Source: Malonomonas rubra (GTDB lineage Bacteria; Desulfobacterota; Desulfuromonadia; Desulfuromonadales; Geopsychrobacteraceae). Taken from it: a DNA stretch of 41,330 bases. A model generated the notes under the pieces. It ran no database searches and was not told where the DNA came from. It saw nothing but the letters and a program-made list of their open reading frames with translations. Shown piece by piece: positions 1 to 41,330 of this stretch. Where the stretch lies: contig NZ_QKAP01000033.1 of NCBI RefSeq assembly GCF_003247215.1, positions 1 through 41,330 on the forward strand, given 5' to 3'. Made by a program: the position numbers and the translations under genes. How positions within the stretch are numbered: position 1 is the stretch's first letter; each line of letters begins with the position of its first letter.

Positions 1-122
1 TCACCAGCGCCGAAAGGCCTACGTTCCTCCGGACAGTCGCAGACACTCAAATAAGTTTTTACCGGGCAAAGCGAGGCCGAGTATCGACAGTAGATAGAAA
101 TGTGCTCGTAAGGTTGGAGCGA

Positions 123-272
123 TCAACTTCTTCTTTTAGGCCGGAATGTTAGCTTGCTGAATCCAGCTATTAATTCGTCTTTTTTGAGAGGTTCGAACTG
201 CACCGCATCTTTCATCTTCGTTCCAATTTGGACATCTATGGACACGTCATAAGAAATGGACACAATTGTCAC
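123..272 (-). other. possible small ORF or 3' remnant of a gene
   Basis: A minus-strand frame is open from a GTG at 272 to a TGA at 123-125, giving about 49 residues that end in a basic tail (RPKRRS). The stretch from the internal Met to the end (KMKDAVQFEPLKKDELIAGF) has the look of real protein, but there is no ribosome binding site before the GTG and I do not recognise the family. The upstream part of the frame overlaps a pair of ATGGACAC repeats at 238-245 and 256-263, so this may be the tail of a gene cut by a mobile element. The rest of 1-351 holds no gene that I can support. Confidence 0.22.
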
Positions 273-315
273 CAGCTATGCGCTGCCAAATGCGTATTTT
301 AAAACAGTTTTTTTA

Positions 316-324
316 TGTTAGAAT
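316..324 (+). promoter_or_regulatory. possible extended -10 promoter for the carbonic anhydrase gene
   Basis: TG-T-TAGAAT (316-324) has the form of an extended -10 element and lies about 27 bases before the start codon. No convincing -35 box is present, which is tolerated with an extended -10. A very similar ATGTTAAAAT lies upstream of nhaA at 23760-23769. Confidence 0.35.
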
Positions 325-351
325 GCCGGACGTCAAAGCGAAGGAGAAGTT

Positions 352-1041
352 ATGGCTGATGTCACAAAATTCATTTCCGGGATCGCCAACTTTCAGCAGC
401 AGCACTTCGGGGAAAACCCGGAGTTGGCCAGCACTCTGCTTTCCGGACAAAAACCGCAGGCGCTTCTGATTGGCTGCTGTGACTCGCGGGTAGATCCGGC
501 CCTGCTGACCGACAGCGCACCCGGCGACCTGTTTATTCTGCGCAACATTGCCAACCTGGTCCCCCCCTACAGCAAGAGTGACGACTACCACGGAGTCAGT
601 TCGTCAATCGAATACGCCGTCTGCTTCCTCGAAGTCTCCGACATAATCGTGCTCGGCCACTCCAACTGTGGCGGCATCGGCGCGCTGATGGATTCGGCCA
701 AAGGCGAAAAAGTTGGCGAATTCATCGGGAAATGGGTCAGTATTGCCGCTTCGGCGCGGGACAAGGTTCTGACCGAGATGCCGCAAGAAGAGAAGGAAAA
801 GCAGACCCGGGCTTGCGAGAAAGAAGCAATCTTGGTTTCGTTGAAAAACTTGATGACCTTCCCCTGGGTCAAAGAGCGAGTTGCCAAAGGTCAATTGAGC
901 GTGCATGGCTGGTACTACAACATGGGCACCGGCCAGTTACGCTATTACAACCCATTGACCGGAGAGTTTGAGATTCTCGTCGAACGCTATTCGCCCGGGC
1001 AAAAAACCACAGAAGAGGAACAAGCCATAACGGAAAAATAA
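352..1041 (+). CDS. beta-class carbonic anhydrase
   Basis: This 229-residue protein should interconvert CO2 and bicarbonate in the cytoplasm. It carries the two diagnostic beta-class motifs: CCDSRV, in which Cys42 is a predicted zinc ligand and Asp44-Arg46 form the catalytic dyad, and HSNCGG, in which His103 and Cys106 are the other zinc ligands. Its length is normal for the family (200-230). The ATG at 352 follows AAGGAG at a good distance. The next gene, 57 bases downstream on the same strand, may encode a second and unrelated carbonic anhydrase, which suggests the pair is a small inorganic-carbon unit. The C-terminal tail beyond about residue 215 is polar and probably disordered. The family call is firm; the physiological role (bicarbonate supply for carboxylases or pH balance) is inference. 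Confidence 0.95.
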   Translation: MADVTKFISGIANFQQQHFGENPELASTLLSGQKPQALLIGCCDSRVDPALLTDSAPGDLFILRNIANLVPPYSKSDDYHGVSSSIEYAVCFLEVSDIIVLGHSNCGGIGALMDSAKGEKVGEFIGKWVSIAASARDKVLTEMPQEEKEKQTRACEKEAILVSLKNLMTFPWVKERVAKGQLSVHGWYYNMGTGQLRYYNPLTGEFEILVERYSPGQKTTEEEQAITEK

Positions 1042-1098
1042 TTCTTCCCCTTATCGCCGCCGTCAATTGCCTGAAAACGGAAGACATCGGAGTCATCC

Positions 1099-2154
1099 AT
1101 GCCTATTGCACCTCCCGCTGAAAGCCTGCTCGACCAAGCTCCAATGAACCCGATGGAACTTTATGGACGGCTGCGCAACCTGACCGACCGGGCCGGTTTC
1201 AGCGAGACATTGCCGGCGATCTGGCAGTGCTCAGATGAAAGCCAAGCAATAAAAAAGGCGCTGTTCGGCTACATCTATAACTGCCCCACCTTCAACCTCG
1301 GCCGGGTCGGAGCCCTGCTCGATCCAGCCCGCATGACAACTGCCGCCCACCACGGCAAAGACCTGGTTATTTTCGGTGGCAGTCATATCGGGGCGAACGA
1401 GATAGGCGGTATCGGCTATATCCAGCGGATAACCGGTCAACAAGCTATCTGCTGCGGCATGCTGGGGCGGGTCTTGGATGATTATCTGCCAGTTTATCGG
1501 CGGGCAGCGAAGCTGATCAAGATCTTCTGCGATGGCAACAGCGTCAAAATAGAAATTCCGTACAAATATCTTTTTTCCAAACCGGCCACCAATGCGGTAC
1601 GGATCCAGATCGATATCAACCGGTTAAAAGAGGGGGATGCCTTAGGAGAGGGGACCCTTGGAAAAATCTACAGTTTGCATCCGGAACTGATCAGGGTACT
1701 GCAGAAACGAACGACCGTTCCACAGGTTCCCGAACCGATCGGTTCGCTGTTGAAACAGGACTACTTCAGCTTCAAAAAGAAGCTTGATTTCGACAGCCAC
1801 GAGCACAAAACAATGCTGGAGGTCTCGGTGTTTGACTTTCTTCCCGAAATCGTCACTTCAGAGCATCCGCACCGACGCCTGTGTAACATTAACACCTGGC
1901 GCGAGTTTCATCGCATCGCCGCCTTTATCACCGACGAATTCGACGGCCGTGGCCGGAATATCTTCATGCTGGCCGGTCTGACCATCGACCACTCAATCCG
2001 TCACAACACAATCATTCCACAATTCGGTTTCTGGATGGAAGGTGGCAACGCTCTGGAAGCGAAGTATTTCGGCCCAAATGAAATCAATCGCCTGCTATCG
2101 GAACAACAGATTTACAAGCCCCCGGTGACGTTTCTGGAATACGCAGGACTTTAG
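1099..2154 (+). CDS. uncharacterised protein, possible LCIB/LCIC-family carbonic anhydrase
   Basis: This 351-residue protein has no signal peptide or membrane segment. Two features suggest the limiting-CO2-inducible (LCIB/LCIC) carbonic anhydrase family, which has a beta-CA-like fold with Cys-His-Cys zinc ligands. First, CSDE at residues 44-47 resembles the Cys-x-Asp catalytic motif. Second, a block at about 83-120 contains HHGKDLVIFGGSHIG followed by GQQAICCG, giving His96 and Cys118/Cys119 as the other candidate ligands. Position next to a classical beta-CA, with GGAG six bases before its ATG, supports an inorganic-carbon role. The C-terminal 200 residues, with charged and aromatic-rich stretches, are not explained by the LCIB domain and could be a separate module. 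The carbonic anhydrase call is inference from motif order and context; without a profile search it remains a hypothesis. Confidence 0.55.
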   Translation: MPIAPPAESLLDQAPMNPMELYGRLRNLTDRAGFSETLPAIWQCSDESQAIKKALFGYIYNCPTFNLGRVGALLDPARMTTAAHHGKDLVIFGGSHIGANEIGGIGYIQRITGQQAICCGMLGRVLDDYLPVYRRAAKLIKIFCDGNSVKIEIPYKYLFSKPATNAVRIQIDINRLKEGDALGEGTLGKIYSLHPELIRVLQKRTTVPQVPEPIGSLLKQDYFSFKKKLDFDSHEHKTMLEVSVFDFLPEIVTSEHPHRRLCNINTWREFHRIAAFITDEFDGRGRNIFMLAGLTIDHSIRHNTIIPQFGFWMEGGNALEAKYFGPNEINRLLSEQQIYKPPVTFLEYAGL

Positions 2155-2159
2155 GCCAA

Positions 2160-4049
2160 CTAACGCACCTCGACTATTTTTCTACCTTGGACCCCCAACA
2201 GGAAAGGCTGCTTGATCGCCTCGCCAAGGGCATCGAAACCAAGTGTTCCGGTCACACCGCGGAAACCGTGCAGCCCTGACAATTCCTGCCGCAGATCGTC
2301 ACGGTTTTCAATCTGCGGATCGTCCATCCCCCGCAGCAGCATGTTGGCCACATCGAAGGCCTGGGCACTGAGAATGGTCGGCTCCTCCTGGTAGGTCTGC
2401 TGGAATAGTTCGACAAAGCGCTGCACTTCCGGCCTCCGGCTGTCACTGAAAAAACCGTCTATGAACACCGCGTCACCAAGGAAACGACCGGCCCGCTCTA
2501 CTAACTCCGGCGAGTTCCAGCCATTGATCCCGAGCAGTGTGACATCCTTGATTCCGTAAAACATCAGCTGTGGCGCCAACATGCCGATCCGTTCAGCATA
2601 ATCGGGGATGAACAGAGCATGGAAGGGAGCCAGTGGGTATTCCAACTCCGGCAACTCCTCCGACTCTTTGTCCGATTTGGGACCGACCGGTTTTGGCGGG
2701 ATCTTCACCACGTGGTCTTCCCATAGCAGCGTCTGGATCTGCTTCTGGAAATCAGTGCCATCTTCCGGGTAGCTGACGGTATCGACAATCTCACCACCCA
2801 GTCTGCGGACCTCATCGACAAACAGGCGGGTCATCTCTTCACCGAGCCGATTTTCCGGATAGAGGACCGAATAGGATATATGCTGAGTGTCGATAGCGTA
2901 ACGGACCAGGCTGCTGATCTGCTGTTCCGGCGTCAGGGAATCGCGGAAGACATATTCGCCAAGCTGCGGCAGCCCAGCCCGTTGCGACAACGTCAGCAAC
3001 GGCACCATCTCCAGCTGGGCTCTGGAAGCCGCCTGTTCGGCACCGGCACCCAGCAGCGGACCAATAATCGCCATCACCTTATCGTCATCGGTCAAGCTGC
3101 TCACCAACTGGTCCGTGGAATTTCCTTCGACAGCCGTGTCTCGAAAAATCAGCCGAACCGGCAGCCGGGTCTGGTTATGCTCCTCTACCGCGAGCTCCAA
3201 ACCCTTTTTGACCAGCTCCCCGTAGGAGGCATAACGACCGCTAAGCGGCAACAATACACCGATACTGTCACGGTTAACCCAGCTGTCAATGCTGGTCCGC
3301 TGCAATAGCATTTCCGCTTCCTGCCAGTAGGGGAAGGTGACCGTCGAACCAAGTACCTGCTGCAACAGCTGCTTGGCACGCTCCGGTTGTTGCCCCATAA
3401 ATCGCCGAGCCAGCTGCAGGCGGGCATCCTGCCCGATCGCGGTCCCCTGCCACATGAATGCGGCTTCTTCAAGCTCGACAACACTTAAACGAGTCTGTAA
3501 CAGGCTGTGAACCTGTTCAAGAATGCTGGCCTGATTTTCAACCAGCGGCAGAGCTTTCTGTAGAAAAACCAAGCCATTGAGCGGCTGCTGCAGATGAATC
3601 TCCGCATTGGCTAAGGCCAGCAACAGCAGCGCGGTATCGCCACTGGTGAAGGAGATTTCCAGCAGCGGCTGAAGTTGTGCCTGTCCGGATGCATAGTCAC
3701 CTGTCTGAATCAGGCAGTAACCGCGTAGCAGGCTGGCCTCCGGTCCACGCAACTGCAGCGGAATCCGCTCCAGATAGAGCAGGGCATCCGAGTAACGTTT
3801 CTGTTCAGTAAAAATCCGGCCGATCAGCGTATACGCCTGGGCAGCATGTGGGTTCTGCGGGTAGCGCTGGACAAACGTGCGCAGTGTTGCCAAAGCGTGC
3901 TGCTGATTTCCGGCATGAAAAAGCTGCTGGCCTCGCTCGAACTCGGCAGTGGCTTCAGCAGCTAAATCTTCAGCGGCGAAGGAGGGGAGAGTCATAGGCA
4001 GAGCCAAAAAGAAAAAACACAACAAGAGCAGGCAGACGATCCGCTTCAT
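2160..4049 (-). CDS. TPR plus type-1 periplasmic-binding-fold protein, LpoA-like
   Basis: This 629-residue exported protein starts at the ATG at 4049 (MKRIVCLLLL) and has a Sec signal peptide ending near SFAA|E; there is no lipobox. Residues 30-250 are helical repeats of TPR type (HAAQAYTLIGRIFTEQKRY). From about 265 (IGVLLPLSGRYASYGELVKK) it follows the Peripla_BP_6 / leucine-binding fold. A Lys/Pro/Glu-rich insert near 450-475 probably forms a loop. The same order, TPR followed by periplasmic-binding fold, occurs in LpoA, the outer-membrane activator of PBP1A, and PBP1B is encoded in this window (37649-39940). The gene lies 37 bases after dnaJ on the same strand with no terminator between, so it may be read with the heat-shock operon. 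The function as a penicillin-binding-protein activator is inferred; amino-acid or peptide sensing is possible. The lack of a lipobox differs from LpoA. Confidence 0.7.
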   Translation of the reverse strand: MKRIVCLLLLCFFFLALPMTLPSFAAEDLAAEATAEFERGQQLFHAGNQQHALATLRTFVQRYPQNPHAAQAYTLIGRIFTEQKRYSDALLYLERIPLQLRGPEASLLRGYCLIQTGDYASGQAQLQPLLEISFTSGDTALLLLALANAEIHLQQPLNGLVFLQKALPLVENQASILEQVHSLLQTRLSVVELEEAAFMWQGTAIGQDARLQLARRFMGQQPERAKQLLQQVLGSTVTFPYWQEAEMLLQRTSIDSWVNRDSIGVLLPLSGRYASYGELVKKGLELAVEEHNQTRLPVRLIFRDTAVEGNSTDQLVSSLTDDDKVMAIIGPLLGAGAEQAASRAQLEMVPLLTLSQRAGLPQLGEYVFRDSLTPEQQISSLVRYAIDTQHISYSVLYPENRLGEEMTRLFVDEVRRLGGEIVDTVSYPEDGTDFQKQIQTLLWEDHVVKIPPKPVGPKSDKESEELPELEYPLAPFHALFIPDYAERIGMLAPQLMFYGIKDVTLLGINGWNSPELVERAGRFLGDAVFIDGFFSDSRRPEVQRFVELFQQTYQEEPTILSAQAFDVANMLLRGMDDPQIENRDDLRQELSGLHGFRGVTGTLGFDALGEAIKQPFLLGVQGRKIVEVR

Positions 4050-4086
4050 TCGCAATCCATTCAGTCTGTTTGGGGAAAGATGAAGG

Positions 4087-5202
4087 TCAGTCGAACAATT
4101 CCTTCATCTTATCAAAGAATCCACGTCCTTGGGGATGAATATCTTCACCGCCCTCCCGGGCAAACTCCTCCAGCAGTTCTTTTTGGCGAACATTCAGCTT
4201 GGTCGGCACCTCAACCCGCAGCACGACCAGTTGATCGCCACGCCCATAGCCCTGCAGCGAAACAATCCCTTTTCCGGAAAGCTTGAAAACTTTGCCGGTC
4301 TGGGTACCAGGTGGGATCTTGAGGGTTAGCTTACCCTCCAAGGTCGGCACCTCCAGATCGCAACCAAGAGCCGCCTGAACAAAAGAAATCGGCACCTCAC
4401 AGAGTACATCCTGCCCTTCACGCTGGAAGATCGGATGTTCGGAGACGCTGATCACCACGTAGAGATCGCCTGGCGGGCCACCGTTGGCTCCGGCCTCTCC
4501 TTCCCCCGACATCTTCAGGCGGGTACCGGTCTCGACACCGGCCGGAACCTTGAGTGAAACGGTCCTCTTCTGCTTGACTAAGCCAGTCCCGCGACAATCG
4601 GGGCAAGGGTCGGTGATGACCTTCCCCTCGCCACGGCAATCGGGGCAGGGCCGGGTCATGGTGAAAAAGCCCTGCTGGTAACGCACCTGACCGGCACCCC
4701 GACAGGTGCTGCAGGTCTGAACCTCAGTACCGGGGCGGGCCCCGGAGCCACTACAAGTGTCACAGCGCTGTTTGCGCGGCAGCTGCAGCTTTTTCTCGGC
4801 CCCAAAGGCCGCTTCTTCAAAATCGATAGTCAGGTTGTAACGCAGGTCGTCGCCACGGTGCCCCCGACTTCCACGACGCGAACCACCGCCGAAGATATCA
4901 CCGAAAATATCGCCAAAGATGTCCTCGAAAGGGGTACCGCCGAAATCAAAACCACCGCCGGAGAAACCACCGCCGCCATTCACCCCGGCATGACCGAATT
5001 GATCGTAGGTGGCCCGTTTCTGCGAATCGGAAAGAACGGCATAGGCCTCGGATAGTTCCTTGAATTTGTTCTCGGCCTCTTTATCACCCGGATTCTTGTC
5101 AGGGTGATACTGGATTGCCAGTCGCCGGTAGGCTTTTTTGATTTCCGCCTCACTGGCATTCCTGTTGACCCCGAGAATCTCGTAGTAGTCGCGTTTTGAC
5201 AA
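4087..5202 (-). CDS. dnaJ: chaperone DnaJ (Hsp40)
   Basis: DnaJ co-chaperone, 371 residues. It delivers substrates to DnaK and stimulates its ATPase. The J domain (SKRDYYEIL, then YHPDK with the essential HPD) is followed by a Gly/Phe-rich linker and four zinc-binding CxxCxGxG repeats ([32 protein letters not shown]), then the C-terminal substrate domains. I place the start at TTG 5202, because AGGA lies about eight bases upstream and homologues begin MSKRDYY; a longer reading from 5238 adds residues not seen in the family and runs into an intergenic hairpin. It is the fourth gene of the CIRCE-controlled operon, and the TTG start with the preceding hairpin may set DnaJ below DnaK. Confidence 0.97.
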
Positions 5203-5225
5203 AACGATTATCCTGCGAATATAGG

Positions 5226-5258
5226 GAGCCGCCAGCAATAAAACCTGACCGGCGGCTC
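5226..5258 (-). other. intercistronic hairpin between dnaK and dnaJ
   Basis: On the minus strand GAGCCGCC (5258-5251) pairs with GGCGGCTC (5233-5226) around a 17-base loop. No T-run follows, so it is unlikely to be a full terminator. It may protect the 3' end of dnaK mRNA or reduce dnaJ expression. Confidence 0.6.
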
Positions 5259-5275
5259 AACATGCAATAGAAAGA

Positions 5276-7183
5276 TTACTTCTTCTCTTTGTCGTCGACG
5301 TCTTCAAATTCGGCATCAACGACATCGTTATCCGCTGCACCGGCTGCGGAGGTATCACCGGCAGCTTCACCCTCCTGCTGCGCCTTGGCGTACATCATTT
5401 CAGCCAGTTTGTGCGACGCCTGGGCCAGAGCTTCGCTCTTGGTTTTGATCTCTTCCGGATCATTCCCTTCCATGGCGGTCTTCAGCGCGGCCAGAGCATC
5501 CTCGATCTTCTTCTTGGTGTCACTATCAATCTTTTCGCTATGCTCGGCCAACGATTTCTCTGTGGTGTAGGCTAAACCGTCTGCCTGATTACGCGCTTCG
5601 ATCAGCTCACGCTTCTTCTTATCTTCTCCGGCATGGGACTCGGCATCCTTGACCATGCGATTAATCTCTTCTTCGGAGAGACCAGATGATGCGGTGATCT
5701 GAATCGACTGTTCCTTCCCAGTACCAAGATCCTTGGCGCCTACATGTAGGATACCGTTGGCGTCGATATCGAAGGTAACCTCGATCTGCGGTACACCGCG
5801 CGGTGCCGCCGGGATTCCGACCAACTCAAAGTTACCGATGGTCTTGTTATCGCCAGCCATTTCCCGCTCCCCTTGCAACACGTGAACCGAAACCGCCGGC
5901 TGGTTGTCAGCCGCAGTGGAAAAAACCTGGCTCTTTTTGCAGGGAACAGTGGTGTTCTTCTCGATTAGCTTGGTCATCACGCCGCCGAGGGTTTCGATGC
6001 CGAGCGAGAGGGGGGTAACATCGAGCAGCAACACGTCTTTGACGTCACCAGTCAGAACACCACCCTGGATAGCAGCACCGATAGCAACCACCTCGTCGGG
6101 ATTGACCCCCTTGCTCGGGTCCTTGCCGAAGATCTCCTTGACCTTCTCCTGCACCGCTGGCATCCGGGTCATGCCACCTACCAGAATGACTTCAGTAATC
6201 TCATTGGCTGCCAAACCGGCATCCTTCAGAGCCGTTTTACAAGGGGCCTCCAACTTACCGAGCAATTCGGAGCATATGCTTTCCAGCTTGGCACGGGAAA
6301 GTTTAATGTTCAGGTGTTTGGGGCCGGTGGCATCAGCAGTGATGAACGGCAGATTAACGTCGGTTTCCATCGAGCTGGAGAGTTCGCACTTGGCCTTCTC
6401 GGCCGCTTCCTTAAGCCTTTGCAGCGCCATCTTGTCGCCACGAAGGTCAATCCCCTGGTCCTTCTTGAACTCGCCGGCGACGTAGTCGATAATCATCTGG
6501 TCAAAATCCTCCCCACCGAGGAAGGTATCACCGTTGGTCGATTTGACCTCGAAAACACCGTCACCCAGGTCGAGGATCGAAACGTCGAAGGTTCCACCAC
6601 CCAGGTCGAAGACGGCAATGGTCATCTCATCCTTCTTATCGAGACCGTAGGCGAGCGACGCAGCGGTCGGCTCGTTGATGATTCGCAGCACGTTGAGACC
6701 GGAAATCTTGCCGGCGTCCTTGGTTGCCTGACGTTGGGAGTCATTGAAATAGGCCGGCACAGTGATGACGGCATCGGTAACGGTTTCGCCAAGATAATCT
6801 TCGGCGGTCTGCTTCATCTTCTGCAGGATCATCGCCGAAATCTCGGGAGAGCTGTACTGTTTGTCTCGTGCCTCAACCCAGGCGTCGCCATTGTCAGCTT
6901 CGACAATCTTGAACGGACTGATCTCGATGTCCTTTTTGACCGCATCCGAGTTGAACTTGCGGCCGATCAGGCGCTTGATGGCGAACAGGGTGTTCTCCGG
7001 GTTGGTCACCGCCTGCCGCTTTGCCTGCTGGCCGACCAGCCGCTCACCACTCTCCGTGAAAGCGACCATCGACGGCGTGGTACGCGAACCTTCCGAGTTG
7101 GCGATAACAACCGGCTCGCCACCTTCCATGACTGCGACACAGGAGTTGGTGGTCCCCAGGTCGATTCCGATAACTTTACCCAT
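5276..7183 (-). CDS. dnaK: chaperone DnaK (Hsp70)
   Basis: DnaK, 635 residues, the ATP-driven Hsp70 chaperone of the cytoplasm working with DnaJ and GrpE. The nucleotide-binding domain opens with [13 protein letters not shown] and contains the phosphate and adenosine signatures ([22 protein letters not shown]). The substrate-binding domain follows the linker [15 protein letters not shown], and the C-terminal lid ends in an acidic tail ([11 protein letters not shown]), as in Gram-negative DnaK. Length is standard. A strong GGAGG lies nine bases before the ATG. It is the third gene of hrcA-grpE-dnaK-dnaJ, so expression should rise on heat shock through CIRCE/HrcA. Confidence 0.99.
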
Positions 7184-7229
7184 CTTTATATCCTCCTTCT
7201 TGGATTCTTAAAACTATAAGCAGAGCGAT

Positions 7230-7844
7230 TTATTTTTCGTCTGTTTCGGTTGACTCTTGATCCGCTTCCGGCTCCTTCACTTCGGGAGCTTTGGCAACCA
7301 TCACCATCGCCGGTCGCAACAGGCGCTCGTTGAGCTGATACCCCTTCTGCATCTGCTGGGCAACTGTATTGACCGGATAATCTTCTGTTTCCAGCTGTCC
7401 CATCGCTTGGTGCAGAGCCGGATCGAAAGGCTGCCCGAGCGATTCGACCGGGGTCACCCCAAAACGGGTCAGCACCTGACTGAACTGGTCGAGAGTCATC
7501 TGCACCCCTTCCATCAACCCCTCACTGCTGTGGGCCTGCTCGGCATGTTCGACAGCGCGCTCAAGATTATCGATGACCGGCAAAATCTCGCGCAATATAT
7601 TCTCGTTGGCAAACTTGGCCAGTTCTTCTTTTTCGCGCTGCGTCCGCTTGCGCAAATTTTCCATGTCGGCCAGCGTCCTGAGGTATTGTTCCTGATGCGA
7701 CTTGGCCTCGCTGCGCACCTGCTCCAGTTCGAACAGCATCAGTTCTTCTTGACTCAGTTCTTCTTCGGCAACATCCTGCTCCTGTTTCTCCTGTTTGTTA
7801 GCATCAACCGCTTCCGGCTGTTCTTCTGGCTTTTTCTTGCCCAC
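7230..7844 (-). CDS. grpE: nucleotide exchange factor GrpE
   Basis: GrpE, 204 residues, which releases ADP from DnaK. The N-terminal 35 residues are Glu/Gln/Lys-rich and disordered, followed by the long coiled-coil helix (LADMENLRKRTQREKEE) and the beta-domain (GVTPVESLGQPFDPALHQAM). The start is a GTG at 7844 (MGKKK) preceded by AAGGAG at eight bases; no ATG is available nearby. The gene sits between hrcA (19 bases upstream) and dnaK (46 bases downstream), the usual order for this lineage. Confidence 0.97.
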   Translation of the reverse strand: MGKKKPEEQPEAVDANKQEKQEQDVAEEELSQEELMLFELEQVRSEAKSHQEQYLRTLADMENLRKRTQREKEELAKFANENILREILPVIDNLERAVEHAEQAHSSEGLMEGVQMTLDQFSQVLTRFGVTPVESLGQPFDPALHQAMGQLETEDYPVNTVAQQMQKGYQLNERLLRPAMVMVAKAPEVKEPEADQESTETDEK

Positions 7845-7863
7845 CTTGACAACTCCTTCTTTC

Positions 7864-8904
7864 TTATTCTACTTCCCGCTCCAAAATCCGACTGACCAAC
7901 TGGGCGGTAAAATCGACGATCGGGATGACCTTGGAATAAGCCATCCGCACGGGACCGATCACACCGAGGGTGCCGATCGCCCCTTTCTTATTGGAAAAAT
8001 TCGAGGTTACCAAGCTGCAACCCTCTATTTCGGCATGCTGGCTCTGGCTGCCGATGAAAATCTGGACCCCATCTGCCGCCTGCCCTCGATCGAGCAGTTC
8101 GATCAAGGTTTTTTTGCTTTCCAAAGTCTGAATGATCCGCTTCAGCCTCTCCGGAGCGTAAAATTCCGGTTGGTTCAGCATCAGCGAGGTCCCGGAAACG
8201 AAAACCAAGTTTTCCGCTTCGTCCTGCAAGGCCGCGCTCGACAAGCTCAACGCCTGCTTGCGCATCTGATCGTATCGGCTACGTTCATCGCGCAGATCTT
8301 GAACGATCTTCTCCCGAACTTCGGCGATACTCATGCCGTTTAATTCGCGGTTCAGATAATTGCTGATCTGCTCCAAGTCATGCTGGCTTAACTCTGGTGC
8401 CCCTTCGATCACCTTGTTCTGCACTAACCCAGTTTCAGAGACGTAGATTACCAACAGGCGACTGTGCGACAACCGAACAAACTCGATCTGCCTAAAAACC
8501 GTTGATGAAAACTTGGGTGCCATCACCAAACCAGTATAGTTGGACAGCCCCGACATAACCCGTCCCACTTCCTGCATGATGTCTTCCATTTTCATGCCTT
8601 TGAAGCGGTAATTTTTGCGTAGTCGGCTTTCTTCTTCCTTGCTCAGGTCGCGAACCTGCAACAGCGAATCGATATAGTAGTGAAAACCTTTTTCCGTCGG
8701 AACCCGTCCGGCAGAGGTGTGCGGCGAACAAAGAAATCCCATCTCTTCCAGATCGGCCATCACGTTGCGCACCGACGCTGGCGACAGATTGAAACTGTGT
8801 CGTTTGGTAATCGCGCGACTGCCGACCGGCTCAGCCGAGGAGATATAGTCTTCGACAATCGCCTCGAGAATATTTTGGCTGCGCTCGTTCAGCTCTTGGG
8901 CCAT
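7864..8904 (-). CDS. hrcA: heat-inducible transcription repressor HrcA
   Basis: HrcA, 346 residues, represses the class I heat-shock operon by binding CIRCE; GroEL normally assists its folding. The N-terminal winged helix is clear (NERSQNILEAIVEDYISSAE, PVGSRAITKR, SPASVRNVMADLEEMGFL), followed by the GAF-like dimerisation and inserted domains. GGAG lies nine bases before the ATG. It is the first gene after the CIRCE operator at 8962-8988, so the operon is autoregulated. Length fits the family (about 340-350). Confidence 0.98.
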   Translation of the reverse strand: MAQELNERSQNILEAIVEDYISSAEPVGSRAITKRHSFNLSPASVRNVMADLEEMGFLCSPHTSAGRVPTEKGFHYYIDSLLQVRDLSKEEESRLRKNYRFKGMKMEDIMQEVGRVMSGLSNYTGLVMAPKFSSTVFRQIEFVRLSHSRLLVIYVSETGLVQNKVIEGAPELSQHDLEQISNYLNRELNGMSIAEVREKIVQDLRDERSRYDQMRKQALSLSSAALQDEAENLVFVSGTSLMLNQPEFYAPERLKRIIQTLESKKTLIELLDRGQAADGVQIFIGSQSQHAEIEGCSLVTSNFSNKKGAIGTLGVIGPVRMAYSKVIPIVDFTAQLVSRILEREVE

Positions 8905-8918
8905 TGACTATCGCTCCG

Positions 8919-8947
8919 AAAAAAAGTGCCATACAAAAAATATGGCA
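8919..8947 (-). promoter_or_regulatory. terminator-like hairpin in the hrcA leader
   Basis: Between CIRCE and hrcA the minus strand reads TGCCATA, a seven-base loop, TATGGCA, then C and seven T residues (8925-8919). The seven-pair stem followed by a T-run is the form of a weak intrinsic terminator placed before the first gene, which suggests attenuation or a leader that influences hrcA translation. The stem is A/T-rich in part, so efficiency would be low and perhaps temperature dependent. Confidence 0.5.
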
Positions 8948-8961
8948 GCAGCTTGCACATG

Positions 8962-8988
8962 TTAGCACTCAGTCAAGCCGAGTGCTAA
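8962..8988 (-). promoter_or_regulatory. CIRCE operator
   Basis: TTAGCACTC (8962-8970), a nine-base spacer and GAGTGCTAA (8980-8988) match the CIRCE consensus at every position. It is the binding site for HrcA, encoded by the first gene downstream. Confidence 0.98.
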
Positions 8989-8994
8989 CATCAC

Positions 8995-9023
8995 ACATTA
9001 TCAACGGGCCTTCTCTTTGTCAA
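8995..9023 (-). promoter_or_regulatory. sigma-70-type promoter of the hrcA operon
   Basis: On the minus strand a perfect TTGACA -35 box (9023-9018) is followed either by TAATGT at 17 bases (9000-8995) or by GATAAT at 15 bases (9002-8997). Transcription would begin just before CIRCE, which suits repression by HrcA. Confidence 0.7.
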
Positions 9024-9089
9024 GACGAATAGGGGAGGAAAAGCACGCCCAAAGGAGTGGTTCTTACCGGGCTCGACCAACAAACTAAT

Positions 9090-10226
9090 TTACAGAAAAT
9101 CGCTGATCAGATGATCATACAAAAGCCAGCCCTGCAGGTCGAAACACCAGCGATCGTCCTGTAGCGTCAAACGCTCGCCATGGCGGCGAAAAGCAGTCGG
9201 GAATGCGGCTTCCGGATAAACACCGAACTGCCGTTGGAAATCGGTCCGCGAAAGACCGTCAACCATCCGAAGCGCAAGATAAACCGTTTCCGCCATCGCG
9301 GTTTGCCGATCGAAGTCTTCCAGACGCTCCATCGGCAATTCTAAATGCTCCAGGCGTTCGCAGTAATTGGGCAGTGACGTATCGACCATCCAGCGCTCGC
9401 CCCAGCCATTCGAAAAAAAACTGTGGGCACCGCAGCCCGCCGCCAGACAGGTTTGGCGCCTCCAATATGCCTGATTATGCCGACAGCGAAAACCGGGGCG
9501 GGCGAAATTGGAGATCTCGTAATGTTCAAACCCGGCAGCGGTCAGCAAACGGTCAATCAGCAGATAGCTGTCGACATAAAACTGTTCGTCCGGCTCCGTG
9601 AGCTGCCCTAGGCTTTGCCGCTTGGCGAGCGGCGTTCTCGGCTCAAAGCTCAAACCATAGAGCGACAGGTGTTCCGGCTGCAACTTAAGCAGTTCGGCGA
9701 CATCCTGCTCCAACTGAGGAAGGGTTTGTTCCGGCAGAGCGAAGATCAGGTCGAGATTCAGATTAGTGAAGCCTGCCTGCCGGGCCATTGCGACCGCTTG
9801 CTTGGCCTCAGCTGCCGAATGAATTCGCCCTAGTAAGCGCAACTGCACATCGTTCAGGGTCTGCACTCCGAGCGACAGGCGATTTACCCCGACACGACAA
9901 TATCCCCGTAGCTTTTCTGCGGTAACCGTTCCAGGGTTTGCCTCAAGTGAGATTTCGCATCGTGATGCAATACCGAATCTGGCGTCCAGCTGACACAGAA
10001 TAGAGTCGACCTGCTCGGCGGACAATAGCGAGGGAGTGCCACCGCCGAAGAAAACTGTTTCCAGCGGCCCGCGCATCGCCCATCGTTTGGCCAGCAGATC
10101 GATCTCCCGCAACAGCAGCTCGACATACCGTTGCAGTTCAATGTCGTTCTCCAGCGGTAGCGAGTAAAAATCGCAGTAGTCGCATTTTCGCTGACAAAAA
10201 GGAATGTGCAGGTAGAAACCGCTCAT
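9090..10226 (-). CDS. hemW: radical SAM heme chaperone HemW (HemN-like)
   Basis: A 378-residue radical SAM protein. HIPFCQRKCDYCDF near the N-terminus gives the CxxxCxxC cluster ligands, followed by the GGGTPS SAM-binding motif. The length and absence of the N-terminal extension of true HemN (coproporphyrinogen dehydrogenase) point to HemW, which inserts heme into apoproteins, a role suited to a cytochrome-rich organism. I prefer the ATG at 10226 (MSGFYLHIPFC) to a GTG at 10235. Ribosome binding site is weak. It lies just after a terminator and 100 bases before the hrcA promoter; hemW next to hrcA is a recurrent arrangement in this lineage. Confidence 0.9.
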   Translation of the reverse strand: MSGFYLHIPFCQRKCDYCDFYSLPLENDIELQRYVELLLREIDLLAKRWAMRGPLETVFFGGGTPSLLSAEQVDSILCQLDARFGIASRCEISLEANPGTVTAEKLRGYCRVGVNRLSLGVQTLNDVQLRLLGRIHSAAEAKQAVAMARQAGFTNLNLDLIFALPEQTLPQLEQDVAELLKLQPEHLSLYGLSFEPRTPLAKRQSLGQLTEPDEQFYVDSYLLIDRLLTAAGFEHYEISNFARPGFRCRHNQAYWRRQTCLAAGCGAHSFFSNGWGERWMVDTSLPNYCERLEHLELPMERLEDFDRQTAMAETVYLALRMVDGLSRTDFQRQFGVYPEAAFPTAFRRHGERLTLQDDRWCFDLQGWLLYDHLISDFL

Positions 10227-10236
10227 AAACAACACA

Positions 10237-10268
10237 TAAAAAGGGCGAGGACCTTACCGCCTCGCCCT
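10237..10268 (-). terminator. intrinsic terminator of nhaD
   Basis: On the minus strand AGGGCGAGG (10268-10260) and CCTCGCCCT (10250-10242) form a nine-pair GC-rich stem with a nine-base loop, followed by TTTTT. It ends the nhaD transcript just before hemW starts. Confidence 0.88.
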
Positions 10269-10294
10269 GCTCGTCTCTGCTTCGCTAAACTTAA

Positions 10295-11761
10295 CTAGTG
10301 GAAATCGGTAAAATGGCTGGCATTAATCCACAGGTGCACAATGATGCTGACCGCATAACCGAGCGCGACCGCCCAAGTCCACTTCAAGTGATTGCCGAAG
10401 GTGTAAATGCCCCGGGCGGTCCCCATCAGGGCAACTCCAGCCGCCGAGCCGATCGACAGCAGGCTACCACCGACCCCGGCAGTCAAGGTGACTAGCAGCC
10501 ACTGCCCATGAGACATGTGCGGATCCATGGTCAGCACCGCAAACATGACCGGAATATTGTCAACGATTGCCGAAAGAATACCGACTAGCACGTTGGCCCA
10601 AGTTGCTCCTAGCTGAGTGTACATGGCGTGAGATGCCACCGCCAGGTAGCCGAACTGCCCGAGTCCGCCAACGCAGAGTATGACGCCGTAGAAGAACAGC
10701 AAGGTATCCCATTCTGCCCGAGCGATCTTGCGGAACAGATCGAAGCCGGCAGTGTACACGTGACCATGAGCTTCCGGCGGCGGAACCTCACGGTGCTCAT
10801 CCGGGTTGTGGCCGGTCATATCGAGCGGCTGATCACCAGTTCCAGAACGATGCTCAGCCTTCTTCAGCCAGTAACTGAAGAAGCCAAGATAGCCAAGCCC
10901 CAGCATCATCCCGGTCGCTGGTGGCAGGTGCAGAAAATTATGAAAAGAGACCGCAGTGACAATGGTACAGAGAAACAGAACCATGATCCGCTTGGCCCCC
11001 AGCTTCATCCCAACCATTTCTCCCAGCGCTTCCGGTCGTTCTTTGGCCACGGCCAGACTCATGAGAGCTGCAGGAATCACCCAGTTGAGGAGCGAAGGGA
11101 CAAAGATGGCAAAAAACTCAGCGAAATCAACCTTGCCCTTCTGCCATACCATCAAAGTGGTAATATCTCCAAAAGGCGAAAAAGCCCCCCCAGCGTTAGC
11201 TCCAACAACGATGTTGATACAGGCAACCACCAAAAATTTACGGTTATCACCAGCAACCGCCATCGCGACAGCCCCCATCAGCAAGGCGGTGGTCAGGTTA
11301 TCGGCGACCGGTGAAATGATAAAAGCCAGGAAACCAGTGACCCAGAAAACTGTGCGCAAGGTGAAGCCGCGGCTGACCAACCAAGAACGTAGTGCCTGAA
11401 AAACGTTCCGCTCGTCCATGGCATTGATGTAGGTCATGGCCGCCAGCAGAAAGAGGAATAGTTCGGCATATTCGATCAAGTTATGCTTGATCGCCTCGTG
11501 CGGGGTATGAGTATCGCCAACGGCGGAATAGGCAATAGCGACCAACACCCAGATGATCCCGGCGGCGAAGATGACCGGCTTGCTTTTGCGCATATGCAAC
11601 TGCTCTTCAAAAATAACCAGGCTATACGCAGCGACGAACAGGACCAAAGCAAAGACCCCCAAACCGGTACCGGTCAGGTCAACAGCTTCCTCCCCACCAC
11701 TAGCCAGAGCTGGCGCTGCCCCCAAAAGCAACAACAAGAATGTACAGAGTAGATTTTTCAA
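10295..11761 (-). CDS. nhaD: NhaD-type Na+/H+ antiporter
   Basis: A 488-residue polytopic membrane protein of the ion-transporter superfamily. After an N-terminal hydrophobic segment (LLCTFLLLLLGAAPALA, perhaps a cleaved signal as in other NhaD proteins) come about 12-13 transmembrane helices. The motifs VADNLTTALLMGA and VGANAGGAFSPFGDITTLMVW are the hallmark of NhaD, and IVDNIPVMFAVL repeats the pattern in the second half. It should exchange cytoplasmic Na+ (or Li+) for protons. I set the start at TTG 11761 because AGAAGG lies six bases upstream; the longer reading from 11842 crosses this site. The gene is single, with its own terminator, and its upstream region carries 30-bp spaced direct repeats. 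Confidence 0.92.
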   Translation of the reverse strand: MKNLLCTFLLLLLGAAPALASGGEEAVDLTGTGLGVFALVLFVAAYSLVIFEEQLHMRKSKPVIFAAGIIWVLVAIAYSAVGDTHTPHEAIKHNLIEYAELFLFLLAAMTYINAMDERNVFQALRSWLVSRGFTLRTVFWVTGFLAFIISPVADNLTTALLMGAVAMAVAGDNRKFLVVACINIVVGANAGGAFSPFGDITTLMVWQKGKVDFAEFFAIFVPSLLNWVIPAALMSLAVAKERPEALGEMVGMKLGAKRIMVLFLCTIVTAVSFHNFLHLPPATGMMLGLGYLGFFSYWLKKAEHRSGTGDQPLDMTGHNPDEHREVPPPEAHGHVYTAGFDLFRKIARAEWDTLLFFYGVILCVGGLGQFGYLAVASHAMYTQLGATWANVLVGILSAIVDNIPVMFAVLTMDPHMSHGQWLLVTLTAGVGGSLLSIGSAAGVALMGTARGIYTFGNHLKWTWAVALGYAVSIIVHLWINASHFTDFH

Positions 11762-11830
11762 CGGGTCACCTTCTTTGCAATAAAATTGGTTTTTATGCCA
11801 GCGGGTTTGCTGGCTGCTAAAAAATGTGAG

Positions 11831-11886
11831 ATAAAAGTCCAAACGACATATAATTTTGATATAAAAGTCAAAACGCCATGATTTTT
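11831..11886. repeat. two direct repeats upstream of nhaD, 30-bp period
   Basis: ATAAAAGTC[C/A]AAACG[A/C]CAT followed by (ATA or G)ATTTT occurs at 11831 and again at 11861. The spacing is about three helical turns, so a protein could bind both on the same face. The copies lie 70-110 bases before the nhaD start. Confidence 0.6.
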
Positions 11887-11917
11887 ACCATTTCTGTTGT
11901 AATAGTGTCAAGAAAAA

Positions 11918-11949
11918 CAGAACAGTGTAAAGTCCTTTACAGAACAGTG
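11918..11949. promoter_or_regulatory. palindrome flanked by CAGAACAGT repeats
   Basis: CAGAACAGT occurs at 11918-11926 and 11940-11948, around the inverted repeat GTAAAG-TC-CTTTAC (11927-11940). A close relative (CAGAACAGT then GTAAAATCCTTTTAC) is found at 16981-17003. The site lies between the divergent nhaD and nitrilase genes and may serve either. Confidence 0.5.
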
Positions 11950-12038
11950 AATCCTATTAAAATATTTGATATTTTTTTAAAAATAATAACCATTCAACAA
12001 TCAAACAAGAACGCTGTTTTATAATAATCGGGGGCAAT

Positions 12039-12827
12039 ATGAACAAACTCCTTCGCGCGGCGGCCATCCAATTCAATATTGAACTCGGCTACATCGATGC
12101 CAACCTTGACCAAGCGATTGCAGCTCTGCGGCGAGTATCTTCACAGGGCGCAAAATTAGCCGTGCTGCCAGAAATGTGGAGTTGTGGATACGATTATCGC
12201 AACCTGACAGAACTGGCCAAAGAGACGCCCCGCGTCCTCAAAGAAATCCAAACAGAATGCCGAAAGCTGGGCCTAGTGACGGTTGGCAGCCTTCCCGAAC
12301 TGGAAAATGGATCGATCTACAACACTGCCTACATTATCGATAATGGCGAACAGGTCGATAGCTACCGTAAGTTGCACCTGTTTTCGACCATGCGCGAAGA
12401 TCAGTTTCTCGGCCCTGGCAACCGGTCATTGGTGGTAAAAACTTCTCTTGGGCGACTAGGAATAGCCATCTGCTACGACTTACGTTTCCCCGAACTGTTT
12501 CGCAAGCTGGCCCTGGAAGGAGCGGAAATCATCTGCTTGCCCGCCGAATGGCCGAAACCGCGCCAAGAACACTGGAAAACCCTCCTGAGAGCCCGCGCGA
12601 TAGAAAATCAGGTCTTTGTCGTCGCCGCCAACTGCTGCCGCGTACAGGGCAAGCTCGATTTTTTCGGCTTGAGCCAACTGGTCTCCCCCTTGGGCAATAT
12701 TCTAGCGATTGCCGGAGAGGAAGACACCGAACTGGTTGCCGATTTCGACTTCACTGAAATGGAAAAATACCGTGCCCAGATCAATATTCTGGCCGATCGG
12801 CGGGCAGATATCTACGGTACCCCCTGA
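12039..12827 (+). CDS. carbon-nitrogen hydrolase (nitrilase superfamily, omega-amidase-like)
   Basis: A 262-residue cytoplasmic enzyme of the nitrilase superfamily. The Glu-Lys-Cys triad is visible: Glu45 in VLPEMW, Lys111 in YRKLHLF and Cys145 in IAICYDLRFPELFR. Length and motifs fit the Nit2/YafV branch, which hydrolyses alpha-keto acid omega-amides such as alpha-ketoglutaramate, but other small amides are possible. GGGGG lies a few bases before the ATG. It stands alone between nhaD (divergent) and a decayed gene. Confident of family and catalytic residues, not of substrate. Confidence 0.88.
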   Translation: MNKLLRAAAIQFNIELGYIDANLDQAIAALRRVSSQGAKLAVLPEMWSCGYDYRNLTELAKETPRVLKEIQTECRKLGLVTVGSLPELENGSIYNTAYIIDNGEQVDSYRKLHLFSTMREDQFLGPGNRSLVVKTSLGRLGIAICYDLRFPELFRKLALEGAEIICLPAEWPKPRQEHWKTLLRARAIENQVFVVAANCCRVQGKLDFFGLSQLVSPLGNILAIAGEEDTELVADFDFTEMEKYRAQINILADRRADIYGTP

Positions 12828-12835
12828 GCCAAAAA

Positions 12836-13141
12836 CTAAAAAGTCTCCAGCAAACCAAATACCTTCAGGTGTTCACGCAGCCTACTCTTATCGATCAGCT
12901 AGACCAGCCAGGCTTCACACTGTGACTTGAATGCCTGCATGATGTTCTTTTTGTCGTTCAATGGTGAAATCATTATCACCTTGACAGCATCTTACCCATG
13001 ATGGTTTTCCAAACCTTCTAGGACACGAATCTTCTTCAGCACCTGCTGCCCGTCTATATCCGGCATCATGATATCGAAACAAATCATATTTCTGACTAGT
13101 ACCATTCCGACTGCTAACTCATCAATGTGCAACAACGCCAT
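12836..13141 (-). pseudogene. decayed response-regulator receiver domain
   Basis: Reading the minus strand gives a receiver-domain sequence: ICFDIMMPDIDGQQVLKKIR (with the phosphorylatable Asp context), then VKVIMISPLNDKKNIMQAF and QCEAWLV*LIDKSRLREHL. Two internal stops break it: a TAA after the segment ending ENHHG, and a TAG where a KP pair would usually stand. The N-terminal part expected of a receiver, with its acidic pocket, is missing. Intact proteins of this type are stand-alone CheY-like regulators that end soon after the LREHL helix. It lies between the nitrilase and MFS genes and fills most of the gap 12828-13320; nothing else was found in 13142-13320. Confidence 0.75.
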
Positions 13142-13320
13142 AAAACCAAATTCATCACAGAAAAAATTGTTCTGTTTTGTCCGCAGAAAGATATCTCACG
13201 CGTGGATTTCTTAAAACTCTGCAACCATTCAAGGCTATCTGAATTGCAAACATGGAATAAAGAACCTAACAATCAATTTTTTTGACCACCGCAAAGTCCA
13301 AGTGTTACTGGAGCCAGCGG

Positions 13321-14652
13321 CTAACGGTCGGGGCCTTTCAGCATCGCCCCTGCTTCCGGCATCCGCCCACAAGCGCGGATTCCGGCCAGCATGAGCAAAC
13401 TGATAACCAGCAACATCGCCGTCGCCCCAAACCACTGGGCAATTAACCCGGCCAGCCCGCTTAAGATGGCGAGCAGGCCGATCAGGCTGTTGCTGAATGC
13501 CGTGTAGGTAGCCCTCTTTTCTGCTGGTGTGGCATCGACCAGATAGGTTTTGCGCCCCAGGCGCACGCCGGCTTCCGCCAAGCCGATCAGCATAAAGACA
13601 ATCAGGTAGCCCAGATACTGCAGCGACCGGTTCGGCAAAATCGCCAGCAGCAGCGTCAGAAATACCGCTCCGGCAGCAATTTGCACACTGCGCAGCATCA
13701 CCTGCCGGCTGGTGCTGTCGGCCATCCGCCCCCAAAAAGGGCTGCTGACAATCTGCGACAGGCCAACAGCAACCACCAATGACCCTACATTCTGTACGTT
13801 AAGCTGCAACAGCTGTCCGGCATGCAGTACCAGAAACGGAGCAACCAACTCGACAGTCAACAGCAGCCCTCTGGCGACAAGGAAACGTCTGAAACCGGGA
13901 TAACGCCGGTAAAAATCGATCCCTTCGCGCGCCTCCGCCAGCGCATTGCGACCGCTCTGGACCGCTCCGGGCTTTTCACGGATCAAAGCAAAGCAGCCCG
14001 CCGCCAGCAGCCAAAGCAAAGCGGCAAAAAACAGCAGGAAGATCACCGCCGCCAAACTGTTTGAGCTGCCCTTCAGGCCACTGAGCAAAACTCCGGCCAG
14101 ACCGGTCAGGATACCGCCGACAAAAGCGCGCTGAGCCAGCAATTTCCCCCTGTGCCCTTTATTGATGGTTTTGCCCAACACATCCTGAAACGCTACCGAG
14201 GCAGTACCGCTGGCGGCGCTGAACATCAGCAGCAGAAGCAACAGAAGAATTCCGGCAAGACTCGGCGAAAACCAAAGGGCAACCGGAATCATCAGTAACA
14301 GACAGAGACACTGCGACAGACCGGCCCCAGCCCAGACCCATTTGCGTACTGTCAGGCGACGGATCTGGCCAGCCACCAGCATCTGTGGCAACAAAGAAAA
14401 GGTCTGCTTGATCGGCAGCAGAAAGCCGAGCATCCAGACCGGGGTACCGATCAACTGAAATAACCAGGGAAGGATCAGGTTAGGGCCTGCAATCTGTTCG
14501 GCTAGCTTGGAGACCGCGCCGTTGCCGACGTTAACCCGGAAGTTCCAGCCGACCTCGCTGCAGGCTTCTTCCGGAATCGACATGCAGGCCCTGTCGAGAG
14601 CATCGTCCCCAGCCAGCACACCGAGCAGATGTTTTTTCAGGGCACGAATCAT
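13321..14652 (-). CDS. MFS transporter
   Basis: A 443-residue major facilitator superfamily permease with about 12 predicted transmembrane helices. A cytoplasmic N-terminal stretch of roughly 45 residues precedes the first helix (LILPWLFQLIGTPVWMLGFL). A charged loop near 95-105 (GQIRRLTVRKW) and a repeat of the pattern in the second half (SPFWGRMADSTSRQVMLRS) match the MFS loop signature. GGAG lies eight bases before the ATG, inside the end of the preceding gene. It starts four bases after that gene stops, so the two are co-transcribed. Substrate unknown; resistance-type efflux or metabolite export are both possible. Confidence 0.85.
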   Translation of the reverse strand: MIRALKKHLLGVLAGDDALDRACMSIPEEACSEVGWNFRVNVGNGAVSKLAEQIAGPNLILPWLFQLIGTPVWMLGFLLPIKQTFSLLPQMLVAGQIRRLTVRKWVWAGAGLSQCLCLLLMIPVALWFSPSLAGILLLLLLLMFSAASGTASVAFQDVLGKTINKGHRGKLLAQRAFVGGILTGLAGVLLSGLKGSSNSLAAVIFLLFFAALLWLLAAGCFALIREKPGAVQSGRNALAEAREGIDFYRRYPGFRRFLVARGLLLTVELVAPFLVLHAGQLLQLNVQNVGSLVVAVGLSQIVSSPFWGRMADSTSRQVMLRSVQIAAGAVFLTLLLAILPNRSLQYLGYLIVFMLIGLAEAGVRLGRKTYLVDATPAEKRATYTAFSNSLIGLLAILSGLAGLIAQWFGATAMLLVISLLMLAGIRACGRMPEAGAMLKGPDR

Positions 14653-14656
14653 TCAG

Positions 14657-15028
14657 TTACTCCGCCAGTGGCTGAGCGTGCTCTCGATATCTTGCCGGTA
14701 CCTGCTGCAGGCTGTCGGCGAACTGCAACGCTCCGGACTCGTCGACATATAGATAGCGCTGCGGCTTGGAGGACTTATCCGGGACTTGCTGTTGGGTCGC
14801 CTCGATCATCTGTTCGATCGATTGCCCCGACTTTTTGGCTGTCGTTTCAAAACCAAACAGATTGAGCAACCGCCCCCGGAAATCGATATAAAAGGTCTGT
14901 GCCTGCGTTACCCCCGGGATCTCAATCGGCACCAGCACCAGCAACCGATCAACAGCAGTAAGCAGCGCAACACTCAATAAAAACCAGGCAAATAATTTTA
15001 ACAACTTAAGCTTCAAGGGTGTCTCCAT
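14657..15028 (-). CDS. small membrane-anchored protein, DUF4124-like C-terminus
   Basis: A 123-residue protein with one N-terminal membrane helix (LFAWFLLSVALLTAVDRLLVL) and a periplasmic remainder. The tail (RYLYVDESGALQFADSLQQVP) resembles the short beta-rich module of DUF4124 proteins, which reads as 'Y-x-D-xxG-xxxF-D'. I favour the ATG at 15028, since the longer frame to 15115 adds a Cys/Arg-rich stretch of low plausibility; neither start has a strong ribosome site. It precedes the MFS gene by four bases. Function unknown. Confidence 0.65.
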   Translation of the reverse strand: METPLKLKLLKLFAWFLLSVALLTAVDRLLVLVPIEIPGVTQAQTFYIDFRGRLLNLFGFETTAKKSGQSIEQMIEATQQQVPDKSSKPQRYLYVDESGALQFADSLQQVPARYREHAQPLAE

Positions 15029-15158
15029 CCAGCACGTGATCCGGCAAGTGTACCGCCGCACACGGGCAAACTCAACACCTGCCTTACAGTTGCACTTTCG
15101 CATAGCGATGTGCAAGAATAGCTAGCTTTGAATATTAATGAATCAAGGAGCTCGAAGA

Positions 15159-16094
15159 ATGAGTGAATCACAATATGACGTCATCATCATTGGCGGCGGC
15201 CCGGCAGGTATGACCGCCGGCCTATATGCCTCCCGTGCCATGCTGAAAACCCTGATGCTAGAAAAAATGATCATGGGCGGTCAAATGATGACCACCACCA
15301 AGGTGGAAAACTGGCCCGGCTATCCTGGAGGAATCGACGGCCCGGAGTTGATGATGAAGTTCCAAGAACACTGTGTCGAGTTCGGCCTGGAAACCGGTTA
15401 CGGCGTGGTAGAAAAAATCATCGACAACGGCGACAGCAAAACGCTGATCGTCGATGGAAAGGAGCTTACCTGCCAAGCTGTGATCATCGCCACTGGGGTC
15501 ATTCCGCGTAAACTAGGCCTCGATGGTGAAGAAGGGCTGGTCGGTCGCGGTGTATCCTACTGTGCCACCTGCGACGGAGCCTTTTTCCGCGACGTGCCGA
15601 TCGCGGTGATCGGCGGCGGCGACACCGCTGCAGAAGAGGCCCTGTTTTTGACCAAGTTCGCCAGCAAGGTGATCATGGTCCACCGCCGTGACGAGTTACG
15701 CGCCACCAAGATTCTGCGCGACCGGATCGCCAAAAACGAGAAGATAGAAATAGCCTGGAACTCGGTGGTCGACAAGTTGCTCTTCGACAACACCGGTCTG
15801 ACCGGTGTGGTGCTGAAAGATACCCAAACCGGTGAAATTCGCGAAGTCACCTTGAGCGGAATATTCGTCGCCGTTGGCGTTAGCCCGACAACCAGCTTTC
15901 TCAATGGCCTGATCGAACTCAACGAAGCAGGCTACATCAAAGCTGGCGAGGACACCCACACCAACGCGCCCGGCATCTACGCCGCTGGCGATTGCCGGAC
16001 CAACATCCTCAAACAGGTTTCAACCGCAGTCGGCGACGGTGCTGTCGCCGCGATCATGGCGGAAAAGTATATTGAAGAACTGAAACATGCCTGA
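15159..16094 (+). CDS. trxB: thioredoxin reductase
   Basis: NADPH-dependent flavoprotein of 311 residues that reduces thioredoxin. It shows the FAD-binding IIIGGGPAGMTAGLYASRA, the redox-active CATC (Cys135, Cys138), the NADPH-binding VIGGGDTAAEEALFL with HRRDELRA, and the second FAD motif GIYAAGDC. AAGGAG eight bases before the ATG at 15159 decides the start over an ATG at 15138. Monocistronic as far as can be seen; the HRR motif indicates NADPH rather than NADH use. Length fits low-molecular-weight TrxB. Confidence 0.97.
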   Translation: MSESQYDVIIIGGGPAGMTAGLYASRAMLKTLMLEKMIMGGQMMTTTKVENWPGYPGGIDGPELMMKFQEHCVEFGLETGYGVVEKIIDNGDSKTLIVDGKELTCQAVIIATGVIPRKLGLDGEEGLVGRGVSYCATCDGAFFRDVPIAVIGGGDTAAEEALFLTKFASKVIMVHRRDELRATKILRDRIAKNEKIEIAWNSVVDKLLFDNTGLTGVVLKDTQTGEIREVTLSGIFVAVGVSPTTSFLNGLIELNEAGYIKAGEDTHTNAPGIYAAGDCRTNILKQVSTAVGDGAVAAIMAEKYIEELKHA

Positions 16095-16118
16095 CATCGT
16101 CAGCTAACTTAACACCTT

Positions 16119-16150
16119 GATGAAAGGGGCTCTGCAATGAGCCCTTCATC
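16119..16150 (+). terminator. possible terminator of trxB
   Basis: GATGAAAGGGGCTC, a six-base loop and GAGCCCTTCATC form a 12-pair stem with a two-base bulge, starting 25 bases after the trxB stop. No T-run follows, so efficiency is doubtful. Confidence 0.45.
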
Positions 16151-16153
16151 TGT

Positions 16154-16348
16154 TCAGGAGGGGGACAGATGCTCTCTCACCTGCATTAAGTTAGAACGAT
16201 AATAGGCCAAAACATCTGGTGTATAGCTTCGCTCTTTTGCCTCGGAATCTAAATATTCGATTTTAACCGGCTGTTCTTCAAAAAACCTTACGGCCAAATT
16301 GAAGTCGAGAAGAATATTGGAATTTTTCAGTTTAATCTTGAAACTTCC
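16154..16348 (-). pseudogene. remnant of a TnsA-like transposase endonuclease
   Basis: The minus-strand frame reads NILLDFNLAVRFFEEQPVKI, then EYLDSEAKERSYTPDVLAYY. The pattern 'EEQPVxIEY...YTPDxL' is characteristic of the TnsA N-terminal endonuclease domain of Tn7-like (heteromeric) transposons, where the Asp of the PD motif is catalytic. The N-terminal part is missing (in-frame TAG just upstream, at 16349-16351) and the frame ends after YYRSN at a TGA, far short of a complete TnsA of about 250 residues. It abuts a truncated comM on the other strand. Recognition is from motif memory, not a search. Confidence 0.7.
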
Positions 16349-16363
16349 CTATCTATCCGATAC

Positions 16364-16972
16364 GAATTCAAAAAGAACGTGCTGGAGATGTTGCGCCAGC
16401 CGCTTGAGGACGGTCGGATCAGCATCAGCCGGGCGGCGCTCAGCCTGACCTACCCGGCCGATTTCATGCTGGTGGCAGCGATGAACCCCTGCCCCTGCGG
16501 TTTTCTGGGGAACACCAACCAGAAGCATCCCTGCACCTGCACGCCGATGATGATCCAGCGCTACCGCAGTCGCCTGTCTGGGCCGCTGCTCGACCGGATC
16601 GACCTGCACATCGAGGTGCCGCGGGTACCGCACAAGGACCTGAGCGCAACAACCTCTGCCGAAAGCAGCCCCACCATTCGCGAACGGGTCAAACAGGCAC
16701 GCCATGTTCAGCGGGAGCGCCTGAACGAATTCGGCCTGCATACCAACTCACAGATGCAAAGTCGTCATATCGGCCGCTTCTGCCAGCTCGATGATGCCGG
16801 GGAGAAGCTGCTGGAACAGATCACCAGCCGCCTCGGCCTGTCGGCGCGCAGTTATACCCGTATCCTCAAGCTGTCGCGGACCATCGCCGATCTGGCCGGA
16901 CAACCGCGGATCGAGCGGCATCACCTGGCCGAAGCGGTTCAATACCGGGGTCTGGACCGAAAAACCTGTTAG
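16364..16972 (+). pseudogene. comM: 3' fragment of comM/yifB (Mg-chelatase-like AAA+ ATPase)
   Basis: About 202 residues corresponding to the C-terminal 40% of ComM/YifB, which normally has about 500 residues. Similarity begins abruptly at EFKKNVLEMLRQPLEDGRIS, the segment just after the Walker B Asp-Glu, and includes NPCPCGFLG, the sensor and arginine region LLDRIDLHIEVP, and the C-terminal helical domain to the stop. The Lon-like N-terminal domain, Walker A and Walker B are absent. Upstream in-frame codons (LSIRY) are unrelated. The only internal start is a GTG at 16379 without a ribosome site. ComM is a helicase for DNA integration in natural transformation, so that function is probably lost. 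Confidence 0.85.
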
Positions 16973-16980
16973 TATGCTCG

Positions 16981-17003
16981 CAGAACAGTAAAATCCTTTT
17001 ACA
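16981..17003. promoter_or_regulatory. second copy of the CAGAACAGT-palindrome motif
   Basis: CAGAACAGT (16981-16989) runs into the perfect inverted repeat GTAAAA-TCC-TTTTAC (16988-17002). It matches the motif at 11918-11940 and lies upstream of the nosL-type cluster. Confidence 0.45.
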
Positions 17004-17027
17004 AGATAAATATTTGTGAATTTATCT
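17004..17027. promoter_or_regulatory. inverted repeat upstream of the copper cluster
   Basis: AGATAAAT (17004-17011) and ATTTATCT (17020-17027) are perfect inverted copies with an eight-base spacer, about 90 bases before the first gene of the cluster. This is the size of an operator for a dimeric regulator. A TATGAT (17092-17097 area, 20-25 bases before the start) could be the -10 box, though without a clear -35. Confidence 0.45.
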
Positions 17028-17117
17028 ATTTATTGATATCTTGTTACCACTCACACTAAACATTGTTATCCATGAAACATTAATATGATATTTGCATGGT
17101 TCCAAAGAGGTTCTCAG

Positions 17118-17636
17118 ATGAAAAAAATCACCGTACTTGTTATCTCCGCCCTGTTACTGTCCGCTGGCCTGCTGGTTGCGATGGGATACGAGGACCAACA
17201 GCTACACGCTTCCTGCAACTACTGCGGCATGAACCGCGTCAAATTCGGCCACAGCCGGATGTTGATCGAGTACGTCGATCAGAGCAGTGTCGGCACCTGC
17301 AGCCTGCATTGCGCAGCGGTCGAATTTGCGGTAACTATTGACAAAGACCTGCAAACGATCAAGGTTGCTGATTTCAACAGCAAAGAGCTGATCGATGCGG
17401 AAACAGCATCCTGGGTGATCGGCGGCGACAAACCGGGCGTGATGACCTCACGTGCCAAATGGGCTTTCAGTGACCAGGCGGCAGCGGAAAAGTTCGTCAA
17501 CAGCCACGGTGGTAACCTTGCCGACTTTGATCAGGTGATGAAAGCGACGTACGAAGATATGTACATGGATACCAAGAAGATCCGCAACAAGCGTAAAATG
17601 AAAAAAATGAACATGTCACACATGGAGCACAAGTAA
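17118..17636 (+). CDS. NosL-family protein with Met/His-rich tail
   Basis: A 172-residue exported protein beginning MKKITVLVISALLLSAGLLV, an N-terminal membrane or signal segment. CNYCGM (Cys33, Cys36, Met38) is the copper-binding motif of NosL, and a second Cys pattern (GTCSLHCAAVEF) follows at about 65-75, as in NosL-like proteins. The C-terminus is rich in Met, His and Lys (KKMNMSHMEHK), typical of extracytoplasmic copper-binding tails. I choose the ATG at 17118, eight bases after AGAGG; a longer frame from 17085 has no signal logic. It opens a seven-gene cluster with a second NosL, an ABC transporter and an SCO protein. Copper binding is inferred from family and residues. Confidence 0.8.
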   Translation: MKKITVLVISALLLSAGLLVAMGYEDQQLHASCNYCGMNRVKFGHSRMLIEYVDQSSVGTCSLHCAAVEFAVTIDKDLQTIKVADFNSKELIDAETASWVIGGDKPGVMTSRAKWAFSDQAAAEKFVNSHGGNLADFDQVMKATYEDMYMDTKKIRNKRKMKKMNMSHMEHK

Positions 17637-17641
17637 ATTTT

Positions 17642-18106
17642 ATGCGCATCCTGATTTATCTTTTACTCTGCCTTTTGCTCTTTTCCAGCAGCTGCTTTGC
17701 CAAACAGCCGCAGCAGCCGGACAAGAAAGAACGCTGCCCGGTTTGTGGGATGTTCATTTCGCCCTACCGTGACTGGATGGGAACCATTCTGTTCAAAGAT
17801 GATTCGCAACTGTTTTTCGACGGCGCCAAAGACCTGTTTCGTTATTATTTTTCCCTGCCGAACAAAAACGATTCCCGAACCCGCGACGATATCGCCGAGA
17901 TTTATCTGACAGATTACTACAGTGTGCGCCTGCTGCCGGTCAACCAGCTGTTCCTGGTGCTGGGCAGCGACGTCTCCGGCCCGATGGGACATGAGATGAT
18001 TCCTGTCACCGGAGAAGAGGCTGCTAAAACCTTCGCCAAAGATCATAACGGGCAGAAGATTATCTCCTTTGAGCAGCTGACCCCGCAGTTGATCCCGAAA
18101 GATTGA
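17642..18106 (+). CDS. nosL: NosL-type copper chaperone
   Basis: A 154-residue exported protein, hydrophobic at the N-terminus (LIYLLLCLLLFSSSCFA), possibly a lipoprotein at Cys18. The CPVCGMFI motif (Cys32, Cys35, Met37) followed by DWMGTILFKDDSQLFFDGAKDLF is typical of NosL, which supplies Cu(I) to nitrous oxide reductase in other bacteria. The gene starts five bases after the preceding NosL-like gene and its stop overlaps the next start (TGATG). No nosZ is present in the window, so the client may be elsewhere or different. Ribosome site is weak, suggesting translational coupling. Confidence 0.88.
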   Translation: MRILIYLLLCLLLFSSSCFAKQPQQPDKKERCPVCGMFISPYRDWMGTILFKDDSQLFFDGAKDLFRYYFSLPNKNDSRTRDDIAEIYLTDYYSVRLLPVNQLFLVLGSDVSGPMGHEMIPVTGEEAAKTFAKDHNGQKIISFEQLTPQLIPKD

Positions 18107-18432
18107 TGCAACGCTCACTAGCCTTCGGCGCTTACCTACTTTTTTCCAGCCTACTGCTGGCGCTGTTACTCTACAGCGGCCGACAACAAGCAGACACGGT
18201 CGCAGAGCATTATTTCCCGGCCAACCGCCAGCTGGTTAAACAGCTCGGCCTGACCGATCTGTCCATCTGGAGCGAAGCCCGCTACACCCGTCATCCTTCA
18301 CAGGCCGATCTGTTCACCGCCTTTCAAGACTACCCCGGCGCCTTCGACCACTTTCCCGCCGGATCGATTATCGGCCCCGGCTGCCTACAAGGCAGCCCCA
18401 GCCTTTCCTTCCAGAAAAGGGGGCAACCCTGA
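18106..18432 (+). CDS. small membrane-anchored protein of unknown function
   Basis: A 108-residue protein with a single N-terminal membrane helix (AYLLFSSLLLALLLYSG) and an extracytoplasmic part of about 80 residues. I do not recognise the family. The segment from 30 to 85 contains aromatic and Pro residues (EHYFPANRQLVKQLGLTDLS) and a His-containing 'HPSQADLF' stretch; there are no Cys pairs apart from a single Cys near the end. Its start and stop both overlap the neighbours by TGATG junctions, so it is translationally coupled to NosL and to the permease. The position suggests a partner or adaptor of the ABC transporter. Confidence 0.75.
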   Translation: MQRSLAFGAYLLFSSLLLALLLYSGRQQADTVAEHYFPANRQLVKQLGLTDLSIWSEARYTRHPSQADLFTAFQDYPGAFDHFPAGSIIGPGCLQGSPSLSFQKRGQP

Positions 18433-19586
18433 TGTCGGCCAGGCTGAAAATCCTTGAACACGCGCTCGCCTCCATGGCCCGCCGCAAGCAGAAGAATTTT
18501 GCCATTATCGCCGTTTATACCTTAACGGTGGCAACACTGGCCTCGATCCTTTTTTTGACCCAGGCGCTGCGCAACGAAGCGGCCAATGTCCTGCTTGGCG
18601 CTCCCGACTTGGTGGTGCAGCGGCTGCTCGCTGGACACCATGATCTGATTCCCAAGCAATATGCCGAGCAAATCGCCAAATTGCCAGGAGTCGGCAAAGT
18701 CACGCCACGGGTCTGGGGCTACTACTACGACAGCCTGAAAAAGGTCAACTTCACCCTGCTCGGCGTCAACGACGCAAGCGAACCACCGTTACTCGCCGGC
18801 CACCTTCCGACCAGCGGCCGCCAATGCGCCCTCGGCAGAGGGATCGCCGATACCTACGGAGTGGAGATCGGTGACAGCCTGGTGCTGGTCGACTCTAAAA
18901 ACCGGACCCTCCTGTATGAAATTACCGGCCTGTTCAGCCATCAATCGAGCCTGCTGACTAACGACCTGATCCTGCTCCCCGAAGCGGAACTGCGCCGCTT
19001 CTTTGCCTTGCCCGACAGTCAGGCCAGCGACCTGGCGGTACAGGTCTACAACGAACAGGAAGTCTCGACCCTGGCGAAAAAGATCAAACACCAGCTGCCC
19101 GACACCCGCCCGATCGGCAAAATGGAGATCCTGCATACCTACGATACCGTGTTCAACTGGCGCAGCGGTATCATGCTGACCATCTTTTCTTCAGCGCTGA
19201 TCGCCTTCTGCATCCTCGCCTGGGACAAAGCCACCGGCATCAGCGCTGAAGAAAAGCGGGAGATTGGCATCCTCAAAGCGATCGGCTGGGAGACAAGTGA
19301 TGTGCTGCTGCTGAAATTCTGGGAAGGACTCGCGGTTTCACTCTCCTCCTTCCTGCTCGGCACCATCATCGCCTATCTGCATATTTTCTTTTTCGGCGCC
19401 GGCGTGCTGGGTCCGGTGATTCAGGGCTGGTCGGTGCTGTTTCCGAAGTTTGATCTGACCCCGGCGATCGACCTCTACCAGATCTTCGCCCTTGCCGGCC
19501 TGACCATTATCCCCTATATCGCCTGCACCGTGATCCCCTCATGGAAAAATGCCGTGACCGATCCCGACAGCGTGATGAGGAGCTGA
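18432..19586 (+). CDS. FtsX/MacB-family ABC transporter permease
   Basis: A 384-residue permease of the type VII (MacB/LolCE/FtsX) architecture. One helix at about 23-45 (FAIIAVYTLTVATLASILFL) is followed by a periplasmic MacB_PCD-like domain to about residue 235, then three helices (GIMLTIFSSALIAFCILAW; the ones near 300-330 and 345-370). The cytoplasmic loop EEKREIGILKAIGWETSDVL is the coupling motif that contacts the ATPase. The ATPase gene follows four bases later. Proteins of this type extrude or mechanically act on periplasmic substrates rather than importing. With two NosL proteins upstream, a role in copper or cupro-protein handling is inferred. Confidence 0.88.
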   Translation: MSARLKILEHALASMARRKQKNFAIIAVYTLTVATLASILFLTQALRNEAANVLLGAPDLVVQRLLAGHHDLIPKQYAEQIAKLPGVGKVTPRVWGYYYDSLKKVNFTLLGVNDASEPPLLAGHLPTSGRQCALGRGIADTYGVEIGDSLVLVDSKNRTLLYEITGLFSHQSSLLTNDLILLPEAELRRFFALPDSQASDLAVQVYNEQEVSTLAKKIKHQLPDTRPIGKMEILHTYDTVFNWRSGIMLTIFSSALIAFCILAWDKATGISAEEKREIGILKAIGWETSDVLLLKFWEGLAVSLSSFLLGTIIAYLHIFFFGAGVLGPVIQGWSVLFPKFDLTPAIDLYQIFALAGLTIIPYIACTVIPSWKNAVTDPDSVMRS

Positions 19587-19590
19587 ACCG

Positions 19591-20277
19591 ATGGCCGCCC
19601 TGATTCAAGCGCACACGCTGAGCAAAATCTACAACCGCCATCAGGCCGACGAAGTCCGAGCGCTGAGTGAGGTCACTTTTTCGGTCGAAGCAGGGGAGGC
19701 AGTGGTCCTACAGGGCCCGAGCGGCTCTGGGAAAACTTCGCTGTTGAGCCTGATCGGCTGCATGACCCGCCCGACCTCCGGCCAGCTCAGGATCGGGGAA
19801 AAAGAGGTCTCCAGGCTGCCGGAACCGTTTCTCGCCCGGGTTCGTCGCGAGACCTTCGGCTTCATCTTTCAGCAGCTTAACCTGCTGCGCGACCTGAGCG
19901 TACTCGACAATATCCTGCTACCACTCTACCCGGCTGATCTGAAAACGGCCGAAATGCATTCGCGGGCGGAACGGGTGCTGGAGCAGCTCAACCTGCTCGA
20001 AAAACAGCGAATGAAAGTTGCCCAACTCTCTGGCGGCGAACAACAGCGGGTCGCCATCGCCCGTGCATTGATCAACCAGCCGGAGATTATCATCGCCGAT
20101 GAACCGACCGCCCACCTCGACAGCACATTAAGCAAAGAGTTGCTGGTGATTCTGGAGCACCTGAAGAAGGACGGCAAAACGATCGTCTTCGCCACCCACG
20201 ATCCATATGTTTATCAGCATCGACTGGTCGACCGCCGTTTCTCTATGCATGACGGTGTCCTACGGAAGGCCGAATAA
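19591..20277 (+). CDS. ABC transporter ATP-binding protein (LolD/MacB type)
   Basis: A 228-residue ATPase with Walker A GPSGSGKTS (about 42-50), Q-loop in FIFQQLNLL, signature LSGGEQQRVAIARAL, Walker B IIIADEPTAHLD and the H-loop FATHDPYV. It is the partner of the FtsX-type permease immediately upstream and would power it from the cytoplasm. The motif set and length place it with LolD/MacB/FtsE ATPases. It ends two bases before the next gene. Confidence 0.93.
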   Translation: MAALIQAHTLSKIYNRHQADEVRALSEVTFSVEAGEAVVLQGPSGSGKTSLLSLIGCMTRPTSGQLRIGEKEVSRLPEPFLARVRRETFGFIFQQLNLLRDLSVLDNILLPLYPADLKTAEMHSRAERVLEQLNLLEKQRMKVAQLSGGEQQRVAIARALINQPEIIIADEPTAHLDSTLSKELLVILEHLKKDGKTIVFATHDPYVYQHRLVDRRFSMHDGVLRKAE

Positions 20278-20279
20278 CT

Positions 20280-21287
20280 GTGCTGCTGAACCCCGGTATT
20301 CTCGCCCTGCTGCTCGGCTGTTCGCTCGCCTTTGCCATGCTGCTCTATGCCGCCTGGCTCGGCCTGCGGATCCTTTCGCGCTGGGACCCGCAAAGCAGTT
20401 CGGAAGCCCAGCTACAGCTGGAGCGCAGAACCTACCTGGTCTCCACCCTGACCAATTATGCCTTTAGCTTTGAAATACTCTCCGGGCTACTGTTCATCTT
20501 CACTCTTGAGGACATTCACAGTCTGTTCATCGGCGCCATGTGCGCTACCGGTACGCTCAACGCCAACCAGATCGGCTGGCTGGTCCTGCTGATCAAAATC
20601 GTCCTGTTTTTCACTGCTGCGATCTGGGTGCACTTCAACCGGCTCGACCAGCGCACCGAAGATACCCCACTGGTGCGGCCCAAATATCTCGGGCTGCTGT
20701 TGCTGACTCCGCTGGTCGGCCTCGACCTGCTGTTGCAATACAGCTACTTCACCGGATTACAGCCGGAAATCATCACCTCATGCTGTGGCTCACTGTTTAC
20801 CCTCGGCAGTGACAGCGTCGCCAGCGAACTGGCCGGCCTGCCGGTGGAACCGACGATGCTGACGTTTTTCCTGGCTGCCGGAATCTTTCTGATTCTTTTG
20901 GTGCTCTGCCTCAGCTCCAAGCTAGCGCTGTTCCGCTACCTACTGTTCGTTGCCAGTTTGGGACTGTTCTTCGTTTCTCTGGCCGCGATCGTCTCTTTTA
21001 TCTCGCTCTATATTTACCAGATGCCGACTCATCACTGCCCCTTCGACATGCTGCAGGCCAACTACGGTTTCATCGGCTACCCTCTCTACGGCGGGTTGTT
21101 TATCGGCTGTCTGTACGGCTTGTTGCCCGGGCTGGCACAGCTGTTGCCGAAGACGCTTTCGCTCCACATCGAGATCGAAAAAACCGAGCGCCGGTGGCTG
21201 TTGCGGGCGTTTTTCGCTATAGTGATCTTTTTGCTGATCGTTGCCGGTCCGATCCTGCTCGGCCCCTTTATCCTGTTGAGCTACTGA
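20280..21287 (+). CDS. polytopic membrane protein of unknown function
   Basis: A 335-residue integral membrane protein starting with GTG at 20280 (GGAAGG about ten bases upstream). About eight transmembrane helices can be drawn. Conspicuous conserved-looking residues lie between them: a Cys pair in ITSCCGSLFTLG (about 162-172) and, after another helix group, MPTHHCPFDMLQANYGFIGY (about 242-261). The Cys, His and Met clusters face probable loops and could bind copper. I do not recognise the family. It sits between the ABC ATPase and the SCO-family gene, so it is a strong candidate for a metal- or redox-related component of the same system. Confidence 0.78.
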   Translation: MLLNPGILALLLGCSLAFAMLLYAAWLGLRILSRWDPQSSSEAQLQLERRTYLVSTLTNYAFSFEILSGLLFIFTLEDIHSLFIGAMCATGTLNANQIGWLVLLIKIVLFFTAAIWVHFNRLDQRTEDTPLVRPKYLGLLLLTPLVGLDLLLQYSYFTGLQPEIITSCCGSLFTLGSDSVASELAGLPVEPTMLTFFLAAGIFLILLVLCLSSKLALFRYLLFVASLGLFFVSLAAIVSFISLYIYQMPTHHCPFDMLQANYGFIGYPLYGGLFIGCLYGLLPGLAQLLPKTLSLHIEIEKTERRWLLRAFFAIVIFLLIVAGPILLGPFILLSY

Positions 21288-21291
21288 ATCG

Positions 21292-21858
21292 ATGAAAACC
21301 AAAGCTATCCTGTCACTGCTGGCCATTATCGCCATCACGGCCCTGCTCTATTTCCTGACCTTGGATGAGGAGCGCTACCACCGTACCCAGGTCGATTATC
21401 CGATTCCACCGGTCACCCTTCTGGACGAGCATGGCCAGCCGGTGGTTTTGCGTGATTTTCTGCTGGTCGACAAGCCGGTTATGCTGGAATTTCTTTTCAC
21501 CTCCTGCACCACCCTCTGCCCGAATCAGGCAGTGCAGTTTGCCAACTTCCAGAAAAAACTGCCGAACAGCGAACAGGTCCGGCTGGTTTCGATCACCGTC
21601 GATCCGGAAACCGACACCCCGGCAGTGCTGAACCACTACCTGCACCAGTACCAGGCGCTGCCAGGCTGGGACTTTCTGACCGGCAGCAAGTCCGACATCA
21701 AGCAGGTGATGACCGCCTTTAACATCAAACCTTCCGACATGATCACCCACGATTCGTCTCTGCTGCTCCGCCATCCAAAAACCGGCCAGTGGACCAGAAT
21801 CGACGGCCAACTGAGCAGCCAGGACTTCATCCACGAGCACCAACTCCTGCTCCAATAA
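21292..21858 (+). CDS. SCO1/SenC-family copper/thioredoxin-fold protein
   Basis: A 188-residue protein with one N-terminal membrane anchor (ILSLLAIIAITALLYFLTL) and a thioredoxin-like domain outside the cytoplasmic membrane. The CxxxC motif is SCTTLCP (Cys72, Cys76), and the conserved His is at 153 (ITHDSSLLL), giving the Cys-Cys-His copper site of SCO proteins. SCO proteins load or reduce the CuA site of cytochrome c oxidase and related enzymes. No oxidase gene is in the window. Last gene of the cluster, four bases after the previous one. Confidence 0.9.
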   Translation: MKTKAILSLLAIIAITALLYFLTLDEERYHRTQVDYPIPPVTLLDEHGQPVVLRDFLLVDKPVMLEFLFTSCTTLCPNQAVQFANFQKKLPNSEQVRLVSITVDPETDTPAVLNHYLHQYQALPGWDFLTGSKSDIKQVMTAFNIKPSDMITHDSSLLLRHPKTGQWTRIDGQLSSQDFIHEHQLLLQ

Positions 21859-21897
21859 GCCCGCCCTTCACACTGAACTTTATTTTTCCGCTAAAGA

Positions 21898-21926
21898 TTG
21901 ACAGCTGCCGGCTATAACGTAAAACT
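21898..21926 (+). promoter_or_regulatory. weak promoter candidate before the CBS-nucleotidyltransferase gene
   Basis: A perfect TTGACA (21898-21903) lies 63 bases before the start. The region 17 bases downstream (AAAACT) is a poor -10 match, so the call is tentative. Confidence 0.3.
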
Positions 21927-21965
21927 TTTTATGTCTGCATGCTTTGCCCCCGGGAGTTGTCCGAC

Positions 21966-23411
21966 ATGCCAGAAGAGAACACCTTTTTCCTGCCGGTCAA
22001 AGACCACTGTCACCGCGGCCTGATCACCTGCCACATCGAAGACAAAATCATCGACGCCAGCATCATCATGCGCGATAAAAGCATCTCCAGCATTATCGCC
22101 TGCGATGATAAGGGAGAGCCGGTTGGCATCATGACCGATCGTGACCTGCGCAACAAAGTGGTGGCCGGGCGGGTCGATCCGGAAAAATCGGTGGTGCGGG
22201 AACTGATGACCGCCCCGGTCATTTCGGTCAGGGAAGAGGACACCCTGTTCGAGGTGCTCTACCAGATGTCGCGGCACCGGATTCACCGGGTCGGCGTCAT
22301 CGACGGTCAGAACCGGCTGGTCGGCATCATCAACGAATCGGACATCATCCGCCTTCAGAACCGCTCACCGCAGAAGCTGCTCCGCTCCATCGACGAGGCG
22401 ACCAGCGTCGATGACCTGAAAGAAATCCACGATCACATGGAAGAGCTGATCGTTTTTTTGCGCAGCAGCGGGGTTTCGACCCGCGATCTGGTGCGGCTGA
22501 TCTCGCTGCTGAACGATCAGATCAACCTGCGCCTGATTAATGTCCTGCAGCAGGAGAACTTCCCCGCACTGCCAGAAAGATGCGCCTATCTGGTACTCGG
22601 CAGCGAGGGGCGCCGTGAGCAGACCCTGAAAACCGATCAGGACAATGCCATCATCTATGCCGACGAACTGACACCGGAAGAGATCGACAAGCTCCGTGAT
22701 TTTTCCCAGGTGCTGATCGATGCCCTGATCGAAATTGGGGTCCCGGAATGCCCCGGCGGTATCATGGCTAAAAACCAGTTCTGGCGGCGCAGCATCAGCG
22801 ACTGGAAAGACACCATCGACAGCTGGATCGCCACCCCGAGCGGCGAGAATATCCTCAACTTCAGCATGTTTTCTGACATGCGCACCCTCTGGGGGGACTC
22901 CTCCCTGGAACTCGATCTGCAGCGACACGTTATCCAGCGCGCCAGCGAGAACGGCATCTTTCTCGCCCACATGGCGGCCAACGTCTGTCGCTTTCCACCC
23001 CCACTCGGCATGTTCGGACGGATCAAGGCTGAAAAAAACGGGCCACATATCGGCATGATCGATCTGAAAAAGGGCGGAATCTTCGCCATTACCGAAGGGG
23101 TGAAAACCCTGGCGCTGGAAATCGGGGTTCTCGAAGGGAGTACCACCGACAAACTGAAGGTGTTGCAGGAGCAGGAGGTGCTCAACGAAAAACAGGTTGG
23201 CGACCTGGACGCTGCCTTCAATCTGCTGACCTTTTTTCGCCTACGCAGCCAGATCGCCGCGCGCGTCGCCGGCCGCGATCCGGACAATCACATGGCCCCC
23301 AGTTCATTGAACCGGGTGGAACGGGGAAGACTGAAGGTCGCCCTGGAAGTGGTAGAGTCGTTTCAGGGGTCGCTCAGCTCACACTTCCAACTGAACATGC
23401 TGCGCCGCTAA
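21966..23411 (+). CDS. CBS-domain / DUF294 putative nucleotidyltransferase
   Basis: A 481-residue cytoplasmic protein. Residues about 18-130 form a CBS pair (ISSIIACDDKGEPVGIMTDR, then HRVGVIDGQNRLVGIINESD), which binds adenine nucleotides. Next come a helical region and, near 205-226, GSEGRREQTLKTDQDNAIIY, the signature of the DUF294 GlnD-like nucleotidyltransferase with the catalytic Asp residues, followed by the DUF294 C-terminal helical domain. Relatives often carry an extra N-terminal cyclic-nucleotide domain, absent here. The ATG at 21966 has GGGAG nine bases upstream. Homologues often accompany acetate symporters or DnaQ-like exonucleases; neither is here. Target unknown. Confidence 0.85.
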   Translation: MPEENTFFLPVKDHCHRGLITCHIEDKIIDASIIMRDKSISSIIACDDKGEPVGIMTDRDLRNKVVAGRVDPEKSVVRELMTAPVISVREEDTLFEVLYQMSRHRIHRVGVIDGQNRLVGIINESDIIRLQNRSPQKLLRSIDEATSVDDLKEIHDHMEELIVFLRSSGVSTRDLVRLISLLNDQINLRLINVLQQENFPALPERCAYLVLGSEGRREQTLKTDQDNAIIYADELTPEEIDKLRDFSQVLIDALIEIGVPECPGGIMAKNQFWRRSISDWKDTIDSWIATPSGENILNFSMFSDMRTLWGDSSLELDLQRHVIQRASENGIFLAHMAANVCRFPPPLGMFGRIKAEKNGPHIGMIDLKKGGIFAITEGVKTLALEIGVLEGSTTDKLKVLQEQEVLNEKQVGDLDAAFNLLTFFRLRSQIAARVAGRDPDNHMAPSSLNRVERGRLKVALEVVESFQGSLSSHFQLNMLRR

Positions 23412-23471
23412 TCCTCTTTGCTCCAGGTTGAGTTATTTAGCCAGTGGCCTGATCTAGTCCATGTTCTCCCG

Positions 23472-23657
23472 TCATCTGAAACGCTTCCGGATCACTGCGA
23501 TCTCCTCTTCCGGCAACTGCAGCCACTGCAGAAAGCTCTGGTGGGCCTGCGGGTAGTGGGCCTCAAACAGCCGATGCCACCGCTCCATCATCTCCTCGCT
23601 TAAGTCGGTTTGCCGAAACAACTCGACCCATTGTGTTTTTCCAATATCCTCCGCCAT
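23472..23657 (-). CDS. small protein resembling the C-terminal tail of MerR-type regulators
   Basis: A 61-residue protein with AAAGGAG eight bases before the ATG, a good sign that it is real. The sequence WVELFRQTDLSEEMMERWHR and then HQSFLQWLQLPEEEI resembles the C-terminal helical segment attached to some MerR-family regulators, but no helix-turn-helix is present. It is highly charged and probably all helical. It is convergent with the CBS gene and divergent from nhaA. Either a stand-alone helper domain or the product of gene reduction. Confidence 0.65.
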   Translation of the reverse strand: MAEDIGKTQWVELFRQTDLSEEMMERWHRLFEAHYPQAHQSFLQWLQLPEEEIAVIRKRFR

Positions 23658-23811
23658 TGTCAGACTCCTTTCTCGCCGCTGAAGTTAGCTGATAATTCTA
23701 ACTTAAAGTGTGCCGCGGTAGTCGGATCAAGGAGAAATCAGGAAAATGCGACTGCCTTTATGTTAAAATTTTTCCTCATCTAATTTCCTTTCTGATAACG
23801 GGCACTAGCAA

Positions 23812-24978
23812 ATGGAAAATTTCAAATCTTTTTTCAAAAAAGAATCGACTGCCGGTATCCTGCTGATTTTTTCGGCCATATTCGCCATTATCCTGGCCAA
23901 CACCCCCCTAGCAAACTATTACGAACTGCTGATCAATACCCCGGTGGCTGTACAGATCGGCAAGCTGGAAATCGCCAAGCCGCTTCTGTTGTGGATAAAC
24001 GACGGCTTGATGGCGGTCTTTTTCCTGCTGGTCGGCTTGGAACTGAAACGGGAAATGCTGCAAGGGGAGCTTTCACAGCTGAGCAACGTAATTCTGCCAG
24101 GGATTGGCGCAATCGGTGGCATGCTGGTCCCGGCTGCAGTTTACCTGCTCTTCAACTATCAGAACCAGACTGCGGCCCAAGGGTGGGCGATCCCGGCGGC
24201 CACCGATATCGCTTTTGCGCTCGGCGTGCTTTCGTTACTCGGCTCACAGGTTCCGACCAGCCTGAAAGTGTTCCTGACGTCACTGGCGATCTTCGATGAT
24301 ATCGGCGCCATTCTGATCATCGCCATTTTCTATACCGCCAACATCTCTTTTTCCGCATTGCTCATAGCGACCACCTGTCTGATTTTATTGTTCATTATCA
24401 ACCGTATTGGTGTACATGAGCGGGCGCCCTATTTTGTCATCGGCATGATCATGTGGGTAGCGCTGCTCAAATCGGGTGTGCACGCGACCCTTGCAGGAGT
24501 ATTGTTGGCCCTGTTCATCCCGATTAAACCCGATAAAGAGCACGCGGAATCGATGCTGCATGAGCTGGAGCACGAACTTCACGGTCTGGTCGCTTTCGTG
24601 ATCTTACCGTTGTTCGCTTTTGCCAATTCGGGAATCAACCTCGCCAATGTGGGGCTTGACTACCTGCTGCACAACGTCCCGCTGGGGATCGCCTGCGGGC
24701 TTTTTTTCGGCAAGCAGATTGGCATCTTTTCTTTCTGCTGGCTCGGCATCAAGCTCAACCTGACCCGCCTGCCCCAGGGGATGAGCTGGACCAGCCTGTA
24801 CGGTATCGCTCTGTTGTGCGGGATCGGTTTTACCATGAGTCTGTTCATCGGCTCGCTGGCCTTTGAAGAGACCGGCACCAACCAGCTGTTCGATGAGCGA
24901 CTCGGGATCATCATCGGCTCGCTGCTCTCCGGAATTGTTGGCTACTTGGTCCTCAAGCGGGTGCTCAAGCACGGATAA
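23812..24978 (+). CDS. nhaA: NhaA Na+/H+ antiporter
   Basis: A 388-residue, 12-helix antiporter that exports Na+ in exchange for protons. ATDIAFALGVLSLLG and FDDIGAILIIAIFY carry the paired Asp residues of the NhaA ion-binding site, and GLMAVFFLLVGLELKRE is the family's early helix motif. Length matches E. coli NhaA (388). Upstream, TG-T-TAAAAT at 23761-23769 may be an extended -10. Together with nhaD at 10295-11761 the organism would have two unrelated Na+/H+ antiporters. Confidence 0.96.
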   Translation: MENFKSFFKKESTAGILLIFSAIFAIILANTPLANYYELLINTPVAVQIGKLEIAKPLLLWINDGLMAVFFLLVGLELKREMLQGELSQLSNVILPGIGAIGGMLVPAAVYLLFNYQNQTAAQGWAIPAATDIAFALGVLSLLGSQVPTSLKVFLTSLAIFDDIGAILIIAIFYTANISFSALLIATTCLILLFIINRIGVHERAPYFVIGMIMWVALLKSGVHATLAGVLLALFIPIKPDKEHAESMLHELEHELHGLVAFVILPLFAFANSGINLANVGLDYLLHNVPLGIACGLFFGKQIGIFSFCWLGIKLNLTRLPQGMSWTSLYGIALLCGIGFTMSLFIGSLAFEETGTNQLFDERLGIIIGSLLSGIVGYLVLKRVLKHG

Positions 24979-25018
24979 GCAGAATCAACTGTCCTGCGTC
25001 CGCAGGAAGAATGCGCCA

Positions 25019-25046
25019 TTGACTGACAAACAGCATCTGCTATGCT
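25019..25046 (+). promoter_or_regulatory. promoter positioned for a leaderless transcript
   Basis: TTGACT (25019-25024), a 16-base spacer and TATGCT (25041-25046) make a fair sigma-70 promoter. The -10 ends six bases before the ATG at 25053, so the start of transcription would fall at or next to the start codon. Confidence 0.6.
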
Positions 25047-25052
25047 CGGCGC

Positions 25053-25874
25053 ATGATTCGACTGTTACTTCTCTCTATTCTTATTCTTTTGTGCTCCTGC
25101 AGCACCCGGCAGCCAGCGGCTGTGCCAGTGAGTGGATCCGACCCGATCTCGGGCCTGCTGGAACAGGTCCCTCCGTTTACAGAGACAATACCGCAGCCAG
25201 AATCGAAGCAGCAGTCAACCAAACCTTTGCAAAAAATGGGTTTTTCAACCCAAGTCGGCGCGTTCAGTCAACTGGACAACGCAGTGCGACTGGAGAACTC
25301 GTTGAAAGGGCTGGGGGTAGATGCCTATTATTTCCGACATGATGACGGCCTCTACAAGGTTCGTTTCGGTAACCACCGCGAATACTATGACGCCCGCAGC
25401 GAAGCGGAACAGTTGCAGCAAAGCGGTGTTATCGACAAATTCTTCATCGTCATTCCCGAGGACTATGCGGTAGCAAAAATCGCCAAAAGCGGCCATGGCA
25501 ACCTGCGTGATGAGTTGGTCAAAACCGCTCAGCGCTTTCTCGGCGTACCGTACCGCTGGGGTGGCGAAGATCGCAAAAACGGCTTCGACTGCAGCGGCCT
25601 GACCATGGTCAGCTACCGCCTGAACGGCCTCAACCTGCCGCGCAATTCGCGCATGCAGTTCAACGCCGGACGCTCTGTCGCCAAAAACCGGCTGCAAAAG
25701 GGCGATCTGGTGTTCTTCGCCACCAAAGGCGGAACGCGCGTGACCCATGTCGGCATGTACGCCGGCAACAACCAGTTCATTCACGCGCCGCGCACCGGCA
25801 AAACCGTCCGCTTCGCTAGCCTGGCAAATAAATTCTGGAAAAGAACCTACGTCGGCGGACGCAGTTATCTCTGA
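25053..25874 (+). CDS. SPOR-NlpC/P60 lipoprotein, probable peptidoglycan hydrolase
   Basis: A 273-residue lipoprotein with lipobox ending at Cys16 (LILLCSC). A SPOR-like domain (about 62-135; GFSTQVGAFSQLDNAVRLEN), which binds denuded glycan strands, precedes an NlpC/P60 endopeptidase domain with Cys180 (FDCSGLT), His232 (THVGMY) and His244 (FIHAPR). It should cut the peptide stems of peptidoglycan at the outer membrane or septum. The ATG at 25053 is the only usable start, since an in-frame stop lies 30 bases upstream, and no ribosome site precedes it. The following reductase gene starts 16 bases after its stop. Confidence 0.92.
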   Translation: MIRLLLLSILILLCSCSTRQPAAVPVSGSDPISGLLEQVPPFTETIPQPESKQQSTKPLQKMGFSTQVGAFSQLDNAVRLENSLKGLGVDAYYFRHDDGLYKVRFGNHREYYDARSEAEQLQQSGVIDKFFIVIPEDYAVAKIAKSGHGNLRDELVKTAQRFLGVPYRWGGEDRKNGFDCSGLTMVSYRLNGLNLPRNSRMQFNAGRSVAKNRLQKGDLVFFATKGGTRVTHVGMYAGNNQFIHAPRTGKTVRFASLANKFWKRTYVGGRSYL

Positions 25875-25890
25875 AATGAAAGAAGAAAAG

Positions 25891-26472
25891 ATGAAGCTGT
25901 TACATATTTACGGCAGCCCCCGCCAGCAGGGCAACACCGCCGACATTTCGGCGGTCTTCTGTAAAGTGGCAGAACGCCATGGGGCGAGCGTCGAATGTTA
26001 CGATTTGAACCGGCTCAGCTATCGCGGTTGTCAGGCCTGCTTCGCCTGTAAAAAGAGTTCCGAACGCTGCGTGCTGCAGGACGATATCACCCCCGCCCTC
26101 GATGCGATCCAAGAAGCCGATGTAATCCTCTTCAGCAGCCCGGTCTATTACACCGATGTGACCGCGCAGCTGAAGGGCTTCATCGATCGCACCTTCAGCT
26201 ACTTCGTCCCCGACTACTGGAAACATGAGAAGAAGAGTCGCCTGCGACCGGGCAAACAGCTGGTCTTCCTGCTGGTGCAGGGTGCAACCGACGAAGAACG
26301 TTTTAATGACATCTTTCCCCGTTACCGGGAGATCTTCTCCTGGCATCCCTTCAAGCAGATCCACCTGCTGCGCGCCACCGGGGTCTACAGGCCGGGGCAG
26401 GCGGCAAAACGGCCGGATATAATGCTGAAAGCGGAACAGCTCGCCGAGCGAATTTTCACCAGAGGCACTTAA
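25891..26472 (+). CDS. flavodoxin-fold NAD(P)H-dependent FMN reductase family protein
   Basis: A 193-residue flavodoxin-like protein. LLHIYGSPRQQGNTADI is the FMN phosphate-binding loop, and the Cys-rich GCQACFACKKSSERC followed by DD is the motif of the FMN-reductase/iron-sulfur flavoprotein relatives; whether a cluster is bound cannot be told. FSSPVYYTDVTAQLKGFIDR completes the FMN site. I use the ATG at 25891; an ATG at 25876 would add five residues. A bidirectional terminator follows. Redox substrate unknown. Confidence 0.85.
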   Translation: MKLLHIYGSPRQQGNTADISAVFCKVAERHGASVECYDLNRLSYRGCQACFACKKSSERCVLQDDITPALDAIQEADVILFSSPVYYTDVTAQLKGFIDRTFSYFVPDYWKHEKKSRLRPGKQLVFLLVQGATDEERFNDIFPRYREIFSWHPFKQIHLLRATGVYRPGQAAKRPDIMLKAEQLAERIFTRGT

Positions 26473-26516
26473 AACATAAGCGCCCCCGCTCTTACGAACG
26501 GGGGCGTTTATGTTTG
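26471..26516. terminator. bidirectional terminator between the reductase gene and phoU
   Basis: CGCCCCCG (26481-26488) and CGGGGGCG (26499-26506) form the GC core with a ten-base loop, extended outward by AAACATAA/TTATGTTT. It separates two convergent genes and can serve both strands. Confidence 0.9.
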
Positions 26517-26529
26517 GACAAAGTCTATT

Positions 26530-27198
26530 TTACAGGCAGGTCTGGATGCCGCCGTGGCGGATGATTTCGCCATCGACCTGATAGACAACATCCTCGGCGA
26601 TGTTGGTTGCCAAGTCGCCCATCCGCTCAAGGTAGCGGGAAATCGACAGGTAATAGACCAGCCCATCGAGATAGGTTGGGTCCGACCTGATCGCCTCTTT
26701 CACCCTGGTAAAGTTCCCCTTGTGCATCGCATCAACATCATCATCCAGCTTGATGGTTTTGCGCGCCAAGTCGGTATCCTTTTCGACCAGTGAATCGAGA
26801 GCCATCTTCAGCATTTTTTCCACCAGTTCGGCCATCCGGGCGATATCGTAGGGACACTCGATCCTGATTGCGCCGCCCAGGTCGATGGCGCGATCAGCGA
26901 TGTTGACAGCAAAATCGGCGACCCGCTCCAGGTCGTTGTTGATCTTGAGGATCGAAACGATAAAACGCAGATCGGTGGCGACCGGCTGGTGCAGAGCCAG
27001 CACCTTCAGGCATTCCTCCTCCAGTTCGATTTCCATGTTATCGATTTGGGAATCGCCTCCCTTAACCCTCTCCGCCAGCTTGCGGTCGCTGGTCAGCAAA
27101 GCCTGCACCGCTTGCTTAACCCGTCCCTCAACCTCGGCGCTTAACGCCAGAAGCTGCTTTTTCAGCTGATCAAGTTCCTGTTGCATTAAAACTGCCAT
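26530..27198 (-). CDS. phoU: phosphate-transport regulator PhoU
   Basis: A 222-residue protein of two three-helix bundles that links PstSCAB to PhoR and damps PhoB activation when phosphate is ample. The repeated metal-binding helices are visible: LERVADFAVNIADRAIDL in the first half and RYLERMGDLATNIAEDVVYQ in the second. Last gene of the pst operon, 17 bases after pstB, and followed by a strong terminator. A second ATG four codons in (27186) is possible. Confidence 0.96.
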   Translation of the reverse strand: MAVLMQQELDQLKKQLLALSAEVEGRVKQAVQALLTSDRKLAERVKGGDSQIDNMEIELEEECLKVLALHQPVATDLRFIVSILKINNDLERVADFAVNIADRAIDLGGAIRIECPYDIARMAELVEKMLKMALDSLVEKDTDLARKTIKLDDDVDAMHKGNFTRVKEAIRSDPTYLDGLVYYLSISRYLERMGDLATNIAEDVVYQVDGEIIRHGGIQTCL

Positions 27199-27215
27199 GA
27201 TTCATTTATCCTTTC

Positions 27216-27989
27216 TCAACCGAACCGGCCGGTGATGTAATCTTCGGTCTGTTTGTTCTGCGGCTTGACGAACAGCTGTTCGGTCAATCCGTATTCGATC
27301 AGGTTCCCCTCGAACAGAAAGGCGGTGTTATCGGAAACCCGCGCCGCCTGCTGCATGTTGTGAGTAACGATGATGATGGTGAAGTTCTCGCGCAGCTCGC
27401 CGATCAGCTCCTCGACCCGGGCCGTCGATTTTGGATCGAGCGCGGAGCAGGGCTCGTCCATCAAGATCACTTTCGGGTTGACGGCGATCGCCCGGGCGAT
27501 ACAGAGCCGCTGCATCTGCCCGCCGGAGAGGCCCAGCGCGCTGTCGTGCAGGCGGTCCTTCACCTCGTCCCACAGGGCCGCGCCCTTCAGGCTGGTTTCG
27601 ACCCGTTCGTCGAAAAAGCTTTTGTCCTTTTCGCCGGCGATCCGCAGGCCGTAGATGACGTTCTCGTAAATCGACTTCGGGAACGGATTCGACTTCTGGA
27701 ACACCATCCCGACCTGGCGGCGCAGCTCGATGATGTCAGTATTTTTATCGTAGATATCCTGCCCGTCGAGCAGTACCTTCCCCTCGACCCGGCTGATGTC
27801 GATCAGATCGTTCATCCGGTTGAAACAGCGCAGCAGGGTACTCTTGCCACAACCGGACGGGCCGATCAGGGCGGTAACCTGTTTTTCCGGAAAGGCGATA
27901 TCCACACCGTGAATCGCCCGCGAGTCACCGTAATAAAAGCGCAGGTCCTCAACTTCGATGACCGGGTTCTCTATCTTAATAGGTGTCAT
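27216..27989 (-). CDS. pstB: phosphate ABC transporter ATPase PstB
   Basis: A 257-residue ATPase for phosphate import. Walker A is GPSGCGKST, the signature is [17 protein letters not shown], Walker B is [13 protein letters not shown] and the H-loop is [13 protein letters not shown]. The sequence [10 protein letters not shown] is typical of PstB and separates it from other ABC ATPases. It lies between pstA and phoU in the operon. Confidence 0.97.
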
Positions 27990-28005
27990 AGTCTCTCATG
28001 CTCTC

Positions 28006-29607
28006 CTAAAAGGTGCCAAAAGTGTAACGTTTTTTCATCTTGTTGCGCAGGCGGATCGCCACGCTGCTCATCAGCAGGACAATCAACACCAGCAACAAAG
28101 CGGTGACAAAAACCATCGGCTTGGCCGCTTCGACGTTCGGCGACTGGAAGCCGATATCGTAGATGTGGAAACCGAGGTGCATGAATTTGCGATCGAGGTG
28201 GAGAAAGGGGAAGTTACCATCGATCGGCAATGTCGGGGCCAGCTTGACCACCCCGGTAATCATCAGCGGGGCAACCTCGCCGGCGGCGCGCGCCATAGCC
28301 AGGATCAACCCGGTCATAATGCCGGGCGAAGCCATCGGCAGCAGCACCCGCAGCAGGGTCTGGAACTTGGTGGCGCCGAGGGCGTAAGAGCCTTCGCGCA
28401 TCTCCCGCGGGATGGCGCCGAGCGCTTCCTCGGTAGAGACAATCACCACCGGTACGGTCAACAGCGCCAGTGTCAAACTGGCCCAGAGCAGGCCGCCGGT
28501 GCCGAAGGTCGGGGTCGGCAGCCGCTCCGGGAAGAACACCACGTCAATGCTGTGGCCGATCCCGTAGACGAAGAAACCGAGGCCGAAGATGCCGTAAACG
28601 ATCGAGGGGATACCGGCCAGGTTGTTGACGGCAATCCGCACGATCCGCACCAGTAAGCCTTCCTTGGCATATTCGCGCAGATAGACTGCGGCAATCACCC
28701 CCAGCGGGAAAGAGAAGAGGCTCATGACGAAGATCAGCATCACGGTGCCAAAGATCGCCGGGAACAGTCCCCCTTCGGTATTCGACTCGCGCGGCTCGCC
28801 GCTGACCAGCTCCCACAGTTTGGCCACGTAAAAACGGGCCTTGTCGGCACTACTCATGGTGTTGGGGGTGTAGACCTTCAAGATGTCGGCCAGCACGATC
28901 TCTTTCTGCTGCCCGTTTGCGTCACTGAACACCGCAGTGCGGGCATGAATCCTGTTCAGCCGCTCGCTCTGCACCTTGACCAGACGCTCAAATTCGTCGG
29001 CTTCGGCCTGCTTCTCTGCGCTCAATTCGATCCGCTGCGGTTCATTGGCTGCCACCTGGTGATAATCGATCTTCAGCAGTTTCAGCCGCAATTGCTCGCC
29101 CCGGTAGCTGATTTCGATCAGCCGCTGATCCAGTTCGGAGAGTCCCGCGCGGGCAGTTTCAACCTGGTGCAGCGCCTGTCGCAGCTGATCGAGAGAGGCC
29201 GGCTTGCCTTCAAGCGTCTGTAGCCGGCCGAAAAAATCGCCGTACTCAGCACGCTCCAGCACCAGCAGGTCGGCCGGGGTGCTACTGGAAACGATCTGCG
29301 CTTCATCGATCCAGCGAAAATCGAGACCGTTGAGATCACGGTTGGCAATCTTGTACTGGCGGCGCATCCCGCTGTGGTCGGCGGTCTCTTCGACTTGGGT
29401 CTGCATGCCGACCAGCAGGCTGCCGTCTTTCAGTTCAAGCTGCTGCAACGGTGATGGCCAGAAGACCCCCAGCCCGCTGACCATGATGACGAGCAGCAGG
29501 ATAGCGGCGGACAGCAGGGTGAGCGACAGCGCCGCGCCCGACAGCCAGACCATCGGCTCGCCAACCCGCCAGTATTTATTCATCTCTTTCGGGGTTCGAT
29601 TAAACAT
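28006..29607 (-). CDS. pstA: phosphate ABC transporter permease PstA, extended form
   Basis: A 533-residue permease, far longer than the usual PstA of about 290. After one helix (LSLTLLSAAILLLVIMVSGL) there is an extracytoplasmic region of about 200 residues (about 60-260) with a Glu/Leu/Arg-rich probable coiled coil, and then the standard five- or six-helix binding-protein-dependent transport domain. The loop AIPREMREGSYALGATKFQT that contacts PstB is intact. Long PstA proteins with an N-terminal domain (DUF3333) are known in several proteobacteria. It follows pstC by 11 bases. Confidence 0.93.
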   Translation of the reverse strand: MFNRTPKEMNKYWRVGEPMVWLSGAALSLTLLSAAILLLVIMVSGLGVFWPSPLQQLELKDGSLLVGMQTQVEETADHSGMRRQYKIANRDLNGLDFRWIDEAQIVSSSTPADLLVLERAEYGDFFGRLQTLEGKPASLDQLRQALHQVETARAGLSELDQRLIEISYRGEQLRLKLLKIDYHQVAANEPQRIELSAEKQAEADEFERLVKVQSERLNRIHARTAVFSDANGQQKEIVLADILKVYTPNTMSSADKARFYVAKLWELVSGEPRESNTEGGLFPAIFGTVMLIFVMSLFSFPLGVIAAVYLREYAKEGLLVRIVRIAVNNLAGIPSIVYGIFGLGFFVYGIGHSIDVVFFPERLPTPTFGTGGLLWASLTLALLTVPVVIVSTEEALGAIPREMREGSYALGATKFQTLLRVLLPMASPGIMTGLILAMARAAGEVAPLMITGVVKLAPTLPIDGNFPFLHLDRKFMHLGFHIYDIGFQSPNVEAAKPMVFVTALLLVLIVLLMSSVAIRLRNKMKKRYTFGTF

Positions 29608-29618
29608 AACAGCTATCC

Positions 29619-31844
29619 TTAAAAACGGCCGTACTTGGCGCGCAGCCGCTGACGAACGATTTCTGCCACGGTGTTGACGATAAAGGTGAGGATGAACAGG
29701 ATCACCGCCGACAGGAACAGCACCCGGTACAGCGAACCATCCACTGGGGCCTCCGGGATCTCGACGGCGATATTGGCCGACAGCGGCCGCATGCCGTTGA
29801 AGATCGACAAGTCCATGATCGCAGTGTTGCCGGTCGCCATCAGCACGATCATCGTTTCACCGACCGCCCGGCCGAAGCCGATCATGGTGCCAGCGAAGAT
29901 GCCGGGAGAAGCGGAGGGAAGAATCACCCGCCAAACCGTCTGCCAACGGCTGGCGCCGAGCGCTAGGGAGGCCGCTTTGAGGCTGTTCGGTACGTTGGAG
30001 AGGGAGTCCTCGGCGATGGTGAAAATGATCGGGATCACGGCAAAGCCCATGGCAAAAGCGATAATGATGCAGTTACGCGGATCGTAGCGGGTCCCCAGTT
30101 CGGAAAACAGCCATTGCTTCAGGTCGCCGGCGAACAACCACTGTTCAAGCCCCGGCCCGAGAGTGCTGGCCAGAGCCACCGCACCGATGATGATCGGGAT
30201 CACGGCCAGAAACTCATAGCCGCGCTCGACCTGTTTCAACGGTTCTAGTTTACGCGCGGCCTGCCAGAGCAGGATACACAGCATCAATGCCGCTGGCAGC
30301 AGCACGAGACTGAGAAAGACCGAGCCGAGCGAGCTTTCGATCAAAGGCGCCAGCCAGAGGGCGGCAAGAAAACCGATGATCACCGTCGGTACCGCGGCCA
30401 TGATCTCGATCGCCGGTTTAATCATGCCCCGCAGTTTCGGCCGGGCGAACTGGCTGGTGTAAATGGCACCGAAGATCGCCAGCGGCACCGCGAACAACAT
30501 GGCGTAGAAGGTGCCTTTGAGAGAGCCGAAAATCAGCGGCGTCAGACTCAGTTTCGGTTCGTAGTCATCGCTCGCAGCCGACGACTGCCAGACATACTCG
30601 GGCTGGTCGTACCCCTCGTACCAGACCTTGCCGAACAGGGTCTTGAGGCTGATCTCCGGATGTGGAATGAACAAACGCCAACTCAACAGGTCGCCGTTCT
30701 CGCCGAGGGCGACCAGTCCGTCGCCACGGGCGGTCAACGCATAGCGGCTGATCCCGCCGGGCGGATTGAAACCGAGCAGGAAGCGTTCACTGGTCATATA
30801 ATCGAGGTGCAGACCGTCCCCGCTACGGCTGAGTACGGTCTTGTCGCGCAGCGAGTGGGATAATTTGTCCACCGGCGCAGCATGCCCGGTCAGCTGGTGA
30901 ATGCGGGTCAGGGTCCGTTTGCCGCTGCTGTCTCCGCGCACGCCGAACCAGGTCGAAACCTGGCCGCGCTCGTCACCGACCGCCAGCGAAACATCGCCGA
31001 ACACCATCGACAGCGCGGTGATCCTGCGCTGGTCGGCAAACGCCTGCAGGTGGTCGACCAGGTTCGCCTCTCCGGACTCTTCGAGGCTCCAGTGCAGCAG
31101 TTCGCCGGTGGCAGTGCCTGCGTAGAGCTGGGTGCCACTATCGTTGAGCACCAGCGCGGACAGCTGTCCGGCACCGTTAAGCTCAAGGATCTCACTGCTT
31201 TCCGTCACTTCCTCCTCGCCGAGGAAGTTTTCCGTCACCTCACGCTGCTGGACCTCCAGCCTGCCATCTGCAAACAGGTCAACCCGGGTCTGGCGTCCCT
31301 CATCGTTGACGCGGGCCAGACTCTGCTCGACTTGCTGCGGCACTGCGGGAAATTCCCCACGCGACTCCAGCGTATGGCGGATACTGCGGCGGTTATTATC
31401 GGCGGCATCGTAGAAGGGGCTGAACTTGACCTGTTCGACGCTCAAGGAACCGTCGTCCCAGTGCAGAACATGGTTGAGGCGGCCGAAGTTCTCCACCGCC
31501 AGCAAACGCTTGTCCGCTTCTGCAGGGCGCAAGCGAATCTGTTCGAGTTCGCGCCCGTCCGCCAGGTTGATGAAACGGATGGTGCCGCCGGCGTCGATGG
31601 TATAGGCGGTTTCGAGGTAGTCATCCATGCCGACCGCCAAGACCTGAACATTCGACGACACGAAGCCAGATTCGACCCGCGCGATTTGTCGTGCCGTTGG
31701 CGACATGAACAACGGCAGCGAAACCTCGACGATCAGGACGAGAATGAAGATCACGCAAAAAATAATCGCCAGCCCGCCGATGGAGATGGCCCAGCTGGCG
31801 AGGCGATCGTTGCGTTTAACCTTCTTCAGATAAACCGGTTTCAT
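29619..31844 (-). CDS. pstC: phosphate ABC transporter permease PstC, extended form
   Basis: A 741-residue permease, more than twice the usual PstC. After the first helix (ISIGGLAIIFCVIFILVLIV) comes a large periplasmic region (about 50-400) with repeats of short beta-strand blocks such as LSALVLNDSGTQLYAGTATG and KTVLSRSGDGLHLDYMTSER, suggesting a beta-propeller-like fold. The C-terminal permease domain carries the coupling loop NVPNSLKAASLALGASRWQT. I use the ATG at 31844; a TTG at 31859 is also in frame. Large PstC proteins of this kind are known in gammaproteobacteria, paired with the long PstA. The role of the extra domain is unknown; it could engage PstS or sense the periplasm. Confidence 0.92.
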   Translation of the reverse strand: MKPVYLKKVKRNDRLASWAISIGGLAIIFCVIFILVLIVEVSLPLFMSPTARQIARVESGFVSSNVQVLAVGMDDYLETAYTIDAGGTIRFINLADGRELEQIRLRPAEADKRLLAVENFGRLNHVLHWDDGSLSVEQVKFSPFYDAADNNRRSIRHTLESRGEFPAVPQQVEQSLARVNDEGRQTRVDLFADGRLEVQQREVTENFLGEEEVTESSEILELNGAGQLSALVLNDSGTQLYAGTATGELLHWSLEESGEANLVDHLQAFADQRRITALSMVFGDVSLAVGDERGQVSTWFGVRGDSSGKRTLTRIHQLTGHAAPVDKLSHSLRDKTVLSRSGDGLHLDYMTSERFLLGFNPPGGISRYALTARGDGLVALGENGDLLSWRLFIPHPEISLKTLFGKVWYEGYDQPEYVWQSSAASDDYEPKLSLTPLIFGSLKGTFYAMLFAVPLAIFGAIYTSQFARPKLRGMIKPAIEIMAAVPTVIIGFLAALWLAPLIESSLGSVFLSLVLLPAALMLCILLWQAARKLEPLKQVERGYEFLAVIPIIIGAVALASTLGPGLEQWLFAGDLKQWLFSELGTRYDPRNCIIIAFAMGFAVIPIIFTIAEDSLSNVPNSLKAASLALGASRWQTVWRVILPSASPGIFAGTMIGFGRAVGETMIVLMATGNTAIMDLSIFNGMRPLSANIAVEIPEAPVDGSLYRVLFLSAVILFILTFIVNTVAEIVRQRLRAKYGRF

Positions 31845-31877
31845 ATAGTTTTCTCTCAAGCTGTAAAGACGAAAACA

Positions 31878-31906
31878 GGCCCTGTCCCCTTTACGGGGAC
31901 AGGGCC
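31878..31906 (-). other. hairpin between pstS and pstC
   Basis: A perfect 12-pair stem (GGCCCTGTCCCC at 31878-31889 with GGGGACAGGGCC at 31895-31906) with a five-base loop. On the minus strand it is followed by TGTTTTC, a weak T-run. Likely a partial terminator or 3'-end stabiliser that keeps PstS above the membrane components. Confidence 0.75.
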
Positions 31907-31939
31907 GGGGTTCACCCTTGGATCAAGATCTGCTTGGGA

Positions 31940-32917
31940 TCAGTCGAGCAGGGCAAGTTGCTTTTGAGCCACCTCGGCCGGCAACGGCAGGAAGCCATCC
32001 TTGACCACCACTTCCTGCCCCTCTTTCGAGAGAACGTACGTGATGAATTCCTTGACCAGAGTTGGCAGCGGCTGGTTCGGCTGCTTGACGACGTTGATGT
32101 AGAGCATGCGACCGAGAGGATACTTGCCGCTCAGCACGTTGTCGTAGTTCGGCTCGTAAGCGGTCTCGCCGTCCTTGTCCGACAACGGCAAGGCGTTAAC
32201 ACCGGAGGTCACGTACCCCATTCCGGAGTAGCCGATCGCGACCTTGTCTTCGGTGACGCCCAGCACGACCGAGGCGTTACCCGGTTGCTCCTTGACGATA
32301 TCCTTGTAGTCACCTTTTTTCAGGGTGTGCTCTTTGAAGAAACCGTAGGTTCCCGAAGCCGAGTTACGACCGTAGAGGCTGATCGGTTTGTTGGCCCAGC
32401 TGCCGGTCAGGCCGAGCTGGCCCCAGGTGGTCACGTCAGCACCCCCGCGCTTCTGGGTCTTGGAGAAAATCGAGTCGACCTGGGTCATCGACAACTGTTT
32501 CAGCGGGTTGTCTTTGTTGACAAATACAGCCAGGGCATCTAGAGCGACACCGATGGTGGTCGGCTTGAAGCCATACTTGGCCTCGAACTTTTCAACTTCT
32601 TTCTTCTTCATCTTTCGGCTCATCGGACCAAGCTGGCTGGTCCCTTCGATCAGTGCCGGGGGAGCGGTCGAGGAACCTTTGCCCTCGATCTGGATGTTGA
32701 CATTCGGGTACTTCTTGCGAAAACCTTCGGCCCAGAAAGTCATCATGTTGTTCAGGGTATCGGAACCGACGCTGTTGAGGTTGCCGGCAACACCCTGGAC
32801 CTTGACATAGTCACTGAGGTTAACGTCGACCTTGATCGGTCCAGCAAAGACGATAGTGGCAACAACCAGAGCCAGCACGGTCAGGCTCAGGCTTTTGAGA
32901 ACAGTTTGCAGCTTCAT
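31940..32917 (-). CDS. pstS: phosphate-binding protein PstS
   Basis: A 325-residue periplasmic protein with a Sec signal peptide (TVLKSLSLTVLALVVATIVFA|G). It shows phosphate-site segments of the PstS-like family: GSDTLNNMMTFWAEGFRKKY, GKGSSTAPPALIEGTSQLGP with MSRKMKKKE, and GRNSASGTYGFFKEH. It resembles the longer PstS of deltaproteobacteria. I use the ATG at 32917, with GGAG nine bases upstream, rather than an earlier in-frame codon at 32932. A Pho-box-like repeat lies 60-80 bases upstream, so it begins the phosphate-starvation-induced pst operon. Confidence 0.95.
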   Translation of the reverse strand: MKLQTVLKSLSLTVLALVVATIVFAGPIKVDVNLSDYVKVQGVAGNLNSVGSDTLNNMMTFWAEGFRKKYPNVNIQIEGKGSSTAPPALIEGTSQLGPMSRKMKKKEVEKFEAKYGFKPTTIGVALDALAVFVNKDNPLKQLSMTQVDSIFSKTQKRGGADVTTWGQLGLTGSWANKPISLYGRNSASGTYGFFKEHTLKKGDYKDIVKEQPGNASVVLGVTEDKVAIGYSGMGYVTSGVNALPLSDKDGETAYEPNYDNVLSGKYPLGRMLYINVVKQPNQPLPTLVKEFITYVLSKEGQEVVVKDGFLPLPAEVAQKQLALLD

Positions 32918-32978
32918 TGTGTGCATCTCCATAAATATGTTTTTGTCATTAGTTGATGCGAGAAGAATGCACTTACAA

Positions 32979-32995
32979 TGTTAGGTTTGTGTTAG
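32979..32995 (-). promoter_or_regulatory. Pho-box-like direct repeat upstream of pstS
   Basis: On the minus strand CTAACA occurs twice, with an 11-base period (32995-32990 and 32984-32979). The 11-bp periodicity and CTxACA core match the PhoB-binding repeat architecture. phoB is encoded immediately beyond phoR. Confidence 0.65.
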
Positions 32996-33031
32996 GAGAA
33001 CGTGAGGAGTTCACTAAAACAGCGATGTCGC

Positions 33032-33062
33032 AAAAAAGGACTCCGTCCTACTCGGAGTTCCT
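33032..33062 (-). terminator. terminator at the end of phoR
   Basis: On the minus strand GGAACTCCG, a seven-base loop and CGGAGTCC form the stem, followed by six T residues (33037-33032). It overlaps the phoR stop codon and separates phoBR from the pst operon. Confidence 0.75.
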
Positions 33063-34844
33063 TCCGGCAACGGTTCGGGGCAAAAGAATCGTAAAAATGC
33101 TCCCTTCGCCAAGATTGCTGGAGACCGAAACTTCGCCCCGGTGTGCCTGAGCGACATGCTTGACGATCGCTAGGCCGAGGCCGGTGCCGCCAAGGTTGCG
33201 GCTACGCGCCTGATCGACCCGGTAAAAACGCTCAAACAGACGGGACAAATGCTTTTCCGGAATGCCGCAACCGAAATCGCGCACCCGGATGGCTACTTGC
33301 TCTTTCAGCAACTCGGCTTCGAGCAGTACCCGCCCACCGGTATCGCTGTATTTGATCGCGTTGGTCAGCAGGTTGATGATTGCCTGTTCGAGTAACGGGG
33401 CATTGACCCGCACCTGCAAATCTTCAGGACAGGTAATTTCAAGTTCAATCTGCTGTTCGGCCAGCAGGCTATCACAGGCGGCACCTGAGCTCTCCAACAC
33501 CGGCAGCAGCTCTTCGACCTGCATCTCCCAACTTCCACCTATCACCCCCTGCTCAATCCGCGAGAGATCGAGCAGATCCTCGACCAGCGCGTTCAGCCGG
33601 TTGTTCTGCTTGAAGATGATTTCCAGAAAACGCTGGGTGGCCGGATCGGAAGAGTCATCATCAATGAGTGTCTCGACGGCACCACGAATAGCGGTGATCG
33701 GAGTCTTCAACTCGTGGGAGACATTGGCGACGAAATCGCGTCGCACCGATTCCAGCTGCCGCAGGCGGGTCAGGTCGTGCAAGACAATCAAGACGCCGAT
33801 CCGCTCCTTTCCGGCGCCCGTCAGCGGTGCGGCCTGAGCATGCAGGTAGCGCTGCTGCGGTCCGTGCAGAACCAGTTCTTCCTCGATCGGCTCCTCATGC
33901 ACCAGCGCCCGCCGGACAAAACGCTGCAATTCCGACTGGCGGATCACCTCTTGGATTGGCCTGCCCGGCTGCAGCTTGTTTGAAAGCTTGAACAGCTCGG
34001 CCGCCGCCGAATTCAAACGGATCACCCGCTCGTTGTTGTCAACCGCCACCAATCCTTCAATCATACAGCCGAGGATAGCTTCGATCTCACTACGCTGACC
34101 GATTTCCTGTTCAATCAGATCGGACAGTTTGACCGCCATCTGATTCATCGCCGCAGCCAACCGACAGCTCTCATCAGAACCGGCCTCTTCGAGGGTTACA
34201 GCAAAATCCCCTTGCGCAAAACGTTGTGCCCCAACCGTCATCTGCTCAAGCGGACGACTGATCCGCCGTGACAGGTACCAGCAGATTGGCGCAGCCAGCA
34301 AAGCGATTACCACCCCCCCACCGAGCAGCTTCCAGTAAATCGTCTGGAAGGTTCGATCGATATCGGCAAGCGGAATTGCCGTGCGCACGCAGCCGATCAA
34401 TTGATCTTGCTGATAGACCGGCAACGCAACGTACATCAAGGTCTGACCGAGGGTCCGGCTGAAACGGGTCGAGACCCCTTCGTTACCAGCAAAGGCTTGA
34501 AGAATCTCCGGACGCTGACCATGATTATCCATCAAGCGCGGATCTTCATCCGAATCGGCCAGTACCCGTCCATCAGCAAGAATGATGGTAATCCGCGTTC
34601 CGGAACGATCACCCAACCGGCTCACCATGTCCGTTAGCCAGACTTGGCGAACTTGATCAATATCTCCGGTCAACTGTTCAGCGATCAGCTGGGTCCTAGC
34701 GCGCAGTTCTTTGCTGGTCTGCTGATAATGAAAATCGCGCAGCTCGTTAAGCACAAACCAACTGACCGCCAGAATGACCAGTAAAATCAGAAACAGGTAA
34801 GCAGGGTAGAGCTGCCAGATCAGGCGGCGTCGTTTAAATTTCAT
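33048..34844 (-). CDS. phoR: phosphate-regulon sensor histidine kinase PhoR
   Basis: A 598-residue membrane sensor kinase. Helix 1 is at about 12-32, an extracytoplasmic domain runs to about 168, helix 2 is LLGGGVVIALLAAPICWYL, followed by HAMP (about 188-245), a PAS domain (about 250-365), and the HisKA domain with phospho-acceptor His377 (VSHELKTPITAIRGAVETL), then the ATP-binding N, G1 (RVRDFGCGIP) and G2 (GGTGLGLAIVKHV) boxes. Unlike E. coli PhoR it has a substantial sensor domain outside the membrane. Its start overlaps phoB by four bases. Position before pstS supports PhoR over other PAS-HAMP kinases. Confidence 0.93.
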   Translation of the reverse strand: MKFKRRRLIWQLYPAYLFLILLVILAVSWFVLNELRDFHYQQTSKELRARTQLIAEQLTGDIDQVRQVWLTDMVSRLGDRSGTRITIILADGRVLADSDEDPRLMDNHGQRPEILQAFAGNEGVSTRFSRTLGQTLMYVALPVYQQDQLIGCVRTAIPLADIDRTFQTIYWKLLGGGVVIALLAAPICWYLSRRISRPLEQMTVGAQRFAQGDFAVTLEEAGSDESCRLAAAMNQMAVKLSDLIEQEIGQRSEIEAILGCMIEGLVAVDNNERVIRLNSAAAELFKLSNKLQPGRPIQEVIRQSELQRFVRRALVHEEPIEEELVLHGPQQRYLHAQAAPLTGAGKERIGVLIVLHDLTRLRQLESVRRDFVANVSHELKTPITAIRGAVETLIDDDSSDPATQRFLEIIFKQNNRLNALVEDLLDLSRIEQGVIGGSWEMQVEELLPVLESSGAACDSLLAEQQIELEITCPEDLQVRVNAPLLEQAIINLLTNAIKYSDTGGRVLLEAELLKEQVAIRVRDFGCGIPEKHLSRLFERFYRVDQARSRNLGGTGLGLAIVKHVAQAHRGEVSVSSNLGEGSIFTILLPRTVAGRNSE

Positions 34845-35539
34845 AATGTTTCCCGGAAGCGGTAACCGACTCCGCGGACGGTTTCGATATAGGCTCCGCA
34901 GCCCCCCAGCTTTTTCCGCAAACCGGCAATTTGGACGTCGACGGCCCGATCGGTCACCGCATAATCTTCGCCACGGACCGCGTTGACGATCTGGTAGCGG
35001 GTTAACACCCAGCCGGGACGATGGGCCAAAGCGACCAGCACCCGAAACTCGGTATAGGTTAACTCGACGATGTCGCCGGAAACCTTCACGATATTTCGCC
35101 CAAGGTGGATCTGCAACTCCCCAAAGACAATCACTTCATTCTGGTCAAAATTATCAACGTCCCTGTTGCGGCGTAAAACCGTCTGAATCCTTGCCAATAG
35201 AATCTTGATGCTGAACGGCTTGGTCATGTAATCATCAGCACCCAGCTCGAGGCCTTTGACCACATCCGCTTCTTCACCACGCGCCGTAAGCATAATAATT
35301 GGTAACTTTGCTGTCTGCTCTTTCGCGCGCAGCTGTCTACAGATATCGAGGCCGCCAATGCCGGGCAACATTAAATCTAGGAGCAGCAAGTCGGGCTGAT
35401 TCTCTTTGATCTTCTGCAACCCTTCTTCGCCGTCAGAAGCACACTCAACCTGGTAACCGACCTTGAGCAGGTTAAAATGCAGCAGGGCGAGGATATCTTC
35501 CTCATCCTCAACGACAAGGATCGTTTTATTTTCACCCAT
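34841..35539 (-). CDS. phoB: phosphate-regulon response regulator PhoB
   Basis: A 232-residue OmpR/PhoB-type regulator. Receiver domain with acidic pocket VVEDEEDI, phosphorylatable Asp55 (LLLLDLMLPG) and Lys in MTKPFS; winged-helix DNA-binding domain ending KLGGCGAYIETVRGVGYRF. GTGAGG six bases before the ATG at 35539 decides the start over an in-frame codon at 35551. It is the first gene of phoBR and should activate pstS through the repeat at 32979-32995. Confidence 0.95.
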   Translation of the reverse strand: MGENKTILVVEDEEDILALLHFNLLKVGYQVECASDGEEGLQKIKENQPDLLLLDLMLPGIGGLDICRQLRAKEQTAKLPIIMLTARGEEADVVKGLELGADDYMTKPFSIKILLARIQTVLRRNRDVDNFDQNEVIVFGELQIHLGRNIVKVSGDIVELTYTEFRVLVALAHRPGWVLTRYQIVNAVRGEDYAVTDRAVDVQIAGLRKKLGGCGAYIETVRGVGYRFRETL

Positions 35540-35662
35540 TAAAAACCTCACATTCTTCTTAGCGTAATTTCGCTGTAAGTTCGCTTAATATTGTTAGCGT
35601 TATGTGAGCAAGAGCTTAATTTTCTCATCTTCCAGACAAAAGAATCAAATCTAGCACGATTT

Positions 35663-35705
35663 GCCGCAAAAAAAACAAGGGCTCTCTTTTTAAGAGAGCC
35701 CTTGT
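35663..35705 (-). terminator. strong intrinsic terminator of the candidate small RNA
   Basis: Fourteen-pair stem with a three-base loop and a T8 run on the minus strand. The plus-strand side is followed by TAATTT, much weaker. Confidence 0.88.
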
Positions 35706-35741
35706 AATTTATGTCTTTGGAATTGGGGATAATTTGTCCGA
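35663..35741 (-). ncRNA. candidate small RNA upstream of phoB
   Basis: A 14-pair perfect hairpin (ACAAGGGCTCTCTT at 35675-35688 with its complement at 35692-35705, loop of three) is followed on the minus strand by eight T residues. No gene ends before it on this strand for more than 1.5 kb. About 50 bases upstream lies TATACT (35753-35748), a -10-like box, so a transcript of about 78 bases is predicted. It would end about 120 bases before phoB. The open frame of 71 codons overlapping it (35548-35763) is not gene-like. Confidence 0.55.
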
Positions 35742-35747
35742 AAATTA

Positions 35748-35776
35748 AGTATAAGATCGCCACTTTTGTCTGTGTT
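35748..35776 (-). promoter_or_regulatory. promoter candidate for the small RNA
   Basis: TATACT (-10, minus strand 35753-35748) with AACACA 17 bases upstream as a weak -35 (three of six). A CTAACA, the same core as in the Pho-box-like repeat before pstS, overlaps the -35 region (35778-35773), which hints at PhoB control. Confidence 0.4.
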
Positions 35777-35938
35777 AGACACCCTTGATAACATTCAGCA
35801 TAGTGCTAAAGTCTTAGGAAATGGGTAAAGGTTTATGAGAGGAAGGGGCCGCTTGTTTATTCGTCAAGCAAGCAACGTACCGTGGGAAAACTTCAGGTCT
35901 TTCGCCATCAAATAAGTTGGTTGAAGAAGGAGGGGCTT

Positions 35939-36151
35939 ATGAAAATCCCTGTCATATTTAAAGGTGGTAAGAAGCGATCTCTTAGCAAGGCCCAACTGGA
36001 CTGTTGGCTGTCTGCGGGGCTAGTTTCATCTTTTATGCGATCTGATGGTTGGGTGGAAATCGACCGTGATAAATTGCGCAATAGTAGTGGCCCTTTTGTG
36101 GGAGAAGATCGTCGCACACATGGACCATTTACGGAAGAATATTGGTATTAA
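35939..36151 (+). CDS. small protein of unknown function, Geobacter-style
   Basis: A 70-residue protein with GGAGG six bases before the ATG (35939), so it is very probably expressed. The N-terminal half (MKIPVIFKGGKKRSLSKAQL) and SDGWVEIDRDKLR suggest a small beta-rich domain; the tail GPFVGEDRRTHGPF resembles the 'GPERR' tails of many short Geobacter proteins. I know of no function. A longer frame from 35882 is less likely given the ribosome site. A bidirectional terminator follows at 36246-36284. Confidence 0.75.
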   Translation: MKIPVIFKGGKKRSLSKAQLDCWLSAGLVSSFMRSDGWVEIDRDKLRNSSGPFVGEDRRTHGPFTEEYWY

Positions 36152-36245
36152 ATTATATGGCTCTAGACTAGTTAACATAAAAAAATATGGAGTTTTAGTT
36201 TTGTTGGGTTTGTCGCCATCCAGACCGCCAATTACCAATAGTAGT

Positions 36246-36284
36246 GACATAAATAAGCCCCGGTCATCGTCGGGGTATTTATGT
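36246..36284. terminator. bidirectional terminator
   Basis: ACATAAATA then GCCCCG, an eight-base loop, CGGGG and TATTTATGT form a long stem with A/T-rich base on both sides. It closes the 35939-36151 transcript. Confidence 0.8.
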
Positions 36285-36407
36285 TTCGAGTTACTTTGGC
36301 GTTGAGCCGGTTCATACTTTTGAATCCGGCATATCATTTATTTTCTCCACCACCTTGACTTCACATCAAGTTCTGATATTTCGTTTAATATAATCTCGGA
36401 AGTGAAT

Positions 36408-36541
36408 AATCCCGAAAAAGCCAATCCTTCCGTGAGGGGGGGGAGCGGAAAGCTACGGATCTTTAAGGGCAAAGATGGCCGAGCTGCCGAAGGATATCGA
36501 TCCTGGGTGTGCTCGGTCATTGTATTGTGTGACCTGCACCT
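36408..36541 (+). promoter_or_regulatory. GEMM-family (cyclic dinucleotide class I) riboswitch
   Basis: The aptamer (about 36408-36493) shows the GEMM layout: AAAAAGCC, then a hairpin CCTTCC-GTGA-GGGGGG with a GNRA tetraloop, then GGAAAGCTACGG (matching the conserved 'GCAAAGCxACGG' joint), and AAGATGGCCGAGCTGCCGAA (matching the 3' 'GCCxxGxUGCCGA' receptor arm). Downstream, AGGAT-ATCG-ATCCT and a GGTCA...TGACC hairpin (36515-36534, extended by GGTG/CACC) followed by a T-rich stretch could be the expression platform. The base aligned with ligand position 20 seems to be A, which in Geobacter variants favours 3',3'-cGAMP over c-di-GMP; the alignment is by eye. Controls the tetraheme cytochrome 30 bases downstream. 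Confidence 0.8.
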
Positions 36542-36572
36542 CTTACTTTCTTTGCTGGAAAGGGAGGTGACC

Positions 36573-37076
36573 ATGAAGCATTTATTCCCGCTAGCTGTTT
36601 TGATGTTTCTTATGGCATTCACTGTTTTGGAGGGAAGGGAGAATGAAGGGCTGGCAAACACTCACTCCGTTATTGCAACTTGCATATCTCTGGAGGATTT
36701 TACCTGTAGTGGTATGTGCGCCTTTTGCCATACTCCTTCTGCTTCGTTGTCGGAGTTTTATACCAAGCTTTATCAAGATGGCGATGCTGAACTTTGCAAA
36801 CCTTGCCATGTAGAAACAGCAGTTTTCCATAATTCCAATTTCCTGTCTTACGGGAACCACCCTTCGCAAATTGTTTATAATCCGCAGGAAGGTCAAAAAC
36901 TTAAACCGGTTACCAGCGTCCCGTTGTTTTGTGCAGGTGGGGTATTCACCGACATCCAGTCCGGACCTTGCAAGATGTTGTGTTCAACATGCCACGATGC
37001 CCATAAGGATTCTTCAAAGAGTCTGAGAATCGATAACAATGGTTCCGCCTGGTGTAAAGACTGTCATGACCTGTAA
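36573..37076 (+). CDS. tetraheme c-type cytochrome
   Basis: A 167-residue exported protein with a Sec signal (LFPLAVLMFLMAFTVLEG) and four heme c attachment motifs: CAFCH, CKPCH, CSTCH and CKDCH. Two or more extra His residues (HSN, GNHPSQ, DAH) could be distal ligands. It should sit in the periplasm and carry electrons. A very strong ribosome site (GGGAGGTGACC) precedes the ATG at 36573. An apparent longer frame from 36402 runs through the riboswitch and is not coding. Expression is predicted to respond to a cyclic dinucleotide, as for several Geobacter cytochromes in extracellular electron transfer. Nothing further was seen in 37077-37250. Confidence 0.9.
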   Translation: MKHLFPLAVLMFLMAFTVLEGRENEGLANTHSVIATCISLEDFTCSGMCAFCHTPSASLSEFYTKLYQDGDAELCKPCHVETAVFHNSNFLSYGNHPSQIVYNPQEGQKLKPVTSVPLFCAGGVFTDIQSGPCKMLCSTCHDAHKDSSKSLRIDNNGSAWCKDCHDL

Positions 37077-37250
37077 ATCTGGTTAACCGAGCTTTTCCGA
37101 CCTAATATTTTTATGAAACACGCTACTCGTCAGAATCTTTTTAAGTGCATTATGGTTGGCGAAGTTGACATTTTCGGGTTTCGAAATTCGTGACTTAAAC
37201 CCCATGTCGATCGATTACCTCTGCTCCTACATTATTGACTGCCACTCTGA

Positions 37251-37652
37251 TCATTTCCCCGAGGCCCGGTCGAGGGCTGCTTGTGCCCCTTTGTCGTCTC
37301 CTTGGTTTCTTCGTGCTTCGGCGATGAGCCGCCAGTTTTTTTCTCGCATCGAGCGGTTGCCCTCAGCGAGAGCATTTGATTTCGCGGCCATATTTTCCGC
37401 TTGCTGATAGCGTCCCTGAGCGATCCGCACTTGAGCCAACTCCTGCCACAAGGCAGGATTAAGCGGCTCGATTCGCATGGCTCGTTCCAGCGATGCACCT
37501 GCCTGGTCTAACTGGCCAGCGGTGATCTGGTTGTTGGCCTGATCCAACAAGGAAAGTACCGCTCGGTTCTGCGAGGGGCTCGGCGGCAGGAGTGCACAGC
37601 TCGCCAGCAGCAGACTGGCTGCCAGTAAAGGAAATAGACGTTTCGTTGTCAT
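37251..37652 (-). CDS. TPR-containing lipoprotein
   Basis: A 133-residue lipoprotein with lipobox LLASC (Cys19) and two or three TPR-like helical repeats (AGQLDQAGASLERAMRIEPL, AQGRYQQAENMAAKSNALAE). Its ATG overlaps the PBP1B stop (ATGA), so the two are translationally coupled, pointing to a role at the cell wall, perhaps as a partner of PBP1B. The pair of a class A PBP and a lipoprotein partner is a common theme, but this is not LpoB by sequence. Confidence 0.82.
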   Translation of the reverse strand: MTTKRLFPLLAASLLLASCALLPPSPSQNRAVLSLLDQANNQITAGQLDQAGASLERAMRIEPLNPALWQELAQVRIAQGRYQQAENMAAKSNALAEGNRSMREKNWRLIAEARRNQGDDKGAQAALDRASGK

Positions 37653-39940
37653 CGGTCGAATATCCTTTCGAACCAGCCTTTTATCGATTTGCCAACCGAG
37701 GGCCTACTGCAGGGGGCGAACTCGGTCGGCGCCGAACCAGTAACAAAAGGCAGTTTGATTGCGTCACGGCACCCTGCTCCGCTGCGCAACCCCGAGACCG
37801 GATCGACCCAGATTTGCTCGACATTCTCCGGTTCCGGTAGGATCAGCGGTTCGGGGTTCAGGTCAGCCATCATTGTCCCCCATACGGACATGGCGCCGGA
37901 GGCGCCGGTAAGGCTGGTCGGCTGATTGTCATCGCGGCCGACCCAGGCCACCGCTAGGTGATCCCCGGTAATGCCGGCGAACCAACTATCACGGAAATTA
38001 TCGGTGGTCCCGGTCTTTCCGGCGACCTCCAGCGCTGACGGTAAATAGGAACCGAGGTTGGACGCTGTTCCCCGCCTAACGACCTCCTGCATCGCAACGG
38101 TCACCAGGTAGGTTGGTGCACCCTCTACGACCTGCTCGACTACAAGCGGATAGCGCTGCAACGGTTTCCCCTCTGCGGTCAGGATCTCGCGGATCGCTTT
38201 TAGGGGGGCATTGAAACCGCCGCTGGCGATGGTTTGATAAATTTGGGTGACCTCCAGGGGGGACAGAGGGGTTGCACCGAGCATGCTCGAAGCGTACTCT
38301 GGAACTTCACGAGCCAAGCCGAACTGTTTCAGGTTGGACATCACTTTGGAGACACCGAGCTTAAGGCCGAGGCGGACGGTGGAGACATTGTATGAGTTGC
38401 TCAGGGACTCCAGCAGAGTTACTTCGCCGTGGAATTTTTGGTCATAATTCTCCGGAGCCCAGTCTTTGGTACCCGGCTGTTGCAACACCAGCGGACTGTC
38501 GTCCAGCCGCGTCATCAGAGTGTAGCGTTCCGGATACTGCAGGGCGGTGAGGTAGATGATCGGTTTAATCAGCGAGCCGATCGGTCTTCGGGCGTCGAGA
38601 GCCCGATTGAAGCCTTCAAAGCGCGGATCACGTCCACCCACCACCGCCTGAACTTCGGCATTCTGTGTGCTAGTGACCAACAGCGCCCCCTGCAGGCTAT
38701 TCGGCTGGATGCCGCGGGCTTTTTCCAGCTGGGGTAGGCGCCTGCTTAAGGCGCGTTCGGCGGCACGCTGGACTCTGGGGTCGAAGGTGGTGAAGATCTG
38801 CAATCCTTCCGAGCGCAGGTCCTCGTCACGGTAATCCTGCCGCAACTGGCGATGTACTAGGTTGAGGAACGCTGGATAGGGTGAGGTGCCGCGGGACTGT
38901 CGCTCAACCACGCCAAGAGGTTCCGCCTGAGCCGCGATCAGCATTCCCTCGGTGATAAAAGCTTCATCAGCCATCACTCTCAGTACCAGGTTGCGCCGCT
39001 GTAGAGCGCGCTGCGGGTTGCTGCGCGGATTATAGTAGGATGGCCCTTTAAGCATTCCCACCAGCAGGGCCGCCTCGTGAAGGTCGAGTTGACTCACCGG
39101 TTTGGCGAAAAAGAAACGACTGGCCAGGCCGAAACCGTTAATCGAGCGGTCGCCGTCCTGACCCAGATAGACCTCGTTGAGGTAGGTTTCGAGGATTTCC
39201 AGTTTATCGTAATGCAGTTCCAGCAGCAAAGCCATTACCATCTCAGTCAGCTTGCGCTGCAGGGTGCGTTCAGCACTCAGGTAGAAATTTTTAACCAGCT
39301 GTTGGGTTAGGGTGCTTCCCCCCTGCACGCTGTCTCCTGTCGAAGTGGCGACGATGGCCCGACCAATGCCTCTCAGATCGATACCGCAATGGGAGAAAAA
39401 CCGCCGATCCTCCACGGCGATCAAGGCATCGAGAACTGGGTCGGAGACTTGATCCAGTTTCACCAGCACCCGATCTTCTTTCTTGTCGGGATAGATCCCG
39501 CCGATGAGGGCCGGGTCAAGGCGCACCAGAGGCAGGGGCTTTTTACTGGTCCTGTCACTCAGGCGCTGCACGCGATCGCCGGAGAAGAGAATACGCAGAC
39601 TGAGAGACTCTTGAAACCCGTCTCCGAAGGGGAACGGCCGGCTGACAAGGTCGAGGGTGCGGTTGTTCCAGCAGTAGCTGCCAGGCTCCTCCGGGGAAGC
39701 CGTTTCGCGGTAACCGAGGAGGGTAAGCTCAGCGTTCATCTCCGTGACCGTTAATTTCAGGCCGGGGTATAGTTCGAGCGGGCGGGCATAAACTTTGGCC
39801 GGCAACTCCCAGCGCTTGCCTTCAAAACGTTCGCGAACGGCGAAATCGAGGTAGAGGGTGTAGCTGGCAGCCAGTAGCAATCCGGCAAGCACGATTTTGA
39901 TAAGCAGCCTCTTGCTAGGGCGCAATCCGGTTGCCTGCAT
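37649..39940 (-). CDS. mrcB: penicillin-binding protein 1B (bifunctional PBP, class A)
   Basis: A 763-residue bifunctional peptidoglycan synthase. A short cytoplasmic tail and one membrane helix (LIKIVLAGLLLAASYTLYL) lead to a UB2H-like domain (about 60-150), the glycosyltransferase domain with catalytic Glu177 (EDRRFFSHCGID) and GGSTLTQQLVKNFYL, and the transpeptidase domain with Ser456 (GSLIKP), SNS at 514-516 and KTGTT at 642-646. The UB2H domain separates PBP1B from PBP1A. Its last codons overlap the TPR lipoprotein gene. The LpoA-like protein at 2160-4049 may be an activator of a PBP of this class. Confidence 0.95.
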   Translation of the reverse strand: MQATGLRPSKRLLIKIVLAGLLLAASYTLYLDFAVRERFEGKRWELPAKVYARPLELYPGLKLTVTEMNAELTLLGYRETASPEEPGSYCWNNRTLDLVSRPFPFGDGFQESLSLRILFSGDRVQRLSDRTSKKPLPLVRLDPALIGGIYPDKKEDRVLVKLDQVSDPVLDALIAVEDRRFFSHCGIDLRGIGRAIVATSTGDSVQGGSTLTQQLVKNFYLSAERTLQRKLTEMVMALLLELHYDKLEILETYLNEVYLGQDGDRSINGFGLASRFFFAKPVSQLDLHEAALLVGMLKGPSYYNPRSNPQRALQRRNLVLRVMADEAFITEGMLIAAQAEPLGVVERQSRGTSPYPAFLNLVHRQLRQDYRDEDLRSEGLQIFTTFDPRVQRAAERALSRRLPQLEKARGIQPNSLQGALLVTSTQNAEVQAVVGGRDPRFEGFNRALDARRPIGSLIKPIIYLTALQYPERYTLMTRLDDSPLVLQQPGTKDWAPENYDQKFHGEVTLLESLSNSYNVSTVRLGLKLGVSKVMSNLKQFGLAREVPEYASSMLGATPLSPLEVTQIYQTIASGGFNAPLKAIREILTAEGKPLQRYPLVVEQVVEGAPTYLVTVAMQEVVRRGTASNLGSYLPSALEVAGKTGTTDNFRDSWFAGITGDHLAVAWVGRDDNQPTSLTGASGAMSVWGTMMADLNPEPLILPEPENVEQIWVDPVSGLRSGAGCRDAIKLPFVTGSAPTEFAPCSRPSVGKSIKGWFERIFDR

Positions 39941-40010
39941 TTGTTCTGATATTCATAGACGAGTTACTTTTCATTTTAGTGAACCTTGGGCAGTCAACTA
40001 AAATTCAGCT

Positions 40011-40049
40011 GAGTGCGATCTAAGTATTTTACGCTAATCTGAGTGCGTT
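40011..40049. repeat. pair of CTGAGTGCG repeats in the gap 39941-40263
   Basis: CTGAGTGCG occurs at about 40011 and about 40040. They lie in a gene-free stretch upstream of mrcB. A short GGTC...GACC stem with six T residues follows at 40159-40177. No coding frame is convincing in this gap. Confidence 0.3.
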
Positions 40050-40218
40050 GCAAGCCTCATTTATCAACATGATAGACAGGGAGAATGAAGAGGACTCCAG
40101 AGAGAAGGTCAAGAGAATAATTCGTTAGGGTCAAAGGCTGATTGCAGGTTGCAGATCTGGTCGAATAGACCTTTTTTCGCGTCTCGATTATCGTAATCTT
40201 TATGAGGCATAATAGAAA

Positions 40219-40262
40219 AGAAACGGGCAGGTGAGGCAATAATACCTTCCTGCCCGTTTTCT
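40219..40262. terminator. terminator of the methyltransferase gene
   Basis: AAACGGGCAGG (40221-40231) and CCTGCCCGTTT (40249-40259) form an 11-pair stem with A/T-rich flanks on both sides, directly after the methyltransferase stop. Works on the minus strand and possibly both. Confidence 0.85.
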
Positions 40263-40263
40263 A

Positions 40264-40833
40264 TTAACGAGTTTTTCTGAATTTCAGCAGATAATTGAAA
40301 TCTCCAATTTCATCGTAGGATATTTTTTCAAATCCTAAAGGAAGGACCAGTTCGCTGACTTCAACCTCATCGATCCTAATGTTGTTAGGTGGGCCTGGTC
40401 CGTCATCCAGTTTCTTGAACTCAATAATGTTGAAGCACCCGTCAGGTTTTAGAACGCGAGCAACTTCTTCGATTACATTTGGTCGGGTCGAGTGTGGCAA
40501 ATCGTGAAGCGCCGTTGCTATCAAGCAGGAATCGATAGAGGAATCTGGTAACGGAAAAGGAGTTGTGGCATCTGCTTGAATGGCCTCGATATTATCAATT
40601 TCTCTTTTTGCAGCCACCTGCCTCAGGCTTTCTAAGCCTTCCTTCCAAAGGTCTAGAGCGTAAATCCGACCACTCGCGGAGATGAAATTGGTTGCCTGCA
40701 GGCTGTAATTGCCAATACCGCAAGCCAGGTCGAGAAAATGGGTGTCCGGTTGTAAATCGAGAATGGTGAAAGTTTTCTCTACATCAATAAGGTTGAAGCT
40801 GCTTTTCCCGGCAGCAACTAGCTTGTTGTTCAT
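40264..40833 (-). CDS. class I SAM-dependent methyltransferase
   Basis: A 189-residue enzyme of the Rossmann methyltransferase superfamily. Motif I is HFLDLACGIGNYSLQA, the acidic residue after strand 2 is in YALDLW, motif II is EAIQADATTPFPLPDSSID, and post motifs include HDLPHSTRPNVIEEVARVLK (Methyltransf_11 type). I place the start at the ATG at 40833 because AGGAG lies nine bases before it; an ATG at 40842 would overlap that site. Substrate unknown; the branch includes small-molecule and metalloid methyltransferases. Single gene with its own terminator. Confidence 0.85.
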   Translation of the reverse strand: MNNKLVAAGKSSFNLIDVEKTFTILDLQPDTHFLDLACGIGNYSLQATNFISASGRIYALDLWKEGLESLRQVAAKREIDNIEAIQADATTPFPLPDSSIDSCLIATALHDLPHSTRPNVIEEVARVLKPDGCFNIIEFKKLDDGPGPPNNIRIDEVEVSELVLPLGFEKISYDEIGDFNYLLKFRKTR

Positions 40834-41048
40834 AGTGTTCATCTCCTGAAGAAAAAGTGGATATGCGAAAAATAATATATTATTGCTGATCGTCAAGGAA
40901 GGGTAATGATTCGTAATTAGTTCAATTAGGTAATATAGAGTCTCATATACGTAGGTAGCGGTTTGAGGAGATCGATCTGATGCAGGTTTTGGTACGCTGA
41001 CCGTTCGGATTTGAAATTTGGGCCTATTTCGTGTCGAACAGAAGGCAC

Positions 41049-41078
41049 AAAAAAACCAGCTAAAAAGCTGGCTTTTTT
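41049..41078. terminator. intrinsic terminator, orphan
   Basis: CCAGCT (41056-41061), a four-base A loop, AGCTGG (41066-41071) and a C-T6 run on the plus strand, with an A-run on the other side. No gene is seen ending just before it. A short frame on the plus strand (ATG at 40980, six codons) is not convincing. Otherwise 40897-41330 holds no gene that I can support. Confidence 0.65.
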
Positions 41079-41218
41079 GAACGCCCCTAGATGGAACGAG
41101 TTTAAAATTTGCGGAGCAGATTGGAATATAACAAACTTTCTAAATATTTGAAATAATGGTTAATTAATAATATAAATATCAATTGTTACCCCTAGATGCT
41201 TCCTGCTTTTATATATCA

Positions 41219-41294
41219 CTGCTTATTCTGATGAATACCATCCATCAGTTCTTGCCTAATCCAGTCCAGCGATTGTTGGGGAATTCCTTCCGCC
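41219..41294 (-). other. possible short ORF or gene remnant at the right edge
   Basis: The minus strand carries a frame reading EGIPQQSLDWIRQELMDGIH and ending NKQ then TGA, opening at a TTG after two in-frame stops. The peptide looks protein-like, as an amphipathic C-terminal helix would, and could be the tail of a frameshifted gene extending beyond the window. Family not recognised. Confidence 0.2.
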
Positions 41295-41330
41295 AATTAT
41301 CACTTAAAGCCACCCACCGGTTCTGATTGG

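Follow-up and report, generated by a model that had tools for sequence, protein, structure and literature searches.

A truncated comM gene in Malonomonas rubra as the probable deletion scar of a Tn7-like and a Tsy-type insertion

ComM, which functions in the recombination of transformed DNA (PMC10293859), is encoded by a gene that is the target of two kinds of transposon, and both the elements and their targeting of comM are already published (Faure 2023). Tn6022-type Tn7-like transposons are reported to target comM through TnsF/TniQ (PMC10293859), and Tsy is described as a tyrosine-recombinase transposon that targets the same gene (PMC10293859, Faure 2023). The attachment site given for Tsy lies at most 40 bp upstream of the insertion point and overlaps Walker B, and the end2 of ZooTsy, beside the 3′ part of comM, reads ...AATCCCAGTC (PMC10293859). 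In Acinetobacter, the AbaR island in comM is flanked by the 5-bp repeat accgc (PMC3691203).

We compared these systems with the comM locus in the window, by which we mean the whole 41,330-nucleotide stretch of Malonomonas rubra DNA analysed here. As described for Tn6022-type elements (PMC10293859), a tnsA remnant lies inside comM near Walker B, and relatives carry tnsA, tnsB, tnsC and tniQ in comM together with 5-bp duplications. In contrast to those elements, the window keeps only about 44 codons of tnsA; moreover, TnsF, expected beside tniQ, was unrecognised in the elements of two relatives (genomes G039 and G003), whose membership of the Tn6022 branch is thus only putative. With Tsy as published the locus shares the break just after Walker B and AATATTGG-type repeats plus TTCCC beside the comM 3′ part, and relatives have similar junctions, some of them with tyrosine recombinase, HTH, TnsF-like and GIY-YIG genes; unlike Tsy, the window has no terminal CCCAGT, about 9 bp extra and no Tsy genes. 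The likeness to AbaR (PMC3691203) is that of an insertion in comM with a 5-bp repeat, whereas in the window the element is gone, there are no resistance genes and comM itself is mostly deleted. Our preferred reading is that the locus is probably the deletion scar of a comM gene struck by a Tn7-like element of the Tn6022 type and, about 70 bp downstream, by a Tsy. The features on which this reading draws are the following, with positions in the window.

15159..16094, + strand: trxB-like gene, native upstream neighbour of comM (86% to G006, 82% to G002, 78% to G009)
16150..16177, + strand: residual comM 5′ end with the ribosome-binding site, the start codon (ATG, 16169) and the second and third codons (M L S), nearly the same as in G006
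16178..16309, - strand: tnsA piece of about 44 codons, truncated at both ends, with boundaries good to some 5-12 bp
16310..16363, + strand: sequence resembling Tsy end2, with AATATTGG, 21 bp on AATCTTGAAACTTCCC, then 14 bp, recognised from the junctions of relatives
16364..16972, + strand: comM 3′ part, 202 codons plus stop, with no intact start (Pfam Mg_chelatase, Mg_chelatase_C)
17118..18106, + strand: two genes, native downstream neighbours, in an order matching G003 and G007

Because the flanking genes match those around comM in relatives, the window contains the comM locus with its native flanks. Comparison with sister strains, suggested as a check in the first-pass annotation, showed trxB followed by an intact comM with no insert in the same-genus genomes G002, G006 and G009, unlike the window, and the nitrilase gene found upstream of trxB in the window occupies the same place in G006 and G009. 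On the other side, the comM 3′ part of G003 and G007 is followed by two genes, which we take to be nosL-like, and by an ABC permease, in the order seen in the window.

The N-terminal part of comM had been described as gone, which is correct for codons 4-316, as these were not found in the genome, but the start codon at 16169 and two further codons survive. This residual start (16150-16177) reads CTGTTCAGGAGGGGGACAG-ATG-CTC-TCT in the window and CTGTTCAGGAGGGGGGACAG-ATG-CTA-TCC in G006, and homology to comM ends beyond codon 3. A genome search with the missing part as a 316-aa query returned five weak matches in other long frames, the best of which had an E of 1.5e-5 and 30% over 82 residues. 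We give almost no weight to an assembly artefact, in which a mis-join in the 149-contig assembly would have placed foreign sequence between comM fragments: the genome is a draft with an estimated contamination of 3.75%, but both sides of the joint are neighbours within a single native locus, which retains the comM start, and the missing comM 5′ sequence did not turn up at another place in a genome scored 99.5% complete.

Homology to comM resumes at 16364 with EFKKNVLEMLRQPLEDG and extends to 16969 (Pfam Mg_chelatase, E 3.4e-33; Mg_chelatase_C, E 6.2e-34), with the stop at 16972 on the + strand. The match to TIGR00368 starts only at model position 312 of 499 and scores 228 bits against a cut-off of 362, and the 3′ part is 72-80% to the ComM of most relatives over 195-202 aa. 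As the earlier reading of this DNA had it, the similarity begins right after Walker B, at the E of EFKK that in relatives directly follows LFLDE(L/F)P, the Walker B region; in the intact comM of G006, 316 codons precede that E, of which about three are kept in the window. Codons 4-316 being absent, Walker A and Walker B are not both present and the AAA+ domain is incomplete, so that ComM function is presumably lost. The 3′ part shows no sign of long decay in its sequence, since it has no internal stop and its dN/dS is 0.09-0.21 against five relatives (0.04-0.19 among those relatives themselves). Relaxed selection on the 3′ part was considered as a clock and rejected, because dN/dS is not clearly raised and dS is mostly near or above 1, precluding dating.

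Between the two parts of comM, an open frame of 64 codons on the - strand (16154-16348) matched Pfam Tn7_TnsA-like_N with an E of 1.4e-5, over positions 3-38 of the 85 in this N-terminal domain and at 25.9 bits, 0.6 bits below the curated cut-off of 26.5; against NCBIfam TnsA_like, the E was 2.9e-4, far under the cut-off of that model. Alignment to full TnsA proteins gave 44% over 52 aa for G039, 58% over 40 aa for Aeromonas salmonicida and 33% over 40 aa for the same-genus G003, so the TnsA fragment announced in the first-pass annotation, and its match to TnsA proteins, are real. The similarity does not fill the frame: it ends near 16309, about 55 bp before comM, and below about 16178 the residues of the frame come from the comM ribosome-binding site and start codon read in reverse and contain no tnsA. 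Extension of the tnsA homology up to 16348 was considered less likely, as it needs a gap at a conserved motif and the stretch matches Tsy ends. The GC content of the piece is 40%, compared with 54% for the window, but this is weak proof of foreign origin, as 810 further stretches of 186 bp within the 41 kb are equally AT-rich.

Among 136 genomes of the order, the frame containing the tnsA piece matched only the genome of the window (G000) and G039, where the match adjoins that genome's own truncated comM. Wider searches with the piece found no match in plasmid records and one Aeromonas salmonicida locus in a scan of genome contigs, with no comM similarity in the fetched stretch around that tnsA, and a PDB sequence search with the G039 TnsA had no match at E 0.01. 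Judged by sequence, the piece is too short to be placed in the comM-targeting Tn7 branch, the Aeromonas TnsA being equally similar. No tnsB, tnsC or tniQ lies beside it in the window. In the whole genome, TnsB had no match, and the TnsA model found, besides the window, only an unconvincing match (E 0.97). The proposal that the element decayed by deletion thus agrees with the genome, in which searches turned up neither the comM 5′ part nor TnsB, TnsF or a convincing second TnsA.

Larger Tn7-like elements occupy comM in G003, G039 and G160, as expected from the claim that comM is a target of such elements, and in all three examined tnsA adjoins the comM 3′ part in the orientation seen in the window, with the comM 5′ part on the far side. 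Outward from the comM 3′ part, G039 carries tnsA, a TnsB-like transposase (Mu-transpos_C), TniB/tnsC and tniQ, and G003 carries the same series; in G160, the gene next to tnsA runs past the fetched stretch. The 5-bp target duplications, read by eye, are GGCGG (G039), GCAGC (G003) and GCGGC (G160), and the elements have imperfect inverted ends starting TGTC, with right ends of ...GACA in G003 and G160 and ...GTCA in G039. These elements interrupt comM in the GGG(S) codons, ahead of Walker B; the comM break in the window lies about 70 bp further downstream. Terminal repeats and a 5-bp duplication are absent from the window, the GGG(S) site and both Tn7-like ends being deleted. A search with a Tsy TnsF, which a divergent Tn6022 TnsF could escape, gave no match in G000, G003 or G039, and no TnsF gene was recognised by eye among the open frames of the G039 and G003 elements. 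Beyond tniQ, the G003 and G039 elements encode an N6_Mtase/Eco57I protein of 1014-1022 aa (L035, 14862-17903, - strand; L036, 5579-8644, - strand), a possible defence cargo.

The tnsA piece was said to abut comM directly, but 54 bp (16310-16363) intervene. This segment is AT-rich (GC 30%). Within it, 16313-16349 has the sequence AATATTGGAATTTTTCAGTTTAATCTTGAAACTTCCC, which 14 bp separate from comM. Its two repeats are spaced 21 bp apart, compared with 20-22 bp at the comM junctions that match a composite pattern, which was built from the other junctions at the spacing of the window, and its inner repeat continues into TTCCC. The composite matched the 54 bp with two mismatches; when up to three mismatches were allowed, the 3.13-Mb genome had no further match, and none at all to the reversed control. 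Its frequency was one in 200 simulated 41-kb sequences and three in 100,000 local shuffles of 63 bp. Across the fetched loci, which total 578 kb with overlaps counted, it had five hits, namely one each in the window, G159, G232 and G273 and a fifth, away from comM, in G263. The motif was, however, chosen only once the junctions had been inspected. Its strict inner form, AATATTGGANNTTCCCAGT, gave 10 matches at up to one mismatch, spread over 9 of 271 genomes; of these matches, 4 lie at comM junctions and 6 away from comM, compared with 3 matches for its reversed control (G046, G171, G266). The strict form does not match the window at that threshold. The CCCAGT terminus of Tsy end2 is absent from the 54 bp, the window contains no Tsy genes, and TnsF had no match in the genome. 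Taken together, the sequence strongly suggests that the 54 bp are a Tsy end2. Positions 16350-16358, between TTCCC and comM, are an addition of about 9 bp (TATCTATCC, including a TATC repeat) not seen in other junctions.

It is unlikely that one Tn6022-type element by itself accounts for the locus, with deletions flanking the tnsA piece and the 54 bp arising by chance or as degenerate tnsA coding sequence. In keeping with such a history, tnsA is the sole protein-level trace, the frame stays open to 16348 and the alignment with the G039 TnsA can be extended a few residues past 16309. However, the break in comM falls exactly at the Tsy-type junction, the composite motif is as rare in the shuffles and the genome as stated above, and a gap is needed to align the residues ahead of LLDF with TnsA.

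The position of the break is shared with relatives. In G045, G075, G159, G232, G245 and G273, six Tsy-type junctions drawn from 20 hand-picked genomes (G000 among them) of 277 and so not a census, comM resumes at or within about one codon of the position in the window; G141, with the same break position at a contig edge, was left out of the six. By eye, G245 has one AATATTG-type repeat beside comM and the other five have two, or a repeat and a degenerate copy, and at all six a CCAG or CCCAG terminus lies beside comM, the G232 junction reading AATATTGGAAAATACGGGGCAATATTGGAAGTTCCCAGTAT. The junctions of G045, G075 and G245 do not show up when the composite is scanned for strictly, and were identified from their position and by eye. 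In G232 and G045, tyrosine-recombinase and HTH genes (Pfam) are followed by a TnsF-like protein of about 600 aa with no Pfam match, the G045 copy having an internal stop, and G232 also has a GIY-YIG gene. Of 271 genomes, 7 had TnsF-like matches, including four of the six junction genomes (G045, G232, G245 and G273). We assign these elements to Tsy on the basis of their architecture and place.

Several observations concern Tsy-like sequences in other settings. In G073, a TnsF-like match lies within a 929-aa open frame (C6:15944-17134, - strand), possibly a fusion protein. Tsy-end-like motifs off comM were seen in L109 (G263), L106 (G215) and L111 (G245 C160); G215 and G245 C160 have identical sequence past the motif (ACCCCGATTTTTTGTAAAGG...), which may mark another element boundary.

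The main rival, itself improbable, is a Tsy alone that carried the tnsA fragment, this being the last piece of its cargo, with a single deletion from comM codon 3 into the fragment. Such a history would need just one insertion and one deletion, and the tnsA similarity does stop directly at the outer Tsy-like repeat. Against it, the fetched Tsy-type stretches L037 and L077-L084, which cover the cargo in part, contain no tnsA at E 0.01, and the tnsA piece is oriented as in the comM-borne Tn7-like elements (three of three).

The scar is probably composite, because the 54 bp resemble Tsy end2 and comM resumes at the Tsy-type rather than the Tn7-like position. The insertion scar of a Tn7-like element proposed in the first-pass annotation is therefore supported, by tnsA and by comM as target, but is not the whole story, given a break about 70 bp downstream at the Tsy-type position. 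In the composite history, the conserved GGG(S) codons ahead of Walker B would have received a Tn7-like element of the Tn6022 type, and a tyrosine-recombinase element, Tsy, would have entered comM some 70 bp further downstream, directly behind Walker B. The two could have arrived in either order, because the Walker B stretch remains between both sites. Deletions would have taken comM codons 4 to 316, nearly the whole Tn7-like element and all of Tsy but one end, leaving the comM start, the tnsA piece, Tsy end2 and the comM 3′ part in succession. That both elements occupied the same comM copy, in whichever order and with however many deletions, is something we infer. Against a composite origin, none of the genomes seen has the two elements together in a single comM, and the history requires at least two deletions in addition to two insertions. 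We give an even chance to the full account, in which two mechanistically unrelated transposons, reported to share a TnsF-type selector, were stacked about 70 bp apart in one comM copy that then collapsed by deletion.

The comM 5′ ends of L092 (G013), L093 (G040) and L094 (G070) show a third position at which comM is broken, the MNP(C) codons roughly 40 residues past Walker B, and a gene for a large serine recombinase of 497-501 aa (Pfam Resolvase and Recombinase) ends at the break. A (GGA/GTG)CCCCTTTACCAA-type motif occurs as an inverted copy at the comM 5′ break and at a comM 3′ break in G013 and G040; the motif was not seen in L094 (G070). G013 contains eight comM 3′ fragments, two of them with stops, over about 150 kb (C1:3770324-3919105; L042, L098), and G009 (L040) contains three or so. 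Those examined each begin at the same codons, next to an HTH gene that reads divergently and overlaps the CCCCTTTACCAA motif with its start; in G009, HipA-like genes follow. The series looks like repeated module capture at one site.

A literature search covering few subscription papers found no description of stacked Tn7-like and Tsy insertions, no report, among the matches listed and by title and abstract, of comM-targeted Tn7-like or Tsy elements in this bacterial group, and none of large serine recombinases in comM. For this group, the present data give exact comM insertion points for both Tn7-like and Tsy-type elements. They suggest that a Tn7-like element and a Tsy can strike the same gene copy, which makes exclusion or competition under a shared target testable; if the stacking is true, insertion of one element does not protect comM from the other. 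The locus also illustrates a lasting cost, in that the elements have decayed and comM remains lost. If the stacking reading is true, comM in this bacterial class would be a landing pad used repeatedly by three or more types of recombinase, counting as the third the large serine recombinases, which have their own site in the gene.
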